35,367 bases of DNA, taken from positions 1-35,367 of the IMG/VR virus record IMGVR_UViG_3300048588_000205; one strand, written 5' to 3'. Origin of the DNA: a virus. The position numbers and the translations under genes were made by a program. Positions 1 through 35,367 of this stretch are shown piece after piece. The notes below the pieces were generated by a model. The model saw nothing but the letters and a program-made list of their open reading frames with translations. It was not told where the DNA came from and did not search any database. Position 1 is the stretch's first letter. Each line of letters opens with the position of its first letter.

Positions 1-225
1 CAGGTTGGCGCGGGTCAGGTTGGCGCCGGTCAGGTCGGCGCCGGTCAGGTCGGCGTCGGCCAGGTTGGCGCCGGTCAGGTAGGCGCCGGTCAGGTCGGCG
101 CCGGTCAGGTCGGCGTCGGCCAGGTTGGCGCCGGTCAGGTAGGCGCCGGTCAGGTTGGCGCCGGTCAGGTTGGCGCGGGCCAGGTTGGCGCGGGCCAGGT
201 AGGCGCGGGCCAGGTAGGCGCGGGC
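1..225 (-). repeat. 15-base tandem repeats encoding pentapeptides (first block)
   Basis: Imperfect 15-base units; on the plus strand they read as CAGGT(T/C/A)GGCGC(C/G)GG(T/C) and close variants. Substitutions concentrate at the codons for pentapeptide positions 2, 4 and 5. They are coding repeats, in frame throughout, not CRISPR or iterons. Confidence 0.95.
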
Positions 226-633
226 CAGGTCCACCCGCTGCTTCTCGGCCTTCCAGTCGGTGACGGCGGCGAGGGTGGCGAGGCACTGTTCGACGGGCGT
301 CTCGGCGGCCTTCATGCCTTCGGAGATGCACCAGGCGACGACTTCGCCGGGGAGCCACCACGTGTCGAGGAGCCCGGTCTCACCGGCTCGGAGGATGGCG
401 GCGCGTTCGGCTTCGGTGGTGTCGTCGTGGTCGTTGGTGCGGATGGCGAGGTTGGCGAGCACCCGGTGGGCGCAGTCCGGGTGGTCGGTCCACGATTCGC
501 CTGCGACCCATGAGAGCGCGGTCATCACGCACGCCATGTTCTTGTCGGGGTCGCCCTTGCTGCCGCCGATGAGGTGGAAGCGTTCGAGGGCTTCGTCGAT
601 GGTGTGCGTGGTGGGCGGCGATTCGGTGGTCAT
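1..633 (-). CDS. Pentapeptide-repeat protein, N-terminal part (continues at the other end of the window)
   Basis: Reads from ATG at 633, behind a good ribosome site (AGGAG, 8 bases upstream). Residues 1-136 form a non-repetitive domain containing [20 protein letters not shown] and a Trp-rich stretch. I recall related sequences of this domain in actinobacteria and their phages, with no established function. From residue 137 the protein becomes a pentapeptide array (A-[NDY]-L-[TA]-[GDR]), 15 repeats long before position 1. The frame is open at the edge and continues in phase from 35367 down to 34981. Merging the 69-base identical ends gives a protein of about 316 residues with roughly 30 repeats and a short tail. 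Such arrays fold as right-handed quadrilateral beta helices; some (Qnr, MfpA) mimic DNA and bind gyrase. A gyrase role here is only a possibility. It heads the early operon. Confidence 0.85.
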
Positions 634-656
634 GGCGTAATCTCCTGGTCGTGGTG

Positions 657-695
657 GCCCCGCTCCCCCGGTGTCGAATCGGTGGGGAGCGGGGC
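657..695. terminator. GC-rich hairpin between the left operon and the pentapeptide gene
   Basis: A perfect 12-base stem (657-668 with 684-695) and a 15-base loop. No U tract follows on either strand. It lies downstream of the Cys-rich gene ending at 880 and only 24 bases upstream of the pentapeptide start at 633. It could end the left operon or attenuate transcription into the early operon. Confidence 0.5.
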
Positions 696-799
696 TGTCG
701 TGTGTCGAGGGTGAGGTGGCCGAACGCCCCCACTGATGGGCGGACGCTGGCCGGGTGAACAAGGGGCACCCGTTGGTGCCGGTCGTGGTTTCGGCCGCC

Positions 800-853
800 T
801 CGATCTGCCCTGCACTCGACCGGCGGCGGGACCGGGAGTGCAGGACAGGTCGA
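800..853. repeat. 18-base inverted repeat in the 634-879 intergenic region
   Basis: TCGATCTGCCCTGCACTC at 800-817 pairs with 836-853 with two mismatches across an 18-base spacer. It sits in the 246-base gap upstream of the early operon. An operator or an RNA hairpin are both possible. I found no convincing promoter in this gap. Confidence 0.45.
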
Positions 854-879
854 ACCGTCCGAACGATGAGCGGGTCAGG

Positions 880-1164
880 TCATGGCCGCCCGGCCTTCCA
901 CCTGGCGAGCTTGAGGTTGTGCGCCTCCGTGCATGGGGCGCACCGGCACGCCCAGTTGACGTAGGTCGACAAGCGCCCGTGGGTAACGTCGACCTCGCCG
1001 GAGGCGAGGCGGCGCGCTCGATCAGCGGTGGATGCCCGCTGGAACTCCCGAGCGGCCTGGCGGCAGTCGTCGCAGCGGCAGCGGTAGCGCACATACGCGT
1101 AGCGGGATGGCGCCACCGAGGCGGTGTGCGGGCGCCCTTCATTGAGTGTCGGCTGGTACTTCAT
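880..1164 (-). CDS. Small Cys-rich protein with two CRCxxC motifs
   Basis: 94 residues. Two similar halves each carry a cluster: YRCRCDDCRQAA near residues 27-38 and WACRCAPCTEAH near 71-82. Each is preceded by a short His/Gly/Thr stretch and followed by basic helix-like sequence. The pattern suggests a small zinc-binding, possibly nucleic-acid-binding, protein; this is inference. The start ATG at 1164 overlaps the upstream stop as ATGA. It is the last gene of the left operon before the hairpin at 657-695. A similar mini-module occurs at the end of the WhiB protein in this operon. Confidence 0.75.
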   Translation of the reverse strand: MKYQPTLNEGRPHTASVAPSRYAYVRYRCRCDDCRQAAREFQRASTADRARRLASGEVDVTHGRLSTYVNWACRCAPCTEAHNLKLARWKAGRP

Positions 1165-1286
1165 CGGCCGACCTTCCGCTTCACGGTCCGCACGACCAGA
1201 TCGCCGACCATCACGGCCACGACGGTCCCGCCGATGGCCATGATGAGCACACCTTCGGCGATGAGGAACAGCGTCAGCGGTCTCAT
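1161..1286 (-). CDS. Small single-span membrane protein
   Basis: 41 residues: a hydrophobic stretch of about 24 residues (from LTLFLIAEGV) followed by a basic tail (VKRKVGR). This suggests one transmembrane helix with a positively charged, probably cytoplasmic, C terminus. It overlaps both neighbours by ATGA. Function unknown. Its length is below most gene-calling limits, but GC-rich third positions and both overlaps support it. Confidence 0.6.
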   Translation of the reverse strand: MRPLTLFLIAEGVLIMAIGGTVVAVMVGDLVVRTVKRKVGR

Positions 1287-1510
1287 CGGGTGCCCTCGAT
1301 CTGTTCGTACCGGCAGATCACGCGTGCCAGGCATCGGGCCACGGGGCCGTCGGTGGCGGCGTAGTAGCGGTGCTCTGCGGCGAGCCACTTGCCGAACTCG
1401 TGGAGGCTGTCGGCCATGGCCTCGTTGTCGAGGTGGAGCTGGTCCCGCTCCGCCTCGACGATGCCGAGCGCGTGGTGCAGGTCGTTGGCGAGGTCTTGTG
1501 CGCCTCTCAC
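1283..1510 (-). CDS. Hypothetical protein with probable coiled coil
   Basis: 75 residues from GTG at 1510, chosen because GTGA overlaps the upstream stop. Residues 5-45 look helical and amphipathic, including GIVEAERDQLHLDNEAMADS, compatible with a coiled coil. The C terminus has CLARVICRYEQIEGTR. Longer starts exist upstream but would lie inside the preceding gene. I recognise no family. Confidence 0.65.
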   Translation of the reverse strand: MRGAQDLANDLHHALGIVEAERDQLHLDNEAMADSLHEFGKWLAAEHRYYAATDGPVARCLARVICRYEQIEGTR

Positions 1511-1806
1511 TGGCCGCACCGTTCGCCGTAGACGCACCTGCCGCCACCGAGGTGGACGTGGGCGGGTGCAGCGTGGGTCACGGGGGCCGGGGCTGTTGCC
1601 GCGACCCCGGCCCCCCGCCCGTCGCCGGGACTGCCGAGGTGTGCGTCCTCAGCGTCGACCGGTGGGGCGTGCTCGTCGACCAGGAGCCGCACCAGCTCGG
1701 CGCGGCTGCGACCGGTCGACACGGACCAGGCTTCGAGGCGGGTGAGGGTGGCGCCGTCGACGTTCGGGATGCTGCCCGGGCGCTGCTCGCCGTCGATGGT
1801 GGTCAT
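1507..1806 (-). CDS. Probable separate ribbon-helix-helix-like protein (alternative reading of the fusion's 3' part)
   Basis: If the frame break at 1857-1859 is corrected, this is an independent 99-residue gene starting at ATG 1806 with an ATGA overlap, like its neighbours. Residues 17-45 (VDGATLTRLEAWSVSTGRS, then AELVRLLVDEH) fit a CopG/Arc-type beta-helix-helix DNA-binding fold. The second half is Ala/Pro/His-rich linker ending in CVYGERCGQ. Likely a small phage regulator; the fold call is by pattern only. Confidence 0.5.
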   Translation of the reverse strand: MTTIDGEQRPGSIPNVDGATLTRLEAWSVSTGRSRAELVRLLVDEHAPPVDAEDAHLGSPGDGRGAGVAATAPAPVTHAAPAHVHLGGGRCVYGERCGQ

Positions 1807-2262
1807 GACGCCACCGCCATGCGTCGGGCCCGCTGGTCGGCGGAGCGGCGGCGCTTGGGCACCGAGGCAGTCCGAGCAGGCAGCTTCACCGCGGCGCAGG
1901 TGGGCGGAGTGCCCGCTGGCCGTGCCGTGGTCGATGGGCTGGCGGCGGTCGGCCGTGCGGAGCTTGGCCCGCTCGGTCTCGTTCAGCCCGCCCCACACGC
2001 CGTGGCCGATGCCCTCGGCGAGCGCGTAGTCGAGGCAGGTCTCACGCACCGGGCACGAGGCGCACAGGGCCTTCGCTGCGGTGGCCCGGTCGCCGGTGGT
2101 GGGGAAGAAGTCGTCGGGGTCGTGGCCGAAGCACACGGCCTCGTTCATCCACGCCGGGCGGAACGCTTCGAGCAGGGCGGCGAGGTCGAACCGTTCGGGG
2201 GTGGCGTTGATGAGCCGCTCGACGGGCGCCCGGTGGTCGTACTGGCCGCCGTAGCCGCTCAC
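1507..2262 (-). CDS. WhiB-like [4Fe-4S] regulator, as sequenced fused in frame to a ribbon-helix-helix-like domain
   Basis: GTG start at 2262 overlaps the upstream stop (GTGA). Residues 1-135 form a canonical WhiB: Cys44, then CASCPVRETC giving Cys67, Cys70 and Cys76, and the turn GVWGG at 88-92. These are the iron-sulfur ligands and sigma-factor contact region of the family. A DHGTASGH...CSDC module follows. At residue 135 the reading becomes unnatural (Gln-Ala-Pro-Pro-Leu, with A or T at several third positions), while the +1 frame gives AKRRRSADQRARRMAVAS and stops at 1803, overlapping ATG 1806 as ATGA. A one-base excess in the GGG at 1857-1859 would explain this. As written the ORF is 251 residues; the original protein was probably 152. 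WhiB proteins act with the host primary sigma factor to reprogram transcription. Confidence 0.8.
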   Translation of the reverse strand: MSGYGGQYDHRAPVERLINATPERFDLAALLEAFRPAWMNEAVCFGHDPDDFFPTTGDRATAAKALCASCPVRETCLDYALAEGIGHGVWGGLNETERAKLRTADRRQPIDHGTASGHSAHLRRGEAACSDCLGAQAPPLRRPAGPTHGGGVMTTIDGEQRPGSIPNVDGATLTRLEAWSVSTGRSRAELVRLLVDEHAPPVDAEDAHLGSPGDGRGAGVAATAPAPVTHAAPAHVHLGGGRCVYGERCGQ

Positions 2263-2612
2263 GATGCGCCCCCGCTCGCGATCTGCCCGAACTGGTGGAC
2301 CATGTCGGCCACGTCGGGATCGACCTCGTGGGGCACGGCTCGCAGCTCGGCCGACCCGACGAAGCGGACCCACATGGTGCGCTTGGTGGTGCCTTCGGCC
2401 CGCTGGGTGACGACCTGGTACTCGCCTCGGGCGATCCCGGCGCGCTGGCCCTGGCGGATGGTGGTGGAGGCGCTGGCGTTGAGTGGCTCGGGGTAGCGGA
2501 ACCACTCTTCGGGGTGCTGGCGCAGGGTGTGCAGCCAGTCGTTGAGGGGGCTGTAGCCGCCTCGGCCGAGGCACGGCGGCGGCTCTTCCCGGATCAGCTC
2601 GACGGCGCTCAT
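2259..2612 (-). CDS. Hypothetical actinophage protein
   Basis: 117 residues, ATG at 2612 overlapping the upstream stop by ATGA and ending in GTGA with the WhiB gene. Sequence shows LNDWLHTLRQHPEEWFRYPE, then alternating segments such as RTMWVRFVGSAE, suggesting a small alpha/beta domain. Similar proteins with an HPxEW motif and a basic middle occur, from memory, in other actinophages near WhiB and HTH genes, without known function. Context suggests early regulation or host takeover. Confidence 0.75.
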   Translation of the reverse strand: MSAVELIREEPPPCLGRGGYSPLNDWLHTLRQHPEEWFRYPEPLNASASTTIRQGQRAGIARGEYQVVTQRAEGTTKRTMWVRFVGSAELRAVPHEVDPDVADMVHQFGQIASGGAS

Positions 2613-2812
2613 GCTGCGCCTCCGCTCACGGGGCCGGTGGCGGTGCCAGCGAGCAGGGCGTCGATGTCAGAGCGGCGAAAGCGGCGGTGGCCGCTCGGGA
2701 GCACGATCACCGAGAGGGTGCCGAGGTCGGCGTACCGGCTGACCGTCTTGCCGCTCACTCCGAGGATGTCACCTGCCTCGGTGGTGGTGAGGAGGTCGTC
2801 GGGTTCGCTCAT
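2609..2812 (-). CDS. Excisionase/MerR-type helix-turn-helix protein
   Basis: Starting at ATG 2812 it gives 67 residues: TTTEAGDILGVSGKTVSRYA forms the HTH, followed by the wing PSGHRRFRRSDIDALL. This is the small winged HTH fold shared by phage excisionases and MerR-like regulators (HTH_17 type). Upstream in-frame ATGs at 2824 and 2821 are possible. I prefer 2812 because a promoter-like pair places the transcription start on its A, giving a leaderless mRNA. It is the first gene of the left operon. With no integrase seen, a transcriptional rather than excisive role is more likely. Confidence 0.8.
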   Translation of the reverse strand: MSEPDDLLTTTEAGDILGVSGKTVSRYADLGTLSVIVLPSGHRRFRRSDIDALLAGTATGPVSGGAA

Positions 2813-2819
2813 GTCGGCC

Positions 2820-2848
2820 ATCATGGGCCATGTCCGGTTTGGCGTCAA
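2820..2848 (-). promoter_or_regulatory. Candidate sigma-70-type promoter for a leaderless transcript
   Basis: On the minus strand TTGACG (2848-2843) and CATGAT (2825-2820) are separated by exactly 17 bases. Seven bases after the -10 comes the A of ATG 2812. Leaderless mRNAs are common in Actinobacteria. No Shine-Dalgarno sequence precedes this ATG, which fits. Confidence 0.5.
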
Positions 2849-2879
2849 GGGGAAGTTTGTCGGTTGCGGGCCACCCGCC

Positions 2880-2895
2880 CATAACCTTCGTTATG
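2880..2895. promoter_or_regulatory. Palindrome, candidate operator in the divergent region
   Basis: CATAAC-CTTC-GTTATG is a perfect 6-base inverted repeat with a 4-base spacer, in the only AT-rich patch of the 2813-3052 gap between divergent operons. A TTGACA-like hexamer on the minus strand (2899-2894) abuts it. A repressor site is plausible. On the plus strand TAGGGT (2996-3001) could be an actinobacterial -10 for the gene at 3053, but no matching -35 is correctly spaced. Confidence 0.4.
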
Positions 2896-3052
2896 TCAAG
2901 CGACCACGGTGGGCGTCGTGTGGTCCCGGGCCATCGGGTGTCGGGGTCGGCGGCTGCCGGGGCGGCCGAGGTCTTTCGGCCCTTGACCTCGGGCGTAGGG
3001 TGAGGGTGTCCCGCTTGTGGTGAGCGGACCCCTAGCAACAGGAGAAGAAGCG

Positions 3053-3280
3053 ATGGAACGGGTGACCGAGCACGAGACCTGCAGCAAGTGCGGGTACGAC
3101 GATGTCCAGATGAGGTACGAACCCGCCACGCCAGAGCGTCGCAACCTGATGCCCAAGCTCGGCGGTCCACCCACGTGGCCGGCCAGGCCGGCGCGGCTGG
3201 CCATCCTCTGCCGCAGGTGCGGGTGGCTGTGGGAGCGCGCACCGAAGGACGCCGCCGACGACGAGATCGCTTCCCGCTAG
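3053..3280 (+). CDS. Small zinc-ribbon protein
   Basis: 75 residues from ATG 3053, behind AGGAGAA. Two Cys pairs, CSKC (10-13) and CRRC (53-56), frame a basic, Pro-rich middle (PERRNLMPKLGGPP). This is the layout of a small treble-clef or zinc-ribbon protein that could bind nucleic acid or a polymerase subunit. It is one of only two plus-strand genes and is transcribed away from the HTH gene. No closer family recognised. Third-position GC and the ribosome site support it over the minus-strand frames here. Confidence 0.75.
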   Translation: MERVTEHETCSKCGYDDVQMRYEPATPERRNLMPKLGGPPTWPARPARLAILCRRCGWLWERAPKDAADDEIASR

Positions 3281-3287
3281 GGGAGCC

Positions 3288-3340
3288 GCCCCGCCCGTCA
3301 CCACCGTCCCGGTCCTCGGGTCGGGGCGTTCGGGCGGGGC
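3288..3340 (+). other. Long-range hairpin between the two plus-strand genes
   Basis: GCCCCGCCCG (3288-3297) pairs perfectly with CGGGCGGGGC (3331-3340) around a 33-base, itself GC-rich loop. It lies just after the stop at 3280 and before the ribosome site of the next gene. It could stabilise or partly terminate the upstream message. Confidence 0.4.
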
Positions 3341-3363
3341 ACCTACGACACCGAGGAGGAGCC

Positions 3364-3549
3364 ATGGACCAACGAGAGAGGTACACCCCCGGCCCCGATG
3401 ACCGCCTGTTCGCCGCCGGCGAGAAGCACGTCGTGGCCAAGTCGGTGGAGCAGGCGACCGAGTTCCTCGGCGAGCCTGCCGTCGATGTCACCGACACGGT
3501 GGACGGCATCATCCGCGAGTGGTGGGACGACTGGCGTCACCAGCCCTGA
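3364..3549 (+). CDS. Small acidic hypothetical protein
   Basis: 61 residues from ATG 3364, preceded by a strong ribosome site (GAGGAGGAG, 3353-3361). Acidic with aromatic C terminus (REWWDDWRHQP); residues 15-50 look helical. No family recognised. It is cotranscribed with the zinc-ribbon gene and followed 17 bases later by a strong terminator, so the pair forms a self-contained plus-strand unit. Confidence 0.75.
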   Translation: MDQRERYTPGPDDRLFAAGEKHVVAKSVEQATEFLGEPAVDVTDTVDGIIREWWDDWRHQP

Positions 3550-3565
3550 CCCCGGACGCGACGAA

Positions 3566-3593
3566 AGCGCCCGCCCGGTGAAGGGCGGGCGCT
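3566..3593. terminator. Strong bidirectional hairpin terminator
   Basis: AGCGCCCGCCC (3566-3576) pairs perfectly with GGGCGGGCGCT (3583-3593); loop GGTGAA. On the plus strand GTTCGGTGTT follows; on the minus strand TTCGTCGC. It separates the convergent plus-strand pair and the end of the late minus-strand operon (last stop at 3631), so it probably serves both. Confidence 0.8.
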
Positions 3594-3630
3594 GTTCGGT
3601 GTTCGGTACGGCGCGGACACCGGACAGGTG

Positions 3631-3876
3631 TCAATCCTCCGGCATCTCGGACCAGTCGCCATCGGTGGCATCGCCAGCCATGACGACCAGCCCACGTGTC
3701 GCCCACGGTGACCCGGCCCGGACCATCGACCAGCAGTGGTCGCCGCTGGCGTCCACGTAGCCGATCACGGCCACGGCATCGGTGACGAACCCATCGGCCG
3801 GGAGGTAGCCGGTCCCGGCGAGTGCCTGGGTCAGCGCTGCCCGCACCGACTGTTCGATGGCCAGCTCGTCATCCAT
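3631..3876 (-). CDS. Hypothetical protein, last gene of the late operon
   Basis: 81 residues, ATG 3876, overlapping the upstream gene by 8 bases. N-terminal half is helical (EQSVRAALTQALAGTGYLPA), then a beta-rich half (VAVIGYVDASGDHCWSMVRA) and an acidic end (DWSEMPED). No family recognised. The bidirectional terminator follows 37 bases after its stop. Confidence 0.7.
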   Translation of the reverse strand: MDDELAIEQSVRAALTQALAGTGYLPADGFVTDAVAVIGYVDASGDHCWSMVRAGSPWATRGLVVMAGDATDGDWSEMPED

Positions 3877-4036
3877 CGTGGCGCACGGCCTCGCCGGGGT
3901 AGCGGGTCCACACGCACGCCAAGCTGCAGAAGTCGAGGTCGTGGGTGGTGCGGCCGTCGGGCATGTCCGAGCCCTGGTCGATGCGCTCCCACGACCGGTT
4001 GTTGTCGAACTCGACCCTGCACGTTGCGCACCTCAC
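3869..4036 (-). CDS. Small zinc-finger-like protein
   Basis: 55 residues from GTG 4036, overlapping the methyltransferase stop as GTGA. Cys pairs CATC (3-6) and CSLAC near residue 37 frame a spacer of about 30 residues, consistent with one structural zinc. Function unknown; possibly an accessory to the adjoining methyltransferase, which is inferred only from coupling. Confidence 0.65.
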   Translation of the reverse strand: MRCATCRVEFDNNRSWERIDQGSDMPDGRTTHDLDFCSLACVWTRYPGEAVRHDG

Positions 4037-5217
4037 GAGGCGGCGCCGAACAAGGTGTCGTCGTGGCGGGCGAGCCGTTGGCGGATCAGCGGCAAGTAGT
4101 CGGCCTCTCGTTCGATCCCGATGGCGTGGAAGCCTTCGAGTAGTGCGGCCTCGAGGGTGGTACCACTCCCGGCGAACGGCTCGAGGATGGTGCCACCGGG
4201 CGGCGTGACGAGGCGCACCAGCCATCGCATTAGTGTGAGCGGCTTGACGGTGGGGTGGGTGGTGCCGTCGTCGTGGCGGGGGCGTTCCTTGGTGGGCGCC
4301 TTGGCGACGTAGAAGAAGCGGGATGCGCCGCCGCTGTCGGCCGGGATCACCGGGCCGTCGTGGGTCTTGTGCCGGTACCCCTCCCCCGCTCCGACTGTGA
4401 TGCGTGACGGGTCGAGCTTGCCGCTGGTGAGTACCCCGCTCTGCTCGTCGAGCACGGCGGCCATGTCCTCGTCGAGTGCCACGTTCGCCGGCCAGCGGCC
4501 AGCGGTGTTGTATGTCTGCTGTTCATGGTCGGATGCGAAGCCAGACGGCCCTAGTGCCGCCATACCCGCGGACGATGCAGCCTGTCGCTGCACCTTGGTC
4601 GAGTCGTACTCCTCGCCCATCCCGATCCGGCAGGCGTCGACGTTGATGGCGCCGGTGCCGTGGGTGGTGACGTTGGCGGCGACGGTGCCCCGGAACGGCT
4701 TTCGGGCGACGGTGATCGGCTCGTGTGCTGGCTTGAGCGCCGTCCCCCAGCCGTCCCACTGCTGCGCCTCGGGGGTGGCGGGGGCGGTGGCGTCATAGAT
4801 CGGGGCGAACGGCCCCAAGCTGCCAGCGTTCTGCGTCGCTGCACCCTTAAGGATGCCGACCACCTCGCGCTCAGCGCCTGCCGCCTTGTCGATGGCCTTG
4901 CCCACGTCCAGCGACTTCGGGAAGCCGGAGCCGTAGAGCCAGGCGATCGAGTCGCGCACCTCGAAGCCGGCATCCTCGATGGCGCACGTCAAGCGGTGGG
5001 CGGTGCGGGTGCCGCCGAAGGCGAGGAGGTGGCCGCCAGGCTTGAGCACGCGCAGCACCTCGGACCACATGGTCACGTCGTAGGCGATGCCCTGGCCGTC
5101 CCACGCCTTGCCCATGAATCCGAGCTCGTAGGGCGGGTCCGTCACAACGGCGTCGACAGACTCATCGGCGAGGGTGGCGAGCACCTTTCGGCAGTCGCCG
5201 TGTCGTAGGTCGATCAT
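4033..5217 (-). CDS. DNA methyltransferase, beta class (N4-cytosine or N6-adenine)
   Basis: 394 residues from ATG 5217, with GGAGGTG 6 bases upstream and a TGATG overlap. The catalytic motif TDPPY (26-30) precedes the S-adenosylmethionine motif EPFAGSGTTLEAAL near the C terminus; this order defines the beta class (N6_N4_Mtase family). THPTVKPLTLMRWLVRLVTP just before it is typical. The central part, with NVTTHGTGAINVDACRIG, is the likely target-recognition region. DPPY is compatible with either adenine N6 or cytosine N4 methylation, so the base is unresolved. No cognate restriction enzyme adjoins, so it is probably an orphan protecting phage DNA. It sits late, after the lysis genes. Confidence 0.93.
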   Translation of the reverse strand: MIDLRHGDCRKVLATLADESVDAVVTDPPYELGFMGKAWDGQGIAYDVTMWSEVLRVLKPGGHLLAFGGTRTAHRLTCAIEDAGFEVRDSIAWLYGSGFPKSLDVGKAIDKAAGAEREVVGILKGAATQNAGSLGPFAPIYDATAPATPEAQQWDGWGTALKPAHEPITVARKPFRGTVAANVTTHGTGAINVDACRIGMGEEYDSTKVQRQAASSAGMAALGPSGFASDHEQQTYNTAGRWPANVALDEDMAAVLDEQSGVLTSGKLDPSRITVGAGEGYRHKTHDGPVIPADSGGASRFFYVAKAPTKERPRHDDGTTHPTVKPLTLMRWLVRLVTPPGGTILEPFAGSGTTLEAALLEGFHAIGIEREADYLPLIRQRLARHDDTLFGAAS

Positions 5218-6446
5218 CAACACACCTCCATGTCGCCCCACCCGCGGTGGTGGGCTGAGCCGACGGTCAGCGTCAACATCCCCGGCGGCGAGGTGCGCCC
5301 CGTGGTCGACGTGTACCAGTACGAGCCGCCGTCCATGGAGGGGGACATCACCACGGTGCGCCCGGTCTCCTCGCTGATCTGTAGGTGGTGGCGGTGGGCG
5401 GTGATGATGAGGTCAGCAGCGGCGATCGGCTGGCGGCCCATGATCTGCCCCTCCCACCACTTCTCGACGGCGGCGGCACCGGTGGCCGAGGTCGCACCAG
5501 CTCGCCGCTTGGAGCCGATCTGATGGCCGTGGGTGAGGCCCACGTTCACGCCTGCCACGTCGATGACCATCGTCAGGTCGCGGGCGTAGGCGAAGTCCAC
5601 GGCGCCGTACCGGTCGACGTTGGCGGCGCACGCCTCCTCGATGCCTTCGACGATGGTCAGCGATGCGTTGTCGTCGGGGGTGGTCTGCGCCTTGCCGGCG
5701 CCGTTGCGGTTCTCGCCGTGGTTGCAGGGCACCGCGGTCACCGTCACCGCGTAGCCGTCGGTGGTGCAGTCGTCGACCATGCGGAACAGCAGCCGGCGAG
5801 CCACCCGCAGTTGCTCCCGGCCGTTGAGGTCGGTCGTGAAAGCCTGACTGGCGTAGTGCCCGCTCACCGCCTCGACCAGGTCGCCGGTGTTGGCGAGGAC
5901 TACCCGCGATGGGCGGCGGCCCAGCTTCGTCAGCTCGCGCATCCGTTGGCGGGCCCGCTCCCACGATGCGACGATGCGATCGACGGTGGCGGCGCTCCCG
6001 CCTCCCTCGCCCTTGCCGATCTGCCAGTCGTTGAGGCTGACCACGAATGCGGGGTGATCGGTGGCCGTGGCGGCCTTGCGTGGCGGCGCCTTGCGGGTGG
6101 CGACCTTGATGAGCTGGTCGACGTCGGCGCGGTCCACGGCAGTGGAGGCTTCGACGATCGTGGCCCGGTAGTAGCGCATCCGCCGCACTTCGCCGCCACC
6201 GATGGCGGCGTCCCACCCGCGGAACTGCGCCGAGCCGTCGACGATGCGATGCCGTGTCGGGTCGAGACCCCAATCGGCGACGAGCTCGGCCCACATGGCG
6301 GGATCAGGCTCGGACTCCATCGGCCCGGTGGTGACGGTGCCGGCGTGGCCGTCCCAGGTGAGCCCCGGCTCCCAGCCTGCGGGCGCCTTGGCTGGCGGCG
6401 GCGGCCGGTGGTTCTGCTCGAGCGCGGCGGCGAGGTCGCTACTCAC
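5217..6446 (-). CDS. Calcineurin-like metallophosphoesterase
   Basis: 409 residues from GTG 6446, overlapping the previous gene by 8 bases. Metal-ligand motifs appear in family order: SLNDWQ (Asp140), NTGDLVE (187-192), PCNHGEN (240-246), THGHQ (305-309) and TAHRHH (349-354). These are the two-metal phosphoesterase ligands. The first 120 residues are a separate, Pro-rich N-terminal region. Substrate unknown: phage members include nucleases and nucleotide phosphatases. It follows a small HTH-like gene, a pairing I recall from other actinophages. Confidence 0.85.
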   Translation of the reverse strand: MSSDLAAALEQNHRPPPPAKAPAGWEPGLTWDGHAGTVTTGPMESEPDPAMWAELVADWGLDPTRHRIVDGSAQFRGWDAAIGGGEVRRMRYYRATIVEASTAVDRADVDQLIKVATRKAPPRKAATATDHPAFVVSLNDWQIGKGEGGGSAATVDRIVASWERARQRMRELTKLGRRPSRVVLANTGDLVEAVSGHYASQAFTTDLNGREQLRVARRLLFRMVDDCTTDGYAVTVTAVPCNHGENRNGAGKAQTTPDDNASLTIVEGIEEACAANVDRYGAVDFAYARDLTMVIDVAGVNVGLTHGHQIGSKRRAGATSATGAAAVEKWWEGQIMGRQPIAAADLIITAHRHHLQISEETGRTVVMSPSMDGGSYWYTSTTGRTSPPGMLTLTVGSAHHRGWGDMEVC

Positions 6447-6672
6447 AAGTGCAGTCCCGTCGTCGGTGGCGCTGGATCGTGTTGCCCTTCACCGGATGGC
6501 CTTGAGTGGTGAGGGCGCGAGCCAGGTTCGAACCACTGATGGAGGGGTCGGCGAGGGCTGTGGCCAACGTGGCGGCGTCGGCCCTGTCGAGCCGAGCCGA
6601 GATGGCGGCGATGGAGCACGTCGGGCCGGTTGGCCGAGGCTCCACGCTGGCGAGAGCGTCCGAGAGGGACAC
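6439..6672 (-). CDS. Small HTH-like protein
   Basis: 77 residues from GTG 6672. The C-terminal half (ADPSISGSNLARALTTQG, then KGNTIQRHRR) looks like a helix-turn-helix ending in RHRRRDCTCE. The ribosome site is weak and a 48-base gap separates it from the membrane protein gene, so a start downstream cannot be excluded. Short inverted repeat CTGAC/GTCAG at 6711-6724 lies in that gap. Probably DNA-binding, coupled to the metallophosphoesterase. Confidence 0.65.
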   Translation of the reverse strand: MSLSDALASVEPRPTGPTCSIAAISARLDRADAATLATALADPSISGSNLARALTTQGHPVKGNTIQRHRRRDCTCE

Positions 6673-6720
6673 AGGGCAGGTCCAATCCTGGGGGACAGAT
6701 ACCTAGCTACTGACGGTGTG

Positions 6721-7080
6721 TCAGGATGGTTCGGTGCGGTCGATGAGCGTCTGCGCCATCAGCTCCACCCGGTCGGCCACGTCTCGCAACGACTGGCCGT
6801 CGTTGGTGCGCACCTCGTGCTCAACGATGGCGAGCTTCGCCTCCATGGCGGTGAGGCGGTCGCGGTCGGGGGTGAAGTGCTCCTCGATGACCCCGCCGAG
6901 CCAGTTGCGCATCGGGTCCGACACCATCTCCCGCCACAGCCAATGGATCGGCTTGTTGATGAACGGCAACTTGGCGGCGGCGGCGATCGTCACCAGCGCA
7001 CCACAGATGGCGGCGATGGCAATGGCGGTATCGCGCAGCGTGGCGAGCCACGGCGACAGGGCGGCGAGCACCTGGCTCAC
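6721..7080 (-). CDS. Membrane protein of the lysis block (holin-like or accessory)
   Basis: 119 residues from GTG 7080 (GTGA overlap with the endolysin stop). One clear hydrophobic span (TAIAIAAICGALVTIAAAA, 18-36) and a charged, helical C-terminal half (AMEAKLAIVEHEVRT) that may form a coiled coil. The position right after the endolysin resembles the second membrane protein found in many mycobacteriophage-type lysis cassettes. Holin, antiholin or spanin-like roles are all possible. Confidence 0.7.
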   Translation of the reverse strand: MSQVLAALSPWLATLRDTAIAIAAICGALVTIAAAAKLPFINKPIHWLWREMVSDPMRNWLGGVIEEHFTPDRDRLTAMEAKLAIVEHEVRTNDGQSLRDVADRVELMAQTLIDRTEPS

Positions 7081-7772
7081 TTCTTCGCCAGCGCGCGCAG
7101 CGCCACCATGAACCGCTCGTCGACCCGGCTCGTCTCATCGACGGCGCCGGATGCATCAGACCAGCGGGCGGCCTTCTTGAGGGCGACGACGGCCCGCACG
7201 GTGTCCGGCCCGTAGATGCCGTCGACGCGCAGCCCGAACAGGAGTTGCAGCTCGGCCACCTGGTCGTTGCGGCCGCCGAGCTTGTAGATCATGGCGTCGT
7301 CGGCGCCTGCCACGAACGTCCGGTAGTGGCGCCCGGCGTTGGGGTCGACCGGCTTCGGTGGCGCAGGCGGGCCGAACGGGCGGATCGTCTTCGTGGGCGC
7401 CTTGGCGGTCGCCTCGAAGTGCCACGGCTCACCGGGCACCGGCGTGTGCAGGCCGTACGCGGCCTTTACCCGGTTGGCCGCGTTGAGGTTGCGGCCACCG
7501 ATGTCCGCGGCCGTGCGGCGCTGATGGTTGCTCGACCCGGGCAGTGCCGTGGTCGGGTAGCCCTTGCACGAGCGCGAGCACTCGCGGCCGGGGCACCGTT
7601 CCCGGCGCAGGTCCCACTGGCGGCCGGCGTCGCGGTACCCGGACACGAGGACCAGGCCGCCGAGGTCGGCCATCATCGTGGCCAGCCGGGATCGCAGCGG
7701 CTCGGCCAGCTGGGCCATGTCCTTCGGGTCCGAGCGCGGCGTGTTGGGGCGGGCGCAACCGGGGGCGACCAT
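7077..7772 (-). CDS. Endolysin: M15-type peptidase (VanY-like) with peptidoglycan-binding domain
   Basis: 231 residues from ATG 7772 (TGATG overlap with the holin-like gene). Zinc-peptidase motifs: SGYRDAGRQ (44-52), SNHQRRTAADIG with His83 and Asp90, and PWHFE with His118, the order expected for D-Ala-D-Ala carboxypeptidase / L-Ala-D-Glu endopeptidase lysins. A Pro-rich linker (132-145) leads to a peptidoglycan-binding repeat at about 163-200 (VAELQLLFGLRVDGIYGPDT). There is no signal peptide, so export depends on a holin. An unusual Cys-rich insertion, CPGRECSRSC at 60-69, sits between the motifs. Confidence 0.9.
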   Translation of the reverse strand: MVAPGCARPNTPRSDPKDMAQLAEPLRSRLATMMADLGGLVLVSGYRDAGRQWDLRRERCPGRECSRSCKGYPTTALPGSSNHQRRTAADIGGRNLNAANRVKAAYGLHTPVPGEPWHFEATAKAPTKTIRPFGPPAPPKPVDPNAGRHYRTFVAGADDAMIYKLGGRNDQVAELQLLFGLRVDGIYGPDTVRAVVALKKAARWSDASGAVDETSRVDERFMVALRALAKK

Positions 7773-8035
7773 CAGTCGTTCGCCTCGATCTGCCGGTACG
7801 CCTCGGTGGCGGCCTCCTGCGTGAGCGCCTGGCCGGGCGCGGGCAGCACGGCGAGCCGGTCCCGGGCGATCAGGGTGACGGCGTTCACCACCGCGGCCAC
7901 CCCGGCGAGCGCGGCGGCCTGGATGGCCGACACGTCGATGCTCGGGATGAGCGCGGGGGCGACGAGCCCGCCACCGAAGGCGGCGACGAACGTCCAGAAC
8001 AGGCGCTCGATGGTGTCTCGGACCTTGGGGGACAT
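7772..8035 (-). CDS. Holin-like membrane protein
   Basis: 87 residues from ATG 8035, with AGGAG 8 bases upstream. Two hydrophobic segments, LFWTFVAAFGGGLVAPALI (12-30) and ALAGVAAVVNAVTLI (about 42-56), are followed by a polar tail. Small size, two spans and position immediately upstream of the endolysin fit a class II holin, though a short mycobacteriophage-type membrane protein without pore function is possible. Confidence 0.75.
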   Translation of the reverse strand: MSPKVRDTIERLFWTFVAAFGGGLVAPALIPSIDVSAIQAAALAGVAAVVNAVTLIARDRLAVLPAPGQALTQEAATEAYRQIEAND

Positions 8036-8046
8036 GGCGGGGTCTC

Positions 8047-8790
8047 CTAGTAGTTGGTGAGGTGGGCGAGGATGGCGATCTCGTCGACGGCGGCGTCGTC
8101 GAGCGACAGGTGACCGGCGGCGGTGGTGGTGAGCGGGAGGTCCCACTCCTCGCACCAGTCGACGACCGTGGCGTAGGCGACGAGCGTGTCGTTGCTGGCG
8201 GCGATGACCATCGTCCGGTCGGCGAGGTGCGAGCAGTCCCGCACCACGGGGTCGATGGCCGCAGCAGCGGCGACGGTGGCCGCCCGGCCCGACGAGGACC
8301 ACGCCGTTTCGAGGCTGGTGCGGATGGCGGGGATGGTGGCACCGAGGTCCCACAGCTCGCCCACGTCGAGCGCCGGGACGTAGAGCACCACGTTCGCCGA
8401 CGTGAGCACGGCGGCGAGGTTGACGGCGTGCAGGGCACCCATCGACCCGGCGACGATGTCAATCCTCGTGGCCGTGATGCCGAGGGCGGTGAGCATCGTC
8501 GTGGCCTGAGTGGTGATGGCGGCCGTCCCGGCGGGCGTGCCCCAGCTCGCCCCGGTCCACGGGTAGACGATAGTGGTCCCGACGGCGAGCAGCGCATCGA
8601 CCGGGAACCCGTCGCCGGTCTGCTGGCCGCGGGTCAGCCCGCCGAGCGCGGTCGCCGACGTGTCGCCGTTGGGGTAGCCGTGGAGGTTCAGCACCACGGC
8701 GCCGCTCGGCTGTGCGGGGACCAGGGCGACGGTGTCGCCGTTGACCACCCGGGACGCTGCGACCTTGCGGCCGAGGCGCTTCATGGCCAT
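8047..8790 (-). CDS. Alpha/beta hydrolase (esterase-like), lysin B candidate or tail-associated enzyme
   Basis: 247 residues from ATG 8790 (TGATG overlap). Oxyanion segment LNLHGYPNGD (35-43); nucleophile elbow VAGSMGALHA with Ser116 in A-G-S-M-G rather than strict GxSxG; acid ASNDTLVAY (Asp201); His227 in AAGHLSLDD. Spacing fits a Ser-Asp-His triad. No signal peptide or membrane span. In mycobacteriophages an alpha/beta hydrolase near the endolysin (lysin B) cleaves mycolate esters; here the gene lies between the collagen-like tail protein and the holin-like gene, so a tail-mounted esterase attacking surface polymers is equally plausible. Substrate is inference. Confidence 0.75.
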   Translation of the reverse strand: MAMKRLGRKVAASRVVNGDTVALVPAQPSGAVVLNLHGYPNGDTSATALGGLTRGQQTGDGFPVDALLAVGTTIVYPWTGASWGTPAGTAAITTQATTMLTALGITATRIDIVAGSMGALHAVNLAAVLTSANVVLYVPALDVGELWDLGATIPAIRTSLETAWSSSGRAATVAAAAAIDPVVRDCSHLADRTMVIAASNDTLVAYATVVDWCEEWDLPLTTTAAGHLSLDDAAVDEIAILAHLTNY

Positions 8791-9788
8791 CAGACCGAGT
8801 AGGCGGCGAGGTGGACGCGGCGGGCCGGTCGGGTCGGCGTCGTGAGTGTCGGCGTGCCGGATGCCGTCGCCACGAAGATGCCCACGGAGACAGCCGTGCC
8901 GGCGGCGATGGTCGGCATCACCACCGTCTGCGCCACGAACCTGTTGAGGTTGAAGGCTTCCTCGGTGGTCCGGGTCGTGCGGCCCATCAGGGACACCTTC
9001 GTTTCCCAGTCATCTGTGGAGTACCACAGCGAGACCAGCGCCGTCGTGGCCACGAGCACCTGACTCGTGTACATCTCCGTTGTTTCGATCCGCACCCGGG
9101 CGTCGGGCATCGTGAAGTCGATGGTGAGTGGGGCGAGCCGGTAGTCGGTGGAGTGTGCGCCGATCACCTGCACGATGTCGCCGACAGGTTCCGCGATGGC
9201 GAGCAGCGATCCGGGCGGCACCGTCGCCGTCCACGCCGAGCCGGTGGAGATGTAGAGCGTCTGATCGTCGGTGGCGAAGTAGCCCACGCCGGCATCCACG
9301 CCGGTCGCAGCGGGGCGGGCCGAGAGCAAGCCGGGCGTCAAGAAGCCGGGATCACCGGCCGCACCCTGCGCGCCAGTCGCCCCGGTGGCGCCCGTGGCTC
9401 CGGTCGCACCAGTAGCGCCGGTCGGACCCTGCGGGCCAGTCGCCTGCACGAAGCTGGGCGGCACCGGCGAAGACACCTGGATAGCAGGATCAGCCCATGA
9501 GACCGCCGTGGCGGACACCGGGACCTCGATGTCCCGGACGATCGAGCCGACCGCGCCGACCACGGTGCAGCGGTAGAACGAACCGGCCGGGGTGATCTCA
9601 TCGTTCGGCGTCACGTCGAGCTCGGCGTGCCCGTCGGCATCGAGGGGGAGCGTGCGCGTGTCGCCGATCACGACCGAGCCGGTGGAGCCACCGGCGCCGC
9701 CGTGCACCAGGCGCACCAGCACGGAGCGGTTGGCCATCGGCGAGCCGTCGGGGTAGGTGGCGTCAATCTCGACGGTGGTCGTGGTCAT
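8790..9788 (-). CDS. Minor tail protein / fibre with collagen-like segment
   Basis: 332 residues from ATG 9788. N-terminal 110 residues are beta-rich (VEIDATYPDGSPMANRSVLV), resembling a tail-attachment Ig-like domain. Then comes a Gly-X-Y run of about 30 residues (GPQGPTGATGATGATG..., 118-147) that should trimerise as a collagen-like stalk. A C-terminal beta-rich domain follows, which probably includes the receptor-facing part. It follows the other minor tail protein and precedes the hydrolase, as expected for adhesion genes. Confidence 0.8.
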   Translation of the reverse strand: MTTTTVEIDATYPDGSPMANRSVLVRLVHGGAGGSTGSVVIGDTRTLPLDADGHAELDVTPNDEITPAGSFYRCTVVGAVGSIVRDIEVPVSATAVSWADPAIQVSSPVPPSFVQATGPQGPTGATGATGATGATGATGAQGAAGDPGFLTPGLLSARPAATGVDAGVGYFATDDQTLYISTGSAWTATVPPGSLLAIAEPVGDIVQVIGAHSTDYRLAPLTIDFTMPDARVRIETTEMYTSQVLVATTALVSLWYSTDDWETKVSLMGRTTRTTEEAFNLNRFVAQTVVMPTIAAGTAVSVGIFVATASGTPTLTTPTRPARRVHLAAYSV

Positions 9789-9797
9789 GGGGCGTCC

Positions 9798-11789
9798 TTA
9801 GCTCTGTGCCAGGTTGAGGGTCACGGTCACGTCGTTGCCGGGCAGCCACGTCCACGTCTCGCCCTGAATCTGGGAGTCGATGGTCACCGGGTCGAGGCCG
9901 CCCGACGGCGTGTAGATCACGCGTACCTTCTTCTCGAGCTCGATCTGTCCGAGGAGGTAGGTGGTGTTCGTCTCGGGGAAGCCCATGGCCGAGAGGTAGA
10001 TGGTGATCTGTTCCATCTCGATCGGCGGCTTCTTCTGCCGGGCGACGGTGCGGGCGGCGATGGCTTCGGCGTGGCCAGCACCGGCCACCAGGAGCGATTG
10101 GCTCACCGCTCGCTGGCCGTACCTGGCGATCGAGGTGGCGTCGCGCTCCTCATGGACGACGGCCTTGACAACGCCGTCCTGGTCGGGCACGCCGTGGCTC
10201 ACCTGCGAGATGTTGACGACCCGGTCCAGGCGACTGCCGGTGCGCTGCACGGGTCCACGCCGCACCCGCGACGCACCGGCCACCGAGGCGACCGACGCCT
10301 CGTCGGACATGATGAGGCGGAGCGTGTCGTAGTCGGCGGCCTTGGCGGAGGACTCGACGGCGAGGATGGACCGGATGCGGACCTTGCCGTCCCGCAGGCT
10401 GTAGATGTCTCCGCCGATGCCGTCGGCCAGGTCGGACAGGGCGCCGCCCAGCGTCGTCGGCGTGGAGCCGAGATCACCCATCCCCCACAGGGCCACGTAG
10501 CCCGGGAACGAGGAGTAGTCGTAGTACGGGGAGAGCGTCGTCGGGGCGGGGTGCCACTGGCTCGACTCGCCCGACTGGATCGTCCAGCCCGCTACGTCGT
10601 AGAACCGCTGCACCCGGGTGGCGAGCGAGTCGCCCCGGTAGAGGTTGGGGTTGGCTACGAAGCCGCTCAACACGGCGGCGACATCGTTGGTCAGGGTGCC
10701 CCGTCCGAACAGCACCTCGTCGAACGCGGCCGTGAGACCGAACGACGAGCCGCCGGTGATGAGCGTGCCGGCGTTGCTGGTCGATGGGATGCTCGTGGTC
10801 TTGGTGTCCTCGCGTCGACCATCGACCCACAGACTGACCCGCACGCCGCCCTCGATCGTGACGAGGATGGTGTGCGGGTTGCCGTCATGCCAGAGCGTCC
10901 CACGAGCCGGAGCGGTGAGCGTGTTGACCAGCGTCCCGGCGCTGTTCCACAGACGGAACCGGATGTCGGCGCTCGTCGGAGAGTCGATCTGCCAATAGCG
11001 GTCGTTGTCGACCTCGTCGTAGACCGATGCGATGGACTGCGTACCGGAGCCGGCCAACGCCATGCGCTCGGCCCGCCACGTGATCGCGAACCACGTGTTG
11101 GTCGTGTCGCCTGACGGGAAGACCCACGACTCCTGCACCTGCATCTCGGCGCCCGACGGAGACAGCGACCAGGCGACACCGTCGACCTCGCCCGACTCAC
11201 CGGGCAGCAGCGACGGGAGGAACGTGGCCGTGCCGCCGCCGACACCGCCGTAGGTCGCGCCACCATCGACGACGTTGGCCCACGGCGTCGCACCGAGGTT
11301 GCCACGAATCCAGATGTCGGGGTCGGCCTGCGCCACCACCTGCGACCACAGGCCATCGGTGAGGCTCAGATTGCTAAACAACCCAACCGCGTCCATCGCC
11401 TCGAAGTCGACCGTCGCCGCGCTGCCGTGCGGGGAATCGTTGCAGCGCCACGCCTCTGGGCCGAGAAACATGCGGCCGCCGAGCGGGTAGAAGTCGACAC
11501 CCCCGCCGTCGTCCCATGCCACGAAGGCTCGCACAGGGCAGAGCGGCATGGCCTGGTCGGTCTCGTAATCCACGAGCCCGTCGGGGTTCTTCGGGTCGAG
11601 CATCCGATCGGAGTTGTCCAGCACGGCCGAGATGGTGGCCGGGCTGAACTTGGCGGTGCTGTCTGAGCGTCCCCGCTTGTAGGTGAACGACATGACCCGG
11701 TCGGTCAGGTCGAGCCAGTCCTCATCGGCGGGGACGTCGAGCGGGCCGAGGTCCGGCGCCACCTGCAAGTAGAGCTTCGGGTCAGCCAT
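9798..11789 (-). CDS. Minor tail protein with concanavalin A/LamG-like domain
   Basis: 663 residues; ATG 11789 overlaps the tape-measure stop (TGATG). The N terminus (DWLDLTDRVMSFTYKRGRSD, then AVLDNSDRMLDPKNPDG) is characteristic of actinophage minor tail proteins. A jelly-roll LamG-like region lies at about 190-370, with IRFRLWNSAGT and HTILVTIEGGVRVSLWVDGR, suggesting carbohydrate binding. The C-terminal third resembles tail-hub domains (LSDLADGIGGDIYSLRDGKV). Probably part of the tail-tip hub or baseplate and involved in host surface recognition. Confidence 0.85.
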   Translation of the reverse strand: MADPKLYLQVAPDLGPLDVPADEDWLDLTDRVMSFTYKRGRSDSTAKFSPATISAVLDNSDRMLDPKNPDGLVDYETDQAMPLCPVRAFVAWDDGGGVDFYPLGGRMFLGPEAWRCNDSPHGSAATVDFEAMDAVGLFSNLSLTDGLWSQVVAQADPDIWIRGNLGATPWANVVDGGATYGGVGGGTATFLPSLLPGESGEVDGVAWSLSPSGAEMQVQESWVFPSGDTTNTWFAITWRAERMALAGSGTQSIASVYDEVDNDRYWQIDSPTSADIRFRLWNSAGTLVNTLTAPARGTLWHDGNPHTILVTIEGGVRVSLWVDGRREDTKTTSIPSTSNAGTLITGGSSFGLTAAFDEVLFGRGTLTNDVAAVLSGFVANPNLYRGDSLATRVQRFYDVAGWTIQSGESSQWHPAPTTLSPYYDYSSFPGYVALWGMGDLGSTPTTLGGALSDLADGIGGDIYSLRDGKVRIRSILAVESSAKAADYDTLRLIMSDEASVASVAGASRVRRGPVQRTGSRLDRVVNISQVSHGVPDQDGVVKAVVHEERDATSIARYGQRAVSQSLLVAGAGHAEAIAARTVARQKKPPIEMEQITIYLSAMGFPETNTTYLLGQIELEKKVRVIYTPSGGLDPVTIDSQIQGETWTWLPGNDVTVTLNLAQS

Positions 11790-14209
11790 CAGCCTGCGAC
11801 GCCGGCGGCGAGGAGCGGGCGGGCCTGCATCCGCGATGCCTTGTTCATGCCGTCGGCCACCACCTCGGCCAAGTCGCGCTCGCTCATCACGTGGCCGTGA
11901 ACATGGACGGTCACCTGTGCGGTGCCAGCGCCGGCGCTGTTGAGGCGGGCGGCGGGCGGGGAGCCGGCAGGCTTCGCCGGGCGCACCGCAACGTTCAGCG
12001 CAGCGAGCTGCACCGTCATGAGCTTCGTGTTCCCGGCCACGAGCTTGAGCTGTGTCACGGCCTCCAAGGCCATCTTGTTCAGCTTGTCCTGGGCGCGTAG
12101 CTGGCGCTCGAGGATCTGGCCCACGTCGACGAGGTCGAAGGCCGATTCCTTCGTGACGGCGGCCGCGGCCACCACGGCAACCGGCGGTCCCTGCTGGATG
12201 CCCTCAAGGCCACCGAGGTCGGCCCACTCCTTCGTCCCGGAACTCGGCCCGCGGTGATCGCTGCCGGGGCCGGTGGGCTTCTTGTTCCACGACGGGCCGC
12301 GGTTCGGCCCCTTCGACTTGCCGCCCGCCATCGTCGGGATGGCCTCGGTGAACGCTCCGAGGTAGCTCTCGACGATGGCGCCGCCATCCACGAGGCCGTC
12401 CAGCAGCCCGTCCATGATGAGCACGCCGTTGTCGTAGAGGAGGGTGCGGTCCTTCGACGGCGGCCCCTTCCACTCGGGGATCATGCTGGTCACCGAGGAC
12501 AGCACGCTTGAGATCGACGGGATCGCCGAGCGGATGCCACGCACCAAGCCGTCGATGAGATCCCGGCCGGCGTTGTAGAGCGTCGTCGCCATGTTCCCGA
12601 TGGCCGCCACAAACTTGCCCGGCAGGCCGCGCACGACCTCCACGGCCTTGTTGATGCCGTCGGAGATGGCGCCCTTGATGCCCTCCCACGCCGTACGGGT
12701 TAGCGACTTGAGCGCGTCCCACGCCGCCTGCATGACGGCCTTGAGGGCGTCCACGGCGGTCGAGACCACGTTCTTGATCTGCGCCCAGATGCCACCGAGG
12801 ATGTCCTTCATCCCGTTCCACGCACCGGACCAGTCGCCCCGGATGAGGGACATGACGGTCTGGATCACGCCCTGCACCACCCGGATGGCGTTGTCGATCG
12901 AGGAGCGGATGAACCCCCACGCGGCCGAGGCGATGGCGAGCAGCTCGTCCCCCCACTGCTGCCACGCCGCCTTAATGACGCCGATCACGGTCTGAATCGT
13001 CTGCCACACCCGCTGGATGCCGTCGGTGATGGCGGGAAATGCCACGTCGCGCACGAACGCAACGACCGTGTCCACGACGTTCCGGAAGCCCTCGAAGTTC
13101 TGATAGGCGTAGACCAGGCCAGCGGCGAGCAGGGCGACGCCGGCCACGAGGAGGATGATCGGAGCGGCGGCGGCGAGGGTGGCCAGCGCGGCAGCACCGG
13201 CCGACACGGCCCACGCACCGAACGCCAGCGCAACCACGGCGCCGATGGCGGCGAAGGCGGGGCCAGGGTTGGACGCGACGAAGGAGGCGATCGCTTCGAA
13301 CGCCGGGCGGATCTTGTCGGCGATCCCGGCAGCCGAGGTGGCGAAGTTGCCGACCGCGTCGCCGATGGCGTCGAAGGTCGGGGCCAGCTCGTCGAGCTTG
13401 TCCTGCACCCACTGGATGGCGCCAGGCATCTTGTCGCCGAGCCACTCCGTCACCTTGGTCACGGCGGGGATCAGCCGGGCGGCGACCTCCTCCTGGAGCT
13501 CGCCGAACATGTTCTTGAGCTTGGCGACCTTGCCGGCGGTGGTGTCGCCGAACGCCTCGGCCGATCCGCCGAACTCCTTGTTGAGCTCGGCGAGGATGAC
13601 CTTTTGCGCGCCGGCCGTGTCGCCAACGGCGACCATGGCCTCGATCTGTTCCTTCTGCTGGTCGGTGAACGTCACGCCCACCTTCGACAGCGCCGAGATG
13701 CCCTTGACGGGGTCGTTCAACGCCCTGCCGAGCTGCATCGCCGTCGTGGATGCGTCGGTGCCCATGGCAACGCTCATGTCGAGCATCGTCTGAGTGGCCG
13801 CGTCGAAGTTGGTGCCCTTGATGTTCGTGAACGTCAGGAGCATGTTTTGCCCCTGCTGGATCACCTCGGCCTCGACGCCCGACATCTTCTCGAGCGACCC
13901 AGCCAGGTTGGCCACCTGCTCCGCTGTGCGGTCAGCGGCGCCCCCCGTGGAGCGGATGACCGCGTCGGTCTGCGCCGCGATGCGCTCGACCTCGATCAGC
14001 GCATCTATGCCGCCCTTGACGAACGCACCAGCAGCGACGCCGAGCACGGCGCCACCGACGGCCACCGTCTTGAACACCTTGCCGATGGACCCGCCGACCT
14101 TCGACAGCTTGCTATCGGCCGTCGATGCCGACGCGCTCACCGAGCTGAACGCCTGCTGGGCGCCCTTGGCATCACCGGTGATGACGACAGAGAGCTTCTT
14201 CTCGGCCAC
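11789..14209 (-). CDS. Tail tape measure protein
   Basis: 806 residues from GTG 14209, with an excellent ribosome site (GGAGGTGATGTA). N terminus with Ala/Ser-rich coiled coil, a hydrophobic stretch at 44-63 and a larger membrane-like block at about 318-372 (AAPIILLVAGVALLAAGLVY). TMP-typical repeats of amphipathic helices rich in Trp follow (AWNGMKDILGGIWAQIKNVV). It fixes tail length and helps DNA ejection. By the usual 0.15 nm per residue, it predicts a tail of about 120 nm. No lysozyme or peptidase motif was seen. Preceded by the chaperone genes, as in other siphoviruses. Confidence 0.92.
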   Translation of the reverse strand: MAEKKLSVVITGDAKGAQQAFSSVSASASTADSKLSKVGGSIGKVFKTVAVGGAVLGVAAGAFVKGGIDALIEVERIAAQTDAVIRSTGGAADRTAEQVANLAGSLEKMSGVEAEVIQQGQNMLLTFTNIKGTNFDAATQTMLDMSVAMGTDASTTAMQLGRALNDPVKGISALSKVGVTFTDQQKEQIEAMVAVGDTAGAQKVILAELNKEFGGSAEAFGDTTAGKVAKLKNMFGELQEEVAARLIPAVTKVTEWLGDKMPGAIQWVQDKLDELAPTFDAIGDAVGNFATSAAGIADKIRPAFEAIASFVASNPGPAFAAIGAVVALAFGAWAVSAGAAALATLAAAAPIILLVAGVALLAAGLVYAYQNFEGFRNVVDTVVAFVRDVAFPAITDGIQRVWQTIQTVIGVIKAAWQQWGDELLAIASAAWGFIRSSIDNAIRVVQGVIQTVMSLIRGDWSGAWNGMKDILGGIWAQIKNVVSTAVDALKAVMQAAWDALKSLTRTAWEGIKGAISDGINKAVEVVRGLPGKFVAAIGNMATTLYNAGRDLIDGLVRGIRSAIPSISSVLSSVTSMIPEWKGPPSKDRTLLYDNGVLIMDGLLDGLVDGGAIVESYLGAFTEAIPTMAGGKSKGPNRGPSWNKKPTGPGSDHRGPSSGTKEWADLGGLEGIQQGPPVAVVAAAAVTKESAFDLVDVGQILERQLRAQDKLNKMALEAVTQLKLVAGNTKLMTVQLAALNVAVRPAKPAGSPPAARLNSAGAGTAQVTVHVHGHVMSERDLAEVVADGMNKASRMQARPLLAAGVAG

Positions 14210-14213
14210 TACA

Positions 14214-14369
14214 TCACCTCCGTCGGTTCTGCTTGTTCATCTCGTCGAGCGTGTGGATGTAGCGGTTCAACTCGGCCACCGAGTAGGCGGTGAAGTTCTC
14301 GGGCGTGATGCCGAAATGCATGGACAGAGCCGGCCAGGATTCGTGGAATCTGGCCCTCAGGATTGGGGG
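14214..14369 (-). CDS. Tail assembly chaperone, frameshifted extension (gpT-like)
   Basis: This segment has no good start of its own and is read by a -1 shift from the upstream chaperone at C CCC CAA (14369-14363). After the slip it adds about 50 residues (ILRARFHESWPALSMHFGIT to MNKQNRRR) to give a fusion of about 170 residues ending at 14214. The lambda gpG/gpGT arrangement, with a -1 shift just upstream of the tape-measure gene, is conserved in long-tailed phages. The fusion binds tape measure and tail tube during assembly and is absent from virions. Confidence 0.75.
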   Translation of the reverse strand, partial: PPILRARFHESWPALSMHFGITPENFTAYSVAELNRYIHTLDEMNKQNRRR

Positions 14370-14722
14370 TCGTCGGCGTCCTCGGCGTCGTCGGGGGTCA
14401 CCTCGAAGAACTCGATGTCGTCCTCGCCCAACTCGTCGGGCCACTCGTCCTGGACCTGGGTCAGCGTGAGCATCGGGTTGCCGGCGGCACGGCCAGCGAG
14501 CCACCACACGACCATGAGCGAATCGACGCCGAACGAGTCGCCAGAGATGAACGCCTCGAGCGGCAGGCCGGTGGCCTTGCGGACGATCAGCCGCTCCTGG
14601 ATCGGGATGTTGTTGAGCGCCACCGTGCGGGTCTCGTCACCGATCCGCAGCTTGTGGACGACCTTCGCCGCCTTGACCTCTTCCCGGCGCTTGCCGACTC
14701 CTGGGGTTGGCGCTTTGGCCAT
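14357..14722 (-). CDS. Tail assembly chaperone (gpG-like)
   Basis: 121 residues from ATG 14722, with AGGAGG 9 bases upstream. It has the form of actinophage tail chaperones: a short basic N terminus, a compact helical/beta domain (LRIGDETRTVALNNIPIQER) and a strongly acidic C-terminal tail (DAEDADDPQS) ending at the slippery site. Lies between the tail-tube region and tape measure as expected. The longer product is described with the frameshift extension. Confidence 0.8.
   Translation of the reverse strand: MAKAPTPGVGKRREEVKAAKVVHKLRIGDETRTVALNNIPIQERLIVRKATGLPLEAFISGDSFGVDSLMVVWWLAGRAAGNPMLTLTQVQDEWPDELGEDDIEFFEVTPDDAEDADDPQS
14363..14369 (-). promoter_or_regulatory. Candidate -1 ribosomal frameshift site
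   Basis: The minus-strand heptamer C CCC CAA lies four codons before the gpG-like stop. A P-site tRNA on CCC re-pairs fully after slipping back one base; the A-site codon CAA becomes CCA. The -1 frame is then open to 14214 and reads as a natural protein. By position and phase this matches the conserved siphovirus tail frameshift. Confidence 0.65.
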
Positions 14723-14738
14723 ATCTGATTGCCTCCTG

Positions 14739-15209
14739 CTAGTCGTTGAACGCTTGCTTCGCCACGTCCTCGACCGCTTCTCCGTAGGCCTTGGCTATGG
14801 CCTCGGACTCGCGGTTGATCGTGGCGTTGATGGCGTAGGGGCCGCCGCCGCCGCCCACGTCCCACCCGGTGCCGATCCAGTTGCCCTGGGACTTACGTCC
14901 CCAGAACGCCGGAGCGGCCCGGTACTTGCCTCTAGGCGTGCGAGCACCGCCGACGGCGATGGTGGCGCCCTTGCCCTGTGTGGCGGTGCCCTTGATGGCG
15001 CTAGCGAAGTGACCGGCCTGAGCCGATGCGCCGGGAGCGGCGGCGCTCGACTTGGCGGCGATGTCCTTCGCTATCTTGCGCTCCGCCTTGGTGAACTCCT
15101 TCACCCAGTTGGTATCGCCCTCGAGCTTGCGTAGCTCGGCGATGAACTCGTTCAGGCCTTCGACCTGGACGCCGGTACCGCCGCGCCCCTTGCCCCGGCC
15201 CTTGGCCAT
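14739..15209 (-). CDS. HK97 gp10-like connector / tail-completion protein
   Basis: 156 residues, ATG 15209, 4 bases after the tail-tube stop. A basic Gly-rich start (AKGRGKGRGGTG) precedes VEGLNEFIAELRKLEGD, the typical opening of HK97 gp10-like neck proteins. Residues 50-75 (KSSAAAPGASAQAGHFASAI) and PAFWGRKSQG fit this family, where a variable loop precedes the C-terminal helix. Most relatives lie before the tail-tube gene; here it lies after it. Moderately sure of the family. Confidence 0.6.
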   Translation of the reverse strand: MAKGRGKGRGGTGVQVEGLNEFIAELRKLEGDTNWVKEFTKAERKIAKDIAAKSSAAAPGASAQAGHFASAIKGTATQGKGATIAVGGARTPRGKYRAAPAFWGRKSQGNWIGTGWDVGGGGGPYAINATINRESEAIAKAYGEAVEDVAKQAFND

Positions 15210-15213
15210 CGGG

Positions 15214-16368
15214 TCAGACCGTGGCGCTGGCCGAGGTGAGCACGGCGGTGATGGCCGACGCGTTCGTGGTCGACGAACGAACAGCCTTGAACGTGATGGG
15301 CTCCTCGTTGAGGTCCATCGCGTTGAACGACGAGGACGCCTCGTCGATGCGGCAGTTGGCCGTGATGACCAGCGAGTTGGCGCCCGACTCGGTCGAGAAG
15401 GTGGTCACCACTGCCGCCGTCGCACCGGCCTTGAGGACCGTGATCGGGGTGAGGTCGCGGTACTCCCGGCCCAACTGGATGCCGAACTCGCGACGACCGG
15501 TGCGGAGCGGCTCGCTGATGAGCTCGGAGCCGAGGAACCGGCGATCCGTCTTGAGGGCGTTCGTCCCGGTGATGGTCAGGTCGGTCACGGGGTACGCGCC
15601 GCCGCCGTAGGTCACGCTCGCGTGGTTGAACTTGAACGGCGTCGCAGCCAGGGTGCCGTAGGACGGGGTCGCCACCGGAGCGCCGATGACCATCGTCACG
15701 CCGGTCGCTGTGGCGGTGGTGGCCGCCGACAGGGTCACGCTCGTCGCGCTCTGCACTGAGGCGATCGTGGAGCCGGCAGCGATGCCGGTGCCGGTGATGA
15801 GCTTGCCCTTGTCGGCGTTGGAGAACAGCGCAGTGGCCGAGGTGACGGTGGTGTTCGTGGCCGTCGTGCCGTCGGTGATCGTGCGGGTACCGAAGTGGGC
15901 GTCACGGGCGACCGTGGTCAGGCCCAACGTGGCGATCTCGTCAGCGGAGCAGGCGATCTCCCAGTCGGTGACCTTGCAGCCGACCAGCTCCACAGGGATC
16001 AGAGCCGCACCCTCCACGGGCGCCACGCCGAAGTGCGACGTGAACGACAGGTCATCGATGGCGCCGGGGGTGAACGTGTGGACGGTGCCGGTGGTCGACA
16101 CGGCGCCGAACATGTGCTTGAGCAGCAGGCCGATGTGGTCCTGGTACAACTCCATGCCGAGATCGGCCTCGACGCTGATCGGGCCGCCGTTCCACTGGTC
16201 GGAGCCGATGATGTCCAGCCCGGCGACGACGCCTTCGGACTCGATGCGCTCCTTGCTGTAACTGAACGACTGCTCGATGACGGGGAAGAACCGCGACGGC
16301 GCCACACGGGTGCCATAGGTGACCTCGTCGGCGATGCCGAAGTACTGATCAGAGGGGGTGACGGCCAT
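15214..16368 (-). CDS. Major tail (tube) protein with inserted repeat module
   Basis: 384 residues from ATG 16368 (TAATG overlap). The opening (YFGIADEVTYGTRVAPSRFF), the central VPVELVGCKVTDWEI-like strands and a long beta-rich C terminus (FLGSELISEPLRTGRREFGI) match phage tail-tube proteins. Residues 169-230 form an extra module (TATNTTVTSATALF to VTMVIGAPV) closely resembling residues 86-150 of the connector protein encoded at 17016-17771, probably a surface-exposed domain. Order and size agree with a tube subunit; no sheath gene follows, so the tail is non-contractile. Confidence 0.85.
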   Translation of the reverse strand: MAVTPSDQYFGIADEVTYGTRVAPSRFFPVIEQSFSYSKERIESEGVVAGLDIIGSDQWNGGPISVEADLGMELYQDHIGLLLKHMFGAVSTTGTVHTFTPGAIDDLSFTSHFGVAPVEGAALIPVELVGCKVTDWEIACSADEIATLGLTTVARDAHFGTRTITDGTTATNTTVTSATALFSNADKGKLITGTGIAAGSTIASVQSATSVTLSAATTATATGVTMVIGAPVATPSYGTLAATPFKFNHASVTYGGGAYPVTDLTITGTNALKTDRRFLGSELISEPLRTGRREFGIQLGREYRDLTPITVLKAGATAAVVTTFSTESGANSLVITANCRIDEASSSFNAMDLNEEPITFKAVRSSTTNASAITAVLTSASATV

Positions 16369-16550
16369 TACTTCTGCTCCTTCTTGACCGCCGCAGCGGG
16401 CTTGGGGGTGACTGCTTCGAACTCGGGTCGGGCAGCCAGCTCGGCGGCCACCGCTTCATCGGCGACGTTGAACACCTCGCCCGCAGCGGCGGTGATGCCG
16501 AGCGTGGTGAAGGTCTGCGCCACCTTGGACACGTTCTTGATCTGAGCCAT
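16368..16550 (-). CDS. Small hypothetical structural-region protein
   Basis: 60 residues from ATG 16550, with AGGAG 8 bases upstream. Beta-hairpin-like N terminus (VSKVAQTFTTLGITAAAGEV), then an Ala-rich helix and a Lys-rich tail (AAAVKKEQK). Coupled to the tail-tube gene by TAATG. No family recognised; possibly a small head-tail or tube accessory. Confidence 0.7.
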   Translation of the reverse strand: MAQIKNVSKVAQTFTTLGITAAAGEVFNVADEAVAAELAARPEFEAVTPKPAAAVKKEQK

Positions 16551-16560
16551 GACGGCGCTC

Positions 16561-17016
16561 CTAGTAAGGGGAAAGACGGGAGTGAACGGAGAGGGTGATT
16601 TCCGCATAGGACAGAGCGCCATCGGCGGTCATCTGGATCTGGTGGCGGCGGCGCACGATGCCCGCCGAGAGCACGCCGTCGAGGTCGGAGAGCGACGGAT
16701 CAGCGGCGAGCACAGAGTGAACGGCGGCCTCGATCTCGGCCAGGCGTTCACGGGTGGCGGCGCGGGTGATGCGGCCACGCACGTGCGCCAGAATCCGCAC
16801 CTCGAAGATGTCGTCATAGGGCTTGACGCCGCCGACGGCCACCGGCATGGAAGCCACCGAGTCGATCTCGTCGTCTACGACGAGTGTCTCGGGGCCGATC
16901 ATGTCGAGGTCGCCGGGCCAGCCGTCGAGCACCTGCACTCCGGCGAGCTCGGTGGCGCCGGTCAGCACGGCGACGAGGTGGGTGCAGACCTGCCCCCAGA
17001 TCGGTGTAGCGGCCAT
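16561..17016 (-). CDS. Probable tail terminator / head-tail joining protein
   Basis: 151 residues, ATG 17016 (TGATG overlap). Mixed alpha/beta: WGQVCTHLVAVLTGATELAG at the start, ILAHVRGRITRAATRERLAE in the middle, then a final strand-rich part (YAEITLSVHSRLSPY). Size, fold impression and position between the connector and tail tube suggest a tail terminator (HK97 gp10/lambda gpU type). This is inference from order; no catalytic motif expected. Confidence 0.6.
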   Translation of the reverse strand: MAATPIWGQVCTHLVAVLTGATELAGVQVLDGWPGDLDMIGPETLVVDDEIDSVASMPVAVGGVKPYDDIFEVRILAHVRGRITRAATRERLAEIEAAVHSVLAADPSLSDLDGVLSAGIVRRRHQIQMTADGALSYAEITLSVHSRLSPY

Positions 17017-17771
17017 CAGGCGAGGCCGACGCGCTCGTCGGGGAGGCTGTTGAGCAGGCGGTCCACGTCGAGCCAGCCGGTCGGGCGGCCGGCGTGCCAG
17101 TCGGGCGTGGAGTAGCGGGTGGTGCCCGCCTCGGTGGCGATCGACAACGTGTTGCGGGACACGCCAGAGGAGCGGGCCTGCAAGGTGCAGAGCACGTACT
17201 CGGTGCAGGCGTCGAGCAGCAGCGACGGCGTGGAGGTCATGCCGTGCCGGAACGCCACCGTGAAGCGGCCGCGGTGGCCGATGTGGATACGCCCGGGCGC
17301 CTCATCGATCTGATCGACGAGGACCGGCGTGCCGATCGTGGCCACCACGCCGGTGGCCGCCGCCGTCGTGGCAGCCGAGAGGACCACCGCCGTGGCGCTG
17401 GAACGGGTGGCGATCGTGACGCCGAGCGGGAACCCGTCGCCGATCACGGTGCGGCCCACGTCCTCGGACGTGAACGCCGCCGTTGCCGAGGTGAGCGCCG
17501 TGTTCGTGGCCGTCACCGCGTCGGACACCCTGCGGGCGTCGTCAGCGTCCACGACCACCACCTGCGCCACACGGCGGGCGGGGAGCTCGAGGACGCCGTA
17601 GCGGTCGCTGTGGCCGGTGTGGAAGGCCGTGCGCTGCGTCGGGGCCACGCCCCGGTAGCGGCAGACGATCTCATCGAACGAAGCGATGGCCGCCGTCACC
17701 TCACCGTCGGCGAGGCGGGCCAGGCGCGTGTCCCGCTCCTTCGCTGCGGTGGCGGTGAGGAGGGCGGCCAC
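17016..17771 (-). CDS. Head-tail connector protein with inserted repeat module
   Basis: 251 residues from GTG 17771, 3 bases after the upstream stop. The first 80 and last 100 residues form a neck-protein-like core: helical N terminus (LARLADGEVTAAIASFDEIV), then LELPARRVAQVVVVDADD, and near the end SLLLDACTEYVLCTLQARSS. Inserted at about 86-150 is a Ser/Thr/Ala-rich beta module (VTATNTALTSATAAF to VVATIGTPV) nearly repeated in the tail-tube protein. Connector identity rests on position after the capsid gene and core pattern. Confidence 0.65.
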   Translation of the reverse strand: MAALLTATAAKERDTRLARLADGEVTAAIASFDEIVCRYRGVAPTQRTAFHTGHSDRYGVLELPARRVAQVVVVDADDARRVSDAVTATNTALTSATAAFTSEDVGRTVIGDGFPLGVTIATRSSATAVVLSAATTAAATGVVATIGTPVLVDQIDEAPGRIHIGHRGRFTVAFRHGMTSTPSLLLDACTEYVLCTLQARSSGVSRNTLSIATEAGTTRYSTPDWHAGRPTGWLDVDRLLNSLPDERVGLA

Positions 17772-17774
17772 GGG

Positions 17775-17975
17775 TCAGGCCTTGGCCTTGCGGACGGTGG
17801 TGCGCTTCTCGCCGGGAGCGGCGGTCGCCTGCTCCACGACGGGCGCGGTGGGGGCGGCCTTCGGCGCCACGGGGGCACCATCGACGAGCTCGAAGTAGGA
17901 CGGGTTGGAGACCACGAACGGGTCATCACCCGGCAGGTGGGCGCCAGCAGCGACCACGCGGGTCGACGACGCCAT
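17775..17975 (-). CDS. Small head-region protein
   Basis: 66 residues from ATG 17975, chosen for the ribosome site GAGGTG 7 bases upstream; a start 24-27 bases farther upstream is possible. PFVVSNPSYFELVDGAPVAP resembles the hydrophobic segment of many small head-protein genes; the rest is Ala/Pro/Thr-rich with a basic end (TTVRKAKA). Possibly a head-tail connector accessory or capsid-associated protein. Not assigned. Confidence 0.65.
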   Translation of the reverse strand: MASSTRVVAAGAHLPGDDPFVVSNPSYFELVDGAPVAPKAAPTAPVVEQATAAPGEKRTTVRKAKA

Positions 17976-18047
17976 CCCGCACCTCGCACGGTAGGTAGCC
18001 ACAGAACGGACCTCAGATCACGTAGACGGGCAGGGGGAAACGGCGAC

Positions 18048-18072
18048 GGGCGGCCCCGGTGGCCGGCCGCCC
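18048..18072 (-). terminator. Hairpin downstream of the capsid gene
   Basis: GGGCGGCC (18048-18055) pairs with GGCCGCCC (18065-18072) around a 9-base loop; on the minus strand GTCGCCGTTTCCCCC follows. It lies in the 117-base gap after the major capsid gene, where a partial terminator would set capsid expression above that of the downstream connector genes. Confidence 0.5.
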
Positions 18073-18092
18073 GCCCCACGCTCAGGGTTGGA

Positions 18093-19496
18093 CTACGCCG
18101 CGGTGGGGTTGTCCAAGATGGTGAAGGCGGCGTCGTTGACGCTGTCAGCGCCGGTCCGCCACCAGGCGAGCAGGCCGCGCTGGCCGGTAAGCTTCCCGTC
18201 GCCGTTGACGACGTGCTGCACGGTCTCCACCGACATGCCCACGCGATCCACGATCACGTAGTTGCGGAAGTCGCCGAGGATGGCGATGTAGTTGGTCGCC
18301 GTCGCCGACACGTCCCACGAACCGTCCATGGCGGACGCCTCATAGGCGTTGTAGCCGAGGAGCTGCGACGGCATGGCAGCGCCGAGGCGCTCCCACAGCG
18401 CAGCGCCACCGTTGGCGTCGAACTGCCGGATGCGGTTGTAGATGGACTTGTTGGCCACCCACGACGCGTTCGGGCGGAAGCGGGGGCCGAGGGCCTCCTC
18501 CACCGCGTACAGGTCGGTGGCAGCGAACACGCCCTCGGCGCCGGCCACGTTGATCTCCGAGGCGGTGCCAGCGAGGGCGGTCACGATGCCGACGGGCTCG
18601 TTGGAGCCGTCACCGGCGCCGACCGCGTGCTTCGTGGCCTCGAGGGTGTCCTTCGCGTCCTGGAGCAGGAGCAACATGTCCGACGTGAAGCCGGGGTAGT
18701 CCATGCCGATCTCGAAGGAGTAGTTGATCTGCGCGTGGGCGCGGTGGGCGGTGATGGTGGGCTGGGCCAGGGTGGGCGAACCCTCCGTGATGGCCGAACC
18801 CTCAGCCGAGAACGCAGCGGTGACGCCAGCGGTGCTGACGCCCTTCCACTTGTCGTTCGTGATCGGCACCACGCGGCTGATCTGGCGGAACGGGTTGGCC
18901 GAACCGTCGGAGGTCAGGATCAGCGTGGGGTCGATGATCACCGGGACGGCGAAGCCGCCGGCCGTGGTGGTCAGCGAAGCCGCACGGGTGAAGACCTCGC
19001 GCTCGTCGTGGGTGAGCGAGATGCCCGACGGGTCCTGGATGAGCTTGCCGAACGCCCGCTCGTAGGTGGGCGAAGCGGTGGCGAGCACGCGAACAGCGGC
19101 GTCCACGGGGAGGGTGCGGACGAGCTCCTCAGCCCGCTCGCGGTGGGCGTCCTTGGCGAACGCGCCGGCCTCGATGGCCCGGCAGGCCTGGCTCCGGGTC
19201 TGCGAACCATCGGAGGTCCGCAGCTCGGACAGGTCGAACGGGTCCTGACGGACGATCACGTTCGGGGCGCCGAAGGTGGCACCGCGCTCGATGTTGGTGT
19301 CGGCCTTGGCCTGGTCGATGGTGGCGACGAAGCGGTCGATGCGCTTGTCGGCGTCGGCCACGTAGTCGAGGCCGGCCTGGAAGGCGGCGTCCTCGTCGGG
19401 GGACAGGTCGCGGGTCAGGCCGTCGGTGGAGAGGGCCTGGAGGTGGTCGATGACGTACTGGCGCTCGTCGCGCAGCTTGTCGAGGGGCGTGGTCAT
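18093..19496 (-). CDS. Major capsid protein, HK97 fold
   Basis: 467 residues; ATG 19496 overlaps the protease stop by ATGA. The first 130 residues are helical and charged (delta/scaffold domain, probably removed by the protease). The mature part starts around the segment ending LTTTAGGFAVPVIIDPT and runs through the HK97-typical ISRVVPITNDKWKGVSTAGV, AQINYSFEIGMDYPGF and LGYNAYEASAM, ending in VNDAAFTILDNPTAA. Protease-capsid order is the HK97 plan. Confidence 0.93.
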   Translation of the reverse strand: MTTPLDKLRDERQYVIDHLQALSTDGLTRDLSPDEDAAFQAGLDYVADADKRIDRFVATIDQAKADTNIERGATFGAPNVIVRQDPFDLSELRTSDGSQTRSQACRAIEAGAFAKDAHRERAEELVRTLPVDAAVRVLATASPTYERAFGKLIQDPSGISLTHDEREVFTRAASLTTTAGGFAVPVIIDPTLILTSDGSANPFRQISRVVPITNDKWKGVSTAGVTAAFSAEGSAITEGSPTLAQPTITAHRAHAQINYSFEIGMDYPGFTSDMLLLLQDAKDTLEATKHAVGAGDGSNEPVGIVTALAGTASEINVAGAEGVFAATDLYAVEEALGPRFRPNASWVANKSIYNRIRQFDANGGAALWERLGAAMPSQLLGYNAYEASAMDGSWDVSATATNYIAILGDFRNYVIVDRVGMSVETVQHVVNGDGKLTGQRGLLAWWRTGADSVNDAAFTILDNPTAA

Positions 19497-20251
19497 GGGT
19501 TGTCTCCAAGGGTCAGGAGGGCGAGCGCGCGGACGCGCGCTTCGGGTGACATGCGAGGAGTGCTGCGCGGCTCCTGCATCGGTTCGACGGGTTCCACCAC
19601 CGGAGTGCCCTCATCGAGGGCGGCTTCGACGGCGGGACTGCCGAGAGGGAGGGCGCGAGCGAACTCGAGCGCCAGATCGGGATCAGCGGCGAGGGCTGCC
19701 AGTAGTTCGCGGGCCTGTTCGCCGTACGCGCCGGCACGAACACCGGCGATCAGCGCGCCGTCGTAGGCGGGGAACGACACGGCCGACACCTCATCGAGGC
19801 CGACTTCGAGCCGCTCCACGGCGGAGCGGTCGGCGTTGGCCCTGGACTTGATCGGCCGGAAGCCGACAGACAGGGCGTCGAGGGCGCCATCACGGATGAG
19901 CTCCAAGGCTTCATCACCGGCGGTGGTCTTGCTCACCCGGAACTCGGCGTAGAGGCCGGCGGCGTCCTCACGGAGCAAGCTCGCCTTGCCGAGCGGCATC
20001 GACCGGCGGTCGTGCTGGGCCAGGAACTTGACCCGGTTGCCACGCTCGGCGATCGTCTTGGCGAACGCACCGCGCCGGAAGGTCTCGTCGTAGACGCCCT
20101 CCATGTCGCGGATGGCGGTGGGGGTGTCGAACGGAACAGCGATGCCGACCACAGTGCGGCCGTCGCCGCGAATCTCGAGGTCGGCGTGGTGGGCGCGATT
20201 GAGGGTTTCCACGATGCGCCTCCCTTCGGGGGTCGGGGCTGGTGCGCTCAT
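19493..20251 (-). CDS. Prohead protease (HK97 family, peptidase U35-like)
   Basis: 252 residues from ATG 20251, ATGA overlap with the portal stop. Core features: VVGIAVPFDTPTAIRDMEGV, VYDETFRRGAFAKTI, catalytic-region FLAQHDRRSMPLGK (His in AQHD) and DGALDALSVGFRP with the conserved Ser-Val-Gly-Phe. It cleaves the capsid delta domain during maturation. The C-terminal 60 residues (Glu/Pro-rich, then RVRALALLTLGDNP) extend beyond the fold and may guide capsid incorporation. Confidence 0.92.
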   Translation of the reverse strand: MSAPAPTPEGRRIVETLNRAHHADLEIRGDGRTVVGIAVPFDTPTAIRDMEGVYDETFRRGAFAKTIAERGNRVKFLAQHDRRSMPLGKASLLREDAAGLYAEFRVSKTTAGDEALELIRDGALDALSVGFRPIKSRANADRSAVERLEVGLDEVSAVSFPAYDGALIAGVRAGAYGEQARELLAALAADPDLALEFARALPLGSPAVEAALDEGTPVVEPVEPMQEPRSTPRMSPEARVRALALLTLGDNP

Positions 20252-21630
20252 GGCGCGGGGGTGGGGGCGGGTGGCGTGCTGTTCGGCGACTGGAGCTGCA
20301 CGCTGTAGAGGTTGGAGTGGACGAGCTTCGTGAAGTCGTTGGCCTGCACGGCCGCCACGACCGAATCGGGCTGGAAACCGGCGTCCACGAGGGTGCGAAT
20401 CGTGTTCGACCGCTGCGCCGAAATCTCGCTGTCGTCCTTCATGTCCTCCTGCAAGAAGGGGACGTCGCGCTCGTCGTACCAGAGCCGACCCTCGCCGGGA
20501 GACAGGTTCGGCGGGAACTTGAGCACCGATTCCAGCGCACCGGCGGCGGCGCGCCACTGCGGGCGCAGCCACACGTCCGCCACCGCCCGGCGAGCCTGCG
20601 AGAAGTTGGAATAGGTCGCCGAGGCAAGACCTTCGGAGAGGCCGGCCATCAGCGGGGCGATGCCGCTGGCGGTGGCAATGCGGGTCTCTCCGGCGCCCTG
20701 GGTGGCCTTGAAATCGATGGCCTTGAGGTCTGCGCCAACGACCTTCACATCAGCCCCACCGGCAAGCCACATTGTGCGGTAAGCGTTGCGGGCGCCCTCG
20801 TGCTTGGCCATCTCGTTCACGAGCTCCAAGAACTCGGGCTTGGCGATGGACTTATCCAGCGATACCACCATGTTCGGGGTCGCTGCGTTGTCGAAGAACC
20901 GGCCCTTGTGGGTGGTCGCCGCCGTATCGCTTCGGATCTCCTCCAGCACCGGCGTCAGCCACGACATGCCCCGGAACTCGGCGTCCGGGTCAGGCGACGG
21001 GGCGTAATGCACCATCTCCGCCACCGGGATCGGAACAGGCTCACCCGTGTGGCGGCCATGTGGCCACCACACGTAGAACGTCGGCTCGAGGTCGATGCCG
21101 GTGTCATCGTTCGTGGTGGAGCCGAACGCCATGTCGACCCGGTCGGGGCGCAGGCGGATCAGCCGATCACCGTTGCGCCAGAGGTAGGCGTTGCCGGCCA
21201 GCGAGCTATCCAGCTCCATGCGGGCCAGGAGGTCGGCGGTCGTGCCGTTGCGCCATGGCCGCTCGAGGACGCCGAGCTCAGGAGTGCCGAACAGGTCGGA
21301 CGGGCGGCCGTTGTTGAACTTCTGCCACTGGAAACGGGCCTCTGAGAACAGGCGCATACGCACGCCGATGAGGCCGAACACGATGCCGTTTCGGTAGTAG
21401 CCGGCGGAGATGTAGCCCGTGAAGCTGTTGGGCGCCGACTCTGTCTTGACGCCGTTACCCCACGTGGTCTGCGGCGTCATGCCGGCCAGATTCCATGGGT
21501 CCATGGAATCGGCGAACCACTGGTCGACGGAGTACCGCTGTTCGACGTTGTGGAGCGGCAGGGACCGGAGTGCCTTGTTCGCTTCGTGGTAACGCTGCGC
21601 CGATTCACTCAAGACGAGGGAGCTGGCCAT
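20248..21630 (-). CDS. Portal protein (HK97/SPP1-like)
   Basis: 460 residues from ATG 21630, picked because GGAGGT lies 9 bases upstream; a start at 21663 would overlap the terminase stop (TAATG) and add 11 residues. Portal-type segments: GYYRNGIVFGLIGVRMRLFS, the wing SSLAGNAYLWRNGDRLIRLR, EMVHYAPSPDPDAEFRGMSW and the stem helix IASGIAPLMAGLSEG-like region (ATASGIAPLMAGLSEGLAS). The Pro-rich C terminus (PNSTPPAPTPAP) is probably flexible. It forms the DNA-translocation vertex with the terminase. Confidence 0.92.
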   Translation of the reverse strand: MASSLVLSESAQRYHEANKALRSLPLHNVEQRYSVDQWFADSMDPWNLAGMTPQTTWGNGVKTESAPNSFTGYISAGYYRNGIVFGLIGVRMRLFSEARFQWQKFNNGRPSDLFGTPELGVLERPWRNGTTADLLARMELDSSLAGNAYLWRNGDRLIRLRPDRVDMAFGSTTNDDTGIDLEPTFYVWWPHGRHTGEPVPIPVAEMVHYAPSPDPDAEFRGMSWLTPVLEEIRSDTAATTHKGRFFDNAATPNMVVSLDKSIAKPEFLELVNEMAKHEGARNAYRTMWLAGGADVKVVGADLKAIDFKATQGAGETRIATASGIAPLMAGLSEGLASATYSNFSQARRAVADVWLRPQWRAAAGALESVLKFPPNLSPGEGRLWYDERDVPFLQEDMKDDSEISAQRSNTIRTLVDAGFQPDSVVAAVQANDFTKLVHSNLYSVQLQSPNSTPPAPTPAP

Positions 21631-21662
21631 AGGTGCTCTACCTCCATCGGGTGAGTCGGGCA

Positions 21663-23144
21663 TTAGGTGAAGACCACGGCGCAGGCCGCGGACTTAGCGG
21701 GGCCGGTCAGGTGGCCCCACGCCGCGAGGCCAACGGCCACGAGTGGGGAGATGTCCACCGACGATGAGCGGCGAGACCACAGCCAGCCATCACCGGAGAT
21801 CCGACGGGACGCAGAAGCCACGGCGGTGTCAAGCTCGGGCTGGCCACGATGGGCACACCGGCCCTCGACGACAGATGAGAGCAGGTGACCGCAGGCTGAC
21901 TTGTGATCGGCCACCGACACCACCGACACGGTGACGCCGGCACGCTCAAGCTCGGGAACCAGGGCCACGGCCGGCGAACCAGCGGCGACCATCACGCACT
22001 TCGGGCTGTTGCGCTCGACGATGCAGGCGAGCTCGGCCACGACCCAATCGGTCGACGGGCCGTGGGAGATGATCTCGACGCCGAACCCGTCGCCAACCGC
22101 ACCGGCGGCGGCGATGGCGGCCGATGCGCCATCGGGTGACACGTCGACAGCCAGCGACACGGGGTCAGCCATCTTGCCGTCACCAGCAGCCGCCGCCCAC
22201 GCGGCGCTCGGGATCACGCTGTCGGCGGCGTTCGGATTCCAGCGGTTGAGGTAGGCCCGATCGAACTCGGCGGGGTCCATCGACTCGAAGTCGGCGCGCA
22301 CCGCCGCCTCGGTGATCGTATGGCCGAGAGCCGGCATCGTTGCCCACCACGTCTCGGGGTCCTCGCGGTCAGCATCATCGGCGGCCGACCACTCGAAGTA
22401 GGCGACGCCGGGGTGGTGACCTTCGGCGCAGCGGGCACGGCCGGATTCGACCTTGCCCCACAGGTACGGCGAGGTGCCAGGGGTGCGGCCGGCGGTCGAA
22501 ACGACCCAAACCTGCGGGTCATCCCGGGTGATCTGGGCAGGCTTGAACGCCTGCTCCATGCGGGAATCCTTCTGAGCGAACGCCTCATCGATGAAGCCGA
22601 GGTCCAACGTCGGACCGTGGCCAGAGGTCTCACCGCTGGCCGAGATGCCGTACATCGAGCCGTTGTGGCGCCAGATGAGCGCCTCGTTGCCGTTGGTCAT
22701 GCGTGACCGGTACGGCTTCGGCTTGCGCTTGCCGATAGGCGACAGGTCCAACAGCGGGAGGTGGTCGTCCTCCCACTTCTTGCGGGCGTCGTTGCGGGTC
22801 TGCGCGGTGTAGACGATGTTCTGCTTCGTGGCCCACGCCAGCGCACGGTGGACCGCGGTGGCCAGGATCAGCGTCGTCTTGCCTGACTGGCGGGGAACGA
22901 GTAGCACGATCTCCCGGTAGACCAGCAGTCCGGTCACCGGGTCGACCTCGAGGGCCACGTCAGCGACGTACTGCTGCCACGGCATGAACGGCTTGCCGAG
23001 CTGGGAAGCGACCTCGCCGGCCTTCGGGCCGAGAGTCAGGCGATCAGGGTTGCGGGGGGTGGCGAACCGGGGCGGGCAGTCAGCCAGGGTTGGCGAGGGA
23101 CCGTTCCCATTGAGCGAACGCGTCATCGTCGTCGGCACCTTCAC
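21663..23144 (-). CDS. Terminase large subunit
   Basis: 493 residues from GTG 23144; ATG 23126 is an alternative with a smaller overlap of the small-subunit gene. Walker A-like VPRQSGKT (about 83-90), Walker B LDLGFIDEA, and a C-terminal RNase H-type nuclease beginning SLAVDVSPDGAS with the first metal Asp. It packages DNA into proheads and cuts it. No packaging-type clue is decisive; the contig's circular ends permit headful or cohesive-end packaging. Confidence 0.95.
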   Translation of the reverse strand: MKVPTTMTRSLNGNGPSPTLADCPPRFATPRNPDRLTLGPKAGEVASQLGKPFMPWQQYVADVALEVDPVTGLLVYREIVLLVPRQSGKTTLILATAVHRALAWATKQNIVYTAQTRNDARKKWEDDHLPLLDLSPIGKRKPKPYRSRMTNGNEALIWRHNGSMYGISASGETSGHGPTLDLGFIDEAFAQKDSRMEQAFKPAQITRDDPQVWVVSTAGRTPGTSPYLWGKVESGRARCAEGHHPGVAYFEWSAADDADREDPETWWATMPALGHTITEAAVRADFESMDPAEFDRAYLNRWNPNAADSVIPSAAWAAAAGDGKMADPVSLAVDVSPDGASAAIAAAGAVGDGFGVEIISHGPSTDWVVAELACIVERNSPKCVMVAAGSPAVALVPELERAGVTVSVVSVADHKSACGHLLSSVVEGRCAHRGQPELDTAVASASRRISGDGWLWSRRSSSVDISPLVAVGLAAWGHLTGPAKSAACAVVFT

Positions 23145-23391
23145 CCCCCAGCTCGTGGAGCGTGGCCCGGAGCTCCTTGACCATCGCGGCCGACGCCATG
23201 CCGGCCCCGGCGTCCAACTCCTTCGCCAAGGTCAACGCCATCGCGGCCAACGAGCGGCGGTGATGGTCGGCATCAAGCTCGAGACTGTCGATCAGCGCCG
23301 AAACGGCCAGCTCAACGCCCGCTGATGGGGCCGGTTTTGGTGTCGCACGCTTGCCGCCGGGGCGCTTCGTGGGCAGGGGTTCGCGGTCCAT
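23080..23391 (-). CDS. Probable terminase small subunit
   Basis: 103 residues from ATG 23391, for which GAAGG lies 6 bases upstream; ATG 23397 (two residues longer) lacks that spacing. Basic N terminus (LPTKRPGGKRATPKPA), then helices ending AMALTLAKELDAGAGMASAA and LRATLHELGG, a pattern I recall from actinophage small terminases. It overlaps the large-subunit gene. It would recognise the packaging site. Confidence 0.75.
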   Translation of the reverse strand: MDREPLPTKRPGGKRATPKPAPSAGVELAVSALIDSLELDADHHRRSLAAMALTLAKELDAGAGMASAAMVKELRATLHELGGEGADDDDAFAQWERSLANPG

Positions 23392-23468
23392 GCTCATCCT
23401 TCGTCGCGTCGCCCCGGGTCAGGCCGGGGAGAAAACGGAAGCGAGTCGGCTCTCCCAGCACGCCGAAC

Positions 23469-23485
23469 GGTCACGATGCGTGACC
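23469..23485. promoter_or_regulatory. Perfect inverted repeat upstream of terminase genes
   Basis: GGTCAC-GATGC-GTGACC, a 6-base stem, in the roughly 100-base gap between the HNH gene and the small terminase. A second short repeat, CCCCGG/CCGGGG, lies at 23412-23429. An operator or a packaging/nuclease recognition site are possible. HNH genes and packaging sites often lie next to terminases. Confidence 0.35.
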
Positions 23486-23498
23486 GCCCCCCACCCCA

Positions 23499-23831
23499 TC
23501 ACCACTCTCTGCTAGTTGTTCCGGGGCTGGTCACGGTGATTCCGAGCTCCTTGGCGGCGGCAGTGCGGCATTCGTGCCTGACTTCGCCGGTCACGTCACG
23601 GTCGCCGCGGATGCTGTTGCACAGGCGGTGAGCGTGGGCCAGGTTGGCGTGGTCGGTGGCGCTGCCACCTCGGCTGCGGGGCGTGCGCTCGTCCACCGTG
23701 CTGGCCATCCGGTGCCGCTCGAAGTCGAGCGACTGGTCGATGGGGAATCCGCAGAGCCAGCACGGCTGGCCGAGGCTGCGAACGTGGGCGATGGCCGTGC
23801 GTCGTGGCCTGCCCTTGAGGCTGGTGCTCAC
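23499..23831 (-). CDS. HNH endonuclease next to terminase
   Basis: 110 residues from GTG 23831 (GTGA overlap). Zinc pair CWLC (24-27) and the HNH core STVDERTPRSRGGSATDHAN followed by LAHAHRLCNSIRGD, with the usual second Cys. HNH proteins beside terminases are often required for DNA packaging in long-tailed phages, where they cut with the large subunit. Family certain, role inferred from position. Confidence 0.9.
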   Translation of the reverse strand: MSTSLKGRPRRTAIAHVRSLGQPCWLCGFPIDQSLDFERHRMASTVDERTPRSRGGSATDHANLAHAHRLCNSIRGDRDVTGEVRHECRTAAAKELGITVTSPGTTSREW

Positions 23832-23920
23832 GTCCAGCCGTGGTGGCCGGTGAGCGGGAGCCAGCTACCGGCGGAGACAGCTCGGCGGGGCACGATGATG
23901 TCGAGCAGCCATCGGCGCAT
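23828..23920 (-). CDS. Very small hypothetical protein
   Basis: 30 residues from ATG 23920 (GTG 23926 possible), with AGGGGG upstream; its stop overlaps the HNH start as GTGA. Sequence begins MRRWLLDIIVPRRAV. It may mainly couple translation to the HNH gene. It is too short to assign. Confidence 0.45.
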   Translation of the reverse strand: MRRWLLDIIVPRRAVSAGSWLPLTGHHGWT

Positions 23921-23943
23921 GGTCACCCCCTGAACGACAAATA

Positions 23944-23967
23944 CCCCGGACCTCCAGGGTCACGGGG
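23944..23967 (-). terminator. Hairpin with T-rich tail between promoter and HNH gene
   Basis: On the minus strand CCCCGTGACC...GGTCCGGGG folds with minor bulges and is followed by TATTTGTCGTT, the best U-rich tail in the window. It lies just downstream of the promoter-like pair at 24018-23990, so it may end upstream transcription or attenuate the terminase operon. Confidence 0.45.
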
Positions 23968-23989
23968 CACCAGTCAAGCGATGTGCGAC

Positions 23990-24018
23990 AACGTACGTGG
24001 TCACAGCGTTCCCGTCAA
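23990..24018 (-). promoter_or_regulatory. Candidate promoter for terminase/structural genes
   Basis: TTGACG (24018-24013) and TACGTT (23995-23990) are separated by 17 bases on the minus strand. The -35 overlaps the stop of the preceding gene. The position, upstream of HNH-terminase-head genes, is suitable for a late promoter. Confidence 0.4.
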
Positions 24019-24266
24019 GCACCCTGGCCGCAGCACCTGGCGAGCAGGTACCGGTGCCAGGCCTGGTCGGTGTAGATCGCTCGACGGATGCGGTGCCAGC
24101 GTGGTGGTGCGTCCGCTGCCTCGCGCAGCCGTGCTGCCCACGCCGCGGTCGAGCTGCACCGTTCGTAGTCGGGCTCCGCCTCCGGCAGTCGTGGTCTGGC
24201 TGCGTCCACCATCTCGCCGACCGACAGGCCCCAGCCCATGCCGACCCACGGTGATCCCTCACGCAC
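24015..24266 (-). CDS. Hypothetical protein
   Basis: 83 residues from GTG 24266, overlapping the preceding gene by 8 bases. Trp-rich start (VREGSPWVGMGWGLSVGEMV), then a charged helical part (RLREAADAPPRWHRIRRAIY) ending CCGQGA. The competing frame is less natural (repetitive Arg/His). No family recognised. It precedes the putative late promoter. Confidence 0.65.
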   Translation of the reverse strand: MREGSPWVGMGWGLSVGEMVDAARPRLPEAEPDYERCSSTAAWAARLREAADAPPRWHRIRRAIYTDQAWHRYLLARCCGQGA

Positions 24267-25068
24267 TGCGCTTGCCCTTGCGTCCAGCAGCCTTGGCCTC
24301 GATGATCATGCCCGGTGGCGTGGCGTCGGTGCCGCACTCCCACCGCCTGATGATCGCCTCGGTCGGCGTGCAGCGGTACCGCTCCTGGAACGTCAGGCAC
24401 TTCGGGCACAGGTCCGAGCTGGCGGCGGCGTTGGGCGGGTACTTCACCCACGCCTCGTGCACGCGGCAGGCCACGATGGTGCGCTGCACCGCCGCGGTCA
24501 TGGTCTCGCCTCGGTGGATGTCCCAGATCCCGAACGCCTTGGCGTGGAGCCATGCCGCCGTCTCGGCCAGGGCGGTGCGCACCAGCGTGTCCAGGTGGGC
24601 GAGGTCGTCCCCGTGGAGCTGGCCGGCGGTGGGCTCGACGAGCGGTGCCCAGCGGTGGATGCGGCTGATGGTGGTGGACACCGCCGCGGTCAGGCCGGGC
24701 TGGCTCGGTGGGATCCACGGTGCGCCGCAGATGTCACCCACCTCGGTGGCGGTCTCGCTGCACAAGGCGACGGCGGCCCGGATGGTGCCCACGGTCTCGT
24801 CGTCGTCGGTGGCGTCGGGCTCGCCCCACAGCGCAGCGATGGCGGTGGGGTCCGAGTGGCCGCCCTTGCCGCCACCGGAGTCGGTGCTGCTGGTGAGCCG
24901 GGACAGGATCTCGTCGTTGGTCATGCCCGAGCGCATGGGCCGGCTGGTGCTCGAGGTGCGCTCGGCGTAGATCCCGATCACCTGGTCGATCGTGTGCGGG
25001 ATCGTGACGCACCACGTGAGGTCCTCGAGGGTGGCCGTGATGGCGGCGGCTCGTCGTTCAGCGCTCAC
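24259..25068 (-). CDS. Hypothetical protein with C-terminal zinc motif
   Basis: 269 residues from GTG 25068 (GTGA overlap). Long helical N-terminal domain (RAAAITATLEDLTWCVTIPH; WLHAKAFGIWDIHRGET) and a C-terminal knuckle LCPKCLTFQERYRC, then a basic end (AAGRKGKRSA). Similar architectures occur in actinophages ahead of terminase genes, as I recall, without a known role. The Cys and basic tail suggest nucleic-acid binding. Confidence 0.75.
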   Translation of the reverse strand: MSAERRAAAITATLEDLTWCVTIPHTIDQVIGIYAERTSSTSRPMRSGMTNDEILSRLTSSTDSGGGKGGHSDPTAIAALWGEPDATDDDETVGTIRAAVALCSETATEVGDICGAPWIPPSQPGLTAAVSTTISRIHRWAPLVEPTAGQLHGDDLAHLDTLVRTALAETAAWLHAKAFGIWDIHRGETMTAAVQRTIVACRVHEAWVKYPPNAAASSDLCPKCLTFQERYRCTPTEAIIRRWECGTDATPPGMIIEAKAAGRKGKRSA

Positions 25069-25361
25069 GGGGCGGTGGTCTCCTGGGTGGCCGGGTGGCG
25101 GCGGATCATGCGGGTGTCGCGCTGGTGCTTGCGTGAGTAGCCGCCCTTGCGCTGGATGAGCTTGCGGTGCCGGGCGTCTCGGATGCGTAGGTCGATCGTC
25201 GTGCGCTCGAGCTCGGGGTGGGCGTAGGTGGTGGCTTCGATCACGTCGGCCAGCGGTGTCCACCGCTCGGCGTCGAGCATGCTCCAGATCGTGATCCAGG
25301 CCCTGGCGGTTGGCGTGGATCGGTCCATCGACGGCCAGAGGTCGGGAACGGTGTCGTTCAC
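25065..25361 (-). CDS. Hypothetical winged-helix-like protein, first gene of the late operon
   Basis: 98 residues from GTG 25361; upstream in-frame starts reach 25451 but there the third positions are not GC-biased, so they are unlikely. WTPLADVIEATTYAHPELER followed by TTIDLRIRDARHRKLIQRKG resembles a winged-helix domain, and the tail is basic. It lies directly beside the candidate origin and may bind it or regulate late genes. Family not certain. Confidence 0.65.
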   Translation of the reverse strand: MNDTVPDLWPSMDRSTPTARAWITIWSMLDAERWTPLADVIEATTYAHPELERTTIDLRIRDARHRKLIQRKGGYSRKHQRDTRMIRRHPATQETTAP

Positions 25362-25432
25362 GATGCGTGCTCTTCGTGGTGGTGGTCGGCGCTCGTTCTG
25401 GTCCGCCCGACCGCGGGCCTCGGAGGGTGGGG

Positions 25433-25732
25433 TGGTCCACTTAGGTCCCACCCTCTAGAGGGGACCACCTGGACCGGACCACTTTGCCCTTGGTTTTTAA
25501 GGGGTTGCGGAGACGGTGGGACCGGCAAATCGGGGAAGTGCGTGGACCACTTCTGGACCTCCATGCGTTTCGGTGTAGATCGGGGAGAGGGTTGTGCAGG
25601 TCACGGCGTTTTGGGTGGGGTGGTCCACTTTTTTGGACCGGCCTCGTGGACCAGTGGACCACCGCAGGTCACAGCCCTGCACGTTGCGTGGCTGGTCCAC
25701 TCCTGTGCGTGGTGTCCACAGAGTTGTCCACA
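25433..25732. other. Repeat-rich non-coding region, candidate replication origin
   Basis: The 25362-25789 gap holds about eight GGACCA/TGGTCC-core repeats. TGGTCCAC is at 25433, 25621 and 25693; GTGGACCA is at 25542, 25646 and 25654; shorter copies are near 25462 and 25476. Two DnaA-box-like sites follow: GTGTCCACA (25712-25720) and TTGTCCACA (25724-25732), the latter matching the actinobacterial DnaA-box consensus. A 12-base palindrome CCCTCTAGAGGG lies at 25451-25462 and an AT-rich patch near 25493-25500. It separates the early (replication) and late operons and has low coding signal. Confidence 0.6.
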
Positions 25733-25757
25733 GACTAGAGGTGTGGTGGAGGGTGAG

Positions 25758-25785
25758 CGTTTCGACCACGGAGAGTGGCGAAACG
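25758..25785. terminator. Hairpin terminator after the early operon
   Basis: CGTTTCG (25758-25764) pairs with CGAAACG (25779-25785), extended inside by CCAC/GTGG across a one-base bulge with loop GGAGA. It begins 5 bases after the methyltransferase stop (25790) on the minus strand, so it probably ends early transcription before the origin-like region. No U tract. Confidence 0.55.
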
Positions 25786-25789
25786 GCGT

Positions 25790-26878
25790 TCATGCGGCAC
25801 CGCCGAACAGGTCGCCTTGTGCGTCAGGTTCACCACCGAGGCAGCCTGGAGACAGCCACAAGGTCTCACCGTGGCGGTTCACGGAGCCCGCAGTGTTGGT
25901 GCCCGCGTAGCCCCCAGTTCCGCTCCATGAGTGGCGCCGCCAGGTGTCGGGGATGAGGTGGTCGTGCTCGGCTGAGTAGCCGGCCAGGACGATCCGATAC
26001 CGGGGGTTGTCGCCATTGTCGAGACACCACTGGCGCACCTCGTGGGCGATCGTGTGGTCGTCGGTGGCGTACAGGTCGGAGGTGCGAACGTCGCCGAGGT
26101 AGGGCGGGTCGAGGAACACGCCGACGGTGGCCCCGTAGTTGAGGGCGCCGTTGGTGACGACCCGTGACCAGTCTCCGCAGCAGACCCGGACCTTGCGGAG
26201 CCGGTCGGCGAGCGCCATGAGGTAGCCGTACATGGGTGGCAGGTCCGGCGCCGGGTTGTCCCACTTGACAGCGGGAGCACCTGACCCACCGGACGAGAAG
26301 TCACCTTGCGAAGACGTGCCCCGCCCGGCGTCGCCGAGGTGGGGGAGCTGGCGGTTGATGCCCTGGCCGGCGCTACCGAGGTGGGGGAGCTGGCGGTTGA
26401 TGCCCTGGCCGGCGCTACCGAGGTGGGGGAGCTGGCCCACCGTGCCGTCGTCGAGCAGCACCCATGGTCCGGTTCCAGCGCACCAGCCGGACCCGATCCA
26501 CGAGTTGATGCCCCATACCCACCACCCGGCGACCTTGGCGTCGAACCACTCGGGGTCTGACGCCATGGCCTCCACGCGGTGCCGTCCTTCAGTGACGAGC
26601 CACAGGTGTCGTGCTTCGAGGTCGGCCTCGTTGACCGGCCAGTCTGCCCACGATGCGACCTCATAGGGGTCGGCAGCCAGTGCCCGCCAGAAGTTGGCGA
26701 GGAACCGGTCGGCGTCGTTGGCGGTCTCGGCCCGGCAGCGGTGCGACGGTGGGCGTTCCAGTAGACACGCGAGCGACCCGGCGAACGGCTCGACGTAGTT
26801 GTCCACGTCGCCAAGCGCCGCCCACACAACATCAGCCACGCGGCGCTTGCCGCCGAACCACGGAAACGGTGCCTTCAT
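25790..26878 (-). CDS. D12-class N6-adenine DNA methyltransferase (Dam-like) with internal tandem repeat
   Basis: 362 residues from ATG 26878, behind AGGAGGAG and overlapping the helicase stop by ATGA. Motifs: PFPWFGGKRR (4-13, motif X), YVEPFAGSLA (28-37, motif I), and FLDPPYLGD (255-263, motif IV with DPPY); their order defines the Dam/DpnM alpha class. Residues 149-190 carry three 14-residue repeats (QLPHLGSAGQGINR twice exactly, then a diverged copy), in the position of the target-recognition/insertion region. It methylates adenine N6; site unknown. End of the early operon. Confidence 0.9.
   Translation of the reverse strand: MKAPFPWFGGKRRVADVVWAALGDVDNYVEPFAGSLACLLERPPSHRCRAETANDADRFLANFWRALAADPYEVASWADWPVNEADLEARHLWLVTEGRHRVEAMASDPEWFDAKVAGWWVWGINSWIGSGWCAGTGPWVLLDDGTVGQLPHLGSAGQGINRQLPHLGSAGQGINRQLPHLGDAGRGTSSQGDFSSGGSGAPAVKWDNPAPDLPPMYGYLMALADRLRKVRVCCGDWSRVVTNGALNYGATVGVFLDPPYLGDVRTSDLYATDDHTIAHEVRQWCLDNGDNPRYRIVLAGYSAEHDHLIPDTWRRHSWSGTGGYAGTNTAGSVNRHGETLWLSPGCLGGEPDAQGDLFGGAA
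26317..26436 (-). repeat. 42-base tandem repeat inside the Dam-like gene
   Basis: TGCCCTGGCCGGCGCTACCG begins an exact 42-base unit at 26359-26400, repeated over 26401-26436, with a diverged copy before it (26317-26358). 42 is a multiple of three, so the frame is kept. Exactness indicates recent duplication by slippage. Confidence 0.95.
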
Positions 26879-28314
26879 ATCTCCTCCTCGAACCCGGCGC
26901 ACAGCGCCTCGAACTTCGCCTTGTTGGCCTCGATGGCGCGGTGCACGTTCGACTTCGGGGCACCGGTCACCATGGCCAGCTCCCGCTCCGACATGCGTCG
27001 CCCGTGCTGGCGCACCAGCTCGGCGATCCGGGCGTAGGTGAGCACCGCCGAGGACACCTCCATGGACCACGGCCAGTCCCCGCCGCGCACGAGGGCGGCA
27101 GGCCAGTCCCGCTCGTCCCGAGCTCCGCGCCAGTGGCGAAGCAGGCCAGCCTCGGAGATGTGGAGACCGAACTCGGGCCACCGCTTCCACAGGGAGGCGC
27201 CGTAGGGTCGCTCGGGGCGGTCGGATCCGGTGCCGTGCGGCTGGTGGGTCTCGAGGGCGAGGGCGAAGCCGTAGGCCACCCGCAGGCGGTCGAGCGTCAT
27301 GGCGGCGGCCTTGGCCGGTTGCTCCTCGGTGGGGTCTCCGCCCACCAGCTTGTAGATCGGGCCGCCGACGACGAGCTCGGGCTGCACGGTGGCGATGAGG
27401 TGGGTGAGGGTGGCCACGTCGGTTGGGTCGTTGAGGTCGAGCCCCTGGGGGTGCACGGCCACGGTCAGGTTGTCGTCTGCTCCCCCGCCGGCGGTGACGT
27501 GGAGCGGTCGGAGTGCCCGGCGAATCTGGCGCTCGCTGTTCTCCAGGTCGAGCAGCAGGACGCGCAGCGGCGCCATCTCCTGGTGGGTGAACGGGTGGAT
27601 GCCCGCCGCGGCCTGGACTGCGATCTGGCGCAGCAGGGTGGACTTCCCGCCACCTTCGGGCCCGGTGAGCAGGATCCGGTCGGTGCGCTCGAGGAGGCCG
27701 GGGATCACCCAGTCGTGGTCGGGCTCGTCGTTAGCCAGGAAGTCGCCGAGGAGTGTGTGGGCGATGCCGTGGCTGCTGGTGTCCTCGGGGACGATGAACG
27801 CCTCGATGACGGACACCGCGGCGGGCAGGTTGTCGGCCCGGGCGTGCTCGGCGGCTTCGATGGCCCCGGCCATGACGGTGCGCAGGCGGGCCATGTGGAT
27901 GACCCGGCGGGCGTAGGCGCTGGCGTTGCGTGCCTCCCAGGTGTGTCCGGCTTGGAGGTTGATGATCCGGTTCTGGACGTCGGGGGAGTCGCCGAGGTGG
28001 GCGCTGAGGGTGATGAGGTCGGGGAGGTCGCCGGCGTTGTCCACCTTGACCACGGCGTCGTAGATGGCGCCGTGGTGGGGCGCGTAGAAGTGGTGTGGTG
28101 CGAGCCCGGTGGCGAAGGTGTCGTCGCGTGCCTGGGTGGAGATGAGGATGGCGCCGAGGACGGCTTCTTCGGCGTCGGTGTCGTGAGGGTTGGCTCGGTG
28201 GCTGTTGGCCCGGGGTGGTGGTGGCGTGGGGCCTTCTGGCCCGGTGGGCGCGAGGAACGGGTCGGCTTCGTCGTACCGCGGGTCATAGGGCGGGCCCTCG
28301 GTGTCGGTGCTCAC
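26875..28314 (-). CDS. Replicative helicase: DnaB N-terminal domain plus RepA/AAA_25-type ATPase
   Basis: 479 residues from GTG 28314 (GTGA overlap). Residues 45-145 show the DnaB N-terminal helical domain (HDTDAEEAVLGAILIS, VIHMARLRTVMAGAIEAAEH). Then a RecA-type core: Walker A GPEGGGKSTLL (218-228) and Walker B RVLLLDLEN (251-259). Near the end, RRMSERELAMVTGAPKSNVH is an HTH-like segment for DNA binding. The core resembles RepA/AAA_25 rather than full DnaB. It probably unwinds the phage origin and recruits host polymerase, since no phage polymerase was seen. Confidence 0.85.
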   Translation of the reverse strand: MSTDTEGPPYDPRYDEADPFLAPTGPEGPTPPPPRANSHRANPHDTDAEEAVLGAILISTQARDDTFATGLAPHHFYAPHHGAIYDAVVKVDNAGDLPDLITLSAHLGDSPDVQNRIINLQAGHTWEARNASAYARRVIHMARLRTVMAGAIEAAEHARADNLPAAVSVIEAFIVPEDTSSHGIAHTLLGDFLANDEPDHDWVIPGLLERTDRILLTGPEGGGKSTLLRQIAVQAAAGIHPFTHQEMAPLRVLLLDLENSERQIRRALRPLHVTAGGGADDNLTVAVHPQGLDLNDPTDVATLTHLIATVQPELVVGGPIYKLVGGDPTEEQPAKAAAMTLDRLRVAYGFALALETHQPHGTGSDRPERPYGASLWKRWPEFGLHISEAGLLRHWRGARDERDWPAALVRGGDWPWSMEVSSAVLTYARIAELVRQHGRRMSERELAMVTGAPKSNVHRAIEANKAKFEALCAGFEEEI

Positions 28315-28955
28315 GGGGCGGTGCCGGCCTCCTGGCCTTCGAGGCGGAACACGAGCAGGGTGGACGTGTTGCGGCGGGCGTGGACCTGGCGCCGGCCGGC
28401 GGGCTGGGCGCGGTAGCTGGCGAGGTCGAACCGGTCGACGAGCCGGTGGCCGAGGGTCTCGGCGTGGTCGGCGAAGATCCGGGTCTGCCAGCGGACCTTG
28501 CCGCTGCACACCTGGTCCTGGCACTTCACGAGCAGCATCCCGCCGGGCCGGAGCACCTTCGTGCACGAGGTGATGCCGTCGGTGATGAGCTGGTGTCGCT
28601 CCTGCCAGGTGGCCGGATGGGCGACCCCGTAGTCGGCATCCGAAGCGGAGGCGCCCTTGCCGGTGCTGGTGCCGTTGAGCTTGTAGGGCGGGTCGAACAC
28701 GACGGCGTCGAACGTGGGGCCAGACCACACGTCGGTGAGCTCTCGGAAGTCGACCGACCCGAGGTCCGAGCGGGTGGGGTCGAGGTCGGTGGCGGTCAGG
28801 TCGTCCGGTCGCCAGAGGGTCCAGAACCGGCCGAGGCCGTAGGTCGGGTCCAGCGTGAGCCACGACGGGCGGAGGTAGCCGAGGGGGACGACGGCGTCGC
28901 GGATCAGCTCGGCGTTGTTGGCCCACGTGCCAGCGGCCAGCACGGGAGAGCTCAC
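28311..28955 (-). CDS. DNA methyltransferase-like protein (DPPY)
   Basis: 214 residues from GTG 28955 (GTGA overlap). LTLDPTYGLGRFWTLW (33-48) is a motif-I-like SAM-binding segment, TATDLDPTRSD the acidic strand, and VVFDPPYKL (85-93) the catalytic motif; VLRPGGMLLVKCQDQ is the typical later strand. Class I SAM-dependent methyltransferase; target base is not determined. Coupled to the ParB-like gene, an arrangement common in actinophages. Confidence 0.85.
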   Translation of the reverse strand: MSSPVLAAGTWANNAELIRDAVVPLGYLRPSWLTLDPTYGLGRFWTLWRPDDLTATDLDPTRSDLGSVDFRELTDVWSGPTFDAVVFDPPYKLNGTSTGKGASASDADYGVAHPATWQERHQLITDGITSCTKVLRPGGMLLVKCQDQVCSGKVRWQTRIFADHAETLGHRLVDRFDLASYRAQPAGRRQVHARRNTSTLLVFRLEGQEAGTAP

Positions 28956-29908
28956 GTCGGCCCCCTGGTGAGCAGGGTGTGCGCCTTGTGCATGACGTTG
29001 GCCGCGTCCATGATCCGTTGGGCGAGCACGGCTCGGACGTCGTCGTTCGGGCACGTGTCGTAGACGTCGATCGGGTCGAGGGCCTTGATCTCGGCGAGGG
29101 CGTTGTCGAGCCGGGCCCGGGCGGTTCGGCCAGCGGCGCGCACGTTGCCGCCGCGCTGGGTGGCGCGGTCGCGGTGGTCCTCGGCTTCGCCGCCGATGAG
29201 CCGGAGCGCCTCGGTGGGCTCGGCGCTGATGGCGGCGGCCACGATCGGGCGGAGGGTGCCCACGGGCATCGCCGTGGTGAGGGCGAGGTCGGCGGCCGCG
29301 GCGAACACGGCGTCGTGGTCGAGGCGGCCGAGCTCGTAGCGGACCGGCTCGGGGAGGCGGGCGAACCCTTCGATGCCGGCGGCGGTGGCGCGCCGGGTGG
29401 CTTCGAGGGCGTTGGCGGCGATGGACAGCTTCGGCTGGGCGATCCCGACGATGGCTGCGGCGTCGCGTTGGGTCATGCCGTCGGCCATGAGGGCGATGGC
29501 GTGCTCGACGCGCTCGGCGGTGGTCGGTGGGAGGCCGTGGCGGGCGTTGTCCTCGAAGCGGATCCGGCGCAGCACGGCGTCGGTGCCGGTGACGAGGTAC
29601 GCGGCCAGCGTGGACCGGCGGGCCCGGGTGGCGGCTGCGACGCGGTGGTTCCCGCCGAGCGGGACCAGGGCGTCGGCGTCGATCGCGATGATCGGCGGGA
29701 AGATCGCGCCGTCGACCATGGCGGCGGCGTAGCGGTCGACTACCTCTTCGTGGAGGGGTTCGTGGCGGACCTGGTTGGCGAGGCCCGCGGCCTTGTCGAT
29801 GCGGGCGAGCGGGAGGTCAGGGTCGAAGCGCCACGCGGCGCCGAGCTGGGTCAGCCAAGCTTCGACGTCTTGCTGTCGAGCCGGGTGGAGGGGTTCGGTG
29901 ATGGTCAT
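28952..29908 (-). CDS. ParB-like nuclease-domain protein
   Basis: 318 residues, ATG 29908 (ATGA overlap). ParB N-terminal core: PLARIDKAAGLANQVRHEPL, FPPIIAIDADALVPLGGNHR (the GGNHR box) and VAAATRARRSTLAAYLV, followed by an HTH (TQRDAAAIVGIAQPKLSIAA, around 148-167). Phage ParB-like proteins may be nucleases or CTPases; no ParA partner is present, so plasmid-type partition is unlikely. Linked to a methyltransferase and the helicase. Confidence 0.85.
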   Translation of the reverse strand: MTITEPLHPARQQDVEAWLTQLGAAWRFDPDLPLARIDKAAGLANQVRHEPLHEEVVDRYAAAMVDGAIFPPIIAIDADALVPLGGNHRVAAATRARRSTLAAYLVTGTDAVLRRIRFEDNARHGLPPTTAERVEHAIALMADGMTQRDAAAIVGIAQPKLSIAANALEATRRATAAGIEGFARLPEPVRYELGRLDHDAVFAAAADLALTTAMPVGTLRPIVAAAISAEPTEALRLIGGEAEDHRDRATQRGGNVRAAGRTARARLDNALAEIKALDPIDVYDTCPNDDVRAVLAQRIMDAANVMHKAHTLLTRGPT

Positions 29909-30351
29909 GCGGCCTCCCTGGCCTTGCGTCGACGGGCGGCCTCGTTGAGGCGATGGCAGGTCCGGCACCGGCGACCCCGGCCGGGCGGCATGTCCGCCTC
30001 GTAGGGGTGGCCGTTGCGGCAGTGCGTGGCCCGCTCACCGATCACCCCACCGCGACGAACGTTCTCCCCCGCCGAGACCGGCTCCAAGTGCGAGACGTTG
30101 ACGCACGCCCTGTTGGTGCACAGGTGGTCGAGCACGAGGCCCGCCGGGATCGGTCCCATCAGCAGCACGTAGGCGAAGCGGTGCGCCAGGACCCGGACCC
30201 CGGCGTGACGGATCTCGCCGTAGCCATCGGAGCGCACGAGCCCGGTCCACTCTCGGCAGCCATCGGGGCGCCGGGCGCTGTTGGCCCAGAGGCGTTCCGT
30301 CGGTGTGGGGGTCAGGATGACCTCCGAGCTGGTGTCGATGTCGATGGTCAT
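29905..30351 (-). CDS. HNH homing-type endonuclease (HNH_3 group)
   Basis: 148 residues from ATG 30351 (ATGA overlap). Typical order: CREWTGLVRSDGYGEIRHAG (32-51), AHRFAYVLLMGPIPAGLVLD leading to the catalytic DHLC (75-78), ACVNVSHLEPVSAGEN with HLE, then a second zinc-binding part THCRNGHPYEAD and RRCRTCHRLN. This group includes free-standing homing endonucleases. It lies in a tight operon, overlapping both neighbours, so insertion must have been accommodated. Confidence 0.92.
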   Translation of the reverse strand: MTIDIDTSSEVILTPTPTERLWANSARRPDGCREWTGLVRSDGYGEIRHAGVRVLAHRFAYVLLMGPIPAGLVLDHLCTNRACVNVSHLEPVSAGENVRRGGVIGERATHCRNGHPYEADMPPGRGRRCRTCHRLNEAARRRKAREAA

Positions 30352-30773
30352 GCGATCTTCCTTCGTGCGGTGCGGTGGCGGACCACGGTCCACTGGGTGA
30401 TGCCGAGGATCGACGCTATCTCGGCGGCGGAGCGTCCGTCGGCAGTGAGCTCGGCCACGTCGGGCACCAGGCCCACGGCGACGTCCGGAGAGCGGGCGTC
30501 GACGGTCTTCGAGATGTCCGGGATGCCCATGGCCTTGCGGAGGCGCCGCCGGTCCTTCGGGGACGTTGCCGCCCAGATGCCGTCGCTCTCCCGCTGGACC
30601 GCATGGGCGTGGCATGCGGTGTACACGGGGCAGGCCTGGCAGATCGGGCGGGCGAGGGCGACGTGGGCGGCGGTGATCTTCTCGGGTGGGACCGGCGGGT
30701 AGAAGAGGTCCTGGTCCTCGCCCCGGCATGCGCCGCGGTCGGCCCACGCCATCGGGTGGTTGGCGGCGGTCAC
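30348..30773 (-). CDS. WhiB-like regulator with C-terminal helix-turn-helix
   Basis: 141 residues from GTG 30773 (GTGA overlap). Cluster ligands Cys16, Cys45, Cys48 and Cys54 (CQACPVYTAC) and turn GIWAA at 65-69 are WhiB features. Unlike cellular WhiB, residues 110-138 form an added HTH (GRSAAEIASILGITQWTVVR). It may combine sigma-factor binding with sequence-specific DNA contact. In the early operon, so likely acts soon after infection. Confidence 0.9.
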   Translation of the reverse strand: MTAANHPMAWADRGACRGEDQDLFYPPVPPEKITAAHVALARPICQACPVYTACHAHAVQRESDGIWAATSPKDRRRLRKAMGIPDISKTVDARSPDVAVGLVPDVAELTADGRSAAEIASILGITQWTVVRHRTARRKIA

Positions 30774-31105
30774 GATGCACGCTCGAAGGCGGTGCAGGCG
30801 GGCCACGACTTGCGGATGTCCGTGCCGGCGCCGTTTGTGATGGGGACGAGGTTGCACTTCCAGTAGGAGCGCCGCCCGCCGTGGGTCAGGGTGCAGTGGT
30901 CGCAGTCGCCGCAGGTCTCGGACGTGGCGACGAGCAGCACCCGCTTGGTGGCGGGGTGGCGTCCGGCTGCCAGCGTCTCGTTGCGCTCGATGGTGCGGCG
31001 CCGGTCGGCCGACAGACCGGTGGGCGGCGGGGGCGCCGGGTAGCAGCCGGAGCAACGGTCGTCGGCACACGCCTGGAGGTGGACGTCGGGCAGCAGCAGG
31101 CTCAC
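30770..31105 (-). CDS. Zinc-binding hypothetical protein
   Basis: 111 residues from GTG 31105 (GTGA overlap). Two Cys clusters: CADDRCSGC near residues 14-22 and CGDCDHC near 66-72, then SYWKCNLVPITNGAGTDIRK and SWPAC. The second half, with CxxC...KC...T.G..TD.R..WP.C, is a pattern I recall from actinophage replication regions. Likely structural zinc; function unknown. Confidence 0.8.
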   Translation of the reverse strand: MSLLLPDVHLQACADDRCSGCYPAPPPPTGLSADRRRTIERNETLAAGRHPATKRVLLVATSETCGDCDHCTLTHGGRRSYWKCNLVPITNGAGTDIRKSWPACTAFERAS

Positions 31106-31533
31106 GCCACCCACTCCCGAACCGAGATGATGGCCCCGGTCCAGCCGATGACCTCGGTCTTGGTGGCGTGCAGCTCGCAGAAGAGGGCGTCGTCGCCGAT
31201 CAGCCCGCCCTCGGCGAGCGCGTCACCCACCGAGCGCACCAGCTTGTCCAGGTCCGGGGCCGACACCTTCGGGGCGCGACCGGCGGCGCGCACCGCGGCC
31301 TTCCGGGACTTGGGCATCGCGAACCGGAACTCGACGGCCAGCGACAGGGGCCCGGTGAGCGGTTCGGCCCCATCGGCGACGTCGCGGGCCGCCTCAGCGA
31401 CGGCCGAGCGCCACGATCGGTGCATCGATCGCTGTCCGGCTGAGCGGCCTTCGATCATCGCCCCGTTCGGCATGCGGGTCTTGGAGCCTTGCGGGGTCGG
31501 GGTGCCGACCACCTCGAACTCGACGGCGGTCAT
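31102..31533 (-). CDS. rusA: RusA-like Holliday junction resolvase
   Basis: 143 residues from ATG 31533. Start FEVVGTPTPQGSKTR, then the active-site signature APDLDKLVRSVGDAL (92-106) and GLIGDDALFCELHATK (110-125), which supply the catalytic Asp residues (94, 96, 114 or 115). RusA dimers cut four-way junctions, here presumably made by RecT-promoted recombination. Coupled to neighbours by overlapping start and stop codons. Confidence 0.9.
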   Translation of the reverse strand: MTAVEFEVVGTPTPQGSKTRMPNGAMIEGRSAGQRSMHRSWRSAVAEAARDVADGAEPLTGPLSLAVEFRFAMPKSRKAAVRAAGRAPKVSAPDLDKLVRSVGDALAEGGLIGDDALFCELHATKTEVIGWTGAIISVREWVA

Positions 31534-31646
31534 CGCTCCCCCGTCCGGCGTTCGTGACGGCGCACGTCCAGAACAACGCCCACCGCGCCGGCCACCAACA
31601 TGGCCACGGCAAGCACCAGCGGAACGCCACTCGCCAGGGCGATCAC
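31530..31646 (-). CDS. Tiny membrane protein
   Basis: 38 residues from GTG 31646 (GTGA overlap) to an ATGA overlap with rusA. One hydrophobic span (ALASGVPLVLAVAMLVAGAV) and a basic tail (DVRRHERRTGER). Too short to classify; double overlap supports reality. Possibly membrane-anchored, or only a coupling ORF. Confidence 0.5.
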   Translation of the reverse strand: MIALASGVPLVLAVAMLVAGAVGVVLDVRRHERRTGER

Positions 31647-32869
31647 GACGCCCCCCGAACCATGCGCATCTCGTGCTCACCCGACGACCGCTGGAACAGC
31701 TCCATCGATCCGTCGGCGATCTGCTCCAGCGCCTCGAACAGGTCGTCCCACTCTGCGGGCTCCATCGCCTTCGAGGAGGAGGTGCGGCCGTTCGTCACGA
31801 CCGAGATCAGGCCCTTGCGGCGTCCGTCAAGCGTGGCCTCGTCCTCACCGGGCCACGCCTCGGCGACCATGGCCCACATCTTCCCGAGACGCCGGTCTCG
31901 GTGGTCCTCTCCCCCGCCGGCGGGACGGGTGAGACCGAGGTCGGCCACCAGCAGGTCGAGGACCTCGTCGCTCACCTCCTCGATGGCCATCGGCAGCGGA
32001 TGGTCGTGCTCGCCGGCCAACTCCCGGGCCCGGCGCAGACCCTTGGCGGCGGTGAGGCCCACGAGGGCGAGCGACTCGACGAGGGTGGCGGGCGGCTCGT
32101 CGTCGACCACTTCGGCGTCGACGATGTCCTCGTCGGTGGCGGCCGGTGCGGCTGGGTCGTCGTCGAACCCGGGTTCGCCGGGGAGCGGAGGCTCGGGCAG
32201 GGCCGGGGCGGGCGCGCTGGCCTTCGGGGCGGCGGCCTTCTTGGCCGGCGCCTTCTTCGCCGTGGCGGCGCGCCCGGCCTGGCGCCGGTTGGTGGGCGGC
32301 GCGTCCGGGGCGATGTCGTCGCGCCCTTCGATGACGAGGTCGCCGTCGGCCACCAGGTCGCCGTCGGAAAGCTCCTCGGGCGTGTAGCTGATGCCGCCGA
32401 GCACGTCGGCGAAGTTGTCCCGGCACAGCTCACTGGTGGCCCGGGCCGCGAGCATCGCCCTGGGGTACTTCCGGTAGTTCTGGCCGCCCTGGAGACCGGC
32501 GGCCTTGGCGTCGTCCATGGTCCAGGTGACCCGAGCGACGCGGTCCTCCGGCCAGTCCGATCGGCGGCCGGCGATGACCACCTTCGTGTTGCTCTTCGAC
32601 TCGAACCAGAGGTCGTGGCCGGCGCGCTGGACGAGGGCACGCATCAGCTGGGCGCTCATGCACGGCTTCCCATTGATGACGGCGATCTGGCTGAGAGCCT
32701 GCATGGGGCCAATGCCGAGCTCGTGGCCCTGGAGCATGGCGGCCATGACGGCGGCGGGCTTCCCGCGGAGGCCTTGGGGGGCGAAGTCGGTGGCGGCGAT
32801 CTGGCTCGCGAGGTCACTGGCGGCGGGCACCAGGGCGAAGGTGTCCACCGGGACGAGGTCGGTACTCAT
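31643..32869 (-). CDS. recT: RecT-family single-strand annealing protein
   Basis: 408 residues from ATG 32869 (ATGA overlap). Core at 1-180: GHELGIGPMQALSQIAVING, PCMSAQLMRALVQRAG, YRKYPRAMLAARATSELCRD and NFADVLGGISYTPEEL are hallmark RecT segments. An Ala/Lys/Pro-rich linker (about 195-240) leads to a C-terminal helical region (EPAEWDDLFEALEQIADGSM). The linker and tail are longer than in E. coli RecT, perhaps for partner contact. Works with the RecB-family nuclease upstream. Confidence 0.92.
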   Translation of the reverse strand: MSTDLVPVDTFALVPAASDLASQIAATDFAPQGLRGKPAAVMAAMLQGHELGIGPMQALSQIAVINGKPCMSAQLMRALVQRAGHDLWFESKSNTKVVIAGRRSDWPEDRVARVTWTMDDAKAAGLQGGQNYRKYPRAMLAARATSELCRDNFADVLGGISYTPEELSDGDLVADGDLVIEGRDDIAPDAPPTNRRQAGRAATAKKAPAKKAAAPKASAPAPALPEPPLPGEPGFDDDPAAPAATDEDIVDAEVVDDEPPATLVESLALVGLTAAKGLRRARELAGEHDHPLPMAIEEVSDEVLDLLVADLGLTRPAGGGEDHRDRRLGKMWAMVAEAWPGEDEATLDGRRKGLISVVTNGRTSSSKAMEPAEWDDLFEALEQIADGSMELFQRSSGEHEMRMVRGAS

Positions 32870-33729
32870 GAGGCCTCCCGAAGTGCCTGGTCTGGGGTGA
32901 TGGCAGCGCCCTTGACGGCGCGTCCCGAGTCGTTCCGCGGGTCCTGGTCGGCGAGGAAGTCGCCCACCTGGCGCACGTACAAGAAGGTGCGGAACTGCGC
33001 CGACCCCGCCTCGAAGGGGTAGAGGTCGTAGCCGTCGGCCCGGACCCAGATGACCCCGCACCAGTCGACCTCGGGCATGTCGACGACCTCGCCGTCGATC
33101 ACGGCGAACTCGGCGTAGCGGTACCCGGCCAGCTGCAGCGCAACCTCACCGAACGGGCCCGAGCGGCTGGTCTTGATGTCGAGCAGGCACCGGCCGAGAC
33201 CGGGCAGCGTGGCGATCATGTCGAGGGTGCCGCTGTAGCGGTGCTTCGTGGACCCGACAGTCACCTCGAGGAGGGCGTCGGCGGGCTGCCAGTCCTCGAG
33301 GAACTGGAGGTAGGCGTCAACGTGGCCGGTGAGCGGCTCGGGAACGTCGACCTCTTCACCGCGGGCGAGGCGCTCGGCGAGGGCGTGGACCTCGGTTCCG
33401 CGCTTGGCCGCCTGGTCGCGGTCCTCGTAGTGGATGCCCTTGAGCAGCTCGGCCACCTTGGTGCGGCTGAGCTTGTCGGGCCAGGGCTTGCCCTTGGCCT
33501 GGGCGAGCTCGGCGAGGTCGGCCACCAGCTGGTCGGCGACGACGTGGCCGTCGGCCTGGTCGAGCCGGTCGGCGACGTACTCGGCGATGGTCTTGGCGGC
33601 CCAGCCCATGAGGGCGGGCTTGGGGAGGCCGTTGCCGATGACGGTGGTGACGCCAGGGACCTTCTGGCCGTTGATGGTGTAGCCGTGGCCGCGCCCGTAG
33701 TTGCGGCGCTTGATCTCGGGGGTGTCCAT
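32866..33729 (-). CDS. RecB/Cas4-like PD-(D/E)XK exonuclease (RecT partner)
   Basis: 287 residues from ATG 33729 (TGATG overlap). PD-(D/E)XK ligands in order: GTEVHALAERL (His115), LLEVTV (Glu155), YSGTLDMIAT (Asp170), LLDIKTSRSG (Asp184, Lys186) and LQLAGYRYAE (Gln199, Tyr203). It should resect double-strand ends to provide single strands for RecT. No iron-sulfur Cys cluster, unlike Cas4. Adjacent to recT, so a RecE/RecT-type pair. Confidence 0.88.
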   Translation of the reverse strand: MDTPEIKRRNYGRGHGYTINGQKVPGVTTVIGNGLPKPALMGWAAKTIAEYVADRLDQADGHVVADQLVADLAELAQAKGKPWPDKLSRTKVAELLKGIHYEDRDQAAKRGTEVHALAERLARGEEVDVPEPLTGHVDAYLQFLEDWQPADALLEVTVGSTKHRYSGTLDMIATLPGLGRCLLDIKTSRSGPFGEVALQLAGYRYAEFAVIDGEVVDMPEVDWCGVIWVRADGYDLYPFEAGSAQFRTFLYVRQVGDFLADQDPRNDSGRAVKGAAITPDQALREAS

Positions 33730-33899
33730 CACCGCCCCCGTTCGGTGGCGGCGAGCACCCGGTCGACGTCGTGGCGGGCGGTGATCTCGGGGAACGGGTC
33801 GCGCTGCAGCCGGCGGCGCATGTCGGCGAGGTAGCGGCGTGCCACCTCGGGCTGTGCTGCGGCTCCGGCTGGTGGCCGCCACGGTGCGAGGACGGTCAC
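33729..33899 (-). CDS. Small paralog A (LAPWRPP family)
   Basis: 56 residues from GTG 33899 (GTGA overlap) to a TGATG overlap with the nuclease. VTVLAPWRPPAGAAAQPEVA then RRYLADMRRRLQRDPFPEIT. Closely related to the gene at 34216-34389, with the two flanking the MazG-like gene. Basic and helical; possibly DNA-binding. No known family. Confidence 0.65.
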   Translation of the reverse strand: MTVLAPWRPPAGAAAQPEVARRYLADMRRRLQRDPFPEITARHDVDRVLAATERGR

Positions 33900-34219
33900 G
33901 ACGCGACCACCTTCGGTAGCGCCGCCCGGTGTCCCGAAGTCGGGTCGGTCAGGATGGCAAACTTCCGGTCAACCTCGGCCAGCAGGTCGAACTCGGGGAA
34001 CCAGCGACCGAGCAACACGAGCAGACACACCGCCACGTCGGCGGCTTCTTCCCACACGACGCCGCGCCCGGTGGCGGTCCGGTCGTCGTCTAGAGCGAGG
34101 ACGGCGCTGGCGACCTCGCCGCACTCCTCGGCCATCTTCACGGCGACGTGCAGCATCGTCGCGTTCGGGAACCGCTCCCCGTGCCACGTCGCTACCCGTT
34201 CCTGCAGTCCTTCACTCAC
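33896..34219 (-). CDS. MazG-like nucleotide pyrophosphohydrolase
   Basis: 107 residues from GTG 34219 (GTGA overlap). All-alpha NTP pyrophosphatase motifs: KMAEECGEVASA (28-39, metal-binding Glu residues 31, 32 and 35) and EEAADVAVCLL (57-67, Glu58, Asp61). It may hydrolyse non-canonical or alarmone nucleotides and shape the pool for replication. Sits between two paralogous small genes. Confidence 0.85.
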   Translation of the reverse strand: MSEGLQERVATWHGERFPNATMLHVAVKMAEECGEVASAVLALDDDRTATGRGVVWEEAADVAVCLLVLLGRWFPEFDLLAEVDRKFAILTDPTSGHRAALPKVVAS

Positions 34220-34262
34220 GGTGCGACCCCCACGGAGCCGCCGATGCCGCCGTCGGCTTCGT
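34215..34262. repeat. 48-base direct repeat, copy 1 (copy 2 at 34804-34851)
   Basis: CTCACGGTGCGACCCCCACG... matches 34804-34851 with about four mismatches and includes the start/stop overlap of the neighbouring genes. It encodes the shared GGIGGSV C-terminal peptide on the minus strand. Confidence 0.85.
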
Positions 34263-34389
34263 GGCGGGCGGTGATCTCGGGGTACGGGTCGGGGTGGAGC
34301 CAGCGGCGGGCCTTGTTGAGGTAGCGGCGTGCGACCTCGGGTGGTGCTGCGGGTCCGGTCGGTGGCCGCCACGGAGCGAGGGCGGTCAC
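34216..34389 (-). CDS. Small paralog B (LAPWRPP family)
   Basis: 57 residues from GTG 34389 (GTGA overlap at both ends). [20 protein letters not shown] then RRYLNKARRWLHPDPYPEIT parallels paralog A. Its C-terminal DGGIGGSVGVAP instead matches the tail of the protein at 34805-34981, so the gene looks chimeric. Function unknown. Confidence 0.65.
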   Translation of the reverse strand: MTALAPWRPPTGPAAPPEVARRYLNKARRWLHPDPYPEITARHEADGGIGGSVGVAP

Positions 34390-34808
34390 GCGCCGTCCTC
34401 CATGGAAGTCCAGTCGTGGCGGCCGTCGATGCGGGCGAGGGCCAGCACACAGACCGAGGCCACGTTGACCCCCGGTTCCTCACCCCGGAGCACCTGCGCG
34501 AGCGCAACGGTCAATGCCATCGACTCGGCCGGCATCAGCGTCACGGCATCGCTGTCAACCGGCGCGATCTCGTCCCCCTGGGTGCTGAGGCTGTTGATCA
34601 GCACGCAGTGCGGGTGGTCGTTGTCCCACGCAGCGGACTTGTGGGCATGGCCGGTGGATGCCATCAACGCGTGGAGTAGGTCCTCTGGCAGCGAGTCCAT
34701 GAGGTCGCCCAACTCGTCGGGCGACATGAAGCCCGGATAGCGCGCCCACAGAATCTGCACGAGCAGAGCGAGGTCCCGCACTGCGGCGATGAGCTGTTGC
34801 TCGCTCAC
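34386..34808 (-). CDS. Hypothetical protein
   Basis: 140 residues from GTG 34808 (GTGA overlap). Helical N terminus ([20 protein letters not shown]), acidic middle ([20 protein letters not shown]), and [20 protein letters not shown] at the end. Residues [20 protein letters not shown] include a hydrophobic helix. No family recognised. Early operon. Confidence 0.75.
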
Positions 34809-34981
34809 GGTGCGACCTCCACGGAGCCGCCGATGCCGCCCTCGGACTCGTCCCGGCCGAGCGGGGTCCACGTCGCGTGGCGGTGGGGGCGCCAGTCGGC
34901 TCGGGGTTCACCGGCCTCGGTGCGGACCCACACCTGGCCACCGATGGCGAGGCTGGGCAGGGTGACGATCAGCGGGGCCAT
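34805..34981 (-). CDS. Small hypothetical protein
   Basis: 58 residues from ATG 34981, coupled by TGATG to the pentapeptide gene. [20 protein letters not shown] suggests a small beta fold; the C-terminal [11 protein letters not shown] is shared with paralog B. No family recognised. Confidence 0.65.
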
Positions 34982-35367
34982 CACGCCTGCACCTCCCGTT
35001 CGAGGCGCCACGTCGACGTGTTCACGGTCCACCCGGCAGGCGGAACCGTGCACGCGCTGCACCGGGCGCGGGTCAGGTCGGCGCCGGTCAGGTCGGCGTC
35101 GGCCAGGTTGGCGCCGGTCAGGTTGGCGCCGGTCAGGTCGGCGTCGGCCAGGTTGGCGCCGGTCAGGTTGGCGCCGGCCAGGTTGGCGCGGGTCAGGTTG
35201 GCGCCGGTCAGGTCGGCGCCGGTCAGGTCGGCGTCGGCCAGGTTGGCGCCGGTCAGGTAGGCGCCGGTCAGGTTGGCGCCGGTCAGGTTGGCGCCGGCCA
35301 GGTTGGCGCGGGTCAGGTTGGCGCCGGTCAGGTCGGCGCCGGTCAGGTCGGCGTCGGCCAGGTTGGC
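34981..35367 (-). CDS. Pentapeptide-repeat protein, C-terminal part (joins 633-1)
   Basis: This is the continuation of the gene starting at 633. It holds about 20 further pentapeptides, then a 28-residue non-repeat tail beginning [10 protein letters not shown] and ending REVQA. Stop TGA shares one base with the next ATG (TGATG), so the downstream gene is translationally coupled. The repeats have a higher-order period: 35281-35367 copies 35161-35247 exactly at a 120-base (8-pentapeptide) offset. Because the contig ends fall inside this array, the true repeat number is uncertain. Two Cys in the tail (CSAC) could bind metal, but there is no second pair nearby. Confidence 0.85.
35068..35367 (-). 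repeat. 15-base tandem repeats encoding pentapeptides (second block), 120-base higher-order period
   Basis: Same coding repeat as at the start of the window. Positions 35161-35247 and 35281-35367 are identical, showing recent block duplication of eight 15-base units. The last 69 bases also equal the first 69 bases of the window. Confidence 0.95.
35299..35367. repeat. 69-base terminal direct repeat (identical to 1-69)
   Basis: Base-by-base comparison shows that 35299-35367 equals 1-69. The length is a multiple of three, so the minus-strand frame is preserved when the ends are merged. This is the signature of a circular assembly, but it lies wholly inside a tandem array, so a repeat-induced false closure cannot be excluded. 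Confidence 0.85.

Follow-up and report, generated by a model that had tools for sequence, protein, structure and literature searches.

How the phages of actinobacteria choose the site at which replication starts has been little studied. In the closest described systems, the Rep protein of SaPI and Cch2 of SCCmec, the origin directly follows the gene of a helicase, whose C-terminal domain binds short repeats there, and no separate initiator is present (PMC7581432). As for helicase families, Cch is a DUF927 protein and Cch2 is a 3'-to-5' helicase (PMC7581432). Besides, rep1/rep2 replicons have been described in Streptomyces linear plasmids (PMC13152386), and RepA-dependent origins in mycobacteriophage prophages; the latter have a separate RepA with an N-terminal HTH, and the authors identified no repeat motifs in the repA-containing interval from the tail genes to parS-L (PMC7157519).

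Here we analyzed a virus record of 35,367 bases (the window, i.e., the whole stretch of DNA under analysis). By computation, we found a repeat cluster with a conserved place among relatives, a link between this place and a C-terminal HTH of a helicase, and covariation of the repeated heptamer with the DNA-reading residues of that HTH. Judging from these sequence comparisons, we consider it likely that the cluster is a phage replication origin read directly by the C-terminal HTH of its DnaB-family helicase. The features of the window are as follows.

25065 to 25361, minus strand: next gene past the cluster, coding by GC3, no Pfam family
25433 to 25699, both orientations: six exact TGGWCCA (starts 25433, 25543, 25621, 25647, 25655, and 25693) and GGWCC near-copies
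25444 to 25467, no strand assigned: inverted repeat GGTCCCACCCTCTAGAGGGGACCA, downstream edge of the cluster
25596 to 25603, plus strand: constant box GCAGGTCA (TGACCTGC on the opposite strand), copy 1, a sequence enriched in the relatives' clusters
25664 to 25671, plus strand: constant box GCAGGTCA, copy 2, likewise enriched
25712 to 25720, plus strand: DnaA-box-like GTGTCCACA, one of the window's two TGTCCACA
25724 to 25732, plus strand: DnaA box TTGTCCACA, 12 bp from GTGTCCACA
25790 to 26878, minus strand: Dam-like D12 adenine methyltransferase, between helicase and cluster
26875 to 28311, minus strand: DnaB-family replicative helicase (Pfam, DnaB fold match), proposed origin-binding initiator
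26878 to 27066, minus strand: C-terminal HTH domain, residues 416 to 478, with covarying residues E442, K453, S454, and H457

Relatives were gathered via the DnaB-like helicase from viral contigs and bacterial genomes, and repeat clusters near their helicases were sought by a blind k-mer scan. Related prophages lie in Aeromicrobium sp. 9AM, A. phragmitis, Ornithinimicrobium cerasi, and Actinopolymorpha alba. Where a helicase matched to its end, a tight cluster of repeats accompanied it, in most cases immediately past the gene, and the heptamer varied between relatives. As with SaPI Rep and Cch2, the short repeats directly follow the helicase gene, here at a putative origin: a heptamer cluster lies downstream, within 2.5 kb, in 23 of 25 distinct loci of the HTH type (log10 p below -8). 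A C-terminal recognition domain would be a second likeness, which is suggested here by covariation and a predicted HTH. Unlike these proteins, the helicase is DnaB-like (PF00772 plus PF13481, with a DnaB fold) and shows no DUF927 in Pfam; furthermore, the present systems belong to phages and prophages of actinobacteria and have an HTH of 60 residues and a constant box, with DnaA boxes in some of them. By analogy, we propose that the window helicase works like SaPI Rep, yet it is not of that family.

Streptomyces linear plasmids encode a homologous DnaB-like helicase (plasmid matches include pSCL1). However, the helicase of pSCL1 ends without an HTH, and an HTH protein is encoded separately upstream of it, whereas here the HTH is within the helicase and the repeats come after its gene; in the Rep1/Rep2 replicon, the DNA-binding Rep1 has its own gene just before that of the helicase, and such a gene is absent here. 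The genes upstream of the helicase vary between HTH-type loci, that of the window being a DNA methyltransferase. Downstream of the pSCL1 helicase gene (our locus L182, about 5300 to 6050), ACCGTCA and ATGTCGG each occur nine times where no gene is annotated. The Gordonia/Arthrobacter phages Schmidt, TinaLin, Hum25, VanLee, and Cafasso also have a homologous helicase in a similar place of the replication module, but differ in having a separate RepA-like initiator gene, no C-terminal HTH, and no downstream TGNNNCA cluster. With the RepA-dependent mycobacteriophage prophages, the locus would share an actinophage-encoded origin recognition for autonomous replication, as we propose here.

The first-pass annotation had reported about eight copies of GGACCA/TGGTCC in 25433 to 25732, and we counted exactly eight (starts 25433, 25462, 25476, 25544, 25621, 25648, 25656, and 25693). 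In comparison with 2000 dinucleotide shuffles, the region 25381 to 25800 contained 9 GGACCA/TGGTCC (shuffled mean, 0.66; maximum, 4) and 14 GGWCC (mean, 2.8; maximum, 9), and all four copies of GTGGWCCAC in the 35 kb fall within it. The actual repeat unit is the heptamer TGGWCCA. That the 300-base stretch is noncoding, as had been claimed, was borne out by base composition: GC at the three codon positions was 0.61/0.58/0.65 in the frame 25497 to 25793, compared with 0.73/0.49/0.91 in the helicase gene and 0.61/0.55/0.91 in the gene 25065 to 25361. Because the codon signature of real genes is absent, this frame, which had no family match, was ruled out as a gene, and the stretch is intergenic, between the D12 methyltransferase and the gene 25065 to 25361, both on the minus strand. 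GC skew showed no turn or inflection at the cluster site. GC content of the clusters was lower than that of their own locus in 23 of 24 loci and equal in the remaining one (L208). The k-mer scan also flagged arrays with a 15-bp period at 1 to 231 (with a 60-bp higher order) and 35065 to 35367; judged by their reading, they are a pentapeptide-repeat gene with no relation to the cluster. The genome may be circular or permuted, with the ends of the record lying within the pentapeptide repeat. DNA similarity of the window to GenBank phages was confined to short helicase and methylase matches.

The helicase comprises 478 amino acids as numbered, but translation probably begins at a GTG one codon before this, at 28314. 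Its membership in the DnaB family follows from a DnaB N-terminal domain (PF00772, 8.5e-17) and a RecA-like ATPase core (PF13481, AAA_25, 1.2e-20) with a DnaB fold, the best PDB matches being DnaB (E = 2e-14). The predicted HTH makes up the last 60 or so residues of the helicases of this set. Pfam scores on it were weak and below the cutoff, and the isolated domain had no significant match in PDB. An AlphaFold model of the domain (pLDDT, 89) places residue 442 as the first residue of helix 2; in the recognition helix, residues 453, 454, and 457 occupy positions 1, 2, and 5. The start of helix 2 and these three positions are the usual DNA-reading places of HTH proteins. Among the GenBank phage and plasmid matches listed for the helicase, none reaches the HTH end. 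The D12 methyltransferase gene contains an in-frame 42-bp tandem repeat at 26334 to 26436 (2.5 copies, 100% identical). A weakly matching N6/N4-type DNA methyltransferase lies at 28311 to 29054, after a ParB-like gene, and two methyltransferases thus flank the window helicase, counting the D12 enzyme.

The heptamers of the 24 loci compared, window included, were the following.

TGGACCA: window, L096, L100, L101, L108
TGGGACA: L001, L046, L086, L105, L201, L204
TGGGCCA: L103, L208
TGGAACA: L049
TGAATCA: L044, L095, L097, L104
TGAAACA: L045, L048
TGATCCA: L197
less regular forms: L189, L099, L203

In 18 of the 25 HTH-type loci, the top 7-mer, picked without constraint, was of the form TGNNNCA. 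The two HTH-type loci lacking a downstream cluster are L102, where the sequence past the gene amounts to no more than about 1.3 kb, and L107. Helicases without the HTH, in contrast, had a downstream cluster in only 3 of 53 cases, never TGNNNCA, and an upstream cluster in 17 of 49. Thus, the repeats tend to adjoin the gene with the DNA-binding domain. The cluster directly follows the helicase gene in most relatives, whereas one methyltransferase gene intervenes in the window. Clusters of another sequence were often seen upstream in loci without the HTH (L050 to L094, L126, L144, L149, L173, and L181), at or close to the position of a Rep1/RepA-like gene. The helicase was the sole protein family common to all 22 loci with enough flank; shadow frames of its gene account for the other families found in most loci, and those next in frequency occurred in 7 loci. 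Two candidates for an iteron binder had been put forward, the helicase C-terminal HTH and the protein encoded at 25065 to 25361. The latter was dropped, having no family, no relative in 2.9 million viral contigs, and no place among the shared genes, whereas the former gained strong support from covariation.

We scanned 288 helicase columns for information on heptamer bases 3 to 5. Columns 453, 454, and 442 were among the leaders, followed by 457; the poorly aligned, C-terminal-most column 478 was also high, and a ranking by partial correlation placed the outlier-driven column H393 first. Lys or Arg at 453 pairs with G at base 3, and Gln, Ile, or Val with A (Fisher p, 0.0007). Similarly, Glu or Gln at 442 pairs with C or T at base 5, and a hydrophobic residue with A (Fisher p, 0.0006), with L045 and L048 as exceptions. 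The rule for 442 even separates L103 (Q442, TGGGCCA) from L105 (V442, TGGGACA), whose recognition helices are nearly alike. In leave-one-out prediction of the heptamer (18 loci), the four residues reached 92%, an optimistic upper figure because they were chosen on the same data, compared with 39% when the remainder of the HTH domain was used and 28% with the core. None of 1000 random sets of four columns equalled the four residues; such permutation figures ignore the relatedness of the loci, but relatedness is an unlikely cause of the covariation because motif similarity was uncorrelated with core identity (r = -0.01). L103 and L104, whose helicase cores are 85% identical, offer a close comparison. 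Their putative origins align and for the most part share the CCCCCTTACGGGGG hairpin, the boxes of the TGACCTGC type, the TG...CA at the heptamer ends, and much of the spacing, and the center of nearly every heptamer differs, from GCC in L103 to ATT (or the complement) in L104. At residues 453, 454, and 457, the L104 type has Gln, Pro, and Ser in place of the Lys, Ser, and His of the window. Such a concerted switch is as expected if the reader had changed and all sites had followed. The suggestion that the region is origin-like and that the phage encodes an iteron binder is supported, and the covariation across relatives argues strongly, albeit indirectly, that the helicase HTH binds the heptamers.

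In addition to the heptamers, the clusters of 22 of 23 loci contained a constant box around TGACCTGC, with 48 copies in the 9.7 kb of the clusters versus 27 in 269 kb outside (49-fold enrichment). The heptamer, in the orientation listed above, stood 3 to 6 bp before TGACC in 14 of 23 loci. TGACCTGC is unchanged whichever heptamer a locus has, and therefore it is probably read by a constant factor. A perfect hairpin such as CCCCCTTACGGGGG was present in several relatives at the edge where the window has its inverted repeat, but a conserved terminal hairpin was rejected, the perfect form being found neither in all loci nor in the window.

An alternative is that the cluster is an operator through which the helicase HTH or another phage protein controls downstream transcription rather than the start of replication. 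The position of the cluster between replication/recombination genes and terminase/structural genes would suit this, and the covariation is compatible with autoregulation by the helicase. However, the proposed binder is a replicative helicase, and in several phages whose helicase lacks the HTH, a gene annotated as a RepA-like initiator or for replication initiation lies upstream of that of the helicase, many such relatives having repeats upstream as well. Moreover, DnaA boxes are concentrated at the clusters: searching for TT[AGT]TCCACA, we found 9 in 9.3 kb of cluster DNA versus 2 in 262 kb elsewhere. The pair of tandem DnaA boxes claimed for the window is indeed there, as its only two TGTCCACA, 12 bp apart, at 25712 to 25732, and L046 has two boxes TTATCCACAGGGTTATCCAC with the same 12-bp spacing at the same edge of the cluster. 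We therefore regard an operator as unlikely.

The heptamers might instead be parS-like centromere sites bound by the ParB-like protein encoded at 28952 to 29968, upstream of the window helicase (phrog_1033, E = 5e-4). Indeed, TGTTTCAC/GTGAAACA of L045/L048 equal half of the bacterial parS, and L049 also has an upstream ParB-like frame, as judged by eye. Nevertheless, the protein had no tblastn relative in the other loci, no ParB-like gene was among those common to the loci, and the heptamers covary with the helicase HTH. Lacking a conserved, linked ParB gene, a ParABS centromere with this protein as the binder was rejected, and we rate it as very improbable. No ParA was noticed among the genes scanned.

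It is just as improbable that the HTH-coding end and the adjacent cluster travel as one recombination block, the HTH not binding the heptamers at all. Most loci do have the two side by side, and phages do exchange modules, but the likeness of loci sharing a heptamer is concentrated at the four DNA-reading positions (identity, 0.54 for same-heptamer pairs versus 0.14) and hardly extends to other parts of the HTH domain (0.31 versus 0.26) or to the core (0.56 versus 0.56). Besides, the window, L045, and L048 fit the covariation despite 1.2 to 1.8 kb and at least one gene between helicase and cluster. Least probable is an origin driven by DnaA with the heptamers as incidental, for which the two boxes of the window and the tandem boxes of L046 speak, but against which 17 of 23 loci have heptamers and no box of the searched form. 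With boxes in 6 of 23 loci only, a universal DnaA-driven origin was ruled out; the assistance by host DnaA that had been suggested may hold for this subset and not as a general rule.

We thus return to an origin bound by its own helicase. The helicase would bind the heptamers via its C-terminal HTH and so act as its own origin-recognition protein; this binding would concentrate the enzyme at the site and load it there, and a separate phage initiator would probably not be needed for helicase loading. Once loaded, the helicase would unwind the DNA adjoining the cluster, and host DnaA may help in some phages, that of the window included. More broadly, a branch of DnaB-family helicases in actinobacterial phages has, in our view probably, gained a C-terminal HTH and thereby taken over the recognition of its own origin. 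A code between residues 442, 453, 454, and 457 and heptamer bases 3 to 5 would have switched repeatedly, all iterons being rewritten together on a fixed scaffold, perhaps avoiding cross-recognition between co-infecting phages. In the open literature searched, we did not find such a DnaB-family helicase described, although a description may exist. If the reading is true, a single protein recognizes the origin and unwinds it, as is known for other helicase families, and some 10 natural heptamers would provide a ready specificity table, with a recognition code that could be tested by single-residue swaps. It would also raise the question of how all iterons of one origin change together.
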